From Acidobacteriota bacterium (GTDB lineage: Bacteria; Acidobacteriota; Vicinamibacteria; Vicinamibacterales; UBA823), in the NCBI GenBank assembly GCA_002730735.1, contig PCAU01000003.1, positions 13,728-77,727 of the forward strand: a stretch of 64,000 nucleotides of DNA. The letters run 5' to 3'. Shown here piece by piece: positions 1 through 64,000 of this stretch (positions are counted from its first letter, which is position 1; every line of letters starts with the position of its first letter). The notes under the pieces were generated by a model. It was not told the origin of the DNA and made no database searches. It saw only the letters and a program-made list of their open reading frames with translations. Made by a program: the position numbers and the translations under genes.

Positions 1-327
1 CCGCTCCACCGCCTGGCGCCACAAAATTCGTCCGCTCTGCCGATCTAAGGATGTGGTAATTAACTGGTCATTCTCAAACGCCGTAAGAAGCAGGCGGTCT
101 CCACTAATTACCGGTGAAGAGAAGCCGGGTGCCACTGTGGTCTTCCAGACAACATTAGTCTCTGGTCCGAAGTCTTGCGGCAGCCCGGTGGCCTCAATCA
201 CACCAGAGCCGTTTGGGCCGCGGAACCGATTCCAGGTATCCCCAACCGCTTCGGGTTTTGTCGCAGCCACGCCTATGACCACGACCGCAAACAGACAGGT
301 CACCGCTCTAGCCCTCAATCGTGCCAT
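1..327 (-). CDS. PQQ-like beta-propeller protein (N-terminal 109 residues, cut by window edge)
   Basis: The first 109 codons of a gene that runs off the left edge. After a short basic N-terminus and a hydrophobic signal sequence (about residues 8-22) comes a WNRFRGPNGSGV segment, then VVWKTTVAPGFSSPVISGDRL and a second blade with LDRQSGRILW. This is the usual opening of secreted PQQ-like (BamB-type) beta-propellers, where each blade carries a G-x-x-x-W docking motif. Start: an ATG at 327 lies 8 nt after GGGAG; an in-frame ATG at 333 sits too close to that site. It lies 70 bp downstream of the flavoenzyme at 398-1738 on the same strand and may be co-transcribed with it. Many such proteins have no bound PQQ, so enzymatic activity cannot be claimed from this fragment. 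Confidence 0.8.
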   Translation of the reverse strand, partial: MARLRARAVTCLFAVVVIGVAATKPEAVGDTWNRFRGPNGSGVIEATGLPQDFGPETNVVWKTTVAPGFSSPVISGDRLLLTAFENDQLITTSLDRQSGRILWRQAVER

Positions 328-397
328 CAGCATCACTCCCTTTTGCCTTCCCGCATCCATAGAAAGAGGTCGTAACCACCAAAACCTAGGCAGCTTA

Positions 398-1738
398 TTA
401 TGCCAGACGTCCTGTAAATCGTTGCAGCCCGAACAAAGGTTCAACGGCTCTCTCCCGAAAAACCATCTCAGCCGCCCACTCCCCAATTACCGGTGCGTGC
501 TTAAATCCATGGCCTGAACCACCGCCAATAAGCCACACATTCTCCGCTACAGGATGTCGATCTATTACAAAATTGCGATCGTCACTATTTTCGTATTGAC
601 ACACTCTCATCGAGAGCAGTGGTGCGTCCTTCATGCCTGGAAACCGAAGAGCCAGATACTCCCGATGAAAGGCCATCAGATCCGCTGTCGGAACGCGTTC
701 TTCAGTAGTCGGATCAATAATCCTTACTCTTGGAGGGCCACCTTCGACTAACAATCCTCGAAAGTCACCATCTGGAACAACAGCAGCACTTGGACTTCGA
801 GTGCCGTCTATGCAAATCGGTAAGTGTTGGTCATCATACCGATGATCATTAACTGGTGTTCCAAAGAAGAACGCCTCAGCGCGAGACGGCCGGATCCGGA
901 TCGTTCCCGGAAACAACTGACCAAGCCAGGGTCCACACGCAAAGATATATTGGTCAGCGGACAGTCGAGAGCCGTCAGATAAACTGAGGCTGTCGAGTCC
1001 ACTACCATCTATCTCAGGGGCTTTGACAGATACCTGCCGATACTCTCCTCCCTCTTCAAGAAAACCTCTGAAGAGTTCCTGACACGCCAGTCGTGACCGC
1101 AAATATCCGCTGTCAACATCGAGCAATCCCCACGACACCCCTTCTAGATTAATTTGCGGGTAACGACGCTCTAAATCCTGCAGTGAAAGTTCCTCTACAG
1201 CAGTTCCCCGCTTACGCATATACGCAAGAGCTTCCCTGCCATCTTGGGCATCCTCGGGTTGAAGAGTCAGTGATCCACAGGGAAAATACAATTGTCGGTT
1301 CCAGCGTTTTTCATGTTCACGCCACAGCTGAAGAGCGCGCGTGATCATGTCCATGTAGAGAGGTCGGTAGACCTCCTTATTCGAACCCGTGCTGCCCACA
1401 GCGTACAGTTGACTGTGAATCATTCGCCGTTCACAGCCAGAACTGGCGCGAGCGTTTCCAGGTCCCCAAGTATCGAGCAAAGTGACTTTTGCACCTTTCC
1501 TGAGCAAGCTCAATGCTGTCCAGCCGCCAAACCCACCAGCCCCAATCACAGCAATGTGTGACTGCTGGTAACGGTTTCGAGTCTTCTCATCCGTTAGTGA
1601 GGCATTCAATGTTGCCGCATCACCGGCCAACTGATAGCCAATCACCGAAGCCGCTGTGGCCTTTAACACCGACCTCCTAGTCATAGAATTGGAATTCGAG
1701 GATCTTGCGATTCTCTCAACTTGTTTCTGTTTCTTCAT
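398..1738 (-). CDS. Tat-exported FAD-dependent amine oxidase, sarcosine oxidase-like (DAO family)
   Basis: 446 residues. A twin-arginine signal (TRRSVLKATAA, about residues 20-30) precedes a Rossmann FAD motif VIGAGGFGGWTALSLL (64-79) and the DAO fold. The C-terminus has RVCQYENSDDRNFVIDRHP and IGGGSGHGFKHAP, which match monomeric sarcosine oxidase / N-methyltryptophan oxidase, where the corresponding Cys carries covalent FAD; here it is Cys380. The likely reaction is oxidative demethylation or deamination of a secondary amine or N-methyl amino acid, giving H2O2. Family members are normally cytoplasmic, so the Tat signal is unusual. Start at 1738 follows GAGAG by about 8 nt; a second Met at residue 19 would still keep the Tat motif. 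It sits between the MalY-like enzyme and the PQQ-like propeller. The exact substrate is not readable. Confidence 0.85.
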   Translation of the reverse strand: MKKQKQVERIARSSNSNSMTRRSVLKATAASVIGYQLAGDAATLNASLTDEKTRNRYQQSHIAVIGAGGFGGWTALSLLRKGAKVTLLDTWGPGNARASSGCERRMIHSQLYAVGSTGSNKEVYRPLYMDMITRALQLWREHEKRWNRQLYFPCGSLTLQPEDAQDGREALAYMRKRGTAVEELSLQDLERRYPQINLEGVSWGLLDVDSGYLRSRLACQELFRGFLEEGGEYRQVSVKAPEIDGSGLDSLSLSDGSRLSADQYIFACGPWLGQLFPGTIRIRPSRAEAFFFGTPVNDHRYDDQHLPICIDGTRSPSAAVVPDGDFRGLLVEGGPPRVRIIDPTTEERVPTADLMAFHREYLALRFPGMKDAPLLSMRVCQYENSDDRNFVIDRHPVAENVWLIGGGSGHGFKHAPVIGEWAAEMVFRERAVEPLFGLQRFTGRLA

Positions 1739-1794
1739 GTTTGGCTCTCACATACCACGAGTGATACCACCATCTATACAAACGTGCTGACCAG

Positions 1795-1830
1795 AAAAAA
1801 GGGTCCAGCCCTATTATCAGAGCCGGACCC
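1795..1830 (-). terminator. Rho-independent terminator of the MalY/PatB-like gene
   Basis: On the minus strand a GGGTCC(GGC)...(GCT)GGACCC hairpin (arms 1825-1830 and 1801-1806, inner GC pairs after a one-base mismatch) is followed directly by six T residues (the A run at 1795-1800 on the plus strand). It lies 27 bp past the stop codon at 1857 and separates this gene from the flavoenzyme downstream. Confidence 0.8.
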
Positions 1831-1856
1831 GATTTAACCGAAGTATTCTGACAAGC

Positions 1857-3227
1857 CTACAGGTCGTTGAGCGCAGCAGCCATGTTATCAAGCGCCAGCT
1901 TGAGAATTTTACGAGAGGTGGCTACGTTCATCCGCATGTGATTCTCACCTCCTGGCCCGTAGGACGACCCGGCATTCAACTGGACCTTCGCGTTGTCGAT
2001 GAACCAATTCCCCACGATCGCTTCCGCCGTCACTGGTCGTCCCGTTTCACTATTCGCCGTAGCCTCCTCGGCTAAACGCTTCGCATCAAGGCGCTCAGCT
2101 ACTCCGCCAATATCAATCCACGCCAAGTAGGTACCCTCCGCCTTCGTATATTCAACCCCTGGCAGGTTCTCTCGAATATATCGCTCAGCGAAGTCCTGGT
2201 TTCCGTCAATGTAGACGTTCACCTGGTCCAACCAGTCTGCACCTTCATCAGTCAGAGCGGCCTGGTTAGCCACTACCCCCAACGTATTGGTGTTCGCCCG
2301 ATGCTGCGCACGTATCAGTTCCATATATTCGGGATTCGTGGAAAAGAACCAGGCAACCTTCATAGCCGCGAGGCTAAAGGTCTTACTTGCAGCTTTGAAG
2401 GTCACGCTGTTGTCCACGACCTCTTTGTCAGGCAAGCTTGCAAATGGCGTGTACTTCTGCCCTTTCATAACGAAATCACAATGAATTTCGTCAGACAGGA
2501 CCACCACCCGATGCTCAAGACACATCCGTCCCAACCGCAACAAATCCTCTTCCGACCAGCAGTTACCCGTCGGGTTCTGTGGATTGCAAAGGATCATCGC
2601 GTCGGTGTCGTGACTCATCCGAGATTCAAGGTCATCAAAATCCATCCGGTAGTGACCGTTTTCCACAATCATCGGACTATTTTCTGCAATGGTCCGACTC
2701 CACCGGAGGTCTCCATAAAACCCGCTATACACGGCCGTCCCCAAAAGCACTTTACTTCCGGCTGGTGCGAGTGCGTTCAACGCCGCGATCAGCGCCGGGT
2801 GAACGCCGTCGGAGAGGGTGATTGATTCGGGGTCTACTTCGAGCCCGTAACGATCCTTATTCCAGTCAGCAATCTGCTGATAGAAACTCCGAGGCGTGCT
2901 CATGTAGCCCCAGTTTTCATGCTTGCAACGTTCCGCCAACCCACGAGTGATACAGGGAGCAGCGCGGAAGTCCATATCCGCGATCCCCATGCCAACATCA
3001 ATATTCTCACGGCCATACCTTTCGATCGCCGCGTCCCACTTCACAGAATTCCACCCGACCCGGTCGTACACCGTATCGAAGTCGTAGTTGGTGGAACCTG
3101 CCTGGTCCAGCGAATCGGCTCGCACAGGAGTCACCAGCGAAGGCCCCGAGTTGGCAGCGCCAGCGAGCGCAGTGATCCCCGCACCCCTCAGAAACGCTCT
3201 ACGATTTAACCAAAGTCTCTCTGACAT
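1857..3227 (-). CDS. Tat-exported PLP-dependent aminotransferase/lyase, MalY/PatB type
   Basis: 456 residues from the ATG at 3227, which follows GAGGAGCG by about 8 nt; the open frame continues 13 codons upstream but without support. The N-terminus has a twin-arginine signal (NRRAFLRGAGITALAG, about residues 8-23) ending near PVRA. The body is a fold-type I PLP enzyme: DMDF and NWGY segments typical of MalY/PatB, CNPQNPTGN near 214-222, SDEIHCDF near 245-252, and the PLP-binding Lys in ASKTFSLA near 282. MalY/PatB proteins are cysteine-S-conjugate or cystathionine beta-lyases, so C-S cleavage or transamination of an amino acid is expected. Export is odd because PLP must be bound before Tat translocation. 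A strong terminator follows at 1795-1830. The substrate is unknown. Confidence 0.85.
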   Translation of the reverse strand: MSERLWLNRRAFLRGAGITALAGAANSGPSLVTPVRADSLDQAGSTNYDFDTVYDRVGWNSVKWDAAIERYGRENIDVGMGIADMDFRAAPCITRGLAERCKHENWGYMSTPRSFYQQIADWNKDRYGLEVDPESITLSDGVHPALIAALNALAPAGSKVLLGTAVYSGFYGDLRWSRTIAENSPMIVENGHYRMDFDDLESRMSHDTDAMILCNPQNPTGNCWSEEDLLRLGRMCLEHRVVVLSDEIHCDFVMKGQKYTPFASLPDKEVVDNSVTFKAASKTFSLAAMKVAWFFSTNPEYMELIRAQHRANTNTLGVVANQAALTDEGADWLDQVNVYIDGNQDFAERYIRENLPGVEYTKAEGTYLAWIDIGGVAERLDAKRLAEEATANSETGRPVTAEAIVGNWFIDNAKVQLNAGSSYGPGGENHMRMNVATSRKILKLALDNMAAALNDL

Positions 3228-3484
3228 CCGTGCGCTCCTCGCTTGTTCTAAGTCCCCAATTACCAACCGAGTATCAGGGTAATACTACACTAGGAGAGCG
3301 CTTAGCCGGAACCCGGTGCCCTAATTTCAAGGGTTGCGTCCCTCCCTAAGACTAGAGCAGCACTACAGGCCAGAATCCGTGCTGCTTGCGAGGGCGAGGG
3401 CAGAATGCCCAACCCCGCCCTTTATTCGATCGCCGCCTTCGCATTGCCAAATCCCTGTTTGGCGAGGCTGGGCTACAATTGGCC

Positions 3485-4582
3485 GTGGCCAAGCCCCTAA
3501 CCGATCTCAGAGCAGAATTGGCCGACCTGGACCGGCAGATTCTGACGCTCGTCGCCGCACGGCAGCGCCTTTCACTCACGATCGGTTCCAAAAAACGTGC
3601 GGCCGGACTCCCCCTCCGCGACTACCGTCAAGAAAAAGCCGTTATTAATCGGTCCCGAGCGACAGCCGCCGAGCTCGGCTTCGCACCAGAACTTGCCGAA
3701 CAGCTAGTCTTGTCACTGATCCGCTCGTCGTTGACGGTTCAAGAGCATGATGAGGTGGTGACCCAAGCCAGTGGCGAGGGACAACGCGCCCTCGTGATCG
3801 GCGGCGCTGGAAAAATGGGACGCTGGTTTGTTAGGTTCCTAGACTCCCAGGGATTCCAAGTAGACGTAGCTGATCCCGCAGGCAAGGTCGAAGGCCATGC
3901 ACACTGCGCTAATTGGGAATCTCTCGACCTCAACCACGACATCATCGTGGTAGCGGCGCCGTTACGCGCCTCCAACGTCATCCTCCTAGGATTAGCCGAA
4001 CGATCACCAAATGGGATCGTTTTTGACATCGGCTCGCTAAAGAGCCCCGTACGTCCAGGACTTACTGCGCTTGCACAAGCAGGCATACGTGTCACGTCGA
4101 TCCACCCGATGTTCGGACCAGACACACAACTGTTGTCTGGCCGCCATGTAATCTTCATCGACGCGGGCGTATCAGAAGCCACCACGGCAGCGGAAGACCT
4201 CTTTAATTCGACGATGGCGGTTCGCGTCAGTATGGATTTAGAGAGTCACGACCGCCTGATCACTTGGGTTCTTGGTTTGGCTCATGCTACCAACATCGCG
4301 TTCATGACAGCGCTTGTCAAAAGCGGTGAGGCAGCACCAACCTTGGCTGAGCTTTCGAGCACAACGTTTGATGAACAACTGCAGGTCGCCAGCCGCGTTG
4401 TTCATGACAGTCCACAGCTATACTTCGAAATCCAATCTCTCAATGACTTTAGGATGGAGTCGCTCGATGCTCTCGAATCAGCAGTTGGACGTTTTCGTAA
4501 CATCGTGGAGACCGGTGATGAAATGGCTTTTCAAGAACTGATGGAAGACGGCAGACGATACCTCGAAAAGCGATTACTGTAG
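3485..4582 (+). CDS. tyrA: Chorismate mutase / prephenate dehydrogenase (bifunctional TyrA)
   Basis: 365 residues from a GTG at 3485. An open frame begins at 3386, but the GTG start reproduces the N-terminus expected of E. coli TyrA (short lead, then [20 protein letters not shown]). Residues 1-90 form an AroQ-type chorismate mutase with the conserved R, D, K ([17 protein letters not shown]) and later basic residues. A linker leads to a Rossmann NAD site [14 protein letters not shown] near residue 102, followed by the prephenate dehydrogenase domain with SIHPMFGPD. The enzyme turns chorismate into prephenate and then 4-hydroxyphenylpyruvate for tyrosine synthesis in the cytoplasm. The sequence TACAAT ends 5 nt before the GTG and no Shine-Dalgarno is seen, so the mRNA may be leaderless. 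No other aromatic pathway genes are adjacent. Confidence 0.9.
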
Positions 4583-4633
4583 CGAGTAGCTAGGTCCACG
4601 TCATCCATTTAGCCACATGAAAGGAGAGCGCTG

Positions 4634-5419
4634 ATGAAGATTCTCTGTCGGGGGCTGCTCGTTAGCATCTTGTGGACAGGTGTAGGCTTCGCCACTGCTG
4701 GCCTACTGGGCGATTTTGATGGCCAACAGTCGGTTGCGTCCTTGCGCGACGCACCTAATCCCCGCATGCCGAGTCAACGGACCCAGGAGGAGTACCCGCA
4801 TGCGTTTCCTCGCGACGGGGCCAGCAAGATTATTGAAAACAATAGAGTCATCGTTTGGGATGCCACATGGCTGAATGACGCACCTCAGCCCTATCATCGA
4901 CATCGCTATGACCTTACCGGCGTCTTCCTCCGGTGGGGCCCGCTCAAAGTGACTAGGCTCGACGGTACTTTTTCGGCAAGCCAGGAACCGTTCGAGGTTC
5001 CTTGGGTCTTCTTCCAACCAAAGGGCGTCACTCACAAAGAAGAGGGGATCGGGCCTCCAGAACGGCACGCCGTTATGATCGACATCAAGGACTCTACGAG
5101 TTCGTCTCGCGAGACAATCCCGGACCTTCCTGAAGCGTTCCCCCGTGAGGGCACCGAAGAAGTGTTGGACCGTCCTCGAGTCGCAGTCTGGGATGTCAAC
5201 TCGCCAACCGGCTGGGCAGCACCTCTCCATGTGCATCCCCGAGATACCGTCGTGGTCTTTCTCCAAGGTGGAACTATTCGCACGCAACAGACGGATGGCA
5301 CGGAAGAATCCATCAGCCATGCGTACAAAGACGTGAGATTTATACCGGCCGGCACGACACACATGTCATCGGTGACGAGTGGAGCACCTCGGGCGATGTT
5401 CTACGAGTTAAGGAACTGA
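4634..5419 (+). CDS. Secreted bicupin protein of unknown function
   Basis: 261 residues with a signal peptide (about 1-24) and two cupin-like halves that are clearly duplicates. Half one has AFPRDGASKIIENNRVIVWD and PYHRHRYD; half two has AFPREGTEEVLDRPRVAVWD and PLHVHPRD, and both end in a PxGxTH motif (PKGVTHK, PAGTTHM). The His pairs could bind a metal. Start at 4634 has AAAGGAGAGCGCTG just upstream. It is followed after 51 bp by another cupin gene on the same strand. Cupins cover many activities (dioxygenases, isomerases, sensors), so only a periplasmic metal-binding barrel can be inferred. Confidence 0.7.
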   Translation: MKILCRGLLVSILWTGVGFATAGLLGDFDGQQSVASLRDAPNPRMPSQRTQEEYPHAFPRDGASKIIENNRVIVWDATWLNDAPQPYHRHRYDLTGVFLRWGPLKVTRLDGTFSASQEPFEVPWVFFQPKGVTHKEEGIGPPERHAVMIDIKDSTSSSRETIPDLPEAFPREGTEEVLDRPRVAVWDVNSPTGWAAPLHVHPRDTVVVFLQGGTIRTQQTDGTEESISHAYKDVRFIPAGTTHMSSVTSGAPRAMFYELRN

Positions 5420-5470
5420 CAAAACCACGATGTAGAGCGATGAAGTCAGTCACATCGCAAGGAGATCATC

Positions 5471-5986
5471 ATGCTAAGAACCGGAGTGTTCGCTATGCTG
5501 CTCGGGTTGACCGCCACCCAATCACCCCCTAGCTCGACCGTATACGTCAGCGCTGATGATATTGCCGCAACGATGGCCGCAGCGCCGGAGGGTCGGGTCA
5601 GCGACCAATCCATTAGGATGATTGATGCAGGTGGCTACAACGTGGGGATCGGTCTAGTGCGCCGTCCCTCAACGCAGCCGGGTGGTGCGATTCAGCACCA
5701 CAACCAGACTGAGGTGTATTACGTTGTCGAGGGAACCGGCACGCTCATCACCGGCGGCACTTTGGTTGACGGGCAACCGCTAGACCCCGACGGTGATACC
5801 GTCAAGAACCTCACAGGACCAAGCTCGGTCGGACCACGTATTCAGGGCGGTGAGAGCCAGAGGATCGGCAAAGATGACATGCTTATTATTCCAGCCGGCA
5901 CCGCCCACGGGTTCAGCGACATCGAGGAAGACATCGCCTATTTAGTCATTAGGGTCGACCCGGACCAACTAGTTCAGCTGAAGTGA
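5471..5986 (+). CDS. Secreted single-domain cupin
   Basis: 171 residues, with a short hydrophobic signal at residues 3-17 and AAGGAGATCATC before the ATG. The cupin motifs are clear: QHHNQTEVYYVVEGTGTLITGG (motif 1, metal-binding His and Glu) and DDMLIIPAGTAHGFSDI (motif 2, with the final His). It follows the bicupin gene closely and ends before a strong terminator, so the two probably form one transcript. Substrate and metal are not determinable; a small-molecule oxygenase or isomerase role is possible. Confidence 0.75.
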   Translation: MLRTGVFAMLLGLTATQSPPSSTVYVSADDIAATMAAAPEGRVSDQSIRMIDAGGYNVGIGLVRRPSTQPGGAIQHHNQTEVYYVVEGTGTLITGGTLVDGQPLDPDGDTVKNLTGPSSVGPRIQGGESQRIGKDDMLIIPAGTAHGFSDIEEDIAYLVIRVDPDQLVQLK

Positions 5987-5998
5987 CATCACGGCATC

Positions 5999-6031
5999 GG
6001 TTGGCTACCCAGCGGCTAGGCGACCTTTTTT
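5999..6031 (+). terminator. Terminator after the cupin pair
   Basis: An imperfect hairpin (5999-6007 with 6017-6025, one internal mismatch and a G-U pair) is followed by six T residues at 6026-6031, just after the cupin stop codon. Confidence 0.65.
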
Positions 6032-6146
6032 CTCTGTTGCGGTAGAGCCTCAATAAAAGGGCTATCGCACGTGACCGTCAGTTTGGATCGAGACATGCAC
6101 GTTTTTGTACCCACCGACTTAGGCCGCCTGGGTCGGCTCAAGAAAC

Positions 6147-6175
6147 TTGCTGTCTAGACGTTAAGTCCTTACAAT
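6147..6175 (+). promoter_or_regulatory. Sigma-70-like promoter of the NHL lipoprotein gene
   Basis: TTGCTG (6147-6152) and TACAAT (6170-6175) are separated by 17 bp, about 70 bp upstream of the start codon at 6245. Matches to consensus are 4/6 and 5/6. Confidence 0.55.
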
Positions 6176-6244
6176 TGGCCCTTATTTCAGACACAGCAGG
6201 TAAGCGTTGCCCTTAGGGGTAGTCACTTATCAACGGGGAGAACG

Positions 6245-7456
6245 ATGGGATACGCAAAGAGGAACCTTCTTGTTGGCGCGTCGTTGGCGGTAGTCCTGAT
6301 CGTAATGGGGTGTGGACAGGCAGTACTGGACGAAACCACTGAGACCACCGCAACCACCGAGGCACAAGGCCCCGTAGCACCGATGTTCGAGGTCGACCCG
6401 CTATGGCCGAAGCCGCTACCAAATCACTGGATTCTCGGATCGACGATTGGTGTAACGGTAGACGATCAGGACCATGTCTGGGTCGTTCATCGCGGAGCCA
6501 TGTCGATGAATGCGCGCAACGAAACACCTGTCGTTAATGACCCGCCAATCGCCGAAGAGTGCTGTGTGCCCGCTCCGCCGGTGCTGGAATTTGACCAGGC
6601 CGGTAACCTCGTCGGCCATTGGGGTGGCCCGGGCGAGGGCTACGAATGGCCTCAGTCGAACCACGGCATTACCTTCGATCACAAGGGTAACCTCTGGATC
6701 GGTGGGAACGGCGGTGATGATGCCCATGTGTTGAAGTTCACCAGTGATGGGCAATTTCTTCTGCAGGTTGGAAACGCAGGTGGCAATGCGGGCAGTAACG
6801 ACACGGAAAACTTTGGCCGCGTGGCAAAAGTCTTCGTAGATGGTGAAGAGAACGAGGCTTACATAGCTGACGGGTACGGTAACCGGCGTGTCGCGGTTCT
6901 TGATGCCGATACTGGTGCTTTCAAACGCTACTGGGGTGCTTACGGGAATCAGCCCGATGACTCCATCACCTTCCGATACGACCCGAACGCCGAACCACCG
7001 CAACAGTTTGGCAGCCCGGTCCACTGTGCCGAATTGTCCCACGACCGTCTACTCTACGTGTGCGACCGTTCAAACGACCGAATCCAAGTGTTTGAACCAG
7101 ATGGCACCTTTCTCCGGGAAGCATTCATTGCTGAGCAGACGCTGGGCTCCGGCTCGGTCTGGGATATTGCTTTTTCAAAGGATGCGGACCAAACCTACAT
7201 CTATGTTGCCGACGGTATTAACGAAAAGGTTCATGTCGTCCAACGCGACACGCTTGAGGTACTCACCAGCTTCGGTGACGGTGGACGCCAGCCCAGTCAG
7301 TTCTTCGGTGTGCATAGTATCGCCACCGATTCGCAGGGCAACGTCTACACAACGGAAACCTACGAAGGGAAACGGGTTCAGCGCTTCGTTTACAAGGGGA
7401 TGGGTCCAATCACTGCGCAAGATCAAGGAGCTGTCTGGCCGAGCGTTTCACAGTAA
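6245..7456 (+). CDS. NHL-repeat beta-propeller lipoprotein
   Basis: 403 residues. The N-terminus is a lipoprotein signal ending in VMGC (Cys at about residue 23), followed by a Thr/Glu-rich linker. The body is a six-bladed NHL-type propeller with repeated segments such as GITFDHKGNLWIGGNG, AYIADGYGNRRVAVLD, LLYVCDRSNDRIQVFEPDG and SIATDSQGNVYTTETYEGKRVQRF. The family resembles the lyase domain of peptidylglycine amidating enzymes, but many bacterial members are binding or scaffolding proteins. GGGGAGAACG precedes the ATG and a promoter is visible at 6147-6175, so it appears to be its own transcription unit. It would face the periplasm or cell surface. Confidence 0.8.
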   Translation: MGYAKRNLLVGASLAVVLIVMGCGQAVLDETTETTATTEAQGPVAPMFEVDPLWPKPLPNHWILGSTIGVTVDDQDHVWVVHRGAMSMNARNETPVVNDPPIAEECCVPAPPVLEFDQAGNLVGHWGGPGEGYEWPQSNHGITFDHKGNLWIGGNGGDDAHVLKFTSDGQFLLQVGNAGGNAGSNDTENFGRVAKVFVDGEENEAYIADGYGNRRVAVLDADTGAFKRYWGAYGNQPDDSITFRYDPNAEPPQQFGSPVHCAELSHDRLLYVCDRSNDRIQVFEPDGTFLREAFIAEQTLGSGSVWDIAFSKDADQTYIYVADGINEKVHVVQRDTLEVLTSFGDGGRQPSQFFGVHSIATDSQGNVYTTETYEGKRVQRFVYKGMGPITAQDQGAVWPSVSQ

Positions 7457-7611
7457 AACACGCTACGGTGCGCGCAGTCTGAAGGCAGTGCAGGAAATCT
7501 ACTTCACCGCAACGTCGTTCCCGCTCCAGGCGTTGCCCGTAGATTAAACAGCTCGCGACACGACCCAGTTGGACGTCTGGAAGGTCCGTGCGTTGTGGGA
7601 GTGCGCCAGAC

Positions 7612-8121
7612 TTACGTGCCGTCGTCAAGTAGGTACTCGATAGAGGCCGTCATCATTTCAAAGCGCTCAGGCAGAAACCCCTCGATCCTCAGTCGCAGAC
7701 GGCCAGAGCGATCGATGAGGATACTCGTGGGGAACACGATGACGCTATAGCGCTCGGCCAAACCGTCGTCGAGCAATACTGGGTAGCTCATCCCGAACGC
7801 TTCAACGAAAGGCGGCAGGGTTTTGGGCTCATCGCCATAATCAGCACCAAGGATGACCAACCCACGATTCCGCCACTGCCGATCCAATGCGACCAGTTCA
7901 GGGATTTCCTCCCGGCAGCTTATACACCACACTCCCCAGAAGTTGATCAGCACGACCTTACCGGTCAGGTCCGAAAGACGGACGATGTTTCCGTCCAGGT
8001 CCACCCCCTCGAATTCGATCGCCGGCTCGTTTATAAGGTCGGCAGACCCGCCTTCCTCCTGCGCTGACGCAGACACGACCAAGCCGCACAAGACCAAACA
8101 CAGCGTCCCGAGCGTCTTCAC
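7612..8121 (-). CDS. TlpA/ResA-like periplasmic thioredoxin
   Basis: 169 residues with a cleavable signal (about 1-20, ending ASAQ) and a thioredoxin fold of the AhpC-TSA/redoxin type. The active site is WGVWCISC (Cys66, Cys69), followed by REEIPELVALDRQW. A cis-proline is expected in VIVFPTSILIDRSG, where the P is present. It should reduce disulfides or mature cytochromes in the periplasm. The GTG start overlaps the stop codon of the BNR protein by 4 nt (GTGA), so the two are translationally coupled, with the MATE gene upstream in the same minus-strand unit. Confidence 0.85.
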   Translation of the reverse strand: MKTLGTLCLVLCGLVVSASAQEEGGSADLINEPAIEFEGVDLDGNIVRLSDLTGKVVLINFWGVWCISCREEIPELVALDRQWRNRGLVILGADYGDEPKTLPPFVEAFGMSYPVLLDDGLAERYSVIVFPTSILIDRSGRLRLRIEGFLPERFEMMTASIEYLLDDGT

Positions 8122-9341
8122 TCGACCGTTACCTTGGCAATACGCACCTGGGATGAACCCTCACGCGTGTAAGCTTCCGTCCAAGTCACATAGATGTCAC
8201 CACCAAAAACCGCCATCCTTGGAAAGCCACTGGCGCGGCCAGAACCAGTATGCGCGATCGGGTGGGACGGACTAGGTCCGCCTGAAGGCGACACCCGCCT
8301 GAGCTTCACGGCACCCTCGCCTCCTTCACCACGCTCAAGCCAAGTCATAACCGTCGCACCACCGAGCATCTCGATGTCGACACGGCCCACAGGATGCCCA
8401 TCATCGACCCGAATTACTTCGCTGAAACTGGCCCCACTGTCACGTGAGAATTTCGCCTGAACACGCGGTTCACCACCAGACGCACTAAACCAGCCCACGG
8501 CCAAGCGGTTGCCATCAGCCACCACCTGCGGGCCGTTGACCGGACACCCCGGGATCTTCCATCCGTCCTCGTGTAGCGTGACCGGTTCGGTCCAGGTGCC
8601 ATCGGCAAACCGCACAACACTGATGTCCCGGATTTCTTCAGATGAACGATCGCGGTAGGCGATGAGCAGACCGTCAGCCGTTCGTGTCATGCCCGTCTGA
8701 CAGCACTCGCAGATCCGGCCATCAAGCTGGTGTTCAGCCTGGAATTCCCCATCCGCGAAGGTCGTAAACATCAACGACATCTCGTTGTCACGAGCACCCT
8801 TACGAAACTTCCGTCCGTCCAGCCAGACCCCGGCGAAGCCCGACTTCCCGTACTCAGTCAGCGAGACAAAACCATGTTCGCTCAACGTTCCATCACGATG
8901 CGGCCGCCGGGGGGCACCCCAAGTCGTTCCTCCATCATCGGAGACTGACATCCAGATATCGTACTGGTAGGTTCCGTTGGCCGCCTTCTCAAGCCAATGC
9001 GCAGCCAGCCGGTTATCCGCAAACGGAAGCATTGACCCAAAATCGGCCCAATTCGCAAAAAACGCAGCAGAGGTGTGAATCGTTAGAGGCTCACTAAACG
9101 TTTGCCCATCCCACATGGCAAAACGGAACGCATGACCCTCATCATGCGATTCGAGCCAACTCAAGTAGAGTCCCGTGTCAGACGCTACGAGATTTCCGGT
9201 GAGACTAGAGCCGGGTGCAGGCGACACCAGTGGTTCAACCGTGAACGGCTGTTGGGCCCTTACCGGGGCAAGCGCGAAACTAACAACGGTTATGCCGAGA
9301 ACCGAGGCCCAAACGTGTGGACGAGAAAAGTCGAAGACCAT
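8118..9341 (-). CDS. Secreted BNR/sialidase-like beta-propeller protein
   Basis: 407 residues from the ATG at 9341, which starts directly before a signal sequence ending APVRA; the open frame extends 14 codons upstream from a GTG. Asp-box motifs (SDDGGTTWGAP, SRDSGASFSEV) mark a six-bladed sialidase-type propeller, but I do not see a complete sialidase catalytic set, so a glycosidase activity is not claimed. A Cys-rich spot RICECCQTG and a later GCPVNGP are notable given the thioredoxin gene fused by a 4-nt overlap downstream. The gene lies 45 bp after the MATE stop codon. Confidence 0.7.
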   Translation of the reverse strand: MVFDFSRPHVWASVLGITVVSFALAPVRAQQPFTVEPLVSPAPGSSLTGNLVASDTGLYLSWLESHDEGHAFRFAMWDGQTFSEPLTIHTSAAFFANWADFGSMLPFADNRLAAHWLEKAANGTYQYDIWMSVSDDGGTTWGAPRRPHRDGTLSEHGFVSLTEYGKSGFAGVWLDGRKFRKGARDNEMSLMFTTFADGEFQAEHQLDGRICECCQTGMTRTADGLLIAYRDRSSEEIRDISVVRFADGTWTEPVTLHEDGWKIPGCPVNGPQVVADGNRLAVGWFSASGGEPRVQAKFSRDSGASFSEVIRVDDGHPVGRVDIEMLGGATVMTWLERGEGGEGAVKLRRVSPSGGPSPSHPIAHTGSGRASGFPRMAVFGGDIYVTWTEAYTREGSSQVRIAKVTVE

Positions 9342-9386
9342 ACTTAAAGTGTCAGATATGTGTTGGGTAGAATCATAACCCACCCC

Positions 9387-10802
9387 CTAAGCGGGGGTTG
9401 GGTCAATGTCAACTCGGATATTGCGCCACTTGCCCTGCTGAAATCGCAAGACGCTCAATACACAGCGGGTCACGTGTCCAAACACGATCGCCAGCCAAAT
9501 GTCACTTGCCTCAAGTCCTCGAATCGATTGAACGATGAAACAAAGCCCAACCGGTATGATGACCTGCGACAGAATCGAGATGTAAAGTGGTCCTCTCGTG
9601 TCACCGGTGCCCTGTAACGCACCAGTAAAAGTCATCGCCACTGTGACGAAAAGCCCAGAAATTGCCAAATAGCCAAGGAGTTGCCGACCTAACACCAACA
9701 CCGGCCCGTCAGTCATGCCGAACACCGCCAGGAGTGCTTCGGGAACTAAGACAAACGCCGCACCAATGACACTCGCTAAACCAAGACCATAACCAGCGGC
9801 GACCCGCGCGGACCGAGCGCTGCGCTGCGGTCGGGCAGCCCCTAGGTTTTGACCAGCCATAGCTGATGCCGCTCCCATTAACCCCACTGACGTCCAGGTG
9901 ATGAACGAAAAGAGCTGCGTATAACCAACCGAATAGGCAGCTTGCGCCTCAGCACTGACGCTCAAACCACCGATAAACCGGAGCATCATCAGACCGCCGA
10001 TGTTCATTACAATCCCCTGAAAACCAGCAGGCAGTCCAAACCTGAAGAGTGAGCGGATGATCCTAAGGTCGGGTTTGTAGGTCATCGTGCCAGAAAATTG
10101 GATGACTAGGCGGTTCGATGCGAGCAAATATAGAAACACTAGACCCACTACGCCACTCGCGATCACCGTGCCCATCGCTGCACCACGCGTACCGAACGAC
10201 GGGATTGGACCAACACCCCGGATTAACGCGACACTGAGGATTACGTTGAGCGCAGTCATTAGGATTCCAAGTCGCATCGGGGTCTTCGCATCACCTGCAG
10301 CACGTAATGCCCCACTAAAAAGGAAAAACATGAGCATCCCAATACTGAAGACAAACATGATCCGGATATACGGCAGTGCCTCTAGCTGCACCTCAGGTGC
10401 CGCATTAATGAGACGTAGCAGCGATGGAGCGAAGTAATAGCCGAAGGGAGCAAGGACGCCGAAAGCTAGCGCGAGTGAAACAACAAACGCCTGGTATACC
10501 GAACGGTTAACTCTGTCGTGGTCACCGGCACCTGCAAAACGGGCTACCAACACTCCCATTCCAGTAAAGATCGAAGCCACAAAGACAATGACCAGGATAA
10601 AGATCTGCATACTGACACCGATCGCAGCATTGCCGATATGACCCACGTAGTTTCCGACCATCGCTTGATCGATGACGCCTTGGAGTCCACCAATCATGTT
10701 CTGTAACATCGTCGGCCAAGCGAGTCGCCACACGGCGAGACCGAGCGGTCCCTCAATGATCCGTCGATCGAACGTTTTCGTGGGTCTTGTCGTGTCGGTC
10801 AT
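9387..10802 (-). CDS. MATE-family multidrug/metabolite exporter
   Basis: 471 residues, almost entirely hydrophobic, with about 12 predicted membrane helices in two similar halves. Segments PTMLQNMIGGLQGVIDQAMVG and GAASAMAGQNLGAARPQRS are typical of MatE domains (NorM/DinF class). The protein would extrude cationic compounds by Na+ or H+ antiport in the inner membrane. It is the first gene of a minus-strand group with the BNR propeller and TlpA thioredoxin. No clear ribosome-binding site precedes the ATG. The substrate is unknown. Confidence 0.9.
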   Translation of the reverse strand: MTDTTRPTKTFDRRIIEGPLGLAVWRLAWPTMLQNMIGGLQGVIDQAMVGNYVGHIGNAAIGVSMQIFILVIVFVASIFTGMGVLVARFAGAGDHDRVNRSVYQAFVVSLALAFGVLAPFGYYFAPSLLRLINAAPEVQLEALPYIRIMFVFSIGMLMFFLFSGALRAAGDAKTPMRLGILMTALNVILSVALIRGVGPIPSFGTRGAAMGTVIASGVVGLVFLYLLASNRLVIQFSGTMTYKPDLRIIRSLFRFGLPAGFQGIVMNIGGLMMLRFIGGLSVSAEAQAAYSVGYTQLFSFITWTSVGLMGAASAMAGQNLGAARPQRSARSARVAAGYGLGLASVIGAAFVLVPEALLAVFGMTDGPVLVLGRQLLGYLAISGLFVTVAMTFTGALQGTGDTRGPLYISILSQVIIPVGLCFIVQSIRGLEASDIWLAIVFGHVTRCVLSVLRFQQGKWRNIRVDIDPTPA

Positions 10803-11175
10803 TCAGCGGACACCAGCAGCAGACATCAACCGCGGGAAATCTCTAGTGGAACGTCAGAGGCTTCAAAAAACACTAAACAGCGTCCACCCATCCGCCCATC
10901 ATGCCATAGACAGGGCTACAGCAGTGGGCCATCCCCTTCGGTCCGAACAAAGTCGACAAAGCGGATTGACACCCTCTACCTACCCCGTTATCTCCAAGCT
11001 GAGACAACGGGGCTTTCCGAACCAGCGTGAAGGACCAAGATGCCGAGGCTTATCCTCTCTACAACAGATTTTGCGGTTAAGATAGGTTTGGGCTTGGATC
11101 ACTGAAAGCTCTGCTAATATTTATTTTCTGCAGTGCTGATGTCCGGCACTGTGAATCAAGAAACGAGGACGGAAA
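10803..11175. other. Divergent intergenic region between MATE exporter and DsrE-like gene
   Basis: No convincing gene in 373 bp. On the plus strand there is an 11-bp interrupted hairpin at 10983-11012 (CCCCGTT/AACGGGG plus TCTC/GAGA). A possible promoter for the DsrE-like gene is TTGGAT (11094-11099) with TAATAT (11115-11120), spacer 15 bp, which is short. Between this and the start codon lies an inverted repeat CAGTGC/GCACTG (11131-11136 and 11146-11151) that could be an operator or a leader hairpin. Confidence 0.4.
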
Positions 11176-11763
11176 ATGATGAAACAACGGACCGGAATGA
11201 TGAGAATTCTGGGTATGTTTGCGATGAACCTAGCTGTGGGGTTGCTCGTGGCCGGACCAGTCGACGCACAGAACACCCGCAACGACCTGCACGATGGTCC
11301 GCTCATCGAAGGGTTCGGGCGGCACGTTGACCTACCGAACGCCGATTTCGTCATGCGCACCGACGACAACATCTATAAAGTGGCTTTTGAGATCTTTCAG
11401 CCGCTGAACGCTCCAGAACGGCCCCACATGCGTCTAGAGGCAGCCGCACGTTTCATGAACATGCATGCTCATGCCGGGATCCCCCAAGAAAACTTACAAG
11501 TGAAACTGGTGTTGCACGGTGGAGGCACGCGGGCGGCAATGACAAACGAGGCGTATCAGGAACGCTACGAGATGGACAACCCAAGCTTGCCGTTACTTGA
11601 GGCACTCTCGGATGCCGGAGTCGAGATCTTTCTTTGTGAGCAATCGCGCGTTCTCAGTGGCCTCGATGCCAATGAAGTGTCGGCGCCTGTCAAGAGTGCC
11701 TTGTCGGCAATGACCGCCGTCGTAACGTTGCAGGCAGACGGCTATCAGTTCCTGACCTACTAA
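11176..11763 (+). CDS. Periplasmic DsrE/DsrF-like protein (COG1416 type)
   Basis: 195 residues; GAGGACGG lies about 4 nt before the ATG. A signal peptide (about 1-30, ending VDAQ) is followed by a DsrE-like fold: YKVAFEIFQP, ARFMNMHAHAGI, LQVKLVLHGGGTRAAM and VEIFLCEQSRVLSGL with a single conserved Cys, ending in LQADGYQFLTY. Cytoplasmic DsrE proteins carry sulfur, but the exported COG1416 group has no settled function. The next gene encodes a diheme cytochrome c, so a link to periplasmic sulfur redox chemistry is possible but unproven. Confidence 0.75.
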   Translation: MMKQRTGMMRILGMFAMNLAVGLLVAGPVDAQNTRNDLHDGPLIEGFGRHVDLPNADFVMRTDDNIYKVAFEIFQPLNAPERPHMRLEAAARFMNMHAHAGIPQENLQVKLVLHGGGTRAAMTNEAYQERYEMDNPSLPLLEALSDAGVEIFLCEQSRVLSGLDANEVSAPVKSALSAMTAVVTLQADGYQFLTY

Positions 11764-11977
11764 AACTCAAATGGAGACAACCTGATGAATCGGACGGCAT
11801 CTGGCTGATGCAAGCGGGCACTAACCGCGCTCATATTATGATCATACGTCCGTAAGAGAATTCTTGTCGCCACACAGAGGGGTTGCTCGACCGCATCTCC
11901 TTCTAGTCCGAACGTGAAATGGACCTTAATGACCTCGCCTGCCAAGAGGTGTGCGCTATAGTGGAAGCGGGGCGCCG

Positions 11978-13078
11978 ATGACGCAAATCACAAGACGGGG
12001 TGTGGCTACGATGGTAGTCATTCTCCCGCTGACCACCGCGCTTGGATGCTCGGCACCTTCAAGAGAATCGGTTCCTCCTGCTGTCGAAGTACCACGGATA
12101 CCCCAAACCGGCGAGTTCGGCCCAGCATCTCACACTTACGAACTGGTTGGCCCATTGGTACCGAAGACCACGACGATGGTCACGGCCTGGGACCTCCCCC
12201 AGAACCCTCTGTCCGACCCCGCGCTCGACATACGCCAGGACGCCGACCTGATCCGCCAAGGGTTTCAGTTGTTCACCAATACCCCAGAGGCAACGCCTCG
12301 CTTTACGGCAAGTGGCATGACATGCGCTAACTGCCACCTGAATCAGGGCCAGCGCGAGTTGGCGTTACCGCTCGTCGGCACATCCGGCATGTTTCCCGAA
12401 TACAACAACCGCGCAGGCCGAAACTTCAGCTTGGAAGACCGGATTGTGGGATGTTTCTATCGCAGTCAGAACGCTGTGCATGGACCGGATAACGGTGGCC
12501 TTGCAGTCGCACGCTCAGGGGCAGTGCCCTCGCCCCACAGTGTTAACACGGACACACTCGTTCTCCCCAACGTTGATTCTCAAGAAGTCATCGCGCTTGC
12601 CGCATATCTACGGTATTTGTCTGAGGGCTACACCCCTGGTGAAGACCCTCCGTGGCGAAAAAAGAATCGGATTCTTCGCGAGAACCTTCTGCCAATCGAC
12701 GCGTTGGACCCACAACGTGGAGAAGCAATCTATACCGAACTGTGCGTGAACTGCCACGGTCCAGAAGGCCAGGGCGTGCAGGTCGGTGATAAGAAGGCGG
12801 GACCGTTGTGGGGACCACGGTCGTGGAACGATGGCGCCGGAATGGCCCGTTTCTATACGCTTGCCGGCTTCGTTCGTTACGCGATGCCCTATCTCGACCC
12901 TGGTAGCCTCAGCGATGAAGACGCGCAACACGTCTCTGCATTCATTATTTCAAAGCCGCGCCCATCCTATCCGTACAAGAACGAAGACTACCAAGTTGAA
13001 CCGCTACCGGTCGACGCAGCGTTCTACGGTCTTGACAACGCCGAAGCCGTGTCCAGCCACCCGCAGCAGCAGCCCTAG
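11978..13078 (+). CDS. Diheme cytochrome c lipoprotein, TsdA/SoxA-like
   Basis: 366 residues from the ATG at 11978; a GTG start at 11951 would overlap a TATAGT box (11957-11962). The N-terminus is a lipoprotein signal with TALGC (Cys24). Two heme sites are present: CANCH (Cys116-His120) and CVNCH (Cys256-His260). Between them the segment PEYNNRAGRNFSLEDRIVGCFYRS matches the first domain of thiosulfate dehydrogenase (TsdA)/SoxA-like cytochromes, where this loop carries the extra ligand Cys. It would pass electrons in the periplasm, possibly oxidising or reducing a sulfur compound. The DsrE-like gene lies upstream on the same strand. Other diheme dehydrogenase subunits are an alternative. Confidence 0.8.
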   Translation: MTQITRRGVATMVVILPLTTALGCSAPSRESVPPAVEVPRIPQTGEFGPASHTYELVGPLVPKTTTMVTAWDLPQNPLSDPALDIRQDADLIRQGFQLFTNTPEATPRFTASGMTCANCHLNQGQRELALPLVGTSGMFPEYNNRAGRNFSLEDRIVGCFYRSQNAVHGPDNGGLAVARSGAVPSPHSVNTDTLVLPNVDSQEVIALAAYLRYLSEGYTPGEDPPWRKKNRILRENLLPIDALDPQRGEAIYTELCVNCHGPEGQGVQVGDKKAGPLWGPRSWNDGAGMARFYTLAGFVRYAMPYLDPGSLSDEDAQHVSAFIISKPRPSYPYKNEDYQVEPLPVDAAFYGLDNAEAVSSHPQQQP

Positions 13079-13090
13079 CAGGCGCGCTCC

Positions 13091-13126
13091 AAAAAAAAGC
13101 TGGAGGCCGTCCAGACGACCCCCAGC
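13091..13126 (-). terminator. Rho-independent terminator of the TPR gene at 13156
   Basis: A long hairpin (13099-13110 with 13115-13126, two mismatches, 4-nt loop) is followed on the minus strand by eight T residues (A run at 13091-13098). It lies about 30 bp beyond the stop codon at 13156. Confidence 0.8.
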
Positions 13127-13155
13127 GATACCCAACAATTTCACACTCAGAACGA

Positions 13156-14127
13156 TTACTGCGGTCGGATTTTCGAAAGTAAATCCAAGGCCTGTCTCTT
13201 CTGTGCCGAGTCATTCGGGGAAAGCTCAACGAACCTTTCAAAATCGTCAGCCGCCGGGTCGTAGTTCTCTTCTTCGCCGTCAGCCAACTGTCGATTGGCC
13301 TGCACCCGAGCCATCCCCCGGTAGTAATACGGCAACGCGGTACGTGACGACCGCCTAATCGCAACGTCTAGAACCCGAATCGCATGGCCATATTCCTCAC
13401 GCTCCATCAGCGTGTTCGCACTGAGGTCGATAAACGCCGCCATCCAATCGCTAGGTAACGGCCGACCGAGCCCATTAACGTAGCCATGCATCCGCTGATA
13501 CTGACCCGCATCACCAGCCAACATCATCGCCTGAATCCCAATCTCGACCGGAAGCCCTGGTTCCGCCGGCGGCGCCACATCGGCCCACCACGCAAGCATG
13601 GCGTCATATTCATCCATTGCCTGTGGCAAATTACCCTCCGCCTTGTAAGTCTCCGCGACCGCGCCATGCAGATTCACGTTGTTCGGAAGAGAGAAAAGAA
13701 GCATCTGGTACTTTTCCCGTGCGCCACTATAATTGCGCGCTGCGGTATCCACCGCCGCCTGGGAAACCAGGTCCTGCATAGCCGGAAGCACGAACTCAAG
13801 GTCTTCGTTGCCACGCGGGAGAACCTCAATTTCACGCTGGGAAATAATGTATCCAAGGTGGGTTCCGTTGACGGTGATCTGCCACATCCCGGGCTTCAAA
13901 TCATCAAGGTCGAAATCGCCGTCGCCACCGGCAAATTCCTGGTTCGGCCCCGTACCGGTTTCCAGGTAGACCGCTGTGACTGTGCTACCGGACAAGCCCT
14001 CTCCCGCAGGGTTGGTCACCGTGCCGTCCAAATCGATCCGTCCCTTCCAATCTTGACCGTTGACCGCCACTGGCACTGCCAACACAACAGACAGGACGAC
14101 CATCCACCGTAACGCGTAATCCTTCAC
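13156..14127 (-). CDS. Secreted carboxypeptidase-regulatory/TPR protein (paralogue 1)
   Basis: 323 residues from a GTG at 14127; the open frame continues upstream to 14238 but only this start places the signal peptide (KDYALRWMVVLSVVLAVPVA) at the N-terminus, and GGGGGGG lies just before it. Residues 25-115 form a Cna-B/carboxypeptidase-regulatory-like beta-sandwich (DGTVTNPAGEGLSGSTVTAV...GDFDLDDLKPGMWQITV). The rest is helical TPR-like (YSGAREKYQMLLFSLPNN, ALPYYYRGMARVQ). Two paralogues of the same layout lie at 20888 and 22042. Such proteins are common in Acidobacteriota and may act as periplasmic scaffolds. A strong terminator follows at 13091-13126. Confidence 0.75.
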   Translation of the reverse strand: MKDYALRWMVVLSVVLAVPVAVNGQDWKGRIDLDGTVTNPAGEGLSGSTVTAVYLETGTGPNQEFAGGDGDFDLDDLKPGMWQITVNGTHLGYIISQREIEVLPRGNEDLEFVLPAMQDLVSQAAVDTAARNYSGAREKYQMLLFSLPNNVNLHGAVAETYKAEGNLPQAMDEYDAMLAWWADVAPPAEPGLPVEIGIQAMMLAGDAGQYQRMHGYVNGLGRPLPSDWMAAFIDLSANTLMEREEYGHAIRVLDVAIRRSSRTALPYYYRGMARVQANRQLADGEEENYDPAADDFERFVELSPNDSAQKRQALDLLSKIRPQ

Positions 14128-14265
14128 GTTAACCCCCCCAAAAACCGAAAGTTTTCTTGGCCCCCTGGACTCCCAAGGGACAGACCACGACCAATTATAA
14201 TTGACTCGTAAAGCGGTGGTAAACCCTGTGTTCATCAAAAGCCTAGGTAGTAGAAGTTAGCGCGC

Positions 14266-14457
14266 TCAGGGCGAGACATCTACTTGCACATGGGCGTTCG
14301 TCCAGCAACATTGGAATCCGCCTCTGGTGCCAGATGAATCGTTCGCCTGTGCTCGTAGGATATATACACCTGGGGGCGCTAAAGGTAACGGTCGTACCGG
14401 TCTCACCGGTTGCCTCGTCGGTTTCCGGTCGGGGTTGAATCGCTAAGTGTATGCGCC
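14266..14457 (-). pseudogene. Frameshifted C-terminal relic of an FQCCWTN-type secreted protein
   Basis: Read on the minus strand, one frame encodes TGETGTTVTFSAP and then runs into a five-C run (14372-14376); one frame over, the text continues PGVYILRAQANDSSG, then GGFQCCWTNAHVQVDVSP and a stop (14266-14268). Removing one C joins the two parts into TFSAPGVYILRAQANDSSG. I recognise this ending (TFSAPG-Y-LR-ANDSSG...FQCCWTN) from a conserved family of large secreted acidobacterial proteins. Only about 60 residues remain, there is no start codon, and the intact gene at 14472 abuts it. A sequencing error could explain the frameshift but not the missing N-terminal part. Confidence 0.6.
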
Positions 14458-14471
14458 GGAAGTCGAACGAA

Positions 14472-15275
14472 CTAGGATGAAACCCACCTTTTCATCTGCC
14501 TCTCATCCTCACTCTGACCGCGAAACGGACGCGTTAGAAACAGGCCCATCTTCTTAAACGCCTTTGCAGTTGAAACACTCACTTTCGCAACACCCTTGGC
14601 AACCGACGTGCTCACTTTCGCAACGCCCTTGGCGACCGTGGTGCTCCCTTTCGCAACGCCCTTGGCGACCGTGGTGCCCCCTTTCGCAACGCCCTTGGCG
14701 ACCGTGGTGCCCCCTTTCGCAACGCCCTTTCCGACTGCATTAACCGGACGGGCTAAAACTCTCCACCTAGACGGGTCATCAGCAAATGAGTCGAACTCGC
14801 TGACCGGAGGAATCAGCGGTCCGATAGTCGACAGAGCGTCCCGAGTCGGCCAGCGCGCGGCAGGCCGGTGAGCCACCAGCCTCTCATCAAGCACTGGGCC
14901 AGGTGGCACGATCTCGTGAGGCGCCCACTCAATCGCAACCGGCGAAAGAACTCTTGGGGACAAAACCGACTGAAGGGGGCTTGGAGGCGGCGGGGGGACC
15001 ACAATGCCTTCGATCGACGGGTGCGGAAGACCTTCCCGGCCATCAGCCGATGTCGTGGGACCAAGCCCGAGCACAGCAGGCAGAGCTGACAAAGCCCGGT
15101 CGACCACCACGGGTGGCAGCGTGGCCAACACCGTTACTGTACCGGCGAGCAGGACAACCCACCCAAGCAGGGACACCCTGGAACCACGCCGTTTCCGCGA
15201 ACCGTCTCGATTCAGCATCCTTGGAGGAAAAACGCCTACCCGTATTATCGGAAAGGATACACGAAGCCGTAGCAC
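14472..15275 (-). CDS. Single-pass membrane protein with 11-residue VAKG repeats
   Basis: 267 residues from a GTG at 15275; an ATG at 15218 (residue 20) is an equally good start, and neither has a clear ribosome-binding site. A basic stretch (RDGSRKRRGSR) precedes one membrane helix (about residues 36-55, LGWVVLLAGTVTVLATL). A Pro-rich linker follows (VVPPPPPSP, PPGP). Residues about 178-245 consist of 11-residue repeats of the type GGTTVAKGVAK (five to six copies, the last ones degenerate), then a basic tail. No known domain is recognised. The periodicity suits an amphipathic 11/3 helix that could lie on a membrane. The gene lies between the relic at 14266 and the TonB-dependent receptor. 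Confidence 0.6.
   Translation of the reverse strand: MLRLRVSFPIIRVGVFPPRMLNRDGSRKRRGSRVSLLGWVVLLAGTVTVLATLPPVVVDRALSALPAVLGLGPTTSADGREGLPHPSIEGIVVPPPPPSPLQSVLSPRVLSPVAIEWAPHEIVPPGPVLDERLVAHRPAARWPTRDALSTIGPLIPPVSEFDSFADDPSRWRVLARPVNAVGKGVAKGGTTVAKGVAKGGTTVAKGVAKGSTTVAKGVAKVSTSVAKGVAKVSVSTAKAFKKMGLFLTRPFRGQSEDERQMKRWVSS
14583..14733. repeat. 33-bp tandem repeat inside the VAKG protein gene
   Basis: Units of exactly 33 bp begin at 14583, 14616, 14649, 14682 and 14715 (plus-strand view, each starting TTTCGCAAC); the first two differ at several bases, the next two are nearly identical, and the last is partial. A more degenerate unit precedes at about 14550. Each unit encodes one 11-residue repeat. 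Confidence 0.95.
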
Positions 15276-15500
15276 AAAAAAAGAAAACGATTGAACTCAG
15301 AAAACTGACGAAAACCTTAGTGTATTTCCTTTTTCCCTCCGGTCCCCTCCTGCTCGAAGACCAGAAACGCCACCCGGATACCGCTTTGGCTACCCTCAGC
15401 ACCAGCGGGATTCTGAAGCACCCCAGCCGTGCACCCAAGCCGACATGCTGCTACCGAACGCACGGTCAACCGTCCACATCGGTTGATTGTGTGCTGCAGA

Positions 15501-15541
15501 AAAAAACGGGGCGGGCTGGGAACATCCCAGCCCGCCCCGTT
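15501..15541 (-). terminator. Strong terminator of the TonB-dependent receptor gene
   Basis: A perfect 14-bp stem (15507-15520 with 15526-15539), extended by two A-T pairs, with loop AACAT, is followed on the minus strand by a run of T residues (A run 15501-15506). It lies about 20 bp past the stop codon at 15563. Confidence 0.95.
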
Positions 15542-15562
15542 GGTGTCTACCCTAAGCTCGCC

Positions 15563-18478
15563 TTAGTACGCGTAGCGTAGGCCGATTTGGAGCTGCCGTG
15601 GCAGTCCATTATTCACGAGCGTCCGGAGAATCAGATAGGTGCTGCTTCTCCGTTTGTCACCAGACGGTGCATTGAAGTTGGAATTGTTGGTCAGGTTGAT
15701 GAAGTCAACATAAGCCTCCAACGTATCCGCATTCGGCATCTCCAGCGTATAGCCAGCACGCCCGTCGAGCTGGAAGTACCGCGGCCCAACGCCACCGTTA
15801 CGGCCACCATCATAGTTAACCGTGTAGGAATCCGTTCCCGAGCCCGAATAGGTCCCGGCCGCCAACCACTCGTCGTTCGCGGTGCCGTTCTGGTTCGTAT
15901 CCAAGGTGCTGTCGAGCAGCGAGAAGCGTGCTCCACTCCGGACCCGCACGATGCCGCTCACCCGCAGACCACCGGTGCCAGGCACAGCAACGGTTGTGTT
16001 GGCCACGAGGTTATGCCGGCGGTCGAAGTCCGTCGGTCCCCAGTTCGAACCCAGATTCAGGTCTCCGCCAACCTGGGTATACACGGACTGGGCGTCACCT
16101 TGGCGAGTGTTGCCTCGGGTATTCCCTAGGGTGTAGGAGATGCGGAAGCGGTAGTTGTTGCTGAACCGCTTGTCTAACGACACCTGCAATGCATCGTGGT
16201 TGATTGATCCACCATTGAGGAGTTGATAGACGTCATCGACGTATGTCGAGTTAGGCCGCTCAATCTTCGCCGTCCGCGCCGTGCTGACGCGGCTGGGCTG
16301 GTTGTGATTGTGCAGAATCAGCTGAGCGCGTTGCATGACACGGATGTAGTCCATGCTCAACGCCATATTGTTAGCTATCTGACGCTCAAACCCGAATGAC
16401 AGTTGGTCGGCGTAAGGGTTCTCCCGGGCCGCATTGTCAAATCGGATATTACCAGCGTTCAGCACCTTCGACCCTGGTGGGTAGAGCGCATCAATAACCG
16501 CCCAATTGACCGTTGGCCCGTCTTTCAGATAGGCAGCGGTTGGCCGCAGACCACTCGACGGCCCTGGGTCGACGCCGTCCAGTGGCAGATTCACGTTGAA
16601 CGAATCGTCGTACATCTGCTCACCGAAGACGTTATCGATGTGGGTGACGCGGAACTTCTGGTAGAAACGACCCAATCCACCCCGTAGCACGGTCCGTCCG
16701 TCCTCATCAAGGACATGCGAAAAACCGAGACGTGGCGCGAGGTTGTTCTTGTCAATCGGATAAATCGTGGAGCTCACCGCCGCACCGTAGAACTCGTTGT
16801 CCTCGTTCGGCGTTGGAATGATCTCCACGTCATACCGCACGCCGATACTCAACGTCGTCCGGTCGTTCAGCTGCCACTTATCCTGCGCGAAGCCACTGAG
16901 AACGGTTCCCGTCATGACGTAGTGCTGGTTGTTCGGCACCTGAATCGACAAACGCTCGGGGTAGGTGGAGTAGTCCGACGCATTGAAGTCCTTGTTCGTG
17001 TCGAAGATAAACCGCCCGTTCCGACGTCCGTTGGAGTTGTAGTTCAGGTTCATGTAGCGCCACATAACACCGAATTTAAGGTCGTGGTCACCATTCTTGT
17101 CCGGGATAAACACCGAGAACTGGTTTTCTGCGTTAAGTGTCCAGTTGATCCGACGGAACGCCGTGTTGAGGGTGCCACCAGTCCAGTCCAGGAAATTAAG
17201 TTGTGGCGCCTCGGTTTTCTGCGCCTTTGGTGGCGAACCAAAAGACTCCTCAGTCGAGCCCCAGTGCAGGTCTTCGTAAACTTCACCAAACCTCAGCACG
17301 TTGACTTTGTTGTTCCCGATGACTGAGTTGATTGACCCACCGGCTGCCCAGTCGTGGTCGTGCTCATGCTCCGCGCTGCCGATGCCCCAACTCGTGGCTG
17401 CGTGAGTCGATGGGGACGTTTCATACAGCCAACGGCCTCCCCACGTATTGTTCGCATTGATCTGATGGTCGCCGCGGGCAAAGAAGTTCCACGGTCGCAC
17501 TGCTTCGATCTCAGCGCGGTTCTGGTCCGGCCGGGACGGGATGTTCACCGTCACACCCGTATCGAGAATCGGCCGCTCGAGGCTCCAGAAGAAATGCAGC
17601 TTGTCTCTGAGAATCGGGCCACCAACGGTGAATCCCAACTGCTTCTCCTGCGTGTCCGGCTTCACCAGATCCTGCGAGGCAACGAAGTAGTCCTTCGCCG
17701 TCATCTGATGCCCCTTCACGAAGGCAAACAGGGCTCCATGAAACTCATTCGTTCCCGACTTCGAAACAGCGTTGAGCACGCCACCCGAAGCGAGTCCGAA
17801 CTCGGCGTCAAACTGTCCGGTGAGAAGCTGGAACTCCTGCACCGCTTCGATCGGAATCCGTGCCTGCGCGCCGGCGGAGCCACCCAAGTGGTCATCGTCG
17901 TTGCTGGCACCATCAAAGTTGTAGGCCACATTCGAGGAGTCCTGGCCGTTAACCATGATGGAGTCCGCTGCGAAGGAGGAAGTGGACCCGGTCGCGACCA
18001 CTCCAGGGACCAAGTCGAGATATCCGGTGAAGTTCCGGTTGAACGATGGCGTATCCAGCAACTCTTGCTGCTGAACGTAGCCGCCGACTTCCTTCGAAGT
18101 CGTGTCAACCAGTGGAGCCTCAGCGGTAACGGTAATCTCTTCCTCGATACCGCCCACCGTCAACTCAACGGTGAGGTTGAATGAAGACCCGACCGTCAAT
18201 GGAATATCCGGTCGGATGTAGCGCCGGAACCCCGGCAACTCTGCCGTTATTTCGTAGGTGCCAGGAGCCATAACCGGGAAGAAGAAAGAGCCGTCAACGT
18301 TCGCCACGGTCTCTCGAAACTGCCCGTTATCCTGATTGGTCGCCACAACGGTCACACCCGGAAGGGCGAGACCTTGGTCATCAACAACCTCCCCGCGTAA
18401 CTCCGAACTAGCATTCTGAGCGGTAGCCGTTCCGGCCACGAGCGAAATCGCAACAACGAGAATTAATAGCCGACGCAT
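15563..18478 (-). CDS. Oar-like TonB-dependent outer-membrane receptor
   Basis: 971 residues. Signal peptide 1-20 (ending ATAQ); residues about 25-110 form a carboxypeptidase-regulatory-like domain (GEVVDDQGLALPGVTVVATNQ); then EEITVTAEAPLVDTTS leads into the plug (QQQELLDTPSFNRNFTGYLDLVPGV, AVQEFQLLTGQFDAEFG) and a long beta-barrel ending in an aromatic residue (IGLRYAY), as outer-membrane proteins do. GGAGG stands 7 nt before the ATG. Acidobacteriota and Bacteroidota encode many such Oar/SusC-like receptors for peptides, glycans or chelates; the substrate is not readable. The flanking gamma-glutamyltransferases and TPR proteins suggest peptide-like ligands. A promoter is seen at 18736-18765 and a terminator at 15501-15541, so it is probably monocistronic. 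Confidence 0.92.
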   Translation of the reverse strand: MRRLLILVVAISLVAGTATAQNASSELRGEVVDDQGLALPGVTVVATNQDNGQFRETVANVDGSFFFPVMAPGTYEITAELPGFRRYIRPDIPLTVGSSFNLTVELTVGGIEEEITVTAEAPLVDTTSKEVGGYVQQQELLDTPSFNRNFTGYLDLVPGVVATGSTSSFAADSIMVNGQDSSNVAYNFDGASNDDDHLGGSAGAQARIPIEAVQEFQLLTGQFDAEFGLASGGVLNAVSKSGTNEFHGALFAFVKGHQMTAKDYFVASQDLVKPDTQEKQLGFTVGGPILRDKLHFFWSLERPILDTGVTVNIPSRPDQNRAEIEAVRPWNFFARGDHQINANNTWGGRWLYETSPSTHAATSWGIGSAEHEHDHDWAAGGSINSVIGNNKVNVLRFGEVYEDLHWGSTEESFGSPPKAQKTEAPQLNFLDWTGGTLNTAFRRINWTLNAENQFSVFIPDKNGDHDLKFGVMWRYMNLNYNSNGRRNGRFIFDTNKDFNASDYSTYPERLSIQVPNNQHYVMTGTVLSGFAQDKWQLNDRTTLSIGVRYDVEIIPTPNEDNEFYGAAVSSTIYPIDKNNLAPRLGFSHVLDEDGRTVLRGGLGRFYQKFRVTHIDNVFGEQMYDDSFNVNLPLDGVDPGPSSGLRPTAAYLKDGPTVNWAVIDALYPPGSKVLNAGNIRFDNAARENPYADQLSFGFERQIANNMALSMDYIRVMQRAQLILHNHNQPSRVSTARTAKIERPNSTYVDDVYQLLNGGSINHDALQVSLDKRFSNNYRFRISYTLGNTRGNTRQGDAQSVYTQVGGDLNLGSNWGPTDFDRRHNLVANTTVAVPGTGGLRVSGIVRVRSGARFSLLDSTLDTNQNGTANDEWLAAGTYSGSGTDSYTVNYDGGRNGGVGPRYFQLDGRAGYTLEMPNADTLEAYVDFINLTNNSNFNAPSGDKRRSSTYLILRTLVNNGLPRQLQIGLRYAY

Positions 18479-18984
18479 CAGTAACCTCCTAATAACGAAA
18501 GACCTTCCGACAAAGAAACCTCACACAAGAACTAATGACCTACCAATAACAACTCAACAACCCGGTCATGGGAAAGGCAACTCCCATACAACGAAACTAT
18601 ACGAGCCAAAATCGACGCGAACCCTTAGGACACCGCTAACAACGATGCCCTAACGACACACCCAGTTAGAATAGGCCGCCCGGCAAGTCGAAAAAATGAG
18701 ACAACACAACGCATACTCGAATAAACCGTTATGTCTTTATAGGGTCATCGTGAGCGGCCTGTCAAACACTTATTTCCGTGTTGCCGCCCCCGTAACCGAC
18801 CAATAACTCTCGCCTCACCGTTAACTGACAGAGAAAAAGAGACTTCATCTATCGTGGCACTCGGAAACACTTGTGAAATCAGATACACGCTACGGTAATT
18901 ATCCACATGTAGACTGATCGCGTTCCCTTTGTGAAACGTTGTGCAGCAACCCACTCCTGCACAATCCACTACACCCTTTCACAG
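18479..18984 (-). other. Upstream region and long 5' leader of the TonB receptor gene
   Basis: 506 bp without a convincing gene. The promoter at 18736-18765 would give a leader of about 250 nt before the ATG at 18478. The leader is G/T-rich on the transcribed strand and contains a small hairpin (ATGGGA at 18568-18573 with TCCCAT at 18582-18587). I do not recognise a known riboswitch, including the cobalamin type. A second -10-like TATAGT lies at 18596-18601 without a -35. Confidence 0.45.
18736..18765 (-). promoter_or_regulatory. Sigma-70 promoter of the TonB receptor gene
   Basis: On the minus strand a perfect TTGACA (18760-18765) and TATAAA (18736-18741) are separated by 18 bp. This is one of the two best consensus promoters in the window. 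Confidence 0.7.
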
Positions 18985-20793
18985 TCAGCGAGCCAGCGCG
19001 TAACCCTCCGTTCGGGGATCAACACCCGCATCGAGTACTCCGGTTGCACCGTTCACCAGAATCGCACCGATCGCCCCAAGGCTCCAGGCCGCCCTGACTG
19101 TGAGGTCATGCCCCTTAGCCACGAGACCGTTCTGGACATCCTCCGGAACAGTTGCCTCAACCGAAAGGTCGCCCGGATACATCGTGTGAGGGAACGGCGA
19201 AGCTGGAAAGCTTCGAGTCGACCACCGCGGCGCTTCGATCGCCTGCTGGACATTCATGTCGAACTCGACCATGTTCAGTAGTGTCTGAATAGTCCGCTGG
19301 ATTTGATCATCACCACCCGGACTCCCCAGCACCATGTGTGGTTCGCCATCCTTCATCACGAGCGTACTCTGCAGCGTGCTGCGGGGTCGCTTGCCGGGCT
19401 CGAGCGCATTCGCCTCTCCAGGCACCAGCGAGTAATAATCCCCACGACAGTTAAAAATAAACCCGAGGTCGCCGACAACCACACCGGTACCAAACCCGCT
19501 GTGCAAACTCGGCTCAAAGCTCACCATGTTGCGGTCCTTGTCCACCACGGCGATGTAGCTGGTATCGCCCTCGTGGTCAGACTCACCCTCCAAGTTCACG
19601 TGAACGGGCCGGTCTAGGAGTCCGGAACTCCCCATGAACCGTTCCGGTGTTCCTGGCCGCAACTCGAACGACGCTCGGTCCGGATCAATGAGAGCTCGCC
19701 GCTCGCGTGCGTACTCCTCAGACAAGAGGCCTTCGTAAGGAATAGTGATGAAGTCCATATCACCAAGGTATTTCTCCCGGTCGGCCATGGCGAGTTTGAG
19801 CGCCTCAGCACTCGTGTGTATGTACTCAACGCTGTTATGGCCAAGCGCTTGTAGGTCATAACCCTCAAGTAGCTTGAGCGTGAATAGTTCCGTGGGACCC
19901 TGGGTCGCTGAAGGATTTTTGTAAACCGTGTACCCGCGGTAATCAATTGACACGGGTGTTTCAACCTTAACGGAGTAGTTGGCGAAGTCTTCATAGCGAT
20001 AGAGTCCACCGTGCTCCTCGAAGAAGGCTGCCATCGTTCGTGCGATGTCACCCTTGTAAAATCGATCGCGTGCAGCTTTCAGTGCAGCATGGCGACCCGC
20101 ACCAGTATTCTGTGCCTCAGTTTCCACAAGTTTTTTCAGAAGGTTCGCGGCATCGAGATTCTTGAAGATCTCTCCAGCTTCGGGTGCCCGACCATCCGGC
20201 CAGTAGACGTTCATGGTCGTCGGATACTTCCGAATCTTTTCTGACCGCGCGATCGACCCTGCAAGACGTTCACTCAGTGGAAAGCCTTCTTCCGCAACTT
20301 CGATGGCCGGTTGGAGCACCTCCGCGAACGTCATGGTGCCCCAGCGGTCGAGCAAGACATACCAAGCATCAATCACCGCTGGGATTGATGCTGACAACAG
20401 CCCGTCACTCACCGGAATCTCGCCATGATTGTGTTCTTCATACCACTCGATCGTTGCCAGTTGCGGGGCTGTCCCCTCGGCGTTAATCGAAAGTACATCC
20501 CCGGACTTCGCGTCATAAATCAGGATCACAGCGTCTGACCCGAGACCATTGCTGCCCGGGTCGACTAATGCCAGCACCGCCTGGCCTGCCACCACCGCAT
20601 CGAAGGCATTGCCACCGGCGTCGAGAATACGCATCGCCGCCGCTGTGGCAGGGGCCTTCATCGACGTTGCTGCATATTCTGTGCCTCGAATCACGGGTCG
20701 CATGGTCCGTTGACTCTGAGCCAAGGCACTTCCTGCTCCGACTAGCACCACGCAACACAGAACTCCCGTCACGACCGAATGTTTGGTTCGCAT
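18985..20793 (-). CDS. Gamma-glutamyltransferase, periplasmic (copy 1)
   Basis: 602 residues from the ATG at 20793, which follows GAGGAGGATTCAC; the frame is open for 15 more codons upstream. Signal peptide 1-25 (ending SALAQ). The Ntn-hydrolase layout is complete: large subunit starting RGTEYAATSMKAPATAAAMRILDAGGNAFDAVVAG, then the autocleavage site DTSYIAVVDKDRNMVS with catalytic Thr at about 411, then PGKRPRSTLQSTLV and GSPGGDDQIQRTIQTLLNMVEF in the small subunit. It should hydrolyse or transfer gamma-glutamyl groups from glutathione and related peptides in the periplasm. The canonical TTH at the cleavage site is TSY here. A paralogue lies at 23562 on the same strand and another at 25583. 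Confidence 0.9.
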   Translation of the reverse strand: MRTKHSVVTGVLCCVVLVGAGSALAQSQRTMRPVIRGTEYAATSMKAPATAAAMRILDAGGNAFDAVVAGQAVLALVDPGSNGLGSDAVILIYDAKSGDVLSINAEGTAPQLATIEWYEEHNHGEIPVSDGLLSASIPAVIDAWYVLLDRWGTMTFAEVLQPAIEVAEEGFPLSERLAGSIARSEKIRKYPTTMNVYWPDGRAPEAGEIFKNLDAANLLKKLVETEAQNTGAGRHAALKAARDRFYKGDIARTMAAFFEEHGGLYRYEDFANYSVKVETPVSIDYRGYTVYKNPSATQGPTELFTLKLLEGYDLQALGHNSVEYIHTSAEALKLAMADREKYLGDMDFITIPYEGLLSEEYARERRALIDPDRASFELRPGTPERFMGSSGLLDRPVHVNLEGESDHEGDTSYIAVVDKDRNMVSFEPSLHSGFGTGVVVGDLGFIFNCRGDYYSLVPGEANALEPGKRPRSTLQSTLVMKDGEPHMVLGSPGGDDQIQRTIQTLLNMVEFDMNVQQAIEAPRWSTRSFPASPFPHTMYPGDLSVEATVPEDVQNGLVAKGHDLTVRAAWSLGAIGAILVNGATGVLDAGVDPRTEGYALAR

Positions 20794-20887
20794 GTGAATC
20801 CTCCTCGATGACACGACTCCCCTAAACCAATCCATCAACCACCAAATTTAACAAGACGTCACAAAGTCACCGGCGCGAGCGCCTCGG

Positions 20888-21874
20888 TCATGGCAGCTGC
20901 GTAACCATGCCCCTGGCCTGGTCCGCAAACCGCCCGTCCGGCTCAAGCTCGACGTAGCGTTCAAAGGCTACCTTGGCCCCGGCGAGGTCCCCTTCGTTCA
21001 AATTTGCCATGCCGACCCAGTAATGGGCTTCACCATGGTTCGGGTCAAGCTCGAGCGTCTCGGCAAACTGCGCTTTGGCCTCCTCGATGTTGCCAGCATT
21101 CCAGTTGATGAGCCCCTGGTTAAAGACGGTGTCCGGGTCTGCGAGGCCGCCGACTCCACCACCACCCGACAGCTCAGCTGCCCTTTCACTGGCCGCCACC
21201 GCCTCATCAAACCGCCGCTGACTGTTGTAGATCGTGGCAAGACCCTCATAGGCTTCAGCGTAGTCTGGATTGACCTCAAGCGAACTGTTAAAGGCCGCCT
21301 CGGCATCGCCGTACTCCTCTTGCGCGAGATAGGCCATGCCGATCCCGTGGTAGCACTGGAAACAGTCCGGATTTGCCGAAAGGCCTTCCTCAAAATTGGC
21401 GATTGCCACATCATAATTACCGGCCGCGGCTGCATCCACGGCCGCTTCTAACGTCACCAAGAGCGCCTCCGCCCGTTCATACTCGGCTCGTTCCTCGTCG
21501 GTAAGGTCAGAAATAGCCCGCATGCCGACCGGCACAAGCTGAAAGTCGAGCTCCTCCTGCTGACCAACACGCAAGGTGATCTCCTCGGTACGCTCGCCGA
21601 CACCGTCCTTCGCGGCAACGATACGGTAGGGGCCACTTTGAAGCCCCATCTGCATATACTCACCTTCGGCGTTGGTTGTCGCCGCTTGCTCTCGGTTTAC
21701 ACCACCCTGGAAAGTAAACGTGACGGTGGCACCCTCGACCGGCTCACCATCAACGTTCATGATGACGCCACGCACTCGGGCAGACATTTGGGCCGCGGCA
21801 ACACTCGGCCAAGCAAGCACCGCAAGCACCACTAGCAGCACAAGGCCCCGACCGGACCTCTGCACGCAGAACAT
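20888..21874 (-). CDS. Secreted carboxypeptidase-regulatory/TPR protein (paralogue 2)
   Basis: 328 residues from the ATG at 21874, preceded by GAGGAGGTTACCT; the longer open frame to 22006 lacks a signal at its start. Signal peptide about 1-29 ends VAAAQ. Residues 30-120 are a carboxypeptidase-regulatory-like domain (ARVRGVIMNVDGEPVEGATVTFTF), followed by at least four TPR units (AIANFEEGLSANPDCFQC, GDAEAAFNSSLEVNPDYAEAYEGLA, NIEEAKAQFAETLELDPNHGEAHYWVG). It shares order and motifs with the gene at 22042. It probably serves as a periplasmic protein-binding scaffold. The gamma-glutamyltransferase gene follows 94 bp downstream in the same direction. Confidence 0.8.
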   Translation of the reverse strand: MFCVQRSGRGLVLLVVLAVLAWPSVAAAQMSARVRGVIMNVDGEPVEGATVTFTFQGGVNREQAATTNAEGEYMQMGLQSGPYRIVAAKDGVGERTEEITLRVGQQEELDFQLVPVGMRAISDLTDEERAEYERAEALLVTLEAAVDAAAAGNYDVAIANFEEGLSANPDCFQCYHGIGMAYLAQEEYGDAEAAFNSSLEVNPDYAEAYEGLATIYNSQRRFDEAVAASERAAELSGGGGVGGLADPDTVFNQGLINWNAGNIEEAKAQFAETLELDPNHGEAHYWVGMANLNEGDLAGAKVAFERYVELEPDGRFADQARGMVTQLP

Positions 21875-22041
21875 AGGTAACCTCCTCACGCCTGTAAAGA
21901 CACCCGCTCGTTCGGACCCCAAGTTTACAACCACCCGGGGAACCTGACCACCTTGCAAGTGTCCGACCTCAATCCCGCCCCCACCACGTCGGCCCGCCCT
22001 AGACAAGCCCGGCTAGCCACATAAATCATCCACTCGCCGAC

Positions 22042-22761
22042 CTAAGATGCCGAGGTGAGCTCAGCCGCTCGAGCCCTTACCGCGGCCGCCTCATCAAACC
22101 GTTGCTGTGCACTGTAAACCACGGCTAGCGTCCGGTAAGCTGGCGCATACTCGGGGTCGATCTCAAGCACTCGTTCAAGCGCAACCTCCGCATTCGTATA
22201 GTCCTCAAGCTGAGCATAGGTTCGACCAAGCCGATAATGACACTCGTGGCACTCTGGAAGTGTCTGGACCGCCAACTTGAACAAAGTGATGGCCTCTTGA
22301 TGGTCCCCGGCCAGGCTAGCAGCGGCACCAGCTTGGAGAGCCGCCCTTACGGCCGATTCTCGTGGGTCTTCGACCTCCTCTGATCGGGCCAGTTCGGCCA
22401 TGCGCCGCGCACCTTCCGGCAGCAGGGTCAGGGTCAGTAGCGCACGTCGCCCAACATTCAGAGAGAAACTCATCGTCTCGACGTCGAAACCATCCTTTTG
22501 CGCCGTGACTTCATACGACCCCTGTTGTAGACCCAGCCTGGAAAACTTCCCAGCGTCATCAGTCGACACCTCGATCTCACGAGTCACATTTCCTTGATAC
22601 AGCAGCTTGAGCGTCACACCCGACAGCGGGTTCCCCTGCACGTCGACCACAGAGCCCAGCAGGCTTGCGGACATCTGTGCGTTACTCAAGTTCGAGAAGA
22701 CGAGGAGGGTGACAAGAACGAGAAAGAGAGAACACCGAGTGCCCGGCACTACAGTACGCAT
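22042..22761 (-). CDS. Secreted carboxypeptidase-regulatory/TPR protein (paralogue 3)
   Basis: 239 residues with signal peptide 1-28 (ending SNAQ), then a carboxypeptidase-regulatory-like domain (ASLLGSVVDVQGNPLSGVTLKLLYQG) and two to three TPR units (AITLFKLAVQTLPECHECHYRLG, NAEVALERVLEIDPEYAPAYRTLA). AGGACTTCC precedes the ATG. It is a shorter paralogue of the gene at 20888: both begin QMSA after cleavage and both have a C-x2-C pair at the same TPR position, which here reads CHECH. The BON-domain gene lies 40 bp upstream in the same direction. Confidence 0.8.
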   Translation of the reverse strand: MRTVVPGTRCSLFLVLVTLLVFSNLSNAQMSASLLGSVVDVQGNPLSGVTLKLLYQGNVTREIEVSTDDAGKFSRLGLQQGSYEVTAQKDGFDVETMSFSLNVGRRALLTLTLLPEGARRMAELARSEEVEDPRESAVRAALQAGAAASLAGDHQEAITLFKLAVQTLPECHECHYRLGRTYAQLEDYTNAEVALERVLEIDPEYAPAYRTLAVVYSAQQRFDEAAAVRARAAELTSAS

Positions 22762-22801
22762 GGAAGTCCTAACTGAAGCACTACTACATAGCCATCGAAG
22801 C

Positions 22802-23554
22802 TTACCGCTCCGACTCTACTTTTAATTCATTGCGAAACGACCTGACGCCAAAGACTTGGCGCGCGATTGTACCTGCAAATGCACGCTCGACCGGGGAAAG
22901 CACAACGCCCGTGAGCCTCACCCGGCCTCGCTTCACGACGATATGAATCGGAGGGCGGTTCCCCTCCTGATATTTAGAAAAGAGCGGGTCGTTATAAATG
23001 CGCAGGGCAATGTCTTCCCGAATACGGTCGTCAGTGCCCGACACCGGCAGCACTTCAATCCGATTTTCAACCAGTCGAACACCACCAACATAGGACACGG
23101 CTTTCTCGATGCCCTCTTTCTTGAAGGGTTCGGTAACTTCCCCACTCACAACAACCACTCCATTTTCGACGTTGATATTTATATTGTCGAACACGGAATG
23201 GTATTCATACCGCCTAATGAACGCTGCGATTTGCTCGCCGAGCTTCGCATCGCTCTCGGCTTCAAAAATTTCGATGTTGCTAAGAATCGAACCCACCCCG
23301 TCGACCTCCAAAACGGTCGCGATCAGGTCCTCCTTAACACCGATACTTCCCACGATCCCATTCAGGGTTGCCACATCCCCATCCACAACAACCGTGACGG
23401 CCCGGAATGCCCGTTCCGTCACGAGCTCCGTTCTAACCCTGGCCTCAAGTCCCTCGGCCTGGGTTTGATCCAACCGCTCAGCCAGCACGTAGGGTGCTGT
23501 CGCGACGACCAAAGCCGCCACGAACAGCACCCGCGTGATTTGATGAGGAATCAT
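22802..23554 (-). CDS. Periplasmic BON-domain protein with three BON repeats
   Basis: 250 residues from the ATG at 23554, preceded by GTAGGGCACAG; this start clears the upstream stop codon at 23562 by 7 nt, whereas the longer frame would overlap it. Signal peptide 1-25 (ending YVLAE). Three BON repeats can be seen, each with a VxVxxGxVxLxGxV pattern: VTVVVDGDVATLNGIVG, ININVENGVVVVSGEVTEP and IHIVVKRGRVRLTGVVLSP. BON domains bind membranes or phospholipids and occur in OsmY-like stress proteins. It is almost certainly in one transcript with the gamma-glutamyltransferase upstream. Confidence 0.85.
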   Translation of the reverse strand: MIPHQITRVLFVAALVVATAPYVLAERLDQTQAEGLEARVRTELVTERAFRAVTVVVDGDVATLNGIVGSIGVKEDLIATVLEVDGVGSILSNIEIFEAESDAKLGEQIAAFIRRYEYHSVFDNININVENGVVVVSGEVTEPFKKEGIEKAVSYVGGVRLVENRIEVLPVSGTDDRIREDIALRIYNDPLFSKYQEGNRPPIHIVVKRGRVRLTGVVLSPVERAFAGTIARQVFGVRSFRNELKVESER

Positions 23555-23561
23555 CTGTGCC

Positions 23562-25280
23562 CTACCGGTCAAATATCGAAGGCGCCTGCGGTACCGCAGC
23601 CCCATCATGCCTTGGCTCTGACGCCCCAAAGTGGATACCCGCCGGCGTACCCATCACGGCCTGACCATGACCGAATCCACCAGTCCTCGGCGGACGAACA
23701 TTGAGCTCATGCCCCAGCGCCGTCAGTTCGGTACGCACGCTGGATGGAATTAGCGACTCAATATTGACGTCACAGCCGGTGAAGCTGCCCTTGGTGAACC
23801 GGCCGGCCTCAAGCGCTTCCTGAATATTAAAACCGAAGTCGACGATGTTCGCGACAAACTGGGCATGTGCTTGAGCCTGGTTCCAACCGCCCATAATGCC
23901 AAACCCAATCTGCACGCCGTCCTTCTCCATAAACGCTGGAATGATCGTGTGGAGCGGCCGCTTACGTGGCTCGACGGTGTTGGCATGACCATCTTCCATA
24001 GTAAAGAGTGCACCGCGATTGTGTAGCATGAACCCAACACCAGGAGGGACGAGGCCAGAACCAAAACCGCTGTAATTGCTCTGGATCAACGACACGATGT
24101 TGCCATCCTTATCGATCACCGTCATATAGATCGTGTCATTGCCTTCCGCTGTCGTAATTCCAGGAAAGTAGGAAGGTGCGACTTCACAGGCCGCTTGTGT
24201 CGGGTCAATTAACTTTGCCCGCTCCGCAGCATGCGCTTTACTCAGCATCGGCTCAACAGGGATCTTGGAAAAATCGGGGTCACCAACATACCCAAGCATG
24301 TCAGCGTAAGCGAGCTTCTTGGCCTCAATCGCCACATGCAGTGCTTTGGCACTGTGAAAACCGTACTCTCCAATTGGGTACTGTTCCATGAGATTCAGCA
24401 TGATGAGAGCCGCAATTCCTTGCGTGTTTGGCGGAATCTCACTGACCTTCCAACCTCGATACATCGTGGAGATTGGCGTGACCCACTGCGGTCTAAACTC
24501 ACTGAGGTCGTCAGCCGTAAACGTCCCACCCATCTCCTCGGAAATCTTCAGGATCGCCTCGGCCGTCTGGCCTTTGTAGTATCCATCACGCCCATGTTCA
24601 GCAATCCGCCGCAACGACGCCCCAAGGTCGGGATTACGAAACATCTCCCCCATTTTCGGCGCCTGACCACCTGGAAGAAATGTGGCCTTCGAATTTGGAT
24701 GAGCTCCGAGCATTTCGCTGGAACGGCCCCACCCGTTAGCAATGACCGGTGAAACCGGAAAGCCATTTTCGGCATAGTAGATCGCTGGGGCCAACGACTC
24801 CGAGAACGGCAGGGAACCGAACCGTTCGCGCATCATGTCCCATCCGGCCACCACGCCTGGCACCGTGACCGAGTAGATACCGCGACCGGGAACCTCCTCG
24901 AAGCCCTTCGAGCGAAGGAACTCAACTGTGCGTCCAGATGGCGCCCAACCGCTAGCGTTCAGCCCATGAAGCTCGCCAGTCTCTGCCATGTAGATGAGCG
25001 CGAAGAGGTCGCCTCCGATTCCGTTTCCAGTCGGTTCCATCAAGCCAATCGTCGAATTGGCCGCAATGGCTGCATCGATTGCGTTTCCACCACGCTCAAG
25101 AACCTGCACGCCTGCTCGCGCCGCGAGCGGCTGACTAGCAGCTACGATACCGTGCCCGGTCACAACCATTGACCGTCCAACAACCGGACGCGGTGAATCC
25201 TGCGCCCCGGCCTGCACCACCGACACGACTGCGACTGAAATGACGACCGCCGAAACAACAAGCATGAGCCTACACTTCAT
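23562..25280 (-). CDS. Gamma-glutamyltransferase, periplasmic (copy 2)
   Basis: 572 residues from the ATG at 25280 (GAGGTGGATGCT upstream); the open frame extends 24 codons further without support. Signal peptide about 1-26 (ending AGAQ). Landmarks are GRSMVVTGHGIVAASQPLAARAG at the N-terminus, NDTIYMTVIDKDGNIVSLIQS with catalytic Thr at about 383, and PRKRPLHTIIPAFM, GIMGGWNQAQAHAQFVANIVDFG in the small subunit. This last set is closer to the YwrD-like branch than copy 1. It should cleave gamma-glutamyl bonds in the periplasm. First gene of a minus-strand run with the BON and TPR genes; divergent from copy 3, with an inverted repeat in the shared upstream region. Confidence 0.9.
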   Translation of the reverse strand: MKCRLMLVVSAVVISVAVVSVVQAGAQDSPRPVVGRSMVVTGHGIVAASQPLAARAGVQVLERGGNAIDAAIAANSTIGLMEPTGNGIGGDLFALIYMAETGELHGLNASGWAPSGRTVEFLRSKGFEEVPGRGIYSVTVPGVVAGWDMMRERFGSLPFSESLAPAIYYAENGFPVSPVIANGWGRSSEMLGAHPNSKATFLPGGQAPKMGEMFRNPDLGASLRRIAEHGRDGYYKGQTAEAILKISEEMGGTFTADDLSEFRPQWVTPISTMYRGWKVSEIPPNTQGIAALIMLNLMEQYPIGEYGFHSAKALHVAIEAKKLAYADMLGYVGDPDFSKIPVEPMLSKAHAAERAKLIDPTQAACEVAPSYFPGITTAEGNDTIYMTVIDKDGNIVSLIQSNYSGFGSGLVPPGVGFMLHNRGALFTMEDGHANTVEPRKRPLHTIIPAFMEKDGVQIGFGIMGGWNQAQAHAQFVANIVDFGFNIQEALEAGRFTKGSFTGCDVNIESLIPSSVRTELTALGHELNVRPPRTGGFGHGQAVMGTPAGIHFGASEPRHDGAAVPQAPSIFDR

Positions 25281-25483
25281 AGCATCCACCTCGAACGAAA
25301 CGACGTAACATCCAGCTACCCTCTCGCCGTTATGACGAGGGTCTGGGATCACATCCGAAAAGAATTCTCAGCTAATACTGTCGTGAATCTAGGCCTAGTC
25401 TACACCCATCACCGGCCGATTCAAGCCCTGGCGCTCGGGAGCATATGGCTAGGGGGAACTGCCTCAATGTTTGATCTCAGGGT

Positions 25484-25549
25484 GGCATTCCGTATAGATT
25501 CGCGCCAGAAGAGTCATGGCAGTGGCACCGTTTAGATATACGGAATGCC
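25484..25549. repeat. 13-bp perfect inverted repeat between divergent gamma-glutamyltransferase genes
   Basis: GGCATTCCGTATA (25484-25496) and its exact reverse complement TATACGGAATGCC (25537-25549) flank a 40-bp centre. The 302-bp region 25281-25582 separates two divergent gamma-glutamyltransferase starts and contains no gene. The repeat could be paired operator half-sites or a hairpin in the leader of the plus-strand gene; no T run follows, so it does not look like a terminator. Confidence 0.6.
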
Positions 25550-25582
25550 CCTTCCATCTCACTAATCGACAGCAGGTGATAG

Positions 25583-27481
25583 ATGCGCAAGACAATCCGA
25601 TGCCTTAGAAGAATTCCTGGCGTGTGGCAGTCCTCCAGGGGACGCACGTCGTGTACCGCCCTACTAACAATTGCGCTAATCGCGGGGTTGGCAACTGGGC
25701 CAGGGCAGGCGCAACGACCATCCGTCTCCGGTCGGACCGCCGGCGTGTCCGCAGGTCATCCGCTAACGACTGCCGCAGCATTCGAAATACTTCTTCAGGG
25801 CGGAAACGCCTTCGATGCCGGCGTTACGTCACTACTCGTGGGTGGCGTCGTGGAACAGGACCTTTACGGACTGGGTGGTGAGGCGTTGATCCTGGTCTAT
25901 CCGAAAGCGGAAGGCAAAGTCATCTCAGTCGTTGGTCAGGGCTGGGCACCCGAGCGCGCCACAATCGATTGGTATCTCGAACGGAATCGGGACCTCAACG
26001 GCGAAGGGCTCGACCCGGCGGTCGTTCCCGGTGCACTGCACGGAGCACTGACTGTTCTCGAACGTTGGGGCACCATGACTTTCGAGGAGGTCTCAGCACG
26101 GGCTATCGACTATGCAGAACATGGATTTCCCCTGCGGCCACGCACTGCTCGCTCGATTGAGCGCAATCTAGAATTTTTCCAAGCTTGGCCAGAAAACCGA
26201 CGCTACTGGCTAAAACCCGGTGGGAGCCTTTACACACCTGGTGAGACCATTAAGTTGCCCACCCTCGCGAACACGCTAAAGAAGATGGTCGAAGCTGAAC
26301 AGCAACACGCCCACCTTGGCCGTGAGGGGGCAATCGTCGCTGCTCGCGACCGATTCTACAAGGGCGACATTGCCCACGAGATGGTCGATTTTCTTCAGAC
26401 GCATGGCTCGCTGTTTGAGCACAGTGACTTTGCAGAGTTTTACGCCAAGGTCGAAGAGCCAACCCACGTGGACTATCGCGGTTATACCGTTTACAAACAG
26501 GATTTCGGTAGCCAAGGACCAGTATTGCTACAGACACTTAATATTCTTGAGCAGTACGACCTCCAGTCGATGGGACACAACAGTGCTGATTACATTCACA
26601 TAGTCATCGAGGCAATGAAGCTCGCCTACGCCGACCGAGACTCCTACTACGCTGACCCTGATTTTGTAGCGGTGCCTCGCACTGGGCTGTTATCGAAGAC
26701 CTACGCGGCGGTTCGAGCGGCCGGAATCGACATCGGCCGTGCCTCGACGGCCTTCAAGGCCGGTAACCCACTGCCGCACGACCCCGAGGTCAACGACTGG
26801 AACTTCTGGGTCGCCAACATCGAGGATGGCCAAGCTACCGACAACGCCAACGGCGGGTCCTTCGTCCCATCATCGGGTGGGCTGAAAGACACCACGCATA
26901 TGGCGATCATCGATAAGGACGGCAACATTTTTGACAGCACGCCTAGCGGTGGGTGGATCGGCGGTGCGGTGATTCTCGGACAAACCGGCATCGGCATGAG
27001 CACCCGCGGAGAACAGTTCTGGCTTGACCGGGAACGTGCGAACCAACTGCGACCCCGCGCACGACCGCGTTACACGCTAACACCGAGTATCGTGGCTCAT
27101 AACGGCGAGCCTTTTCTCGCAGTCGGTACGCCTGGTGGCGACAATCAAGACCAGACGATCCTGCAGGGATTCTTGAACATCGTCGAGTTCTGGGATGACT
27201 GGTATCCGAATCTACACGAAGCGTTCGCCTGGCCGCGTGTCCGTACACGTCACCTCCAGGGATCGTTTTGGCCGCATGCCGCTGGCTTTAACCAAATGGA
27301 CATGGAATCAACGATTTCGGCAGACATCGCCAATGAGCTACGATCCCGAGGACATCATGTAAACGAAGTGCGCCCACTTGGGGTCTCGGGGTGCGCGACC
27401 GCTGTCATGATCGACCCATTCTCTGGAAACCGACTGGCTGCTGCCGACCCCCGTCGTGATTGTTACGCCATCGCTTACTAG
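25583..27481 (+). CDS. Gamma-glutamyltransferase, periplasmic (copy 3)
   Basis: 632 residues; AGGTGATAG precedes the ATG. A basic N-terminus and a hydrophobic stretch ending GPGQAQ (about residue 44) form a long signal. The Ntn-hydrolase motifs are SAGHPLTTAAAFEILLQGGNAFDAGV, the cleavage site KDTTHMAIIDKDGNIF with catalytic Thr437 in the canonical TTH context, and GTPGGDNQDQTILQGFLNIVEF. It is longer than usual (about 570-580) because of an insert before the cleavage site (about residues 395-432, EVNDWNFWVANIEDGQATDN). It likely forms a two-gene unit with the cytochrome 18 bp downstream, and it is more similar in layout to copy 1 than to copy 2. Confidence 0.9.
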   Translation: MRKTIRCLRRIPGVWQSSRGRTSCTALLTIALIAGLATGPGQAQRPSVSGRTAGVSAGHPLTTAAAFEILLQGGNAFDAGVTSLLVGGVVEQDLYGLGGEALILVYPKAEGKVISVVGQGWAPERATIDWYLERNRDLNGEGLDPAVVPGALHGALTVLERWGTMTFEEVSARAIDYAEHGFPLRPRTARSIERNLEFFQAWPENRRYWLKPGGSLYTPGETIKLPTLANTLKKMVEAEQQHAHLGREGAIVAARDRFYKGDIAHEMVDFLQTHGSLFEHSDFAEFYAKVEEPTHVDYRGYTVYKQDFGSQGPVLLQTLNILEQYDLQSMGHNSADYIHIVIEAMKLAYADRDSYYADPDFVAVPRTGLLSKTYAAVRAAGIDIGRASTAFKAGNPLPHDPEVNDWNFWVANIEDGQATDNANGGSFVPSSGGLKDTTHMAIIDKDGNIFDSTPSGGWIGGAVILGQTGIGMSTRGEQFWLDRERANQLRPRARPRYTLTPSIVAHNGEPFLAVGTPGGDNQDQTILQGFLNIVEFWDDWYPNLHEAFAWPRVRTRHLQGSFWPHAAGFNQMDMESTISADIANELRSRGHHVNEVRPLGVSGCATAVMIDPFSGNRLAAADPRRDCYAIAY

Positions 27482-27499
27482 AATTTTAGGAGAATCGGA

Positions 27500-27928
27500 A
27501 TGAATGCTCGCCTACTCATCGCCATCATCAGTATCGTTGCTCTAGTCAGCCTGGGAGCTAGAGCCCTTCAAGAAACACTTACCGAAGAAGGATTTGACGC
27601 AACGATGAAAGAGGTCGGGTTAACGCTCGGCGACACCGAGGGACATATTGGAGCAAGATACTGGCCAGAAACCGAGGAGGATGGCCGAAGGCTCCAGTCG
27701 ATGTTTCAACAGGTTGAAGCGTACTGGAAGGCTCAAGAAGTCGAAGAGGCTGCTGCAATCGCTGCGGATGCCGTGGTAGCGGCCCGGGCGATAACTGCCG
27801 CAGCTGGAGAGAACAATCATGACGGCGCCCAGAGCGCCTTTGGCGACCTACGGGGTACATGCGCCACATGTCATCGGAGCTACCGGGAACAGACGGACGA
27901 AGGCTACCGGATCAAGCCTCGCGAGTAG
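27500..27928 (+). CDS. Cytochrome c'-like periplasmic monoheme protein
   Basis: 142 residues; TTAGGAG stands 8 nt before the ATG. Signal peptide about 1-23. The rest is mostly helical with the single heme motif CATCH (Cys121-His125) close to the C-terminus, as in cytochrome c' and c-556, where the heme site is on the last helix. It would carry electrons or bind small gases in the periplasm. It starts 18 bp after the gamma-glutamyltransferase and is probably co-transcribed, though the functional link is not obvious. Confidence 0.8.
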   Translation: MNARLLIAIISIVALVSLGARALQETLTEEGFDATMKEVGLTLGDTEGHIGARYWPETEEDGRRLQSMFQQVEAYWKAQEVEEAAAIAADAVVAARAITAAAGENNHDGAQSAFGDLRGTCATCHRSYREQTDEGYRIKPRE

Positions 27929-28074
27929 CACTACATATGAAGAACCTTGGCTTCTTCTGTGCGGAGAAGTAATAGAACAAGCAGTTGGGATGGTCCGCCT
28001 ATCCCGGCATTCAGGCTTCGCTCCTTGGTTTAACACCACCAGAAGCTAGCGCGTAGACCGGCGATACCACACTA

Positions 28075-29454
28075 ATGGGCTCACCTCACAAGGTCCAGAC
28101 GATGTCATCCAAGTGCAATCGATACGTAACGACTCGCATGATGGTCACTCTAATGATGTGGTGGCTAATAGCCGTTCCGGCCGAAGTGGCTGCGCAAATA
28201 ATCGTTCGTGATGTAACCGTTCAAGTGCTCGTCAGGCCTGAGAGCCAGCAATTGCAGATGCTTGTCCGAGTACCGCTGGCTGCACTACGCGATCAGACTC
28301 TTCCCACCTTCGGGATCGGCTATCTCAATTTCGAGGAAGCTAACCCGCCACTTCGTGACGCTGCACGGCTTCGGATTTCACCTGACCTCACCATCTACGA
28401 AGATGGTGATCAGCTGGAATCCCCGCGAATAGAGGCGGTTCGGGTATCGCTTCCGTCCGATCGATCATTTAGAACTCTTGACACGGCGCTCGCCCACATC
28501 CGAAGCCCGCAACTGCCAAACGACACGGAACTCTACTGGGAACAAGGCATGCTCGATGTCTTGTTTGAATATCCCATTCGGTCAGAACGCTCGAGTTTTT
28601 CCATCAACACCTCACTCGAGCGACCCGATTTGCGAGTCAACATGGTAATGCGGTTTCTCACGCCCGAAGGCTCAGACCGACTGTTCGAATACGCCGGCGA
28701 CCCGGGCCGTATCTGGCTAAACCCAACTTGGTATCAAGCGTTTCAACGGTTTGTAGCACTTGGATTCGCACACATTCTCAACGGTCTCACTCACTTGGTC
28801 TTTCTGGCGTGCGTGGTTATTCCGTTCCGGCGGATGCGACCACTCGCAATCATTGTTACCGCATTCATCGTGGCCCATTCCGTGACGCTTACCGCTTCAG
28901 CCTTCAGGCTGGCGCCGAACGTCCTCTGGTTCCAGCCGTTAATCGAGACTCTCGTCGCCGTTTCAATTCTCTACATGGCGTTTGAAAACATGGTCGGCAC
29001 CAAACTCGAGCGCCGTTCAATGAGCACGTTTGGCTTCGGCCTGGTACATGGCTTCGCCCTCTCATTTGCCCTGCCGGAGATGTTGCAGTTTGGTGGGACG
29101 CATGTATTCGTATCACGATTCGCCTTCAACATCGGCATCGAGTTGGGGCTACTACTCGTTCTCGCCTTCCTGTATCCGGTGCTCTCCATCCTATTGCGCT
29201 GGGTAGGCGCACAACAGATGGGCATCATTGTCCTCTCGGTGTTCATTGCCCACAGTGGTTGGCACTGGATGACTGATCGCTCAAGCGAACTTATCCAGTT
29301 CCAGTTTCAACAGCCACGTTATGACGCCCTCTTCGTTGCCAGCGCGATTCGCTGGACGATGCTATTGGTCATCGTTGCAGGCATCCTATGGTTAGGGCGT
29401 AGTTTGCTCACCCCGTCGGCACCCCACGGCAGACCGTCCGGCACCCAACACTGA
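28075..29454 (+). CDS. HupE/UreJ-like integral membrane protein with N-terminal extracytoplasmic domain
   Basis: 459 residues. A signal-anchor (about 22-41, ending EVAAQ) is followed by a soluble domain (45-215, beta-rich, no recognised fold) and six to seven membrane helices from about residue 222. The first helix carries FAHILNGLTHLVFLA, which corresponds to the GF-HI--G-DHLLF motif of the HupE/UreJ_2 family, with Thr replacing the usual Asp; later HSVTLTAS, FGLVHGFALSF and FAFNIGIELG also fit the family. HupE/UreJ proteins have been linked to nickel transport, but this branch with an outer domain is uncharacterised. An inner Met (residue 10) could be the real start. It converges on the DsbD-like lipoprotein gene. 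Confidence 0.75.
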   Translation: MGSPHKVQTMSSKCNRYVTTRMMVTLMMWWLIAVPAEVAAQIIVRDVTVQVLVRPESQQLQMLVRVPLAALRDQTLPTFGIGYLNFEEANPPLRDAARLRISPDLTIYEDGDQLESPRIEAVRVSLPSDRSFRTLDTALAHIRSPQLPNDTELYWEQGMLDVLFEYPIRSERSSFSINTSLERPDLRVNMVMRFLTPEGSDRLFEYAGDPGRIWLNPTWYQAFQRFVALGFAHILNGLTHLVFLACVVIPFRRMRPLAIIVTAFIVAHSVTLTASAFRLAPNVLWFQPLIETLVAVSILYMAFENMVGTKLERRSMSTFGFGLVHGFALSFALPEMLQFGGTHVFVSRFAFNIGIELGLLLVLAFLYPVLSILLRWVGAQQMGIIVLSVFIAHSGWHWMTDRSSELIQFQFQQPRYDALFVASAIRWTMLLVIVAGILWLGRSLLTPSAPHGRPSGTQH

Positions 29455-29494
29455 GTCCGAGGTTGCCGCGTTGGCGGGAGCAGTCTTTCGGGGT

Positions 29495-30418
29495 TTACGG
29501 TTGGGAGAGTTCGTTGACCGCTACTGACAACTCGGCTGCTTGGCGTTCACCCGAAGCATTCGTATAGGCGACAACGCCACCGATAACTTGAAGGTCGGAG
29601 GTAGTGTGGCCAGTAGGTGCCGACAACTCGATTCGCGTTCGCTGACCTACCCTATGCAAACTGCTCACAGGAGCGGCCGCTGCCGTCGCTGACACCGGAA
29701 ACCATTGAACATTATTCGCCACCGAACGCCAGGTTAACATCAACACGAAATCCGAAGAACTTAGGCGCGACACGGTCACAGTAAACGGTGCAAGCGATGA
29801 GCCAGCAGCCAACGGTAACCGAGGAAGCCACGCCTCTACACGCGACGCATTGATGAGGTCTACTAATCGCGTACCAGAAATCGAACCGGGAAGCGATAAC
29901 TGCAATGTAGAGTGCCCCGTGACACACTCCTGTTCGCACGCCAGCCAGCGCACGTCGGCCGCCAGAGGCCAAACCTCACCGTCGTCGACATCACGATTCG
30001 ACGCGCGAACTTCTGCATGGATCAGCACTTCATCCTTGTAGCCGTAGCCAACGGTGCCGTCGGGCTGTTCAAATTGAAGCGGGACAGGCCACCGAAGCGC
30101 ACCCACCTCGAACCGCGCCGGCAAATTGAAATCAATCGAAATAGCCTCGCCCGACTCGCCAGGATTGATCCAGTGCACGTACCAGCCAGGCTCCATCGTT
30201 AGGAGCACCCCCAACTTGAAAACCTCACCGGGTTGCACAATAGCAACATCGGAAAGAAGTTCGGTCTGTACTGGCGAATCAGAATGTATACCAATGGCCG
30301 CCGACTCCAGTTCGGCCGGACCACTCGTCCTCAGCCCCTGGTGCTCCCTGCCACAACACACCACCGTGGCACAAATTAGCAAGATGACAATTGGTTGATT
30401 GACTTTCAATCGCGTCAC
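29495..30418 (-). CDS. Lipoprotein with DsbD N-terminal-like (disulfide corrector) domain
   Basis: 307 residues from a GTG at 30418. A lipoprotein signal ends in VVCCG (Cys21/22). The central part, PGEVFKLGVLLTMEPGWYVHWINPGESG ... LRWPVPLQF ... GYGYKDEVLIHAEV ... DVRWLACEQECVTG, matches the DsbD alpha / DsbC-like domain that normally sits at the start of the DsbD reductase and carries a redox Cys pair; here the pair is CEQEC. The DsbD membrane domain and C-terminal thioredoxin are absent, so this is a stand-alone periplasmic thiol protein. The remainder (about 190-307) is beta-rich with no clear family. Confidence 0.75.
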   Translation of the reverse strand: MTRLKVNQPIVILLICATVVCCGREHQGLRTSGPAELESAAIGIHSDSPVQTELLSDVAIVQPGEVFKLGVLLTMEPGWYVHWINPGESGEAISIDFNLPARFEVGALRWPVPLQFEQPDGTVGYGYKDEVLIHAEVRASNRDVDDGEVWPLAADVRWLACEQECVTGHSTLQLSLPGSISGTRLVDLINASRVEAWLPRLPLAAGSSLAPFTVTVSRLSSSDFVLMLTWRSVANNVQWFPVSATAAAAPVSSLHRVGQRTRIELSAPTGHTTSDLQVIGGVVAYTNASGERQAAELSVAVNELSQP

Positions 30419-30479
30419 AACGAGAAGTGTACCTGTTCGTGGAGGTCCACGACCAGCACGGGCCCTTAGGAGATTGGAT

Positions 30480-30503
30480 GGGGCAAGGCGAACGCCCTGC
30501 CCC
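30480..30503. terminator. Possible weak terminator hairpin after hsp20
   Basis: GGGGCA...TGCCCC with an inner GGC/GCC (30480-30503) forms a stable hairpin just past the Hsp20 stop codon on the minus strand, but there is no T run, so it may be an RNA-stabilising end or simply palindromic. Confidence 0.3.
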
Positions 30504-30523
30504 GCTGAACATCTCCGATAATC

Positions 30524-30991
30524 TTAAGCAATCTTTTCTACATCGATATCTTTCCCTGCTGCAGCACCAATTTCTATACGTCTCGACCTTGCACTCGCAG
30601 CTAGTGGCAGCGTCAACTCCAGCATGCCGTTCTCGAAACGGGCATTCACTTTATCGCCTTCGACCTTTGCTGGTAGCGTGAAGGCTCGCTCAAACCGGCC
30701 ATAGCGGATTTCTGAAACATGGAGTTCATCGTTCCGCTTAGTGTCGGTCCGCTCTCCCTTAATAGTTAGGGTCTCGCCATGCAAATCGACGTTAACATCA
30801 TTCTTGTTCACCCCCGGTAGGGCAATGCGAAGCTGCCATCCATCCTCTCCGGATGTCACCTCGGTCGCCGGCACCCAGGCTCCTTCGTTCACCCCTGTTG
30901 CAACATTGCTCCAACTCCGGCCGAACAAACGGTCCACCTCCCGGTGGAGGTCAGAAAAGTCGTCTAATGGACTCCATCTAGCGAGCATCAT
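30524..30991 (-). CDS. Small heat shock protein, Hsp20/alpha-crystallin family
   Basis: 155 residues from the ATG at 30991 (GGAGGAAGCT upstream; an ATG at 31015 lacks this). The N-terminus MMLARWSPLDDFSDLHREVDRLF is typical, and the alpha-crystallin domain covers about 45-140 with WQLRIALPGVNKNDVNVDLHGETLTIKGER and FERAFTLPAKVEGDKVNARFENGMLELTLPL. It forms oligomers that hold unfolding proteins in the cytoplasm without ATP. A consensus promoter lies upstream in a strikingly AT-rich stretch. Confidence 0.95.
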   Translation of the reverse strand: MMLARWSPLDDFSDLHREVDRLFGRSWSNVATGVNEGAWVPATEVTSGEDGWQLRIALPGVNKNDVNVDLHGETLTIKGERTDTKRNDELHVSEIRYGRFERAFTLPAKVEGDKVNARFENGMLELTLPLAASARSRRIEIGAAAGKDIDVEKIA

Positions 30992-31050
30992 AGCTTCCTC
31001 CATTCTTGAGGACACCTCTCCTCACATTCAGTAGTTAAATAGTGATTATA

Positions 31051-31079
31051 TTAATAGCATATTATCTTAGTGTTGTCAA
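31051..31079 (-). promoter_or_regulatory. Consensus promoter of the hsp20 gene
   Basis: On the minus strand, TTGACA (31074-31079) and TATTAA (31051-31056) with a 17-bp spacer lie 60 bp upstream of the start codon in an AT-rich block (31030-31110). I find no CIRCE element nearby. Confidence 0.65.
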
Positions 31080-31272
31080 CTCATATTATAAACTATACGA
31101 ATCGATAGTGTTTGGATGAGGAACTCAAAGCACCGAATCAACTAGCAGAGCGACTTACGGGCGGGTTCTTGGAGGATCCTGAGCTTTGTTGGCCAAGCCG
31201 GTCCAAAAGCTTCTGGTTGCCGATGAAACGAAGGGAAAGGCGAGGGCTTGCCCCCCGCCTCTCAGCCTAGAA

Positions 31273-32142
31273 CTAGTGCACTCCCCCATCCGACCGAAGG
31301 ACGAAGTCAGCGATCTGCAGGGTACCAGGGTCGTCAGGTTCGACCAGCCTCTCAACAACAGAAGCATGGGTCCGATCAGAAATCTCAACAGTCTCCACAC
31401 TGGATTGCCCAGCAGACTCAAGCTCTCGCGCGGCCCGGAGAATCTGTTCGCGTCGCCAATCAGCGTCTCCGTCAGCATAGACAAACAGCAGCGGTGGCTT
31501 ACCGCCACCAATGTAGGAGGATGCTGATGCCTGATGCCACACCGCTACCTCAGTCCCCCACACTGTTTTTGGGCGGTCAGGTGCAACTTCCTCAACATAA
31601 AGGAATGGGCTAATCGGTATCGAGCCATGAATCGAGGACTTTGCCAAACCAACCTCACGAATGTAGGAGTCATCGAGCGCCAGAAGCGCGGCAATGTATG
31701 CGCCAGCGGAATGGCCCGCCAAAAAAACCTTCTCAGGATTACCACCAAAGTCCGCGATATGCGCCACGGTCCAGGCAAACGCCGCAGCAGCATCCTGGAG
31801 ATGTGCGGGGTGTTTTACGGTTGGAGACAGGCGATAGTTGGCCGAAACGACACCGATCCCTCGTGGGACAAGTGCCTTAGCCAGGAACTCGCCTTGGGCC
31901 TTGTCGCCGTTTACCAAACCCCCACCGTGAAAAAATACTACAGTTGGCGCACCGGAGGCATCGCTAGGCATGAATACATCAAGCCGGTCACGAGCATCGG
32001 GATAATCAGCGCCATCAATGTAATCAATGTCACGATGCGCTTTGATGTCGGCTTGTCCGGACTGCCCCACTGCATCACTGAACGGTAAAACCACTGCGAG
32101 CACAAGACCAATCGCCAAGACACCTCTGTTAACAGAAAACAT
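31273..32142 (-). CDS. Secreted alpha/beta hydrolase (esterase/lipase, HSL-like)
   Basis: 289 residues from the ATG at 32142 (GAGGAGGCGAGTT upstream). Signal peptide about 1-26. The fold is complete: oxyanion motif FFHGGGLVNGD, nucleophile GHSAG (Ser at about 145), acid likely Asp in FVYADGDADWRR, and His in DRTHASV. This is the hormone-sensitive-lipase/BD-FAE type of carboxylesterase. It would cleave short esters in the periplasm. The gene stands alone; no strong terminator or close neighbour is seen. Confidence 0.88.
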   Translation of the reverse strand: MFSVNRGVLAIGLVLAVVLPFSDAVGQSGQADIKAHRDIDYIDGADYPDARDRLDVFMPSDASGAPTVVFFHGGGLVNGDKAQGEFLAKALVPRGIGVVSANYRLSPTVKHPAHLQDAAAAFAWTVAHIADFGGNPEKVFLAGHSAGAYIAALLALDDSYIREVGLAKSSIHGSIPISPFLYVEEVAPDRPKTVWGTEVAVWHQASASSYIGGGKPPLLFVYADGDADWRREQILRAARELESAGQSSVETVEISDRTHASVVERLVEPDDPGTLQIADFVLRSDGGVH

Positions 32143-32342
32143 AACTCGCCTCCTCACACCAATGAACACACAAACCAACACGAATCATACCGTGTGCAGC
32201 ACTAGCCGTTCAATGAAAGGCGACGGAACAGCGAAGGCCTCCACTTGGCCCCTAACCTCACTGGATCGCCGTAGCCTCAACTTTTATCAGTCGTGACCGC
32301 ACACGGTGCAACCTAGAGTGAATTCGCGATATCCTGACGCTC

Positions 32343-32783
32343 GTGACGAGTAATAGCCTAATAAAGCTTTCAGTTGGTCGGGCTGTGTTAGCGATCGGTT
32401 TATTTGTCTCACCGGTCGGTGCACAAACCGAAATTGTCCTAAATGGACTGCCGACACTGAGGGTTAGTGAGAACGGTGTTGTCCGGACAGTAGAGGACAT
32501 CGCACCAGAGGATGCCGAAGTTGAGGCGTGCCTTATTCAACGTATCGGTAACCACTACTACTGGGCGACGCATGAAAACGTTCAAGTGACACGGTTCGAG
32601 CATGGCTCGTTCGTGACCTTCGTCGCTATGGACGGGTCAGGTTACGTCCGCCTCCTCGACCCTGACGCACGCTCCATCTTTGACGGCCTGAACCGCACCG
32701 ACGGTGACTACCATTACGTGGAACACTACGTACTGGGTATGACGACCATCACTTACTTCGGCTACCGCCGAGACCAGTGGTAA
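32343..32783 (+). CDS. Secreted protein of unknown function
   Basis: 146 residues from a GTG with TATCCT ending 7 nt upstream and no Shine-Dalgarno, so possibly leaderless. A signal peptide (about 1-27, ending VGAQ) is followed by a compact, aromatic-rich domain with ACLIQRIGNHYYWATHENVQVTRFEHG and YVEHYVLGMTTITYFGYRR. One Cys, one NHYY and several His residues. I do not recognise a family. It is followed by a weak terminator at 32809 and then a cytochrome gene. Confidence 0.6.
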   Translation: MTSNSLIKLSVGRAVLAIGLFVSPVGAQTEIVLNGLPTLRVSENGVVRTVEDIAPEDAEVEACLIQRIGNHYYWATHENVQVTRFEHGSFVTFVAMDGSGYVRLLDPDARSIFDGLNRTDGDYHYVEHYVLGMTTITYFGYRRDQW

Positions 32784-32808
32784 CCATGTCATCCGCATCT
32801 AGTCGTGC

Positions 32809-32837
32809 CAGGGCCTCTGCCACTTACCAAGGCCCTG
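32809..32837 (+). terminator. Possible terminator after the 32343 gene
   Basis: An 8-bp perfect stem CAGGGCCT/AGGCCCTG (32809-32816 and 32830-32837) with a 13-nt loop is followed by TCTTC, a poor T run. Confidence 0.35.
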
Positions 32838-32969
32838 TCTTCGGCAGCTGCAGTATCTCGTAACCGTGAGGTTGAATCGGCGTCGTGATTCGGCTAACGT
32901 TGAGGCAGTTACAGCCTCACGCCATCTATGCGGCGAATAATGAACGGACGGACCCGGAGAAGCGAGCAC

Positions 32970-33383
32970 ATGACATTCTTAAGAGCACTTTCGGTGATGA
33001 TTTTACTGTTTACAGCCTCAGCCATCCACGCAATTGACCAAGATGCCGATTCGAAAACGATTCACGACGGCGTATATACCGAGGCTCAAGCCGCACGAGG
33101 CGCTCGGTTCTGGGAGAACATTTGCAGTGAATGCCACGTGGATGACGAGTTTGTCGGTGAAGCCTATATGGGCAGTTGGACCAACGTTCCAATCTCCGAA
33201 CTATTCGACTTAATTACCGTTACGATGCCTGAAGACAATCCGGGGAGTCTTCTCGACGAAGAGTACGCTGCAGTTATCGCATACGTCCTCAGCCTTAACG
33301 AACTTCCAGCTGGTGAAGAAGAGTTGCCAGCCGTCTATGAGGCGCTGCAACAGATTGTTATTCAGGGGCCTTACTCGCAGTAA
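32970..33383 (+). CDS. Small class I-like cytochrome c
   Basis: 137 residues from the ATG at 32970, which places the signal peptide at the N-terminus; the frame is open back to 32928. One heme motif CSECH occurs about 40 residues into the mature protein, followed by a Met-containing loop (VTMPEDNPGSLLDEEYAAVIAYVLSLNELPAG) that could provide the axial Met and a final helix typical of small cytochromes. It would shuttle electrons in the periplasm. The nearest partner is not obvious; the gene stands between an unknown secreted protein and a convergent quinone-reductase-like gene. Confidence 0.82.
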   Translation: MTFLRALSVMILLFTASAIHAIDQDADSKTIHDGVYTEAQAARGARFWENICSECHVDDEFVGEAYMGSWTNVPISELFDLITVTMPEDNPGSLLDEEYAAVIAYVLSLNELPAGEEELPAVYEALQQIVIQGPYSQ

Positions 33384-33413
33384 TCATAGAGGACTACCTA
33401 GGTCCCGGCCTAG

Positions 33414-33447
33414 AACCCACCGCCAAAGAATCGGCGGCGGTAGGTTT
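33414..33447. terminator. Hairpin between convergent cytochrome and MDR genes
   Basis: AACC-ACCGCC (33414-33424) pairs with GGCGGT-GGTT (33436-33446) with one mismatch and an 11-nt loop, followed by TTCTT on the plus strand. It lies between the two stop codons and could end both transcripts. Confidence 0.5.
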
Positions 33448-33477
33448 CTTGGTATGGAAATCACGTAAGGGCGGATA

Positions 33478-34449
33478 TCAGCCGACGAGTATCACTTTTC
33501 CAGAAGTCCGCCGGCCTTCCAAAGCTCGGTGCGCCTCTGCCGCATCGGTGAGTGTGAAGCGTTGGCCAATTCTGACGCGTAAAGACCCATCAGCGACGGC
33601 ACTTAGCACGGCCCCTGCCCGTAGCTCAAGTTCGGCACGGTCACGCATGTAGTGTACGAGCGACGGACGGGTCACGAATAACGAGCCTAGTGGATTAAGT
33701 CGATTGAGATCGAACGACGGCACCGGACCACTAGACTGCCCGAAGAGCACCATCATGCCGCGCGGTTTTAGGGAGCGCAGGCTCCCCTCAAAGGTCGACT
33801 CACCGACCGAATCGTAAACTACATCAACGCCGCGACCAGCCGTCCATCCAGTAACAGCATCGACAAAATCATCAGTCGTGTAGTTAATGATCTGATCAGC
33901 TCCCGCTGCCATGGCAAGCGCTGCCTTTTCAGCCGTTGAGCAGGTGCCAATGACTCGGACACCCTCCCGCTTAAGCATCTGGATCAAGAGCAAGCCAACG
34001 CCACCAGCCGCGGCGTGCACAAGCGCCGTGTCGCCGGCAACGGCCGGACGCGTGGCATACACAAGGTAATGTGCGGTCATCCCCTGGAGCATCACCGCAG
34101 CCGCTGCCTCATCCGGCACACCGGGCGGAACGGCAATCAGGCTGTCGGCCGGCACATTGGCAACCTCCGCATACGACCCTGGCTCCATCGCCCAACAGAC
34201 TCGGTCGCCTGGCGATAGCCCCTCGACTCCAGAGCCCACCGCCTCAACCGTACCAGCTCCCTCACGCCCGACGACAATGGGTAAATCCGCCGGGTAAAGG
34301 CCAGTGCGGAAGTAAACATCGATGAAATTAACGCCGGCTGCCGATACCTTGACCCGTGCGGCGCCTGCAGCGGGAGGACCCGGGTCATACTCTTCATAGG
34401 AGAGCACCTCGGGCCCTCCGGTCTGTCGAACCCACACCGCATGCGTCAT
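33478..34449 (-). CDS. NADPH:quinone reductase-like enzyme (MDR family, no zinc)
   Basis: 323 residues from the ATG at 34449 (GAGGAAGG about 11 nt upstream); the longer frame would overlap the neighbouring gene. The N-terminal GroES-like domain begins MTHAVWVRQTGGPEVLSYEE, with VNFIDVYFRTGLYPADLPIVVGREGAGTVEAVG, and the NADPH site is HAAAGGVGLLLIQMLKREGVRVIGT. Zinc-binding Cys residues of alcohol dehydrogenases are missing, fitting the QorA/zeta-crystallin branch. It should reduce quinones or enones in the cytoplasm. The SelA-like gene lies 22 bp upstream on the same strand. Confidence 0.9.
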   Translation of the reverse strand: MTHAVWVRQTGGPEVLSYEEYDPGPPAAGAARVKVSAAGVNFIDVYFRTGLYPADLPIVVGREGAGTVEAVGSGVEGLSPGDRVCWAMEPGSYAEVANVPADSLIAVPPGVPDEAAAAVMLQGMTAHYLVYATRPAVAGDTALVHAAAGGVGLLLIQMLKREGVRVIGTCSTAEKAALAMAAGADQIINYTTDDFVDAVTGWTAGRGVDVVYDSVGESTFEGSLRSLKPRGMMVLFGQSSGPVPSFDLNRLNPLGSLFVTRPSLVHYMRDRAELELRAGAVLSAVADGSLRVRIGQRFTLTDAAEAHRALEGRRTSGKVILVG

Positions 34450-34471
34450 AGCCGCACTACCTTCCTCACAC

Positions 34472-35755
34472 TCATGACAGTCGCTGCGCCTCATCGCGGA
34501 AGAACTGTTGAACCCGCTGAGCAACCAAAATCTCCTCCCCGTCATTCATGCACCGCGTCTGGATGGCTTGACCAGTCATAGCGATCCGGGGATCTCCGTT
34601 CTTGAGCCCCTCACGGACTTCTGCTGAGGACAGCGATACGCTGTTTCCGTCCCAAGTTAAGTCCACTCGAGGTCTACCACGGTCATCTTGTGGGACATCA
34701 GCCACAAGGCCTGGTATCCCCTGGAGTTCGTTAGCAATGTACTCGGCCTTTCGTCGCCAAGCGGCATACACTCGATCGTGATCTAATTTAACGTACCGGT
34801 CGAGCGCTACAAGAAAACCCATGATCTCTTCCTTGCCAACCTTCATACCACGTCCTAAGTTCGCATTGGGTGCTGCGTGTAATGTGGCTGCTTCGATCAG
34901 ATCCCGTCGACCGGCCAGGATTCCGGTCGACTGTGGTCCACGAATACCCTTCCCTCCACTAATGACAACCAGGTCTGCACCAGCATCAACCCAACGAGTC
35001 AGGGTCGTCGTAGGTGGCAATTCGGATGCAGCATCCACAATCACCGGAACACCAGCTCGACGTCCGAACTCTAGTAACTCATGAACTTGCATAGATTCAG
35101 GTTGGTCTGCGGTTTCATAGTCAAGCCGAGCGAGGCCGGAAATCATCGCTGTGTTCGAAGTAATCGCATCGGCAAACTGTTCTCGTGTCTCAACGTTTAC
35201 CATCGTCATGCCTGCGGCACGATAGGCCCGGTCGTAACCGAACCTTCCCGATGTCTGAGTCAAACACTCACGTTTGGACCACGTGGGATGTGGCAAGGCG
35301 TCAATCTTGGCTTCGTCATTACCTGTCAAACAGGCCGCTGCACCAAGAATCATGGCCGAAAATGAACCGCTGGTAACTAATGCAGCATCAGCACCAAGAA
35401 CCTCCGCCAGACGCGCACCAGCTGCTCGCATCAGTTCGTGCATATCAACGAACTGCTCATTAGCCTCGTGCATCGCTTGCATGACTTCAGCTGGCATACG
35501 AGAACCACCCAATGCGGTGATGTGATCCATCGCTGCTAAATGAGGCTTAAGTCCAAGCATCCGGGTATAGATGTTGTCACTAAGCGCTTGTCTCGCGGCG
35601 ATGGCCGCTTCGGCATTAGGTAAGCGCGATGGAGCGGCGCTGCCACGACTAGCACATGCCCCGACAGTTCCACCGAGAATTGTAGTACCGAAGAACTCTC
35701 GACGACTCAGGCGTGGAAGATCTGATTGCCGTGACGAAGGTGAACTTTTCAACAT
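34472..35755 (-). CDS. Tat-exported SelA-like PLP enzyme
   Basis: 427 residues from the ATG at 35755 (GAGGTCCACC upstream). A Tat signal SRREFFGTTILGGTVGAC is visible at about residues 17-34 and could also be a lipoprotein signal with Cys34. The catalytic body is fold-type I of the SelA / DgaE-like aminotransferase group: GADAALVTSGSFSAMILGAAA, VPVIVDAASELPP, and the PLP Lys in VVISGGKGIRGPQSTG (about 269). Family members include selenocysteine synthase and aminoacid or amino-sugar ammonia-lyases; the real reaction is unknown. No selenium genes are nearby. Export of a PLP enzyme is unusual and parallels the gene at 1857. Confidence 0.82.
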   Translation of the reverse strand: MLKSSPSSRQSDLPRLSRREFFGTTILGGTVGACASRGSAAPSRLPNAEAAIAARQALSDNIYTRMLGLKPHLAAMDHITALGGSRMPAEVMQAMHEANEQFVDMHELMRAAGARLAEVLGADAALVTSGSFSAMILGAAACLTGNDEAKIDALPHPTWSKRECLTQTSGRFGYDRAYRAAGMTMVNVETREQFADAITSNTAMISGLARLDYETADQPESMQVHELLEFGRRAGVPVIVDAASELPPTTTLTRWVDAGADLVVISGGKGIRGPQSTGILAGRRDLIEAATLHAAPNANLGRGMKVGKEEIMGFLVALDRYVKLDHDRVYAAWRRKAEYIANELQGIPGLVADVPQDDRGRPRVDLTWDGNSVSLSSAEVREGLKNGDPRIAMTGQAIQTRCMNDGEEILVAQRVQQFFRDEAQRLS

Positions 35756-35977
35756 GGTGGACCTCAGAATCAGGGTTGTATAGGAACCGAATTCCCACAG
35801 CACGATCACGTGCCAATTACGAGGCCATCCTCCCATGAGGCTCAACAGGAACGCAAGCGCACGTTAACCTAGACGCAACAACAGCCAGCTGAGGCTTGCC
35901 AATGAACGCGATGGACGTCTCGGTAGCGCTCTTCGACTGCTCGTGGCAAGATGGTTCAAGGATTTATGGAGGTTGGT

Positions 35978-37168
35978 ATGCGTAGACGCCTAGAACTGTT
36001 TCTAACGATTGTAGTGATCACTGTCGGCCTGTGGCCAGTTGTCCTGTCCCAGACCGCTGATGACCGCGTGCGCGCGCGCGACTTAGGCATTACACCTGGG
36101 GTGTTTCCGCCGGGTGAGTTAAACGCTATAACTGACGTCGCCGGGGTAAGCGTTGGACACACTACAATCATTGCTGGCGAGAATATTCGCACCGGCGTCA
36201 CCGCCATCGTGCCGCACAGCAGCAATCTTTTCCAAGAGAAGGTAGCCGGTGGCGTGTTTGTTGGTAACGCGTTCGGCAAGCTGGCGGGGTCCACACAGGT
36301 CGAGGAACTGGGCACTATCGAAACTCCAATTGTACTGACCAACACGCTGAGTGTCGGCACGGCCGTGGAAGCAACGGTTGCGCATACTCTCCGGCGCGAA
36401 GGTAACGAGGACGTAAGGTCAGTTAATGCTGTGGTCGGTGAGACCAACGACGGTGGATTGAATGACATTCGAGGACAGCACGTTACTCCCCTCCATGTCT
36501 GGGCAGCCATCGACAACGCGACTAGTGGACCTGTCACCGAAGGGTCGGTTGGTGCTGGTACCGGCACACGTGCGTTTGGTTGGAAGGGTGGCATCGGCAC
36601 TTCTTCACGGCACTTGCCCGCACGCTTCGGTGGCTATACCGTCGGTGTTTTGGTCCAAAGCAACTACGGCGGCGTTTTGATGATGGACGGAGTGCCGATT
36701 GGTGAAGAGTTAGGCCGTTATTCATACTCACCACCGCCACAGGCGGGAACACTTCCGTCAACATCGCCCGTCGATGCAACCAACGAAGGCAGCGGGTCAG
36801 TCATGATTGTTGTGGCCACCGACGCTCCGGTGGACGCACGAGATTTAAAGCGGATCGCGGCAAGGGCGGTGTTCGGCCTCGCGCGCACGGGTTCGTCTTA
36901 CGGCAACGGTAGTGGCGATTTCGCGATCGCCTTCACGACGTCTTCCGAAATGCGGTCTCGATTCGGTGAACGGACGCCCCGCCCACGCTCGATACTGCAA
37001 CCCGATGCCGTGTCACCGCTCTTTCAAGCAACACTGGAGGCGACGGAGGAGGCAGTCTACAACTCCCTGCTCCAAGCAACCACCGTTACTGGCAATGGCC
37101 GAACCGCAGAAGCGATTTCCATCGAGCGTGTAAAGAGAATCCTTCGAAAGTATGGGCGGGGACGATAG
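35978..37168 (+). CDS. P1-family aminopeptidase (DmpA-like), secreted
   Basis: 396 residues from the ATG at 35978, placed 7 nt after GGAGG; the frame opens at 35951. Signal peptide about 1-24. The P1 (L-aminopeptidase/D-esterase) fold is clear: ITDVAGVSVGHTTI, TNTLSVGTAV, NAVVGETNDGGLNDIRG, GGYTVGVLVQSNYGG, and the self-cleavage site GSVMIVVATDAP with the nucleophile Ser at about 274. It removes N-terminal residues from small peptides or beta-peptides. It lies 27 bp upstream of the threonine-dehydratase-like gene and may be in the same transcript. Export to the periplasm is less common than the cytoplasmic form. Confidence 0.9.
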   Translation: MRRRLELFLTIVVITVGLWPVVLSQTADDRVRARDLGITPGVFPPGELNAITDVAGVSVGHTTIIAGENIRTGVTAIVPHSSNLFQEKVAGGVFVGNAFGKLAGSTQVEELGTIETPIVLTNTLSVGTAVEATVAHTLRREGNEDVRSVNAVVGETNDGGLNDIRGQHVTPLHVWAAIDNATSGPVTEGSVGAGTGTRAFGWKGGIGTSSRHLPARFGGYTVGVLVQSNYGGVLMMDGVPIGEELGRYSYSPPPQAGTLPSTSPVDATNEGSGSVMIVVATDAPVDARDLKRIAARAVFGLARTGSSYGNGSGDFAIAFTTSSEMRSRFGERTPRPRSILQPDAVSPLFQATLEATEEAVYNSLLQATTVTGNGRTAEAISIERVKRILRKYGRGR

Positions 37169-37195
37169 GTTATGGTGACGTAAGACCACTCCTCC

Positions 37196-38182
37196 ATGGC
37201 AACGAACCGACATATTTCCCTTGAAGATATTCGCGACGCCGAGGGCGCGATATATGCCGTGGCCGTGCGGACACCATTGGTTCGCCTACCGGTACCAGAC
37301 AATTCACCCCTAGGACGAACGAAGTCCTCAGAGTTGTATCTAAAGCTTGAAACCTTACAACCAATTGGTTCTTTCAAGATTCGAGGCGCCTATAACACCG
37401 TCCGGCAACTAACACCGGATCAACTGTCGCAAGGTGTCTGGACCGTTAGTGCAGGCAATGCAGGGCAAGGAGTGGCGCTGGCCGCTCGGACGTGCGGTGC
37501 CAAATGCTCGGTGATGGCTATGGACACAGCACCAATCACTAAGCTTGCTGCGATCGAACGCTTCGGTGCCCAGTTAGTCAAGGCCAGCCACGACGAATGC
37601 TGGCAAGCGGTTGAGAATCACGCGTCGGAACGAATGGATGGCGTGTTCGTCCACCCGTTCGATGACAACCGGTTCATCGCAGGAAATGCGACCGCTGGAC
37701 TTGAAATTCTTGAAGACCTGCCAGACGTCGACGCGGTCGTTGCTTCGATTGGTGGCGGCGGATTGATCGCAGGTATTGGTAGCGCGCTACAGGCACTAAA
37801 GCCCGACACAAAGATTCTAGCGGCCGAACCAGAGACCGCTTCACCGCTGGCTACATCGTTCCAGGCTGGAACAGCCAGTCGGTTTCCCAACTGGGAGGCT
37901 TCGTTCGTGGACGGCGCTGGTGGAAAAACCGTCCTCCCATCAATGTGGCCGCTGTTGTCGAGTCTCGTCGACGATTCCATTGTCGTTTCACTCAAAGAAG
38001 TCGCGTACGCTATGCGTTTAATTGCAGAACGTACGCGAGTGATCGCGGAGGGCGCTGCGGCCTGCGCCGTGGCGGCTGCGCTAACCGGGCGCGCCGGTAG
38101 CGGAAAGATTGTCGCGATCATCTCTGGCGGTAATATCGACCTCCCGAAGTTCGCTGCGTTGACAGCGGACAGCACGGATTAG
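37196..38182 (+). CDS. Threonine/serine dehydratase-like PLP enzyme
   Basis: 328 residues, fold-type II PLP enzyme. The Lys is in PIGSFKIRGAYNT (Lys61), the substrate loop is SAGNAGQGVALAARTCGA, and the phosphate-binding glycine loop is IGGGGLIAG (about 190). It lacks the C-terminal ACT domains of biosynthetic IlvA, so it fits the catabolic threonine/serine ammonia-lyase or serine racemase group. It would deaminate hydroxyamino acids to keto acids in the cytoplasm. No Shine-Dalgarno is apparent. The position after a P1 aminopeptidase suggests peptide-derived amino acid use. Confidence 0.88.
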   Translation: MATNRHISLEDIRDAEGAIYAVAVRTPLVRLPVPDNSPLGRTKSSELYLKLETLQPIGSFKIRGAYNTVRQLTPDQLSQGVWTVSAGNAGQGVALAARTCGAKCSVMAMDTAPITKLAAIERFGAQLVKASHDECWQAVENHASERMDGVFVHPFDDNRFIAGNATAGLEILEDLPDVDAVVASIGGGGLIAGIGSALQALKPDTKILAAEPETASPLATSFQAGTASRFPNWEASFVDGAGGKTVLPSMWPLLSSLVDDSIVVSLKEVAYAMRLIAERTRVIAEGAAACAVAAALTGRAGSGKIVAIISGGNIDLPKFAALTADSTD

Positions 38183-38316
38183 CGTATCGGGAGCCGGACC
38201 ATACCCCACACAGCTAGAGGCGAATACGCGGCCAAAGCCTTCTGCACATCACCGCACCCACCAGTAGACAAATCTTCCACGTTGATACGCGGACGACTGT
38301 CCGATAGCGTAGACAC

Positions 38317-38345
38317 TTGCCGCATCGCAACGGTCGGTTTAGAAT
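38317..38345 (+). promoter_or_regulatory. Promoter of the zinc-ribbon gene, likely leaderless
   Basis: TTGCCG (38317-38322) and TAGAAT (38340-38345) are separated by exactly 17 bp. The ATG at 38352 begins 6 nt after the -10 box, where transcription itself would start. Confidence 0.65.
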
Positions 38346-38351
38346 TTCCGA

Positions 38352-38810
38352 ATGTCTCGGAAGTCGGTCGCTCAGTCAGGGTGTGCACTCTGTGGCGTTA
38401 AGGAGGTGTCCGAGCCTCGCGGCAAGGCCCGCTATTGTCCTGACTGCTGGGATAAGAAGATTGCCGTCGAAGAAATCGTCGCACGTGAGTTCGAACTCAA
38501 GCGCTATATCCGCGCGGAGAACGCTGAGAAGTACCTCGTCTATCACTCGACTATCAAGCGCCCCTGTGGACAACTTGTGGTCTTAGACGATGGTTATGAT
38601 CTGTTCCTTACACTTGTGCTCTACCCAATCTTCGCTTGGGACGACCCTGCCTACCATCTCAGCGGTGACCCAGAGGGGCGTTCATTCTCCGATCTCGTTA
38701 TCGATAAGGTAGCCGCTGAAGTCGTTGAACCCTGGGGTGGCGGCCGGTGGCATTTAGAGGTCTTCCGGGCAGCTAATCCAGAACCCGAGGAATGGAACGG
38801 CGAAATGTGA
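38352..38810 (+). CDS. Zinc-ribbon protein of unknown function
   Basis: 152 residues. The N-terminus has CALCG and CPDC pairs (Cys11, Cys14, Cys29, Cys32), a four-Cys zinc-ribbon spacing, followed by a helix rich in charged residues (IAVEEIVAREFELKRYIRAE) and a compact C-terminal region (GYDLFLTLVLYPIFAWDDPAY, WHLEVFRAANPEPEEW). No signal peptide, so cytoplasmic. I do not recognise the family. The promoter just upstream predicts a leaderless mRNA. Confidence 0.65.
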   Translation: MSRKSVAQSGCALCGVKEVSEPRGKARYCPDCWDKKIAVEEIVAREFELKRYIRAENAEKYLVYHSTIKRPCGQLVVLDDGYDLFLTLVLYPIFAWDDPAYHLSGDPEGRSFSDLVIDKVAAEVVEPWGGGRWHLEVFRAANPEPEEWNGEM

Positions 38811-38837
38811 TCTGCTGCGGAGGTATTTCGCCAAACA

Positions 38838-38866
38838 TTGTGGTTTCTGTCCACTGGTCCTATAAT
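38838..38866 (+). promoter_or_regulatory. Promoter of the 38907 lipoprotein gene
   Basis: TTGTGG (38838-38843) and a perfect TATAAT (38861-38866) are 17 bp apart, about 40 bp upstream of the ATG, which also has GGGAGGGAG before it. Confidence 0.65.
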
Positions 38867-38906
38867 CCGTCTGCTTAGTGGAAATTACGCAACTCGGGAG
38901 GGAGTT

Positions 38907-39464
38907 ATGAAGCGCCTCAATCTCATATTTGCCGTCGCCTTGGTCAGTATCGGCTTGACGACGATCGGATGTGGTGGGTCGAATGGCGATGATGCCGGTG
39001 CCACGCCAGCCGAGGAGGCTGCAGTAGCGGCCTTGCCAACCACCCCAGTGGCTAGTGCCGGGGTCGAGGGCGAAGCTGAGGAACGGCCTCGGTTCATCGC
39101 GCCGATTCGCGGTCCCGCTGATATCGCGTACCTCGCGCCGGACACCACGGTTGAAAGCGGCGAGGTCGTCACCAGGATTGTTCTGCAGAATCGAGCGACC
39201 GGGGCGATTGCTGGCCTGAAGGTCGACGAGTTCTGGTGGGATTCCGACCGAAATCCACTGCCCGGTGACACGCAGCGATTACGCGAACCACTTATGCCTG
39301 GTGAGGTGGCCACGATCGAACTACGCGTCCCCCGCGACAACCGCATGAACCAGAATCAATATAGTTTCAGTCACGCCAACGGACAGATTAATGCCCAGCT
39401 GGTCGAAGAACTCCCGGATCCTGAACCAGAAGAGGAGTCCGAGGGCGGGGAAACTGAAAGCTAG
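38907..39464 (+). CDS. Lipoprotein of unknown function
   Basis: 185 residues from the ATG at 38907 (GGGAGGGAGTT upstream). The signal ends in TTIGC with Cys at about 22, followed by a Gly/Asp/Ala-rich linker. A compact beta-domain (about 65-165) contains EVVTRIVLQNRATGAIAGLKVDEFWWDSDRNPLPGDTQR and PGEVATIELRVPRDNRMNQNQYSFSHANGQI, which resembles a FxLD/Ig-like fold seen in secreted proteins that modulate surface structures. The tail is strongly acidic. The function is unknown. Confidence 0.75.
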   Translation: MKRLNLIFAVALVSIGLTTIGCGGSNGDDAGATPAEEAAVAALPTTPVASAGVEGEAEERPRFIAPIRGPADIAYLAPDTTVESGEVVTRIVLQNRATGAIAGLKVDEFWWDSDRNPLPGDTQRLREPLMPGEVATIELRVPRDNRMNQNQYSFSHANGQINAQLVEELPDPEPEEESEGGETES

Positions 39465-39490
39465 CGTATTGGCACGGCGGGAAACGACAT

Positions 39491-39520
39491 GGGGCCAGCG
39501 AGCGTCTGCTGGCCCCGTTT
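39491..39520. terminator. Hairpin between convergent lipoprotein and VWFA genes
   Basis: A 9-bp GC-rich stem GGGGCCAGC/GCTGGCCCC (39491-39499 and 39508-39516) is followed by GTTT on the plus strand and lies between the two stop codons. Confidence 0.55.
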
Positions 39521-39571
39521 CACGTACGGGGCCTTGTTAAAACAAACCGCGGGGGCTTTCGCAACCCATCC

Positions 39572-41761
39572 TCATGGAGTCGGATGTAAGCGAAACGGTA
39601 CCTCACGCATGACCACTGCGTTTCGATCAATCCGCGAACGTGCCTCCGTACGCAAAATATAGAGACCAGGGTCAACTCCTTGCAGTGGAATTTGGAGCGC
39701 GTGCCCATACCCGCCGCGCTTGCCCTCTAGCTCATCACTCGAGCGGACGTCGTTCACATTGAAGACGACGCGTCCGTCGTCAGCCGTGATCGTCGTAGTA
39801 ATGTCCACCGTGTGCTCACGGTCCACTTCGTTGTCATAAATCTCTACGAACACGAATAGCTGATCACCTAACTCAAAATCACGAAGCGTGGTTGGTTGGG
39901 TCGGCAACACATCCTGAAACTGCTCATCGGATTTGACCGCCGGCGTCCGACTCGCATGAACGGACGCTATCGCAATACCACTCATCTCTATCGGTCCTTC
40001 AGAAAAATCTGGAACCTCGAGGTCATACAAGATACTTCCACTCCGACTGCTACCCGTTTCAATTGCCGCCACCCGCACCTGGTACCGCCCCGGCTCGAGA
40101 TCAAATCGGGAATTCAACTTCAAGCCGTGATTTGATACCGCCTCGTACGCTTCCGGTGGTAACTCGAGAGGTATCGAGAGGGTTTCACCACCAGCGATCT
40201 TGTTTTCCTCATCGAGAATAGTGAGCGACAACTCAATCGTGTCCTCAAAGTGTCCGTTCTTCTCAGTGAAGGTCAGAGCTTGCCCACCAATTTCAGCCAT
40301 GAAGGCAACTGACGACTTTGGGCGCTCTCCCAGAAACGGTGCCGCCGAGACGCGTAACGTGAGCCCGCTTACCGGCAACGGGTTCGTCATCACCTCACGG
40401 AGTTCGTCAGAGGCACCTTCTATCTCGGCGAGCTCCATTCTAGGCTCGTTACCTCGTGGCGCCTGGTACCCTTTCCGCGAGCGGACAACAAGGCCAGGAC
40501 GGGTGACACGTACTTCAATCTCTCGGTTCCGACCATCACGCCGGTCGTTGGTTGGATAGTAGCCAAATACATAGTAAGAACTGTTATCCTCAACGATTCG
40601 GGTGAACGCGTTCGACAGGTCGTTCGAGTTTATAAACGCCATGCCACCTGTCCCGTCGGCCAGATCCTGTAAGTTGTCCTGCGCCAATCTGAGGTTGTAC
40701 CGGAGTGAATCGTTCCGAAGTCCCGTCTCGCCGCCAGTAAATCGGTCGTCTTGGATGAGCGAAGCTTCGATCTGGTCTGAACCAATAGTTGTCATACCAC
40801 GAGGGTCGAGGGTATAGAGCGCGACATTTGCCTGGGCAGCCGCACCTATGGTCCGCTCCAACTCAGACGCAATCGTTGAAGCGTATGGCGAATTGAAAAC
40901 GTCGTAGATGTCGTAGTCGATCCCTTGGCTCATAAAGACCACGGCTTTTCTGCGACCGCGCACACCCGAAAGCCAGTCCGAAAGTTCCCGGAGCGTTCCT
41001 AGCGTGGCACGCGCCTTGGTGCCCCGCTCAAAGTCGAGTTCGTCTACAACGCGACTGTTATGAAAATCTTCCTGGCTGAGGTATCGGAAATAAGTATCGT
41101 TCCGCCCCATCACGCTGGAACGGGCACCTTGCCCTGCAAACTTATCCACGGCCTCCAAGAGTAGGCGCTGATGACCGGTGAATCCCTGTGACACATCGGT
41201 ACGCCCGCTCGCAAAGAAAACAGCAGTGAGGTCATTAGCACCGATGTGGCGCTCGATAAATTCCTTGGCAGCTGCTTTAACGTAGGCCGTGTGTAGTGGT
41301 GTTGTCTGTAAATCATCGAGAAGGAGAACGAACAATCTGCCTTCGAACGGCCGCTCGTTCGAACTGACGTCGGGCTCGATCAACTCAGACGAAACCAGCG
41401 TGCGCTCGGCACGCTCTATCGGAATATTGACAAGAGAAAAAGCGCTGACTTCTTGTACTTTCCCATCCTCGAAGACCTTAAAGTCACTCAGGGCTAAGTC
41501 ATCGATGAAATTTCCGTTCTCATCAGTAACAACCGCATCCACTTCGACATAATTAACTTCGAGTCTAAACGTAACGGGTGGCTGCTGCGCTGCATCCTGC
41601 GTCACTTGCTGGGCCAGAACGCCAATGGTCAACCACAGCGCTACCAGCCCAACCCCCACAGACAAGCGTAAGGAGGGCATCAACAATTTCACCAGTCGTT
41701 GTCGGCCCAAACGTCCCGTCGGACGCCAACACAAACCACCCCCCATTCCCCCAGATCTCAT
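39572..41761 (-). CDS. VWFA-related secreted protein of the acidobacterial type
   Basis: 729 residues from the ATG at 41761. A TATAAT box on the minus strand (41768-41773) ends 6 nt before it, so transcription likely starts at or next to the start codon; the longer frame to 41797 would cross that promoter. Signal sequence about 28-50. Then VNYVEVDAVVTDENGNFIDDLALSDFKVFEDGKVQEVSAFS and the VWA domain with RLFVLLLDDLQTT, where the usual MIDAS DxSxS is altered, SDWLSGVRGRRKAVVFMSQGID, and a beta-sandwich C-terminal half. Proteins of this kind (TIGR03436-like) are typical of Acidobacteriota; the function is unknown, possibly surface adhesion or protease inhibition. Confidence 0.85.
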   Translation of the reverse strand: MRSGGMGGGLCWRPTGRLGRQRLVKLLMPSLRLSVGVGLVALWLTIGVLAQQVTQDAAQQPPVTFRLEVNYVEVDAVVTDENGNFIDDLALSDFKVFEDGKVQEVSAFSLVNIPIERAERTLVSSELIEPDVSSNERPFEGRLFVLLLDDLQTTPLHTAYVKAAAKEFIERHIGANDLTAVFFASGRTDVSQGFTGHQRLLLEAVDKFAGQGARSSVMGRNDTYFRYLSQEDFHNSRVVDELDFERGTKARATLGTLRELSDWLSGVRGRRKAVVFMSQGIDYDIYDVFNSPYASTIASELERTIGAAAQANVALYTLDPRGMTTIGSDQIEASLIQDDRFTGGETGLRNDSLRYNLRLAQDNLQDLADGTGGMAFINSNDLSNAFTRIVEDNSSYYVFGYYPTNDRRDGRNREIEVRVTRPGLVVRSRKGYQAPRGNEPRMELAEIEGASDELREVMTNPLPVSGLTLRVSAAPFLGERPKSSVAFMAEIGGQALTFTEKNGHFEDTIELSLTILDEENKIAGGETLSIPLELPPEAYEAVSNHGLKLNSRFDLEPGRYQVRVAAIETGSSRSGSILYDLEVPDFSEGPIEMSGIAIASVHASRTPAVKSDEQFQDVLPTQPTTLRDFELGDQLFVFVEIYDNEVDREHTVDITTTITADDGRVVFNVNDVRSSDELEGKRGGYGHALQIPLQGVDPGLYILRTEARSRIDRNAVVMREVPFRLHPTP

Positions 41762-41767
41762 TCTCCC

Positions 41768-41797
41768 ATTATAGGAAGTCCTTCCTCTTTCTCCCAA
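41768..41797 (-). promoter_or_regulatory. Promoter of the VWFA gene, likely leaderless
   Basis: TTGGGA (41792-41797) and TATAAT (41768-41773) on the minus strand, 18-bp spacer, with the -10 ending 6 nt before the ATG at 41761. Confidence 0.6.
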
Positions 41798-41961
41798 TAC
41801 GACGGTGACTGGGGCAAAAAATCCCCGAACGCCAGTATGACAGCCTGAACACTAACCGTCGGTAACATCACCCGTTAGTTGCCGAACATCCCAACCAACG
41901 CTAGCCAATCGACGTCCTATCACAAGAAGCCTGCGAACCAAGCGCTCTGCAGGTAGACTGC

Positions 41962-41967
41962 TATACT
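41962..41967 (+). promoter_or_regulatory. -10 box of the M24 peptidase gene
   Basis: TATACT ends 7 nt before the ATG at 41975, with no Shine-Dalgarno between them; a clear -35 is not visible. Confidence 0.4.
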
Positions 41968-41974
41968 CCAACTG

Positions 41975-43156
41975 ATGCCATTGGACATTTCGGCCATTCA
42001 GACAGCGCTTTGCGACGACGGGCTAGATGGGTGGCTCCTGTACGATTTCCACGGTTCCAACGAGATCGCGAGGCGGCTAGTTGGCTTATCCGGTACCGGC
42101 AAAATGGAGACCCGCCGCTGGTACTACTTGATTCCGGCGGAGGGCGAACCGCGAGGACTGGTGCACGCGATTGAGCGACACAACCTCGACACGCTGCCAG
42201 GCTCAAAACAAGTCTATGCAGATCGACAGCAGCTCGAGGTCGGGCTGCGGACACTAGTCTCCGGCCAGCGACGTCTTGCAATGGAATATTCGCCAAACTG
42301 CGCCATCCCATACCTGTCCCGGATCGATGCAGGCACAGTCGAACTGCTGCGACGCTTCAACATTGAGCCTGCTTCGTCAGGTAACTTGGTACAGCGCTTT
42401 GTTGCACGGTGGAACGAACGGGCGCTCGCGTCCCATCGGAAAGCCTCCGAGCGACTTCACCGGATCAAAGACCGAGCGTTCGATGAAACCGGCCGGGCAT
42501 TACGAAACCGGACTGGGCCAACTGAACACGATTTACAGCAGCAAATGGTTGACTGGTTCGCTGAGGAAGGACTGGTCAGCGATTCGGCACCGGTTGTTGC
42601 CGTCCAAGAGCACTCCGGCGACCCACATTATCTTCCGCAAGCAAATAATAGCCGAGTTGTCAGCGCCGATATGCTCTTACTCCTTGATCTATGGGGAAAG
42701 TTGGACGAGCCCGACACAGTGTTTGCTGACATCACGTGGGTGGGCTACACAGGCCGGTCTGTACCAAAACCAATGCAGACAGCCTTCAGCGTCATCACTG
42801 CAGCCCGAGATAAAGCAGTTGAACTAATTGAGGCACGGGTCCAAGCTGAACAAGCACTGATGGGCTGGGAAGTCGATCGCGCTGCCCGAGAAGTGATCCA
42901 GCTTGCTGGTTATGGAGATTGGGTATTACATCGTACCGGACACAGCCTCGGTGAACAGGTCCACGGCGATGGGGTGCATCTGGACGACTACGAAACTCAC
43001 GATGATAGATGTCTGCTGCCTGGCACGGGCTTCACAATCGAACCAGGTGTCTACAGTAGCGAATTCGGTGTGCGAACCGAGATAAACATGTACATCGGTG
43101 AGCGGGAGGCTCTGGTAACCGGGCCACGACAGACAGAGATTGTTACACTCGGCTAA
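41975..43156 (+). CDS. M24-family Xaa-Pro aminopeptidase-like enzyme
   Basis: 393 residues. The N-terminal half is a creatinase-type domain (DDGLDGWLLYDFHGSNEIARRLVGL), the C-terminal half a pita-bread fold with the dinuclear metal ligands in LLLDLWGKLDEPDTVFADITWV (two Asp), HRTGHSLGEQVHGDGV (His), FTIEPGVY (Glu) and RTEINMYI (Glu). It should cleave the bond before proline in peptides or a related dipeptide bond; substrate specificity within M24 cannot be read. No signal peptide, so cytoplasmic. The gene lies 82 bp upstream of htrA on the same strand but has its own -10 box. Confidence 0.88.
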   Translation: MPLDISAIQTALCDDGLDGWLLYDFHGSNEIARRLVGLSGTGKMETRRWYYLIPAEGEPRGLVHAIERHNLDTLPGSKQVYADRQQLEVGLRTLVSGQRRLAMEYSPNCAIPYLSRIDAGTVELLRRFNIEPASSGNLVQRFVARWNERALASHRKASERLHRIKDRAFDETGRALRNRTGPTEHDLQQQMVDWFAEEGLVSDSAPVVAVQEHSGDPHYLPQANNSRVVSADMLLLLDLWGKLDEPDTVFADITWVGYTGRSVPKPMQTAFSVITAARDKAVELIEARVQAEQALMGWEVDRAAREVIQLAGYGDWVLHRTGHSLGEQVHGDGVHLDDYETHDDRCLLPGTGFTIEPGVYSSEFGVRTEINMYIGEREALVTGPRQTEIVTLG

Positions 43157-43238
43157 GTACGCGACGATCAAATCAACTGTCGCAACGGCGCTCACGCATA
43201 ACGCCGCGGTAGGTCGGCTGAAAGTTTGGGAGGAATCG

Positions 43239-44750
43239 ATGTCCACGCGAAGAACAACCGTCTTTTCCATGGTGCTGATTGCTGTTGTCTCTATGGCCGT
43301 TGGCATGGTGCTCACGTCACGGTTAGACCTGTCGTCAAGTTCGTCGGCTCAATCGGTTAGCCTGCCGCCGACAAACAGTGACCCGATAACAGGAACAATC
43401 GACGCTCAGACGTTTCGTCGCATCGCGACCGCCCAAACGCCAATGGTCGTGACCATCAGGACCGAATCACGTCGATTAACACAGGACCTGACGGACTTCT
43501 TTGGTGGGGGCGACGACCTATTTCGACGCTTCTTTGGACAACCGGCGCCAGAGCAGGAACGCCCTCGTGAGGAATTCACCCAAGGTGCCGGTACCGGCTT
43601 TGTGATCGACGCAACAGGGTTAATCTTAACTAACAATCACGTTGTCGAAGACGCCACGAAAATTGAGGTGGGTTTTTTCAACGATGAAAGTGCCTTCTAC
43701 GAAGCTCGCGTCGTGGGACGAGACCAGCTAACCGACAGTGCTCTTATCGAACTCGTCGATCAACCAGAACATGATCTCCCAGTCGCTAGATTTGGCGATT
43801 CGAGTCAGATACAACCTGGGGACTGGGTCATGGCCATCGGTAACCCGTTCAACCTGGCGCACACGGTCTCTGTCGGCGTAATCAGTGCGATAGGTCGGCC
43901 ATTTCCTGTGGCTCCTGGTCGGCAACAAGATGTTCTCCAGACTGATGCGGCGATCAATCCTGGCAACTCAGGCGGCCCGTTGCTCAACATTCGCGGCGAA
44001 GTAGTTGGCATCAACACCGCGATCGTGAGCGACCGCGCCAGTAATCTTGGTATCGGTTTCGCGGTCCCGATAAATGCAGTCCTCGAATTGCTACCACAAC
44101 TTCATGGTGGCAAAGTGACCCGTGGGCGGATTGGTGTGAACATCACTGCTGTGCAGCGGGAAGCCGTCGAACTATTCGGGTTACCCAATACACAAGGGGC
44201 GGTGGTCGCAAGCGTTGAACCTGACGGGCCGGCAGCACTAGGGGGCCTCGAACCTGGCGACGTGATTGTCGAGTACAACGGGGATCTTGTGACCGATACA
44301 AGCGACTTGCAGAGCAAAGTAACCCGCACGGTTCCGGGGACCGAAGTGCCAATCACAGTTATGCGGGAACAGGAGCGAACAACCCTAGAAGTGACCATCG
44401 GGGAACTCGACCTGGAAGCCGAAGCCCAGCCACGTTCGGCCAGCAATAACAATGAGGATCAGAGTACTGGGTTCGGAATGACGCTCTCCGACCTCAACGG
44501 TGAGTTGTCACGGCGGCTTGGAGTTCCAAGTGATATTACAGGTGCAATCATTAGAGAACTCGAACCTCGAGGCGCCGCAGCACAGGCTGGCATGCGGCAG
44601 GGGGATATCATCGTCGAGGTTAACCGAGTCGAGGTCGATAGTGCCCGTAGTGCGGTGCGAGAATTGCAACTCGTCGACTCCGGAGAACCGGCCTTCTTCC
44701 TGATTTGGCGAGACGGCACGGAGACCTTCGTTCAAGCGACTAAAGAGTGA
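43239..44750 (+). CDS. HtrA/DegP-family periplasmic serine protease with two PDZ domains
   Basis: 503 residues from the ATG at 43239 (GGGAGGAATCG upstream; an earlier in-frame start at 43140 lies inside the previous gene). One signal-anchor helix (about 8-26) leads into a chymotrypsin-like domain with the catalytic triad His134 (NNHVVED), Asp166 (LTDSALIEL) and Ser244 (NPGNSGGPLLN). Two PDZ domains follow (about 280-370, GRIGVNITAVQREAVELFGL, and 395-500, FGMTLSDLNGELSRRLGVP). It degrades or refolds damaged envelope proteins. The MidA-like gene starts 18 bp later. Confidence 0.95.
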   Translation: MSTRRTTVFSMVLIAVVSMAVGMVLTSRLDLSSSSSAQSVSLPPTNSDPITGTIDAQTFRRIATAQTPMVVTIRTESRRLTQDLTDFFGGGDDLFRRFFGQPAPEQERPREEFTQGAGTGFVIDATGLILTNNHVVEDATKIEVGFFNDESAFYEARVVGRDQLTDSALIELVDQPEHDLPVARFGDSSQIQPGDWVMAIGNPFNLAHTVSVGVISAIGRPFPVAPGRQQDVLQTDAAINPGNSGGPLLNIRGEVVGINTAIVSDRASNLGIGFAVPINAVLELLPQLHGGKVTRGRIGVNITAVQREAVELFGLPNTQGAVVASVEPDGPAALGGLEPGDVIVEYNGDLVTDTSDLQSKVTRTVPGTEVPITVMREQERTTLEVTIGELDLEAEAQPRSASNNNEDQSTGFGMTLSDLNGELSRRLGVPSDITGAIIRELEPRGAAAQAGMRQGDIIVEVNRVEVDSARSAVRELQLVDSGEPAFFLIWRDGTETFVQATKE

Positions 44751-44768
44751 ATCATCTTCACTAGACCC

Positions 44769-45902
44769 ATGGTGCTCCGCGACCTAATAGTGGAGCGGGC
44801 CCGTAAGAACGGCCCGCTCACCTTCGTGGAGTACATGGAGTTGGCGCTGTACCATCCCGAGCTTGGTTACTACACACGCGCGTCCCAACGCTCTGGCCGT
44901 GCAGGTGATTTTTTCACCAGCGTCGACGTTGGAACTCTTTTCGGTCAGTTGCTGGCCGTGCAGTTTGAGGAGATGTGGTCGCTCGTCAATCAATCTGATA
45001 AAGAAGAACCACTGTTCGACATTGTCGAGGCTGGCGCTGGTAATGGACGCTTATCCCGAGACGTGTTGAGTGCGGCAAGCTTGGTCCCGAGTTTCTACGA
45101 CTCTATCCGACTCCATCTCGTAGAACGCAGCATCAACGCCCGTTCCGAGCAGCCTGCTGTGCTCGGAACCCATATTGACAAACTCGTTTACAGCAATGAC
45201 GAGCTACCTCACGCGATCCGCGGTGTCATATTCGCCAACGAGCTCCTCGACGCATTTCCCGTTCATCGGGTCACAATGACCGCAGACGGACTGCGTGAGA
45301 TCCGCGTGGACGCGGACGGTGATCGCCTAGTCGAACGGCTACAGCCTGTTCAGACGCCAACCTTGTTGAAGTATTTAGACAAGCTTAAGGTCACGTTACC
45401 GATTAACTCCTCTGCCGAAATTAATCTACTTGCACTAGATTGGGTCCAGACAGCGGCCAATCAGCTTCATGAAGGCTTTATCGTGCTCATCGACTACGGC
45501 CATGATGCGCTGCAGCTCTACGGCTCCGCACAACGTCACGGAACGTTGGCTGCATACCGTCAACACGTCCAAGCACCGAGCAGAGCTTTATGGCTAAATG
45601 AACCAGGCGACTGGGATCTTACGTCGCACGTCGACCTCACATCGTTGACTCGTTGCGCCGAACAATGCGGACTTCTGTGTCTCGGCTCACTCGACCAAAC
45701 CTATTTCCTACTTGGACTCGGCAGTGCGGACATCCTTTCAAGCCAGCCAGATAATAGTCTTGACGAGCTCAAACAACGTCTCGCCGCAAAGACGCTGTTC
45801 ATGCCAGGTGGACTAGGTAGCACACACAAAGTATTGGTCTTCGCTAATGGCGTTGGTTCGCCAGCACTCCGTGGCTGTTCTTACGGTACGCGGTTGACCT
45901 AG
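44769..45902 (+). CDS. MidA/NDUFAF7-like SAM-dependent methyltransferase (COG1565)
   Basis: 377 residues. The N-terminus has GPLTFVEYMELALYHPELGYYTR and GRAGDFFTSVDVGTLFGQLLAVQFEEMW, the hallmark of COG1565; the SAM motif is FDIVEAGAGNGRLSRDVL. In mitochondria this family methylates an arginine of complex I subunit NDUFS2; bacterial members are uncharacterised but a protein arginine methyltransferase is the likely role. It starts 18 bp after htrA with no Shine-Dalgarno. Confidence 0.85.
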   Translation: MVLRDLIVERARKNGPLTFVEYMELALYHPELGYYTRASQRSGRAGDFFTSVDVGTLFGQLLAVQFEEMWSLVNQSDKEEPLFDIVEAGAGNGRLSRDVLSAASLVPSFYDSIRLHLVERSINARSEQPAVLGTHIDKLVYSNDELPHAIRGVIFANELLDAFPVHRVTMTADGLREIRVDADGDRLVERLQPVQTPTLLKYLDKLKVTLPINSSAEINLLALDWVQTAANQLHEGFIVLIDYGHDALQLYGSAQRHGTLAAYRQHVQAPSRALWLNEPGDWDLTSHVDLTSLTRCAEQCGLLCLGSLDQTYFLLGLGSADILSSQPDNSLDELKQRLAAKTLFMPGGLGSTHKVLVFANGVGSPALRGCSYGTRLT

Positions 45903-45983
45903 ATGCGCGGTGGAGGGCAAGCGCCGCGGGCAGGTTATCGCTATAATTTTCTGGACCAAGTTATAGACACGGAACACTGAAGG

Positions 45984-46544
45984 ATGAACCGTCCTCTGGA
46001 ACGCGAAGTCAAACTCAGGTACTCCAAGCCAGATGAGGCCAGAGAAGCGATACTTAAGACCGGCGCAAGGCTGATGCGCAGACGAAGGCTTCAGCAGGAT
46101 TCCTTACTAGATACCGACGATGGCACACTGAATCGCCAAAATTCGACATTGCGTGTTCGTGTAGAGTCTGAACAAGCCACCGTAACATTTAAGGGCCCGA
46201 CGATTTCATCGACGATGAAATTACGCGAAGAACTGGAAACACCTGTTGGTGACGGTCCCACGGTACTCAGAATGCTTGAACGAATCGGTTTCACAATCGC
46301 ATTTCGCTATGAGAAGTATCGCGAAGAGTTCAGGAGCGGTGATGTCATAGTAGCCATCGATGAAACACCAACTGGGACCTTTGTCGAACTTGAAGGTTCG
46401 GCACAGGGCATCGAGGCGCTTACAGTGCAACTGGGTCGGGCGCAGTCTGACTACATAACCGAAACCTATTACGAGCTTTTCATGCAGACAGGAAACGCTG
46501 ACACGACCGCGAGTCCACACATGATATTCGGAAGTGTAACGTGA
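45984..46544 (+). CDS. CYTH-domain protein (class IV adenylate cyclase / triphosphatase type)
   Basis: 186 residues; AAGG lies just before the ATG. The N-terminus has LEREVKLRY, the ExExK signature of CYTH domains, and the later KGP, REELETPV, FRYEKYREEF and VAIDETPTGTFVELEG segments complete the triphosphate tunnel. These enzymes hydrolyse inorganic triphosphate or thiamine triphosphate, or make cAMP. A TATAAT at 45942-45947 could be its -10 box. Its stop overlaps the GTG of the next gene by 4 nt, so it is coupled to the cell-wall-sugar genes. Confidence 0.9.
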   Translation: MNRPLEREVKLRYSKPDEAREAILKTGARLMRRRRLQQDSLLDTDDGTLNRQNSTLRVRVESEQATVTFKGPTISSTMKLREELETPVGDGPTVLRMLERIGFTIAFRYEKYREEFRSGDVIVAIDETPTGTFVELEGSAQGIEALTVQLGRAQSDYITETYYELFMQTGNADTTASPHMIFGSVT

Positions 46545-47518
46545 CAAATATGCTTCCGACTCAGGCCTTAGTGTTGACCGCAGGTCTCGGCAAGCGCCTT
46601 CGTCCTCTCAGCAACATCCGTGCCAAACCGGCCATCCCGGTTGCAGGCGAGCCACTCGTGCATCGTCTACTGCGCTGGTTAGTTGGTCAGGGTGTTCGGG
46701 ATGCAGTGCTGAATCTTCACTACCTCCCAAACACGATTACAGGTGTTATTGGCGATGGAAGCGAACTCGGCCTCCGCATACGTTACACATGGGAACCGCG
46801 TTTACTTGGCTCGGCTGGTGGACCGCGCACGATGCTACCGTTACTGGACCCCTGTTCAACGTTTATTGTCAACGGTGACACCCTCACCGACATGTCTCTT
46901 GAACGATTGGCCGACGAACATAAGCAGAGCGGCGCTAGGGTCACTCTGGCAGTTACCGACAATCCCGATCCCACCCGGTACGGTGGAGTCACCGTAGACG
47001 ATAGCGGATGGGTCCGCGAGTTCTTACCACCGGGTCACCAAGCGCCTTCTAAGCATTTTGTTGGTGTGCAACTGGTTGAGCCAAGCGTGTTTGATCAACT
47101 AACTTTGGGAGAACCCGCTTCATCAGTGGGCGGACTATATACGGGTCTGATAGCTTCCGAACCTCGTAGCATTCGTGCGCATAGAATCTCTGGGCGTTTC
47201 CTCGACATTGGTACACCGGCGGACTATTTGGAAACCTCGCTCGCACTTGCTCCCGAGGGCGGACTTTCAAAAATTACTGGTGCCGGTAGTAGCGTTGATC
47301 CCTCGGCCAAGCTAGTTCGGACAGCCATCTGGGACCGAGTCACCGTAGAGGCGAATTGTGAGCTGACTGACTGTATTCTCACCGACGGGGTGGAACTCCC
47401 ATCGGGCAGTCGGTTTACACAACAGGTCCTCTTGCTGCAACCTGGTTCGGCAGAGCCTCTAGTGACTCCTCTAGTCGCCAAACCAGCTTCACCGCCGGAA
47501 GGTGCGACTGGAGCATGA
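46541..47518 (+). CDS. Sugar-1-phosphate nucleotidyltransferase, MurU-like
   Basis: 325 residues from a GTG that overlaps the CYTH stop (GTGA). The nucleotidyltransferase motif is ALVLTAGLGKRLRPLSNIRAKPAIPVAGEPLVHRLL, with VNGDTLTD for metal binding and SVGGLYTGLIASEPRSIRAH later. The C-terminal 90 residues (SSVDPSAKLVRTAIWDRVTVEANCELTDCILTDGVELPSG) look like a short left-handed beta-helix, which MurU itself lacks. Together with the AmgK-like kinase that overlaps it by 4 nt, a MurU role (UDP-MurNAc from MurNAc-1-P) in peptidoglycan recycling is the best guess; mannose-1-phosphate guanylyltransferase is the alternative. Confidence 0.8.
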   Translation: MTNMLPTQALVLTAGLGKRLRPLSNIRAKPAIPVAGEPLVHRLLRWLVGQGVRDAVLNLHYLPNTITGVIGDGSELGLRIRYTWEPRLLGSAGGPRTMLPLLDPCSTFIVNGDTLTDMSLERLADEHKQSGARVTLAVTDNPDPTRYGGVTVDDSGWVREFLPPGHQAPSKHFVGVQLVEPSVFDQLTLGEPASSVGGLYTGLIASEPRSIRAHRISGRFLDIGTPADYLETSLALAPEGGLSKITGAGSSVDPSAKLVRTAIWDRVTVEANCELTDCILTDGVELPSGSRFTQQVLLLQPGSAEPLVTPLVAKPASPPEGATGA

Positions 47519-48543
47519 CACAGCAACCATCTCAACCCGTCAACGAGCCGTGGCGTAATCGCGTCAAACAGTTCCTTGAACAGAGCCAGCTCGCAGAAGT
47601 AGGTGCTCCAACCGTTCCTTTGACTGGTGACGCCTCCAATCGACGCTACTTTCGTGTGATTCCTAGGAGTGGCGAATCGTTTGTCCTAGCCTTGTACGAT
47701 AAATCGTTTAGGTCTGAAACACTTTCGTTTATCAAGGTGGCCTCACTGTTGGAGCAGATGGAGGTGTCGGTACCCGTGGTCCTTGAACATGCTTCCGATC
47801 TCGGAGTATTGGCACTACAGGACCTAGGTGACGTTACGCTGCAGGCCCACCTAGGCACCAGTTCCACCAATGACCATATAGCAGTCTACCAAGAAGCGGT
47901 CGATCTCATTACGGTGATACAACGGAAGGGTCTAGCAATGGCCGCACCAGGAGTATTACCTTTCACGGTCAATTTCGATGTCAAGAAGTTCATGTGGGAG
48001 CTTAATTACTTCGCTGAACACTTTCTAGAGGGCTATCGTGGTGTGACGCTAAACGACGAGGCGCGCCGGGACATCTCTCAAGAATTCCAAAATTTGTCTG
48101 AGGAGCTTGCTAATGAACCTCAGGTCCTCTGCCACCGCGACTACCATAGCCGCAACTTGATGCTGCATAACGAACGCCTATATGTCATCGATTTTCAGGA
48201 CGCGCGATTGGGTCCGGCCACCTACGACCTTGTCTCGTTGCTACGTGATTCTTACGCCGACCTGAAGGAAGAAACGATTGAAGACTTGATTGATCGCTTC
48301 TTAGCCAATACGCACGTTTCCCTACCTGCGGACAAGTTCCGACGGCAGTTCGATGCGATGGCTCTTCAGCGAAACCTCAAGGCCCTCGGCACATTCGGAT
48401 ATCAGACATCCATTCGCCGAAATCCTGTCTACATCCAGTATATCCCTCGCACAATTCACTACCTGCGCCGAACATTTGACCGGAACCCGCGCTTTGATTC
48501 CCTTCGTGGTGCACTCGCTCCCTTCCTACAAGAAATCGGGTAA
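47515..48543 (+). CDS. AmgK-like amino-sugar kinase (APH fold)
   Basis: 342 residues. The APH fold is complete: nucleotide loop LTGDASNRRYFRVIPRSGESFVLALYD, catalytic LCHRDYHSRNLMLHNERLYVIDFQDARLGPATYDLVSLLRDSY. The HRDYHSRN/IDFQDARLGP wording is characteristic of AmgK, which phosphorylates MurNAc or GlcNAc at the anomeric position. In Pseudomonas amgK is next to murU, and here it overlaps the MurU-like gene by 4 nt (ATGA). Expected role: recycling of peptidoglycan sugars in the cytoplasm, giving the precursor for UDP-MurNAc. Confidence 0.85.
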   Translation: MTQQPSQPVNEPWRNRVKQFLEQSQLAEVGAPTVPLTGDASNRRYFRVIPRSGESFVLALYDKSFRSETLSFIKVASLLEQMEVSVPVVLEHASDLGVLALQDLGDVTLQAHLGTSSTNDHIAVYQEAVDLITVIQRKGLAMAAPGVLPFTVNFDVKKFMWELNYFAEHFLEGYRGVTLNDEARRDISQEFQNLSEELANEPQVLCHRDYHSRNLMLHNERLYVIDFQDARLGPATYDLVSLLRDSYADLKEETIEDLIDRFLANTHVSLPADKFRRQFDAMALQRNLKALGTFGYQTSIRRNPVYIQYIPRTIHYLRRTFDRNPRFDSLRGALAPFLQEIG

Positions 48544-48771
48544 ACAGGGATGACCATGGGGAACACGACGAGCACCCGGTCCCATTCGGGGGTTCCATCG
48601 ACTGGTCGACAGATCTGATGACCGTGCAAGAGATCGGCTACGATTGTACGTGGGCCCTCATGGTAGGCCATAGTCGAGATCTGGAAAACAGACCTTGGCA
48701 CCGTCTGTCGGGTCCGCACTCATATTGAGTAGTTACTAGGCTGACTTAATAAGCTCGGACTGACCAATTCT

Positions 48772-50064
48772 ATGACCGCCTACATTGAGAAAATCGCGGA
48801 TTTTGAAGGACAGCAAGTCACTCTTCGTGGTTGGCTACACAAGCGCCGCTCAAGTGGAAAGATTCATTTTTTGACCGTGCGGGATGGCACAGGTTTCATC
48901 CAAGCCGTGATGTCGAAATCTGTGGTTGGCGAGGAAGCCTTCCACCGTGCTGATCATCTTGGCCAAGAAACATCACTCGCTGTTAAGGGAACAGTCCGTG
49001 CCGACAAGCGAGCCCCGGGTGGTTACGAAATTGATGTGACACATTTTAGTGTCATCGGAGAGTCAACCGGATACCCAATCACCAACAAGGAACATGGCGT
49101 GGACTACTTGCTCGACCGACGGCACCTGTGGATCCGGTCGCCGCGGCAGCAGGCGATTCTGAGGATCCGTCATGCCGTCGTAGACGCTGTACGCGACTTC
49201 TTCAACAATCGGAACTTCACACTTGCGGATACACCAATTTTCACCCCGGCTGCGTGCGAAGGAACGACTACCCTCTTCCCTGTCCAGTACTTCGACGAGA
49301 CAACGGCATACCTAGCGCAAAGTGGACAGCTATACAACGAAGCGAACATCATGGCACTGGGTCGAGTCTACTGCTTTGGCCCGACGTTCCGGGCTGAGAA
49401 ATCCAAGACTCGCCGCCACTTAACGGAATTTTGGATGGTCGAGCCGGAAATGGCATTCGCAACGCTCGATGATGCGATCGAACTTGGCGAGGCCCTTGTG
49501 GTGACTATCGTGGCACGGGTGCTGGAGACACGGCGGCAAGAGTTAGAGATGCTCAACCGTAACATCGCTGCCCTTGAACGGGTGCGAGCACCGTTCCCCA
49601 GAATTACCTACGATGAGGCCGTGGACCTCCTGAAGCTAAAAGGACAACAGTTCGAGTGGGGTGGTGATTTCGGCGGCACTGATGAGACCGTGCTCGCAGA
49701 ACAGTTCGACCGGCCGGTCGTCGTACATCGATTCCCATCTGCAATTAAAGCTTTTTATATGAAATCTGATCCAGAACGACCAGAGCTGTCACTTTCAGTG
49801 GATTTCCTCGCACCTGAAGGATATGGTGAAATCATTGGTGGCGGAGAACGCTTGGATGACCTTGACGAGCTACTTGCTAGGATTGAGAAACACAATCTCC
49901 CGAAAGAATCCTTCGAGTGGTATCTTGACCTACGGCGTTACGGAACCGTGCCGCACTCGGGGTTTGGAATGGGAATCGAGCGTGTCCTGACCTGGATTTG
50001 CGGTTTGGAACACTTACGGGAAACGATCCCTTATCCCCGAATGCTTTATCGAATGTATCCGTAG
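48772..50064 (+). CDS. asnS: Asparaginyl-tRNA synthetase
   Basis: 430 residues. The N-terminal OB fold reads [31 protein letters not shown]; the class II catalytic core has [28 protein letters not shown], motif 2 in [24 protein letters not shown] and motif 3 in [27 protein letters not shown]. The last segment and the absence of an Asp-specific insertion fit AsnRS rather than AspRS. It charges tRNA-Asn in the cytoplasm. The 228 bp before it hold no gene; TTGAGT and TAATAA (48725-48752) are a weak promoter candidate. Confidence 0.93.
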
Positions 50065-50140
50065 TGGACCAAACTGTACTCACAAAACATCCAGTCGGCC
50101 GATTGGGTACCGGTGGATCACGCTCCGCCACTTCTGATTT

Positions 50141-51520
50141 ATGAAAATTGGTTTTGTCTCGCTCGGGTGCCCGAAGAACCTCGTGGATACTGAAGTGATG
50201 CTCGGCCTCGCCGAGCAGGCCGGTCATGAAGTGACGAACCGAGCGGACGGGGCTGACGTCATCGTAGTAAATACCTGCGCCTTCATTGATAAGGCGAAGG
50301 AGGAATCGATCGAAACCATTCTCGAAATGGCTCGTCACAAGCAGAACGGCACCTGCCGTCGTCTTGTTGTCACCGGTTGTCTGGCAGAGCGCTATAAAGC
50401 AGACTTGCGGCAGGAAATGCCGGAAATCGATGTGGTACTCGGCACTGATGGTGTTCCTGACATTGTTAGAGCTCTAAATGAGCAGCCTCAAGGGTCTGGA
50501 ACCCAAGTGCAATTGTTCCGCAATCATTTAGAAGCAACGAGCTCAGCACCTAGCGTGAAACAGCTGAAATACCTTTACGACGCTGATACACCACGGCGAC
50601 GAACTACGGCATCCCATCTAGCCTATGTGAAAGTGGCGGAAGGTTGCGACTACTCTTGTGCGTTCTGCATCATTCCGACATTGCGCGGGGGCTATCGAAG
50701 CCGCCCTCCCGATTCCATCGTAACTGAGGCTCGTACGATGGCAGAGCGTGGCGTGAAGGAGCTTATCCTAATCTCGCAGGACACAACGATGTACGGGTTG
50801 GATCGCAACGACCGCGGAGCACTATCCAGACTGCTACATGCGTTGAATGATATTGATGGCCTGGAGTGGATCCGCTTGTTGTATCTCTATCCGACAACGA
50901 TTGGTGCCGATACGATTGACGCAATTGCAGATTGCGACAAAGTCTGTAATTACATCGACCTGCCTTTACAACACGCTGCAGACCGGCTGTTGAAACGGAT
51001 GGGACGACCGGGCACGCGGATGAGCTATGAACTGCTACTTGAATCTATTCGCCACCGGATACCCGAAGTGGCACTGCGCACGACATTCATCGTAGGTTTT
51101 CCCGGTGAAACTGACGAGGATTTCCGTGTACTTTGTGATTTTATTGAGAATGTACGCTTCGATCATATCGGCGTTTTTATCTATTCTCACGAAGAAGGCA
51201 CACGGGCCTTCGCTCTCACCGATGACGTATCCAGTGACACGAAAGCTCGTCGACGGCAGGAATTGATGCTACGCCAGCGGAAAATCGTGGAACGTCGCCA
51301 AGCGGAACGCGTCGGGCAAAAGATTCGTGTACTCGTCGAGGGCCGTTCCAAAGAACATCCTCTTGTGGTGCAGGCTCGATGGGCGGGCCAAGCCCCGGAG
51401 ATTGACTCTGTCACCTACCTTACCGAATGCGATCCTTCTCAGTTTGCCCCGGGTCGACTCGTGGACGCCGAAATTCTTGGCGGTCATGACTACGATCTTT
51501 TTGCCCGTCCATTGCCGTAG
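50141..51520 (+). CDS. rimO: Ribosomal protein uS12 methylthiotransferase
   Basis: 459 residues. Methylthiotransferase N-terminal domain with the first-cluster Cys10 (SLGCPKNLVDTE), Cys46 and Cys80; radical-SAM motif CDYSCAFC (Cys169, Cys173, Cys176); C-terminal TRAM domain (RVLVEGRSKEHPLVVQARWAGQAPEIDSV). The SLGCPKN-VDTE N-terminus separates RimO from MiaB. It adds a methylthio group to Asp88 of ribosomal protein S12 using two Fe-S clusters. It lies just upstream of the rimP-nusA operon; the promoter of rimP overlaps its last codons. Confidence 0.95.
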   Translation: MKIGFVSLGCPKNLVDTEVMLGLAEQAGHEVTNRADGADVIVVNTCAFIDKAKEESIETILEMARHKQNGTCRRLVVTGCLAERYKADLRQEMPEIDVVLGTDGVPDIVRALNEQPQGSGTQVQLFRNHLEATSSAPSVKQLKYLYDADTPRRRTTASHLAYVKVAEGCDYSCAFCIIPTLRGGYRSRPPDSIVTEARTMAERGVKELILISQDTTMYGLDRNDRGALSRLLHALNDIDGLEWIRLLYLYPTTIGADTIDAIADCDKVCNYIDLPLQHAADRLLKRMGRPGTRMSYELLLESIRHRIPEVALRTTFIVGFPGETDEDFRVLCDFIENVRFDHIGVFIYSHEEGTRAFALTDDVSSDTKARRRQELMLRQRKIVERRQAERVGQKIRVLVEGRSKEHPLVVQARWAGQAPEIDSVTYLTECDPSQFAPGRLVDAEILGGHDYDLFARPLP

Positions 51521-51540
51521 TAATTCCGTCGTGATAACAT
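51512..51540 (+). promoter_or_regulatory. Candidate promoter of the rimP-nusA operon
   Basis: TTGCCG (51512-51517) and TAACAT (51535-51540), spacer 17 bp, overlap the end of rimO. Transcription from here would pass through the hairpin at 51572-51593. Confidence 0.5.
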
Positions 51541-51571
51541 CGCTGTTCTCGGTCCTCGGGGATCGAGATGG

Positions 51572-51597
51572 AGTGGGCGCGTGCCCACTTTTTGTGT
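51572..51597 (+). terminator. Terminator-like hairpin (attenuator) in the rimP leader
   Basis: AGTGGGC-GCGT-GCCCACT (51572-51589) followed by TTTTT and GTGTTTT lies between the promoter candidate and the rimP start. Similar intrinsic terminators ahead of rimP are known in other bacteria (rimP leader type) and are read through by NusA feedback, so this is probably an attenuator rather than the end of rimO. Confidence 0.7.
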
Positions 51598-51622
51598 TTT
51601 AAGTGGCACCGTCAGTTGAATT

Positions 51623-52108
51623 GTGGGTCTTTCACTCACGGAGAAGCGGCGGCAGATATTCGCCATAGCTGAGCGCGTAGCCAGCGGTCATGGCGTGGAG
51701 GTATTCGACGTCCAACTACGAAGAGAATCGATAGGCTGGGTCCTGCGGGTGGTGTTGGACCGCCAGGACTCGGGTGTGGACGACGATAGTATCAGCGTCG
51801 ATGACTGCCAGAAGGTTAGCCAAGATCTCAACGCCGTGCTCGATGTCGAGGATGCGCTGGATCACGCTTACATCCTTGAGGTGTCATCGCCTGGGCTGGA
51901 CCGACCATTACGAACACCAGGTGAATATCAGAGGTTCGTTGGTCGGTTGGCGCAGATTGTCGTCTCTGAAGCTATCAATGGACAAACTTTTCTAAAAGGA
52001 CGCATCCAAGAGGTAACCGACGGCACAGTCCTTTTGGAGAGTAACTCCCGACTACATCGGGTGCCGTTCGAGATTATTAGTCGAGCAAAACTGGAAGTAG
52101 AATTTTGA
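51623..52108 (+). CDS. rimP: Ribosome maturation factor RimP
   Basis: 161 residues from a GTG. The RimP N-terminal domain shows GHGVEVFDVQLRRESIGWVLRVVLDRQ, with DDDSISVDDCQKVSQDLNAVLDVED and LEVSSPGLDRPL, and an SH3-like C-terminus. It helps 30S subunit assembly. First gene of the rimP-nusA-infB operon; nusA starts 12 bp after its stop. Confidence 0.95.
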   Translation: MGLSLTEKRRQIFAIAERVASGHGVEVFDVQLRRESIGWVLRVVLDRQDSGVDDDSISVDDCQKVSQDLNAVLDVEDALDHAYILEVSSPGLDRPLRTPGEYQRFVGRLAQIVVSEAINGQTFLKGRIQEVTDGTVLLESNSRLHRVPFEIISRAKLEVEF

Positions 52109-52120
52109 TAAGAAACCATC

Positions 52121-53641
52121 ATGAGTAATCCGCTACAACACACTATTGAGGCACTCGCGAAGGAAAAAGGCCTCGAACCAGACGTCATCATTGCGGCAAT
52201 AGAGGATGCGGTTTTGGCAGCCTCGCGTAAGTACTACAAGTCGAATGAGGATCTTCGTACGAAGTTCAATGCCGAGACTGGTGAGGTTGAGCTATTTGCA
52301 GTGCGTCAAATTGTCAATGAGGTGACGGATTCCGAAACTGAAATCTCATTGGAGGAGGCGCAGGAACTCTATGGCGCCGAAGCGGAAGTCGACATGCGGA
52401 TTGAATTCCCGAAAGCAACTGATGTGCTTGGACGGATCGCAGCCCAGACGGCCAAGCAGGTCATTTTTCAAAAGGTCCGGGAAGCTGAACGAGAAAATAT
52501 CTACGCGGAGTACTGCGACCGAGTTGGTGAGGTCATCAACGGTCTTGTCAAGCGATTCGAGAGCGGCGACGTCATCGTTGAAATGGGTTGGGTCGAAGCG
52601 CTTCTACCCCGGAAAGAACAGTCACGGGTCGAGAACTACACTGCGGGCGATCGTGTCCGGGCTGTGATCAAGGAGGTCAACCGGGTCGCAAAGGGACCAC
52701 AGATTACACTGTCGCGCACCGATCCAGCCCTTCTCATTAAGCTATTCGATCAAGAAGTACCAGAAATCTATGACGGAACGGTGCAAATCCGAGGTGCCGT
52801 GCGCGAAGCCGGTGATCGAGCAAAGGTGGCAGTCTTTTCACGTGAGCGGGACGTAGACCCGGTGGGTGCTTGTGTTGGAATGAAAGGTACTCGCGTTCAG
52901 TCGATCATCCGAGAACTTCGGGGCGAGAAGATCGATATCGTTGAATGGTCAGATGACCCAGTCGTACTGGTGACTAATGCCATCAGTCCTGCGCGGGTAC
53001 AGCGAGTCACGGTCATCGACGAGGCTGAGAAGGTAATGGAGGTTGTCGTCGAGGATAGACAGCTTTCCCTCGCGATTGGAAAAAAGGGTCAAAATGTTCG
53101 CTTAGCCGCAAAATTGACTGGTTGGAAAATCGACATTAAGAGTGAAGAAGAAAAACGGCGTGAGGTCGAGGCGCAGTTCGAAGGATTCGACGCTGAGCGC
53201 GCCCAAGCCGATATAGCAGCAGCGTTACTCTCCCTTCGGGGTTTCGATGAGGGCATGTGGCAGACACTACAAGATTCATCATTGAATACGGCCGAGCCCC
53301 TGATCCACCTGGCAACTCAGGAATTGGAACAGATTCTCGGTATTAGCGATGAGCTTGCAAAGGCCATTCAGAAGGTGGCCCTGGACACTGTGAGCGCACG
53401 TCGGCCAGCTGAGGCCCTTGATGCGCTTTTTGGTTCCGGTCCAGACCAGGTAGAGACCCCGGTCGACGGAGGTGAGACTCCGGCGTCGGCTTCATCTGAC
53501 ACCATATCCGAGACGCCGGAGGCCGCCACTAGTGAAGTGGCAGCCGACCAAACCGACATTAAATCAGAGAACGTGGTGGACCCTATTACTGTCGACACAT
53601 CCACCAGCGAAACAGTGGAGAAACAAGAACCGTCGAAATAG
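52121..53641 (+). CDS. nusA: Transcription termination/antitermination factor NusA
   Basis: 506 residues. N-terminal RNA-polymerase-binding domain (1-130); S1 domain about 135-205 (GDVIVEMGWVEALLPRKEQ); KH1 and KH2 about 210-350 (GACVGMKGTRVQSIIRELRGEKIDIVEW; AIGKKGQNVRLAAKLTGWKIDI); then one acidic/HhH repeat (about 360-430, AQADIAAALLSLRGFDEG) and a long acidic, Ser/Thr/Val-rich tail of about 70 residues. It binds RNA polymerase to control pausing, termination and antitermination. infB follows after 38 bp; ylxR and ylxQ, often placed between, are absent. Confidence 0.96.
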   Translation: MSNPLQHTIEALAKEKGLEPDVIIAAIEDAVLAASRKYYKSNEDLRTKFNAETGEVELFAVRQIVNEVTDSETEISLEEAQELYGAEAEVDMRIEFPKATDVLGRIAAQTAKQVIFQKVREAERENIYAEYCDRVGEVINGLVKRFESGDVIVEMGWVEALLPRKEQSRVENYTAGDRVRAVIKEVNRVAKGPQITLSRTDPALLIKLFDQEVPEIYDGTVQIRGAVREAGDRAKVAVFSRERDVDPVGACVGMKGTRVQSIIRELRGEKIDIVEWSDDPVVLVTNAISPARVQRVTVIDEAEKVMEVVVEDRQLSLAIGKKGQNVRLAAKLTGWKIDIKSEEEKRREVEAQFEGFDAERAQADIAAALLSLRGFDEGMWQTLQDSSLNTAEPLIHLATQELEQILGISDELAKAIQKVALDTVSARRPAEALDALFGSGPDQVETPVDGGETPASASSDTISETPEAATSEVAADQTDIKSENVVDPITVDTSTSETVEKQEPSK

Positions 53642-53679
53642 ATACGAATACCGACTACAAAGACCGAGACGAGGATACG

Positions 53680-56259
53680 TTGGCTACCGTTCGAATTTAT
53701 AAAGTCGCTGAATTGCTGAATACCACAAGCCAAGATGTGGTGGCATTGCTAAAGCGTGATCATGGCATTGACGTAAAGAGCGCTTCTAGCACGATCGAAG
53801 AGGTGGTTGCGCGTCAATTCGTTGAGCGCGTCGCGAGTGAGCGTGGTCTGAGCGTGCCAAGTGCGACGTTCACCAGCAAGCCGAAAGTAAGGCGCCGCAA
53901 GACCGCCAAGTCGAGTGCTCAAAAAATCGAGCCAAAGAAACCAGCAGCGAAACCATTACCACCACCGCGACTGGTGAAGGCTAAACTCAAGCCGCCAGTA
54001 GACGAAGTTGAGGAGCCTAAGGCTGAGGATTCAGAGGCTATCGAGCCGCAACCGACTGCGACCCTCATTACGGCCAAAGCACCTGCACCACTAAGTGAAA
54101 AACCAGTGGAGCTGAAGTCTCCGAGGACATCGCGCGTCGTTCCGCCAACACTCAGATTACGAGTCGAGGATGAGGGCACCCCGTCCGCGCCGAAAGTCGC
54201 CGCGCCAGAGAAACCCAAGAAGCGCCCGGCAACCCCGACGCCGCCGGCACAGCCGATTACGCGTCCGGTGAGTCCAAAAGGCTCGCCTCGTGTAACTGTG
54301 GCACCATCTCGCGCGCCGATCGGTGGACCGAGACCACTTCCCGCGAAGCCGGCACGGCCAGCGGCGCTACCTCAACGACCCGGTGGATTGCCACCACGCC
54401 GTGGACGGCGCCCACCATTTCGGCCCGGTGGGCGTTCTGGCAAACGCAAGCATCCACGCGCGGCTACGGCAGTCGTAGAAACACCGCTGCCCGACATCAC
54501 TCATACGATTACCCTCGCTGAGGGCATGACGGTCAAGGACCTAGCCGACAAGCTCGACACGCGTGCCAAGGATGTGCTGAAGAAGCTAATTGAGAAGCGC
54601 ATCATGATGACGATTAACACAACACTCGACACGGACACCGCAACGATGATCGCGCGTGAGTTTGGTGCAGACGTCGAGATGCGGACCTTCGAAGAAGAAA
54701 TGCTCCACGTAGAACAGGAAGACGCGCAGCCAGAGGACCTTTTCCCTCGAGCGCCAGTGGTCACTGTAATGGGGCACGTCGATCATGGAAAGACAACGCT
54801 GCTCGACGGTATCCGAGAAACACGAGTCGCTGAGCGGGAGGCTGGCGGTATCACACAGCACATTGGTGCCTATACCGTGGACGTGAAAGATAAGCGCATC
54901 GTATTCCTCGACACACCAGGTCACGCCGCCTTTACGCTGATGCGCGCGCGGGGAGCGAAGGTCACTGATGTGGTCGTTCTCGTTGTGGCAGCCGATGACG
55001 GCGTCATGCCTCAGACGAAAGAAGCGATCGATCACGCGCGAGCCGCTAACGCACCGATCATCGTGGCGGTCAACAAGATTGATAAATCTGACGCTAATCC
55101 CGATCGGGTTAAAACCGAACTTTCGGATCTTGATCTCACGCCTGAGGCCTGGGGTGGCAAGACTGTAACGGTCGACGTCTCTGCAAAGAAGCGGGAAAAT
55201 ATCGACCTTCTTCTTGAGATGATATTACTCGTTGCCGACCTCGGGGAGCTAAAAGCCAATCCGAAGCGGAATGCAGCTGGAACTGTGCTTGAAGCAAAAC
55301 TCGATCGCGGGCGTGGACCAGTTGCGACGATTCTCGTGCAAGATGGCACACTACGCGTTGGCGACACATTCATCGCTGGCACCGTTGTAGGTAAGGTGCG
55401 CGCACTTATTAACGACCAAGGACAGAAAGTCGAATCCGCAACACCCTCGACACCAGTGGAGGTGCTTGGCCTAGGGGGACTCCCCCTGCCTGGCGATGCA
55501 TTCCAAGCGCTTCCCGATGCTAGCAAAGCAAGACAAATCGCTAACTTACGCCAAACTCAAGCGAAGGAGCGAGAGCTCGGTTCAAAGAGTCCTCGACTCA
55601 CATTGGAATCACTTCAGGAACAGGTCGCCGAGGGTAATGTCAAAGAGCTATCCATTATTATCAAGGCGGACGTTCAAGGTTCAGCCGAAGTGCTAGCTGA
55701 CACACTCGCAAAGTTAAGCGATGAGCAAGTTAAGATCCGGATCATCCATTCGGGGGTTGGCGCAATCAACGAATCTGACGCTCTACTAGCGTCAGCTTCC
55801 AATGCCATAGTGATAGGCTTCAACGTGCGTCCGGATCGTAATGCTAACGAGGTGGCAGAGCGCGACGGACTCGACATGAGAATGCATTCGGTTATCTACC
55901 ATGTTACGGACGAAATCAAGAAGGCAATGGCAGGCCTACTCGAACCAACGAAGAAGGAAATGAGACTCGGCACTGCTGAAGTTCGAGAAACATTTAAGGT
56001 GCCTAAGTTCGGTTTCGTCGCTGGCTGCATGGTCACTGAAGGGCTAATTGCTCGAACGGGTGACGCGCACGCACGCTTATTACGTGACAACATTGTCGTG
56101 CACGAAGGTCGTATTGGTTCACTCCGCCGCTTCAAGGACGACGTAAATGAAGTGAAGACCGGTTTGGAGTGCGGTATCGCATTTGAACGCTTCAAGGATG
56201 TCAAGGTGGGTGATGTAATCGAAGCGTTCACAGTGGAAGAAGTGGCCGCAACCGTCTGA
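53680..56259 (+). CDS. infB: Translation initiation factor IF-2
   Basis: 859 residues from a TTG start (GAGG 6 nt before; the product then begins MATVRIYKVAEL as expected). Residues 1-55 are an IF2N helix; 60-265 is a Pro/Ala/Lys-rich low-complexity linker; a second IF2N-like segment spans about 275-335; the GTPase starts with G1 GHVDHGKTT (365-373), then DTPGH and NKID. Domains II, III and IV follow. It places fMet-tRNA on the 30S subunit. The start is followed by nothing unusual, and DUF503 comes 55 bp later. Confidence 0.96.
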   Translation: MATVRIYKVAELLNTTSQDVVALLKRDHGIDVKSASSTIEEVVARQFVERVASERGLSVPSATFTSKPKVRRRKTAKSSAQKIEPKKPAAKPLPPPRLVKAKLKPPVDEVEEPKAEDSEAIEPQPTATLITAKAPAPLSEKPVELKSPRTSRVVPPTLRLRVEDEGTPSAPKVAAPEKPKKRPATPTPPAQPITRPVSPKGSPRVTVAPSRAPIGGPRPLPAKPARPAALPQRPGGLPPRRGRRPPFRPGGRSGKRKHPRAATAVVETPLPDITHTITLAEGMTVKDLADKLDTRAKDVLKKLIEKRIMMTINTTLDTDTATMIAREFGADVEMRTFEEEMLHVEQEDAQPEDLFPRAPVVTVMGHVDHGKTTLLDGIRETRVAEREAGGITQHIGAYTVDVKDKRIVFLDTPGHAAFTLMRARGAKVTDVVVLVVAADDGVMPQTKEAIDHARAANAPIIVAVNKIDKSDANPDRVKTELSDLDLTPEAWGGKTVTVDVSAKKRENIDLLLEMILLVADLGELKANPKRNAAGTVLEAKLDRGRGPVATILVQDGTLRVGDTFIAGTVVGKVRALINDQGQKVESATPSTPVEVLGLGGLPLPGDAFQALPDASKARQIANLRQTQAKERELGSKSPRLTLESLQEQVAEGNVKELSIIIKADVQGSAEVLADTLAKLSDEQVKIRIIHSGVGAINESDALLASASNAIVIGFNVRPDRNANEVAERDGLDMRMHSVIYHVTDEIKKAMAGLLEPTKKEMRLGTAEVRETFKVPKFGFVAGCMVTEGLIARTGDAHARLLRDNIVVHEGRIGSLRRFKDDVNEVKTGLECGIAFERFKDVKVGDVIEAFTVEEVAATV

Positions 56260-56314
56260 GGCGCGCTCGCCCAGTGCCCAGAACACCCAGGAGTCAAAAC
56301 CACTCCGCCGGATT

Positions 56315-56599
56315 ATGTCTATCGTTGCCTTGTTATCAGTGGAGCTTCATATCCCCGATGCCAACTCTCTCAAAACTAAGCGCATGGTATTGCGACGCGT
56401 GAAGGACCGGCTTAAGAAATTCAACGTCTCAGTCGCTGAAACCGACCATCAGGATCTCTGGCAACGGGCAGCGCTCGCGATTGTAGCGGTCAGCACGACG
56501 CCAACAGCTGTACGTGAGGCTCTCGCCTCGGTTGAAAATGAAATTGAACGCGCTGCGCCCATGATGGTCACCCGTACTCATGTTGATTTCTTGACTTGA
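56315..56599 (+). CDS. DUF503 family protein
   Basis: 94 residues, all of the DUF503 (YlxP-like) type: VALLSVELHIPDANSLKTKRMVLRRVKDRLKKFNVSVAETDHQDLWQRAALAIVAVS. These small cytoplasmic proteins usually sit between infB and rbfA, as here, and are thought to act in translation or ribosome assembly, but no activity is established. Confidence 0.9.
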   Translation: MSIVALLSVELHIPDANSLKTKRMVLRRVKDRLKKFNVSVAETDHQDLWQRAALAIVAVSTTPTAVREALASVENEIERAAPMMVTRTHVDFLT

Positions 56600-56613
56600 G
56601 ACCGGATTCAATT

Positions 56614-57012
56614 ATGGCCCAAGGCTCGCGTCCCGAACGTGTTGCGGACCTAGTGCGAGCAGAACTCGGTGAACTCCTCGCACGTCGAGTGAATGATCCC
56701 GGCGTCGGCTTCGTTACCCTGACGCGCGTCCAGGTGACGCCCGATCTGCAGCATGCACGCGTGTACTTCACGACTCTCGGTGACGACGATCAGCGCGAGC
56801 AATCAAGACGTGCGCTGGAGCGTGCCACCCCGTTTCTCAGGCGCCAGATCGGCCAAAGACTGACTCTAAAGCGGACACCTAGGCTTACATTTCACTTCGA
56901 TGAGTCAATTGGCCATCAGGAACGTGTGGAGCAATTACTGGAAGAATTACAAATATCACCGAGTACTCACACAGGTGAAAATGACGATGAAGACCAAGAA
57001 CACGACGAGTAA
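56614..57012 (+). CDS. rbfA: Ribosome-binding factor A
   Basis: 132 residues from the ATG at 56614; a TTG at 56596 would overlap the previous gene. RbfA KH-like fold with RPERVADLVRAELGELLARRVNDPGVGFVTLTRVQVTPDLQHARVYFTTLG and the FHFDESIGHQERVEQLLEEL end. It helps process 16S rRNA and mature the 30S subunit. Its 3' end overlaps the nrnA-like gene by 32 nt. Confidence 0.95.
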   Translation: MAQGSRPERVADLVRAELGELLARRVNDPGVGFVTLTRVQVTPDLQHARVYFTTLGDDDQREQSRRALERATPFLRRQIGQRLTLKRTPRLTFHFDESIGHQERVEQLLEELQISPSTHTGENDDEDQEHDE

Positions 57013-58036
57013 GGCTACGAATCACACTGTTCAGGACGTCTGCGATGCCATTAGGTCTCACCACAACTTTGTCGTGGTCTCGCATGCCAGGCCAGACGGC
57101 GATGCGATCGGTTCACAGGTGGCGATGGGACTCGCTTTGAAGGCGCTTGATAAACAAGTTCGCCTCATTAGCGCAGGCCCGGTGCCGGATATCTACAGTG
57201 AACTTTCCGGTGTTGACGAGATCGAGGTCGCGTCGGCAGCGACAGGCAGGTGGGACGTAGCCATCGTCATGGAGTGTCCAGAATTATCCCGCACAGAACT
57301 GACAGGCTTAAATGACGGGTTCGTCCTGAGCATTGACCATCACCCTGGAAATACCTTTTTTGGTAACGTCAACTATTTTGATGAGTCAGCTGCTGCGTGT
57401 GGCGAACTAGTCTTTTCAGTTCTCCAGGGCCTCCAAGTCCCGATCACAGCAGACATCGCAACGCATCTCTACATCGCAATTCTCACTGATACCGGTTCGT
57501 TTCACCACGGCCCGATCTCGACACGAACATTCGAAATTTGCAGATGTCTTACGAGCGCAGGAGCAGACCCAAGGGCATTGGCGAACCAAGTGTTCGACCA
57601 ATACAGGGTCGGCCGTCTAGAAGTAATCGCCACAATGTTGAACGAGATGCAGTTAGAAGACCAAGAACGAGTAGCAGTGCTCAACATCGACGAAAGGCTC
57701 CTCACGCAAAGCAACGCCACCCCAAATGACCTTGACGGCCTCGTTAATCTCCCGCTAACAACACGCACAGTCCAAGCCGTCATTCTTTTCAAGTCCGCAC
57801 CAGGTCAACCACTGCGTGTCAGCCTACGTTCAAAGGGAGACGTAAACGTCGGGCTCGTTGCCGCGGCATTTGGGGGTGGCGGGCATGCGAACGCCTCAGG
57901 GTTCACACTAGAAAGCACTGCCGAAAATAAGCGGCAGGCCGTGATTGATCAGGTTATGGAAGCGGTGAGGACAGCCCTCGGACCTGCCGTTGGTGGAACT
58001 CCTGAGAAGGAGAAGCCGTTAATCAGGTCAAGATAA
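56981..58036 (+). CDS. nrnA: DHH-family phosphoesterase, NrnA-like oligoribonuclease/pAp phosphatase
   Basis: 351 residues from the ATG at 56981 (AGG 5 nt upstream), overlapping rbfA by 32 nt; another Met two codons later is possible. DHH motifs: HARPDGDAIGSQ, MECPELSR, SIDHHPGN, and the DHHA1 substrate motif GGGGHANASGF near residue 300. NrnA degrades 2-5 nt RNA and pAp to mononucleotides. Gene order rbfA-nrnA-truB is conserved in many bacteria. The truB start shares the A of this stop codon. Confidence 0.92.
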   Translation: MTMKTKNTTSKATNHTVQDVCDAIRSHHNFVVVSHARPDGDAIGSQVAMGLALKALDKQVRLISAGPVPDIYSELSGVDEIEVASAATGRWDVAIVMECPELSRTELTGLNDGFVLSIDHHPGNTFFGNVNYFDESAAACGELVFSVLQGLQVPITADIATHLYIAILTDTGSFHHGPISTRTFEICRCLTSAGADPRALANQVFDQYRVGRLEVIATMLNEMQLEDQERVAVLNIDERLLTQSNATPNDLDGLVNLPLTTRTVQAVILFKSAPGQPLRVSLRSKGDVNVGLVAAAFGGGGHANASGFTLESTAENKRQAVIDQVMEAVRTALGPAVGGTPEKEKPLIRSR

Positions 58037-58977
58037 TGGACGGCGTGTTGGTCATTGATAAGCCCGAAGGACCCACGTCACACGACATTGTGGCTCAAGT
58101 CCGGCGAGTTCTCCGAGTCAAGCGGGTCGGCCACACCGGCACCTTGGACCCGATGGCGACGGGTGTGTTGCCACTAGTGATTGGCCGCGCGACTCGTCTA
58201 ACTCAGTTTTTTTCAAGAGACTCAAAAACTTATAACGCTACCATTCGACTGGGTTTCTCGACAGACACCTATGACGCACTCGGAATACCGGCAGGGTCAA
58301 ATGGGGATCCCTCGCTAGACTTGTCCCATGAGTTGGGAGACCAAGTAATCGAGTCAGTTCTGAATAATTTTCGAGGCACATTTGATCAGTGTCCACCCCC
58401 TTTCTCTGCGAAGAAGATCGGCGGCATACGTGCCTATACGATCGCTAGGCGCGGTGGGCCTGTAGTGACGGTGCCGGTACAGGTAACTGTAGACCAACTC
58501 AGACTACTCAAGGCCGAGAATAGTCGACTGCAAGTCGAGATAACCTGCTCATCAGGATTTTACGTACGGTCCCTAGCGCACGACATCGGACAGATGCTTG
58601 GCTGCGGTGCTCATCTTCAAGCGTTGCGACGAACGCGAAGCGGAGAATTTGATCTCGCACATGCTATACCGCTTGAACGCGCCGTACAGGGTAGCAGTGA
58701 GGTGAAGAACATGGTTAATCCCGCCCCTTCTCCTATCGTCGACCGCATTCTGCCATTATCCGGACTCCTGAGAGCCTTACCATCTGCGATCCTCACGAGT
58801 CGAGGAAGGCGCTGTGCCTCCAACGGTCAGCCTATTAACCAAGACGAGTTGACGCACATTGATGAAGTTACCGGGATAGCAACCAGTAGAGTTCGACTGT
58901 TCGACGAATCAGGGCAACTCGTCGCGATTGCAGAAAAGATGGAGGGTGCTTTGCATCCCCGGGTTGTTCTGGTCTAA
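58036..58977 (+). CDS. truB: tRNA pseudouridine-55 synthase
   Basis: 313 residues; its ATG overlaps the nrnA stop (TAATG). TruB motif I VLVIDKPEGPTSHDIV, catalytic Asp in RVGHTGTLDPMATGVLPL, and a long C-terminal PUA-like part (about 215-313, ALPSAILTSRGRRCASNGQPI). It isomerises U55 in the T-loop of tRNAs. The S15 gene follows after 105 bp, separated by a structured leader. Confidence 0.95.
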   Translation: MDGVLVIDKPEGPTSHDIVAQVRRVLRVKRVGHTGTLDPMATGVLPLVIGRATRLTQFFSRDSKTYNATIRLGFSTDTYDALGIPAGSNGDPSLDLSHELGDQVIESVLNNFRGTFDQCPPPFSAKKIGGIRAYTIARRGGPVVTVPVQVTVDQLRLLKAENSRLQVEITCSSGFYVRSLAHDIGQMLGCGAHLQALRRTRSGEFDLAHAIPLERAVQGSSEVKNMVNPAPSPIVDRILPLSGLLRALPSAILTSRGRRCASNGQPINQDELTHIDEVTGIATSRVRLFDESGQLVAIAEKMEGALHPRVVLV

Positions 58978-59033
58978 CATTGTAGGTTCCTAGATGAAGG
59001 AAAGTAGCGAACAGGGGCGGCGGTCTGGAGTTG

Positions 59034-59075
59034 GCGTACGAACCCGCAGGGTTCACTCTGGACTGTACGCGGAGG
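59034..59075 (+). promoter_or_regulatory. Structured leader of rpsO, possible S15 autoregulation site
   Basis: Immediately before the ribosome-binding site GGAGG (59071-59075) a nested structure can form: GCGTAC (59034-59039) with GTACGC (59065-59070) encloses a perfect hairpin GAACCC-GCA-GGGTTC (59040-59054) and a single-stranded ACTCTGGACT. GAGT upstream can alternatively pair with ACTC. A weak promoter candidate (TTGCAT 58951, TAACAT 58975) lies inside truB. In several phyla S15 represses its own mRNA through such leaders, but the RNA folds differ between groups. Confidence 0.5.
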
Positions 59076-59082
59076 TAATAAC

Positions 59083-59352
59083 GTGACTCTGCAGCGGGAG
59101 CAAAAAACTGATGTGATCGGTTCCTACCAGACCCACGACAAAGACACTGGGTCCGCAGAGGTTCAGGTTGCCCTCCTCAGTGGTCGGATTAGTTATTTAA
59201 CCGAACACTTCAAGATGCATGCGAAAGATCATCATTCGCGACGGGGCCTACTTAAACTTGTCGGACAACGTCGACGCTTACTGGATTACTTAAAACACAA
59301 GAATGCCAAGCGGTATTCAGACTTGATCCAACGGTTGGGCATCCGTAAGTAG
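59083..59352 (+). CDS. rpsO: Ribosomal protein uS15
   Basis: 89 residues, the usual length, from a GTG after GGAGGTAATAAC. Signature [58 protein letters not shown]. It binds 16S rRNA helices 20-22 early in 30S assembly. As in most bacteria it lies directly upstream of pnp. Confidence 0.97.
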
Positions 59353-59444
59353 GCTCAAGACCGACAGTTGGACGTCCCTATCCGACCACATATCTGTGAC
59401 GGCGGCGCGGGTCGCCGACTGCACTATCCGAGGCGACGAAATCT

Positions 59445-61580
59445 ATGTACAGGCGTGAGTTAACGATCGGCGGCAAGACACTTTCAATCGAAACAGGAAA
59501 ACTAGCTAAGCAGGCAGATGGTTCCGCCATCGTGCGCTACGGTGACACCGTTGTTATCGTTACCGCCTGTTGCGCGAGTACAGAACGTGAAGGGATCGAT
59601 TTTCTTCCGCTGACGGTAGATTATCGAGAGTACGCCTACGCTTCTGGGCGAATCCCAGGTGGATTCTTCAAGCGAGAAGCCAGGCCGTCAGAGAAAGAAG
59701 TGCTGACCAGCCGAGTCATTGACCGTCCCCTTCGGCCGTTGTTTCCTGCGGGTTGGAGACGGGAGACCCAGGTCATCGCATTCGTCTTGTCATCCGACGG
59801 TGAAAATGATTCTGACGTGTTAGCTCTGACCGGTGCTTCAGCAGCATTGTCATTTTCCCGCATCCCCTTTGAAAACACGATCGCGTCAGTGCGCGTTGGT
59901 CTAGTGAATAACGAATTTGTCATCAATCCAAACTATGATCAGCGTGCGAAGAGCAAACTCGATCTCGTGGTGGCTGGTAGTGACAAGGCCCTCGTGATGG
60001 TAGAAGCTGGAGCTTTGGAGGTTTCGGAGGACGAAATTGTCCAAGCTCTAGAAGCGGGACATAACGCCATCAGACAAATCGTAGAGCAGATTGACGCAAT
60101 GGCCAGCGAGATCGGTAAACCCAAACTAGCAGCTTCACCTGCACCATTGGTGCCGGAGTTACAGCAGGAGATCGAGAGTCAGGTGCTTAGCCCTCTCACC
60201 GAAGCAATGCGGGTAAAGGACAAGATCGAGAACTACGAGCAGGTGGACCGCGTACTAAACGACCTTTTGGAATCGATACCAGAGGACGACGCAAACAAAC
60301 GTGCTGACGCCAAACGGATTTTTGAGCTACTGAATGAACAGGTGCTACGTGCCGAAATTCTTGAACGGAATAAGCGTCTCGATGGCCGAACCTTCGATGA
60401 GATTCGGACGATTTGGACCGAGGTCGGCACACTACCTCGGACACACGGCTCCGCCGTCTTTACGCGAGGTGAAACACAGGCCCTGGTGACGACGACGCTC
60501 GGCACAGCTGATGACCAGCAAAAGATCGAATCGCTAGCCGGTGAGTCCTATCGGCGCTTCATGTTGCACTATAACTTTCCACCGTTTTCGGTCGGCGAGG
60601 TTAAGTTTCTGCGTGGCCCAGGCCGGCGGGAAATCGGACATGGGGCCCTCGCTGAACGCGCGTTGGCACCGATGATCCCGGACGAGGATAAGTTTCCATA
60701 CACTATCCGTGTGGTCTCAGACATTCTGGAGTCGAACGGTTCATCGTCGATGGCTACCGTCTGTGGAGGCTCACTCAGTCTTATGGATGCTGGTGTTCCA
60801 CTGCGTTCACCGGTAGCGGGCGTAGCAATGGGTCTCATCATGGATGAGGAGAGCGGCCGTTACGCAATTTTGAGTGACATAGCTGGAGCAGAGGATCACT
60901 ACGGTGACATGGATTTCAAGGTCACGGGCACGACCGATGGGATTACCGCGCTCCAGATGGACATTAAGGTCACTGGCATTACGACAGAAATCATGCGCGA
61001 GGCACTCGAACAAGCCCGAACTGGGCGACTTCACATTCTCAATAAGATGGCAGAAACACTCAGTGTTTCACGGGAAGACACCTCTACGTTTGCCCCGCGG
61101 ATCGTTACAATCAAGATCCCCACTGATAAAATCCGAGATGTCATTGGACCCGGTGGAAAGATGATCCGCAGCATCATCGAGCGCACTGGTGTCAAGATCG
61201 ATGTCGAAGATGATGGACAGATTAACGTGGCGTCGAGCGACGAGACAGCGGCACAGAAAGCAATCGATATCATTCAGGAACTTACGGCGAGCCCTGAACT
61301 TAACAAGATTTATGTAGGTAAAGTCCAACGAATCACTGATTTTGGAGCGTTTGTAGAAATAATGCCAAACATTGACGGGCTACTCCACATATCAGAGATC
61401 GCGCTCCATCGAGTGAAAGATGTGCGTGATGAACTGAAAGACGGTGAACAGGTGAGGGTTAAAGTGATCAACATTGATCCCTCAGGCAAAGTTAGACTTA
61501 GCCGAAAAGTACTTTTACAAGAAGGCAGCGATGGCGACGCTGGGGGGTCGTCGAAGCCACAGTCAGTGAAAAAGGCCTGA
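59445..61580 (+). CDS. pnp: Polynucleotide phosphorylase
   Basis: 711 residues: first RNase PH domain (about 10-230, YGDTVVIVTACCASTEREGIDFLPLTVDYREYAYA), all-alpha linker (235-320), second RNase PH domain (320-545, RTHGSAVFTRGETQALVTTTLGTADDQQ; SDIAGAEDHYGDMDFKVTGT), KH domain (about 555-615, TIKIPTDKIRDVIGPGGKMIRSIIERTG) and S1 domain (620-690, VGKVQRITDFGAFVEIMPNIDGLLHISEI). It degrades RNA phosphorolytically and works with RNase E-like enzymes in the cytoplasm. Last gene of the operon; no strong terminator follows. Confidence 0.97.
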   Translation: MYRRELTIGGKTLSIETGKLAKQADGSAIVRYGDTVVIVTACCASTEREGIDFLPLTVDYREYAYASGRIPGGFFKREARPSEKEVLTSRVIDRPLRPLFPAGWRRETQVIAFVLSSDGENDSDVLALTGASAALSFSRIPFENTIASVRVGLVNNEFVINPNYDQRAKSKLDLVVAGSDKALVMVEAGALEVSEDEIVQALEAGHNAIRQIVEQIDAMASEIGKPKLAASPAPLVPELQQEIESQVLSPLTEAMRVKDKIENYEQVDRVLNDLLESIPEDDANKRADAKRIFELLNEQVLRAEILERNKRLDGRTFDEIRTIWTEVGTLPRTHGSAVFTRGETQALVTTTLGTADDQQKIESLAGESYRRFMLHYNFPPFSVGEVKFLRGPGRREIGHGALAERALAPMIPDEDKFPYTIRVVSDILESNGSSSMATVCGGSLSLMDAGVPLRSPVAGVAMGLIMDEESGRYAILSDIAGAEDHYGDMDFKVTGTTDGITALQMDIKVTGITTEIMREALEQARTGRLHILNKMAETLSVSREDTSTFAPRIVTIKIPTDKIRDVIGPGGKMIRSIIERTGVKIDVEDDGQINVASSDETAAQKAIDIIQELTASPELNKIYVGKVQRITDFGAFVEIMPNIDGLLHISEIALHRVKDVRDELKDGEQVRVKVINIDPSGKVRLSRKVLLQEGSDGDAGGSSKPQSVKKA

Positions 61581-61645
61581 CGATCCGTCTCCCCTCTCCA
61601 TCCTAGAAGACCATTTCAGCGTTGCCCTTCTTGCAAGAAGCTCCC

Positions 61646-62749
61646 CTAGGCTTGGGTTAGAGTTCCTGCTGCTGCTATCCGCTCATGAACAGGCGGATGG
61701 GCGTAACACAAGAATGCTAACCAGCGGGATGGCCGTTCAGCGAGGTGTTCTTCACCAATGCGTCGAATCACCGAAACAAAGGCTTCTGGACTCTTGGTCA
61801 CTTCGAGTGCGAACCGGTCGGCCCGTCGTTCCTGTTGTCGAGACACAAAGTTGGCAAATGGCACCATCGCAAGTGCAACTGTGCCTCCAGTGAGAATCAC
61901 GAGTGGGAGCCCAGCCGGATCACTTGGGCCAAGTAGACCGAGTGATGGTCCAAGCACAACCAGCGCTCGTGATGACGCGTAGCAGCCGACCATAATCATT
62001 ACAAGGTCCATCAATAGCCCTTTCCATATATCCGCATGCAAATGATGTGCAAGCTCGTGTGCGAGCACAATCTCAATTTCACCGTCGGAATAGTCTCTGA
62101 CCAGTGTTTCGGACAGAAGAATACGTCGGCTCTGCCCTGCTCCAACGAGCGCCGCATTGGAACGCTGTGACCCGTTTCCCATGCGATACTGGTAAACCTT
62201 AATCTCGGCTGCGCCAGCGCGGGCTGCCAAACGCTCAAGACGCAAACCCAATTGCGGCCTAACTACCGGCGTAACAGTCGTAAACCAAGGCAACACAAGT
62301 GGGCCGACTTTCACCAAGAGCATCACGACTAATCCAAAGCCAGCACCAACGATGATCCACCAACCGGACGGCCAAGCCCAAATGGCCGCATACATCACTA
62401 CCGCTCCAGCTGGGCCAAAACTAAGCAGCACGGCTGTACCCTTTAAATACTCTTGCACTGCGCCACCCGACGATGCCATTGCAGGACGGTACCGCCACTC
62501 TAGCCTTCCAAGATAGACTCGGAAAGGCAAAGTTATTACTTCGTGGCACAAGGCGATACACAGGGCAAAGAGCCCAACACCGGAAAGCCAAGCTATGTCA
62601 ATTGGTGTAGCTGGCACTACAAAATCACGAAGAGCCTTCGATGCTCCTGTCAGAAGCATCAACGTAAACAGCAGGCCTGTTAACCCAACTACCGACGACA
62701 GCGCCCTACGCCTGAGCCTATGATAGCGGGTGGCCTTGTCTTCATTCAC
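61646..62749 (-). CDS. M48-family membrane metalloprotease (Ste24-like)
   Basis: 367 residues with about five to six membrane helices. An N-terminal M48_N-like region is followed by the zinc motif HELAHH (His231, Glu232, His235) and the third-ligand segment QQERRADRFAL. The C-terminal ERPSRWLAFLCYAHPPVHERI is typical of Ste24/CAAX-type proteases. It should cleave membrane or envelope proteins, with the active site facing the cytoplasm or membrane interior. It stands alone between pnp and smc, converging with pnp. Confidence 0.92.
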   Translation of the reverse strand: MNEDKATRYHRLRRRALSSVVGLTGLLFTLMLLTGASKALRDFVVPATPIDIAWLSGVGLFALCIALCHEVITLPFRVYLGRLEWRYRPAMASSGGAVQEYLKGTAVLLSFGPAGAVVMYAAIWAWPSGWWIIVGAGFGLVVMLLVKVGPLVLPWFTTVTPVVRPQLGLRLERLAARAGAAEIKVYQYRMGNGSQRSNAALVGAGQSRRILLSETLVRDYSDGEIEIVLAHELAHHLHADIWKGLLMDLVMIMVGCYASSRALVVLGPSLGLLGPSDPAGLPLVILTGGTVALAMVPFANFVSRQQERRADRFALEVTKSPEAFVSVIRRIGEEHLAERPSRWLAFLCYAHPPVHERIAAAGTLTQA

Positions 62750-62874
62750 GGCTTCTTGAACATGCGGGAGCAGCAGGGCCGGTGCAAGAATGCCTTACCG
62801 GCCGTAAACCGAACCACCGAGCACACCAGGAATTCGACTGAGCTTCGCCTGAACCAAAGCGAAGGACCACTAAC

Positions 62875-64000
62875 TCAGTTAAACTGGACGGAAATCAACT
62901 TGGATACTCCGGGTTCTTCCATCGTAATACCGTACAGTCGATCCGCATGCTCCATCGTCTTTCTGTTGTGAGTGATGAGCACGAACTGAGTCTCGTCAAC
63001 CATCTCACGCAACATCTCAATAAACCGACCAATGTTGACATCATCAAGCGGCGCATCGATCTCATCCAGTAGACAAAACGGACTTGGCCGGTACTTAAAA
63101 ATTGCAAACATAAATGCCATCGCCGAAAGAGCCTTCTCGCCACCAGAAAGTAACTGCACACTTTGAAGCCGCTTACCGGGTGGCTGTGCGATGATTTCGA
63201 TACCACTCTCTAGTAAATCAGCCTCGTCGAGAAGGACCAAACCTGCCTTGCCACCACCGAATAGTGTGGAGAACGTCTTCTGATAGTGCATGTTGATCGC
63301 GTCAAATGCAGCACGGAAACGTTCTCTCGTCGTCTTATTGATACGTCGGATTGCTTCTGCCGTCGCGGCAATCGAATCGACCAAGTCCTTGCGTTGCGTA
63401 GTCAGAAAGTCGTGGCGGGTATCCAGTTCGTCAAACTGCTCGATCGCCATCATATTGACGGCGCCCAACTGTTCGATTTTTCCCTTTAGCCCGGCGATCA
63501 CGTCCTCTGTCGTGACAGGAACACTAGTGTCAGTCGTTTCTGCACTGTCACTGCCGACTTCATGCCCGTAATCGTCTTCACTAACCTCAGCGACCGCACC
63601 GGCAGGAGGCAACTGTGCAAAGCCGTCGTCAGGCATAACCTCACCATCAGCTTCAAGCTGCTCAACCTCGTTAATGACTGAATCTAGATCGACCTGCAAT
63701 GTCTCCAAACACGAAGTCGCCAGATGCGAGAGCTCTGCCTGAGCAGTCGCCTGTGATACCTCAAATTTACTTAAGCGATCCCGAACCTCCTCGAGCGTCT
63801 CGCGTGCCGATCGAATGGTCACATCTTCTGTCTCAACATGGCCTCTCAACTCGACTAGAAGGTCGTCGGCTGTTCGCACCTGCCCCCTGATGCTCTCCAG
63901 CTCCCGAACTCCATCATCGAGAGAGCGCTCTGATTCAATGATCTTCGCTTGCAATAACTGTTTCCGACTGTTTGCGCGGGACAGGTCGTCTCGACTACTC
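62875..64000 (-). CDS. smc: Chromosome partition protein SMC (C-terminal part, 5' end outside the window)
   Basis: 375 residues visible; the frame is still open at the right edge. The N-terminal visible part is coiled coil, then LKGKIEQLGAVNMMAIEQFDELDTRHDFL, and the C-terminal ATPase half with PPGKRLQSVQLLSGGEKALSAMAFMFAIFKYRPSPFCLLDEIDAPLDDVN (signature and Walker B) and FVLITHNRKTMEHADRLYGITMEEPG. It forms the SMC-ScpAB condensin. An acidic, low-complexity stretch (about 50 residues, 63505-63654) interrupts the coiled coil just before the head. Confidence 0.95.
   Translation of the reverse strand, partial: SSRDDLSRANSRKQLLQAKIIESERSLDDGVRELESIRGQVRTADDLLVELRGHVETEDVTIRSARETLEEVRDRLSKFEVSQATAQAELSHLATSCLETLQVDLDSVINEVEQLEADGEVMPDDGFAQLPPAGAVAEVSEDDYGHEVGSDSAETTDTSVPVTTEDVIAGLKGKIEQLGAVNMMAIEQFDELDTRHDFLTTQRKDLVDSIAATAEAIRRINKTTRERFRAAFDAINMHYQKTFSTLFGGGKAGLVLLDEADLLESGIEIIAQPPGKRLQSVQLLSGGEKALSAMAFMFAIFKYRPSPFCLLDEIDAPLDDVNIGRFIEMLREMVDETQFVLITHNRKTMEHADRLYGITMEEPGVSKLISVQFN

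Follow-up and report, generated by a model that had tools for sequence, protein, structure and literature searches.

The minus-strand gene described here most likely encodes the orphaned tail of a BlaI-M56 protein, an inner-membrane anchor whose cationic helix would be adsorbed on lipid, and we give this reading as a whole a probability of about 0.72. It is close to certain that it arose from a receptor protease of the BlaI-M56 (BlaR1-type) kind, as the C-terminal half of that protein with the last transmembrane (TM) helix and the periplasmic tail; the periplasmic topology, the lipid binding and the cellular role of the protein, taken jointly, stand at about even odds. The gene lies in the window, by which we mean the whole 64-kb stretch of DNA analyzed, and its features are as follows:

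14472..15218, minus strand: coding sequence of the orphan tail protein, 248 aa; the ORF is open to GTG 15275, with ATG 15218 preferred
15111..15179, minus strand: TM helix, residues 14-36, after SRKRRGSR (hydropathy; AF2 helix 14-33; alignment to the M56 protein of genome G005)
14766..15110, minus strand: Pro-rich linker, residues 37-151 (115 residues, 19% Pro), predicted unstructured, containing VPPPPPSPL
14523..14765, minus strand: C-terminal amphipathic segment W152-F232, 81 aa, i.e., 37 ancestral residues plus 44 (4 x 11)
14568..14732, minus strand: five 33-bp / 11-residue units, GKGVAKGGTTV, AKGVAKGGTTV, AKGVAKGSTTV, AKGVAKVSTSV and AKGVAKVSVST
14475..14522, minus strand: extension C-terminal to the conserved Phe, RGQSEDERQMKRWVSS

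The ORF claimed at 14472-15275 in the earlier note is present, on the minus strand; translation likely starts at ATG 15218 and not at GTG 15275, because genome G002 carries an in-frame stop four codons 5' of the equivalent ATG. The 248-aa product runs from SRKRRGSR through one TM helix, the Pro-rich linker and the five 11-residue units to a short C-terminal end, and the single membrane helix followed by a Pro-rich linker noticed earlier was borne out by hydropathy, AF2 and composition. When the window protein was modeled alone, AF2 performed poorly (pLDDT 47): besides the TM helix it returned one helix, at residues 200-225 and of low confidence. Searches with the window protein gave no Pfam family at E <= 1, and in the PDB no sequence matched at E <= 10.

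The key to its origin came from the sister genus g3, where the same tail (E 1e-16, 36%) forms the C-terminal part of ORFs of 509-611 aa in genomes G005 and G007. These relatives contain a Peptidase_M56 (BlaR1) domain (PF05569, E 1e-26 to 1e-25), and a BlaI gene (PF03965, E 1e-30) lies directly upstream of the M56 gene. The alignment with the window protein spans the last TM helix and the tail. Moreover, the flanking order DsrE, cytochrome c, TPR is common to the tail locus of the window genus (g1), a marine Acidobacteria genus, and the BlaI-M56 locus of g3, and therefore the tail gene occupies the place of the BlaI-M56 pair. The AF2 model of the G005 protein (15-row alignment) showed an M56 core with pLDDT of about 90, a TM helix at 299-323, a disordered stretch covering 324-443 and a C-terminal helix spanning 445-488, and its best PDB folds were BlaR1 cryo-EM entries. 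The earlier statement that no bacterial family of this type was known thus does not hold, as homology and synteny identify the tail as the C-terminus of the BlaI-M56 (BlaR1-type) subfamily of this order.

The comparison with BlaR1/MecR1 and BlaI/MecI should nevertheless be drawn with care. The window protein aligns with the last TM helix and periplasmic C-terminus of such receptors, and its relatives are BlaI-M56 pairs; however, a Pfam search found in it no HExxH...ExxxD metalloprotease domain (PF05569), and no BlaI partner is encoded nearby. It is homologous to the C-terminal part of M56 proteins, yet it is no M56 member by the defining domain. Furthermore, whereas BlaR1 ends in a class-D beta-lactamase-like sensor, the window C-terminus is a disordered linker followed by an amphipathic helix; no domain of that penicillin-binding type was found, and the AF2 model of the relative has disorder and one helix there. 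By alignment, the window TM helix is the equivalent of the last TM helix of the M56 protein, for which an N-in, C-out orientation is expected. The last TM helix of BlaR1, alpha-10, leads to an extracellular C-terminus (PMC9834060), so that the window tail is expected in the periplasm.

When the order was searched with the full G005 protein, BlaI-M56 proteins were recovered in several families, and 15 were aligned. BlaI lies immediately 5' of M56 in all 15, and all 15 proteins end alike, with a TM helix, a disordered Pro/Ala-rich linker and a C-terminal amphipathic helix. The subfamily tail follows the motif W..A..AG.A(I/V)G...A..TA.....G.....F, which the window protein fits with F232 as its Phe; this Phe is invariant (15/15 M56 tails) and often the final residue. 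A radical-SAM gene stands 3' of M56 in 15 of 16 loci, and the three tested with Pfam each gave a Radical_SAM plus a B12-binding match. Against NCBIfam, the radical-SAM genes scored below every cut-off, the nearest models including the lipid-related HpnJ and rSAM_ladder_B12, far below cut-off. The subfamily profile reaches the C-terminal helix inside this order only, matches elsewhere in the phylum stopping before it. A reading as a broad family was discarded: of 162 genomes of the order, the tail profile matches only 8, and among these the contigs G004 C48 and G133 C223 look like window-genus DNA binned elsewhere; the GTDB contig set contained five tail loci, all in marine Acidobacteria MAGs. 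A profile built from the tails of other families gave the window protein only a weak match (E 5e-5), and a score was obtained for the reversed C-terminus too (E 0.001); the link to those families therefore rests on the G005/G007 bridge. In the literature, open-access text held no description of such M56 tails.

We then considered how the tail came to stand by itself. The M56 domain is absent from all g1 and g2 genomes, including the same-species genome G040 (97% completeness), and PF03965 (BlaI) gave no match in G000 and only a weak, partial 28-bit Penicillinase_R match in G040, on another contig. Hits at G000:C8 and at G000:C3:75721 were likewise weak and partial. In g2, the genus of G004, the orphan tail still has the radical-SAM gene next to it; g1 has lost this gene. 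The fission-point sequences (MLNRHGTHRRR in g1, LDRNVTTRRR in g2, ILRGDRTIARR in g3) are equivalent in g1 and g2, as if a single truncation had occurred in an ancestor of both. The orphan tail of g2 (L023 8523-9083) has no ATG, GTG or TTG start nearby, and a CTG there is preceded by GGAGGG. Regarding the helix itself, eight of the measured tails have 37 residues from the Trp to the Phe; the distance is 48 in two others, G002 has 70, and the window protein and G003 have 81, the longer values being 37 plus 11, 33 and 44; four further tails, with 30, 33, 52 and 58, do not follow 37 + n x 11, and three more are unmeasurable in this way. Relative to the ancestral 37, the helix of the window genus has gained 33 or 44 residues, three or four times 11, which we read as 11-residue steps inserted within an existing helix so that its hydrophobic face stays in register.

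Tandem Repeats Finder reported positions 14578-14729 (period 33, 4.6 copies, 94% matches) as the sole tandem repeat in the window. In the 11-residue register there are five KGVAK units, three of them with GGTTV or GSTTV, and a degenerate unit adjoins, so that the "five to six" units counted in the earlier note were right. The near identity at the DNA level that it noted stands within the window; between species, the repeats show many synonymous changes (dS 0.30-0.54) and low dN, and the amino-acid pattern is therefore held by selection and not by recent duplication alone. As to repeat number in relatives, it varies: five KGVAK units in the window species and G003, four in G002, G133 and the G004 C48 contig, and among window-genus sequences every change in number is a 33-bp step that keeps the frame.

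The hydrophobic moment of the repeat segment has its maximum at 98.5 degrees per residue, a real 11/3 amphipathic pattern; when the eleven positions were shuffled, the observed moment was reached in only 1-3% of trials. Its value is 0.35 over the repeats and 0.41 over W152-F232, within the range listed for alpha-synuclein (0.30) and Plin3 (0.35) in Table 1 of PMC5889406. The high Gly content (18%) and the beta-branched residues Thr and Val reduce the helix propensity, a point against a lipid-adsorbed helix. The units share with alpha-synuclein, Plin3/4 and CCT-alpha the 11-residue repeats, the 11/3 pattern, the range of moments and a weakly hydrophobic Thr/Val/Ala/Gly composition with Lys; unlike these eukaryotic proteins, the window protein has a TM anchor and a Pro-rich linker and is expected in a bacterial periplasm, and while the eukaryotic 11-mers are of mixed charge, its repeats contain no acidic residue. 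Homology to synuclein, LEA proteins or perilipins was rejected, given the empty Pfam and PDB sequence searches. Of the synuclein/LEA-type helix suggested earlier, the amphipathic pattern thus survives and the kinship does not: the likeness is convergent.

Taken together, these data can be arranged in the following scheme. The ancestral arrangement was a three-gene cluster of a BlaI repressor, an M56 protease with a tail, and a B12-radical-SAM enzyme, the tail being a disordered Pro/Ala linker of ~120 residues and then an amphipathic helix of ~37 residues up to the conserved Phe. In intact systems the tail is presumably the sensor, because it stands where BlaR1 has its beta-lactam sensor; by analogy, the tethered helix may sense how a lipid surface or an envelope component is faring, and the signal would be relayed through the last TM helix to the protease, to BlaI and to the radical-SAM gene. 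This BlaI and the protease domain were lost, most likely in the ancestor of g1 and g2, at the same point just before the last TM helix, leaving a small separate gene; the window genus later lost the radical-SAM gene as well, and its helix was extended in complete 11-residue units with the 11/3 phase kept. As the signalling chain is gone in the window genus, the tail, if working, works alone: the inner-membrane anchor and long linker would keep the helix on the periplasmic side, and with its positive charge the helix may adsorb to, or coat, an anionic lipid surface there. A bolder generalization, which we regard as tentative and rather doubtful, is that a receptor-protease family uses a tethered synuclein/perilipin-like 11/3 helix as a periplasmic membrane-state sensor in place of a folded ligand-binding domain, and that the window genus has turned this helix into a membrane coat that stands by itself and is lengthened by repeats.

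Amphipathic 11-residue repeats are best known from eukaryotic lipid-surface proteins, and they are now tied to a bacterial BlaR1-type signalling family. Moreover, the loci form an ordered series, from the intact BlaI-protease-enzyme cluster, through tail plus enzyme, to the tail alone with a helix growing 11 residues at a time. Should the helix bind membranes, proteolytic signalling by the BlaI-M56 subfamily may read membrane state and not an antibiotic, and the conserved radical-SAM enzyme would be a probable target gene of that signalling.

The same anatomy could serve another purpose. A Pro-rich linker of 115 residues is in principle long enough to span the periplasm, and a helix devoid of acidic residues could bind the inner leaflet of the outer membrane or peptidoglycan instead of the inner membrane, making the protein an envelope spacer. 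However, a Pfam search found no outer-membrane- or peptidoglycan-binding domain in the window protein, and in the relatives the tail is part of a receptor protease; we consider the spacer role unlikely.

A lower probability still is given to decay: the BlaI-M56-radical-SAM operon would be falling apart, the gene would be what is left of it, almost or entirely without function, and its repeats would have arisen by slippage. The operon that shrinks step by step from g3 through g2 to g1, the slippage-prone nature of 33-bp tandem units and the g2 copy without an ATG, GTG or TTG start all agree with decay, but the pattern of substitutions does not. Within the genus, the tail gene is conserved at 78-100% identity; four homologous, diverged window-genus sequences keep the frame with zero in-frame stops, unit number changes in frame by 33 bp, and substitutions concentrate at third codon positions. 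In the same comparison, dN/dS was 0.21-0.35 for the whole gene, comparable to that of functional neighboring genes (0.05-0.28), and fell to its lowest, 0.06-0.18, in the repeats. Given the frame kept in four diverged sequences and the low dN/dS, the tail gene is real and under purifying selection, strongest in the repeats, and the claimed ORF is thereby confirmed as coding. A non-coding or antisense-coding reading was excluded: each antisense frame is interrupted by stops (2-7), and it is the minus-strand frame that agrees with the codon-position pattern. Finally, a cytoplasmic, histone-H1-like Lys/Ala-rich tail binding nucleic acid or another polyanion would account for the net charge of +16 over the 81 residues of W152-F232 and their complete lack of acidic residues, but it is highly improbable given the basic stretch and a TM helix homologous to the last one of BlaR1-type proteins, whose C-terminus lies outside (PMC9834060), a hydrophobic pattern that follows the 11-residue period strictly, two of its positions being always V, and the absence of a Pfam match.

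The surroundings of the orphaned receptor tail in the window comprise:

15563..18478, minus strand: TonB-dependent receptor-like outer membrane protein (PF25183, Pfam), upstream neighbor, outside the system
15505..15541, minus strand: terminator-like site, a 17-bp GC-rich stem-loop plus T run, 3' of the TonB-receptor gene
14372..14437, minus strand: remnant of gene X (66 bp), left by a deletion of ~2.5 kb relative to G003
13156..14121, minus strand: CarboxypepD_reg + TPR protein, downstream neighbor and syntenic anchor with the sister genera (Pfam, synteny)

Since a strong terminator-like hairpin separates the tail gene from the TonB-receptor gene, it is probably transcribed from a promoter of its own. 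The TonB-receptor neighbor, and the single N-terminal TM helix followed by a Pro-rich stretch, recall TonB and other TM-anchored Pro-rich periplasmic proteins; however, the neighbors differ in the sister genera, and a TonB-like protein was rejected, as a Pfam search found no TonB C-terminal domain. The ~2.5 kb between the TPR and tail genes in G003 (L020 7632-10118) is missing in the window species and in G040.

Two contigs, G004 C48 (L022) and G133 C223 (L047), have a gene content near-identical to that of the window genus, yet are binned in MAGs of other genera, which is probably binning contamination. The order's other M56 proteins (L061-L089) carry varied C-terminal modules, e.g., HEAT-like repeats, TonB-like ends and carboxypeptidase-regulatory-like modules, a diversity that we read as a modular sensor slot. 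In addition, the M56 tail at L101, cut by the contig end, contains an 11-residue duplication (ADGGTAIARIS ADGGTAIGRKS), possibly an independent expansion.
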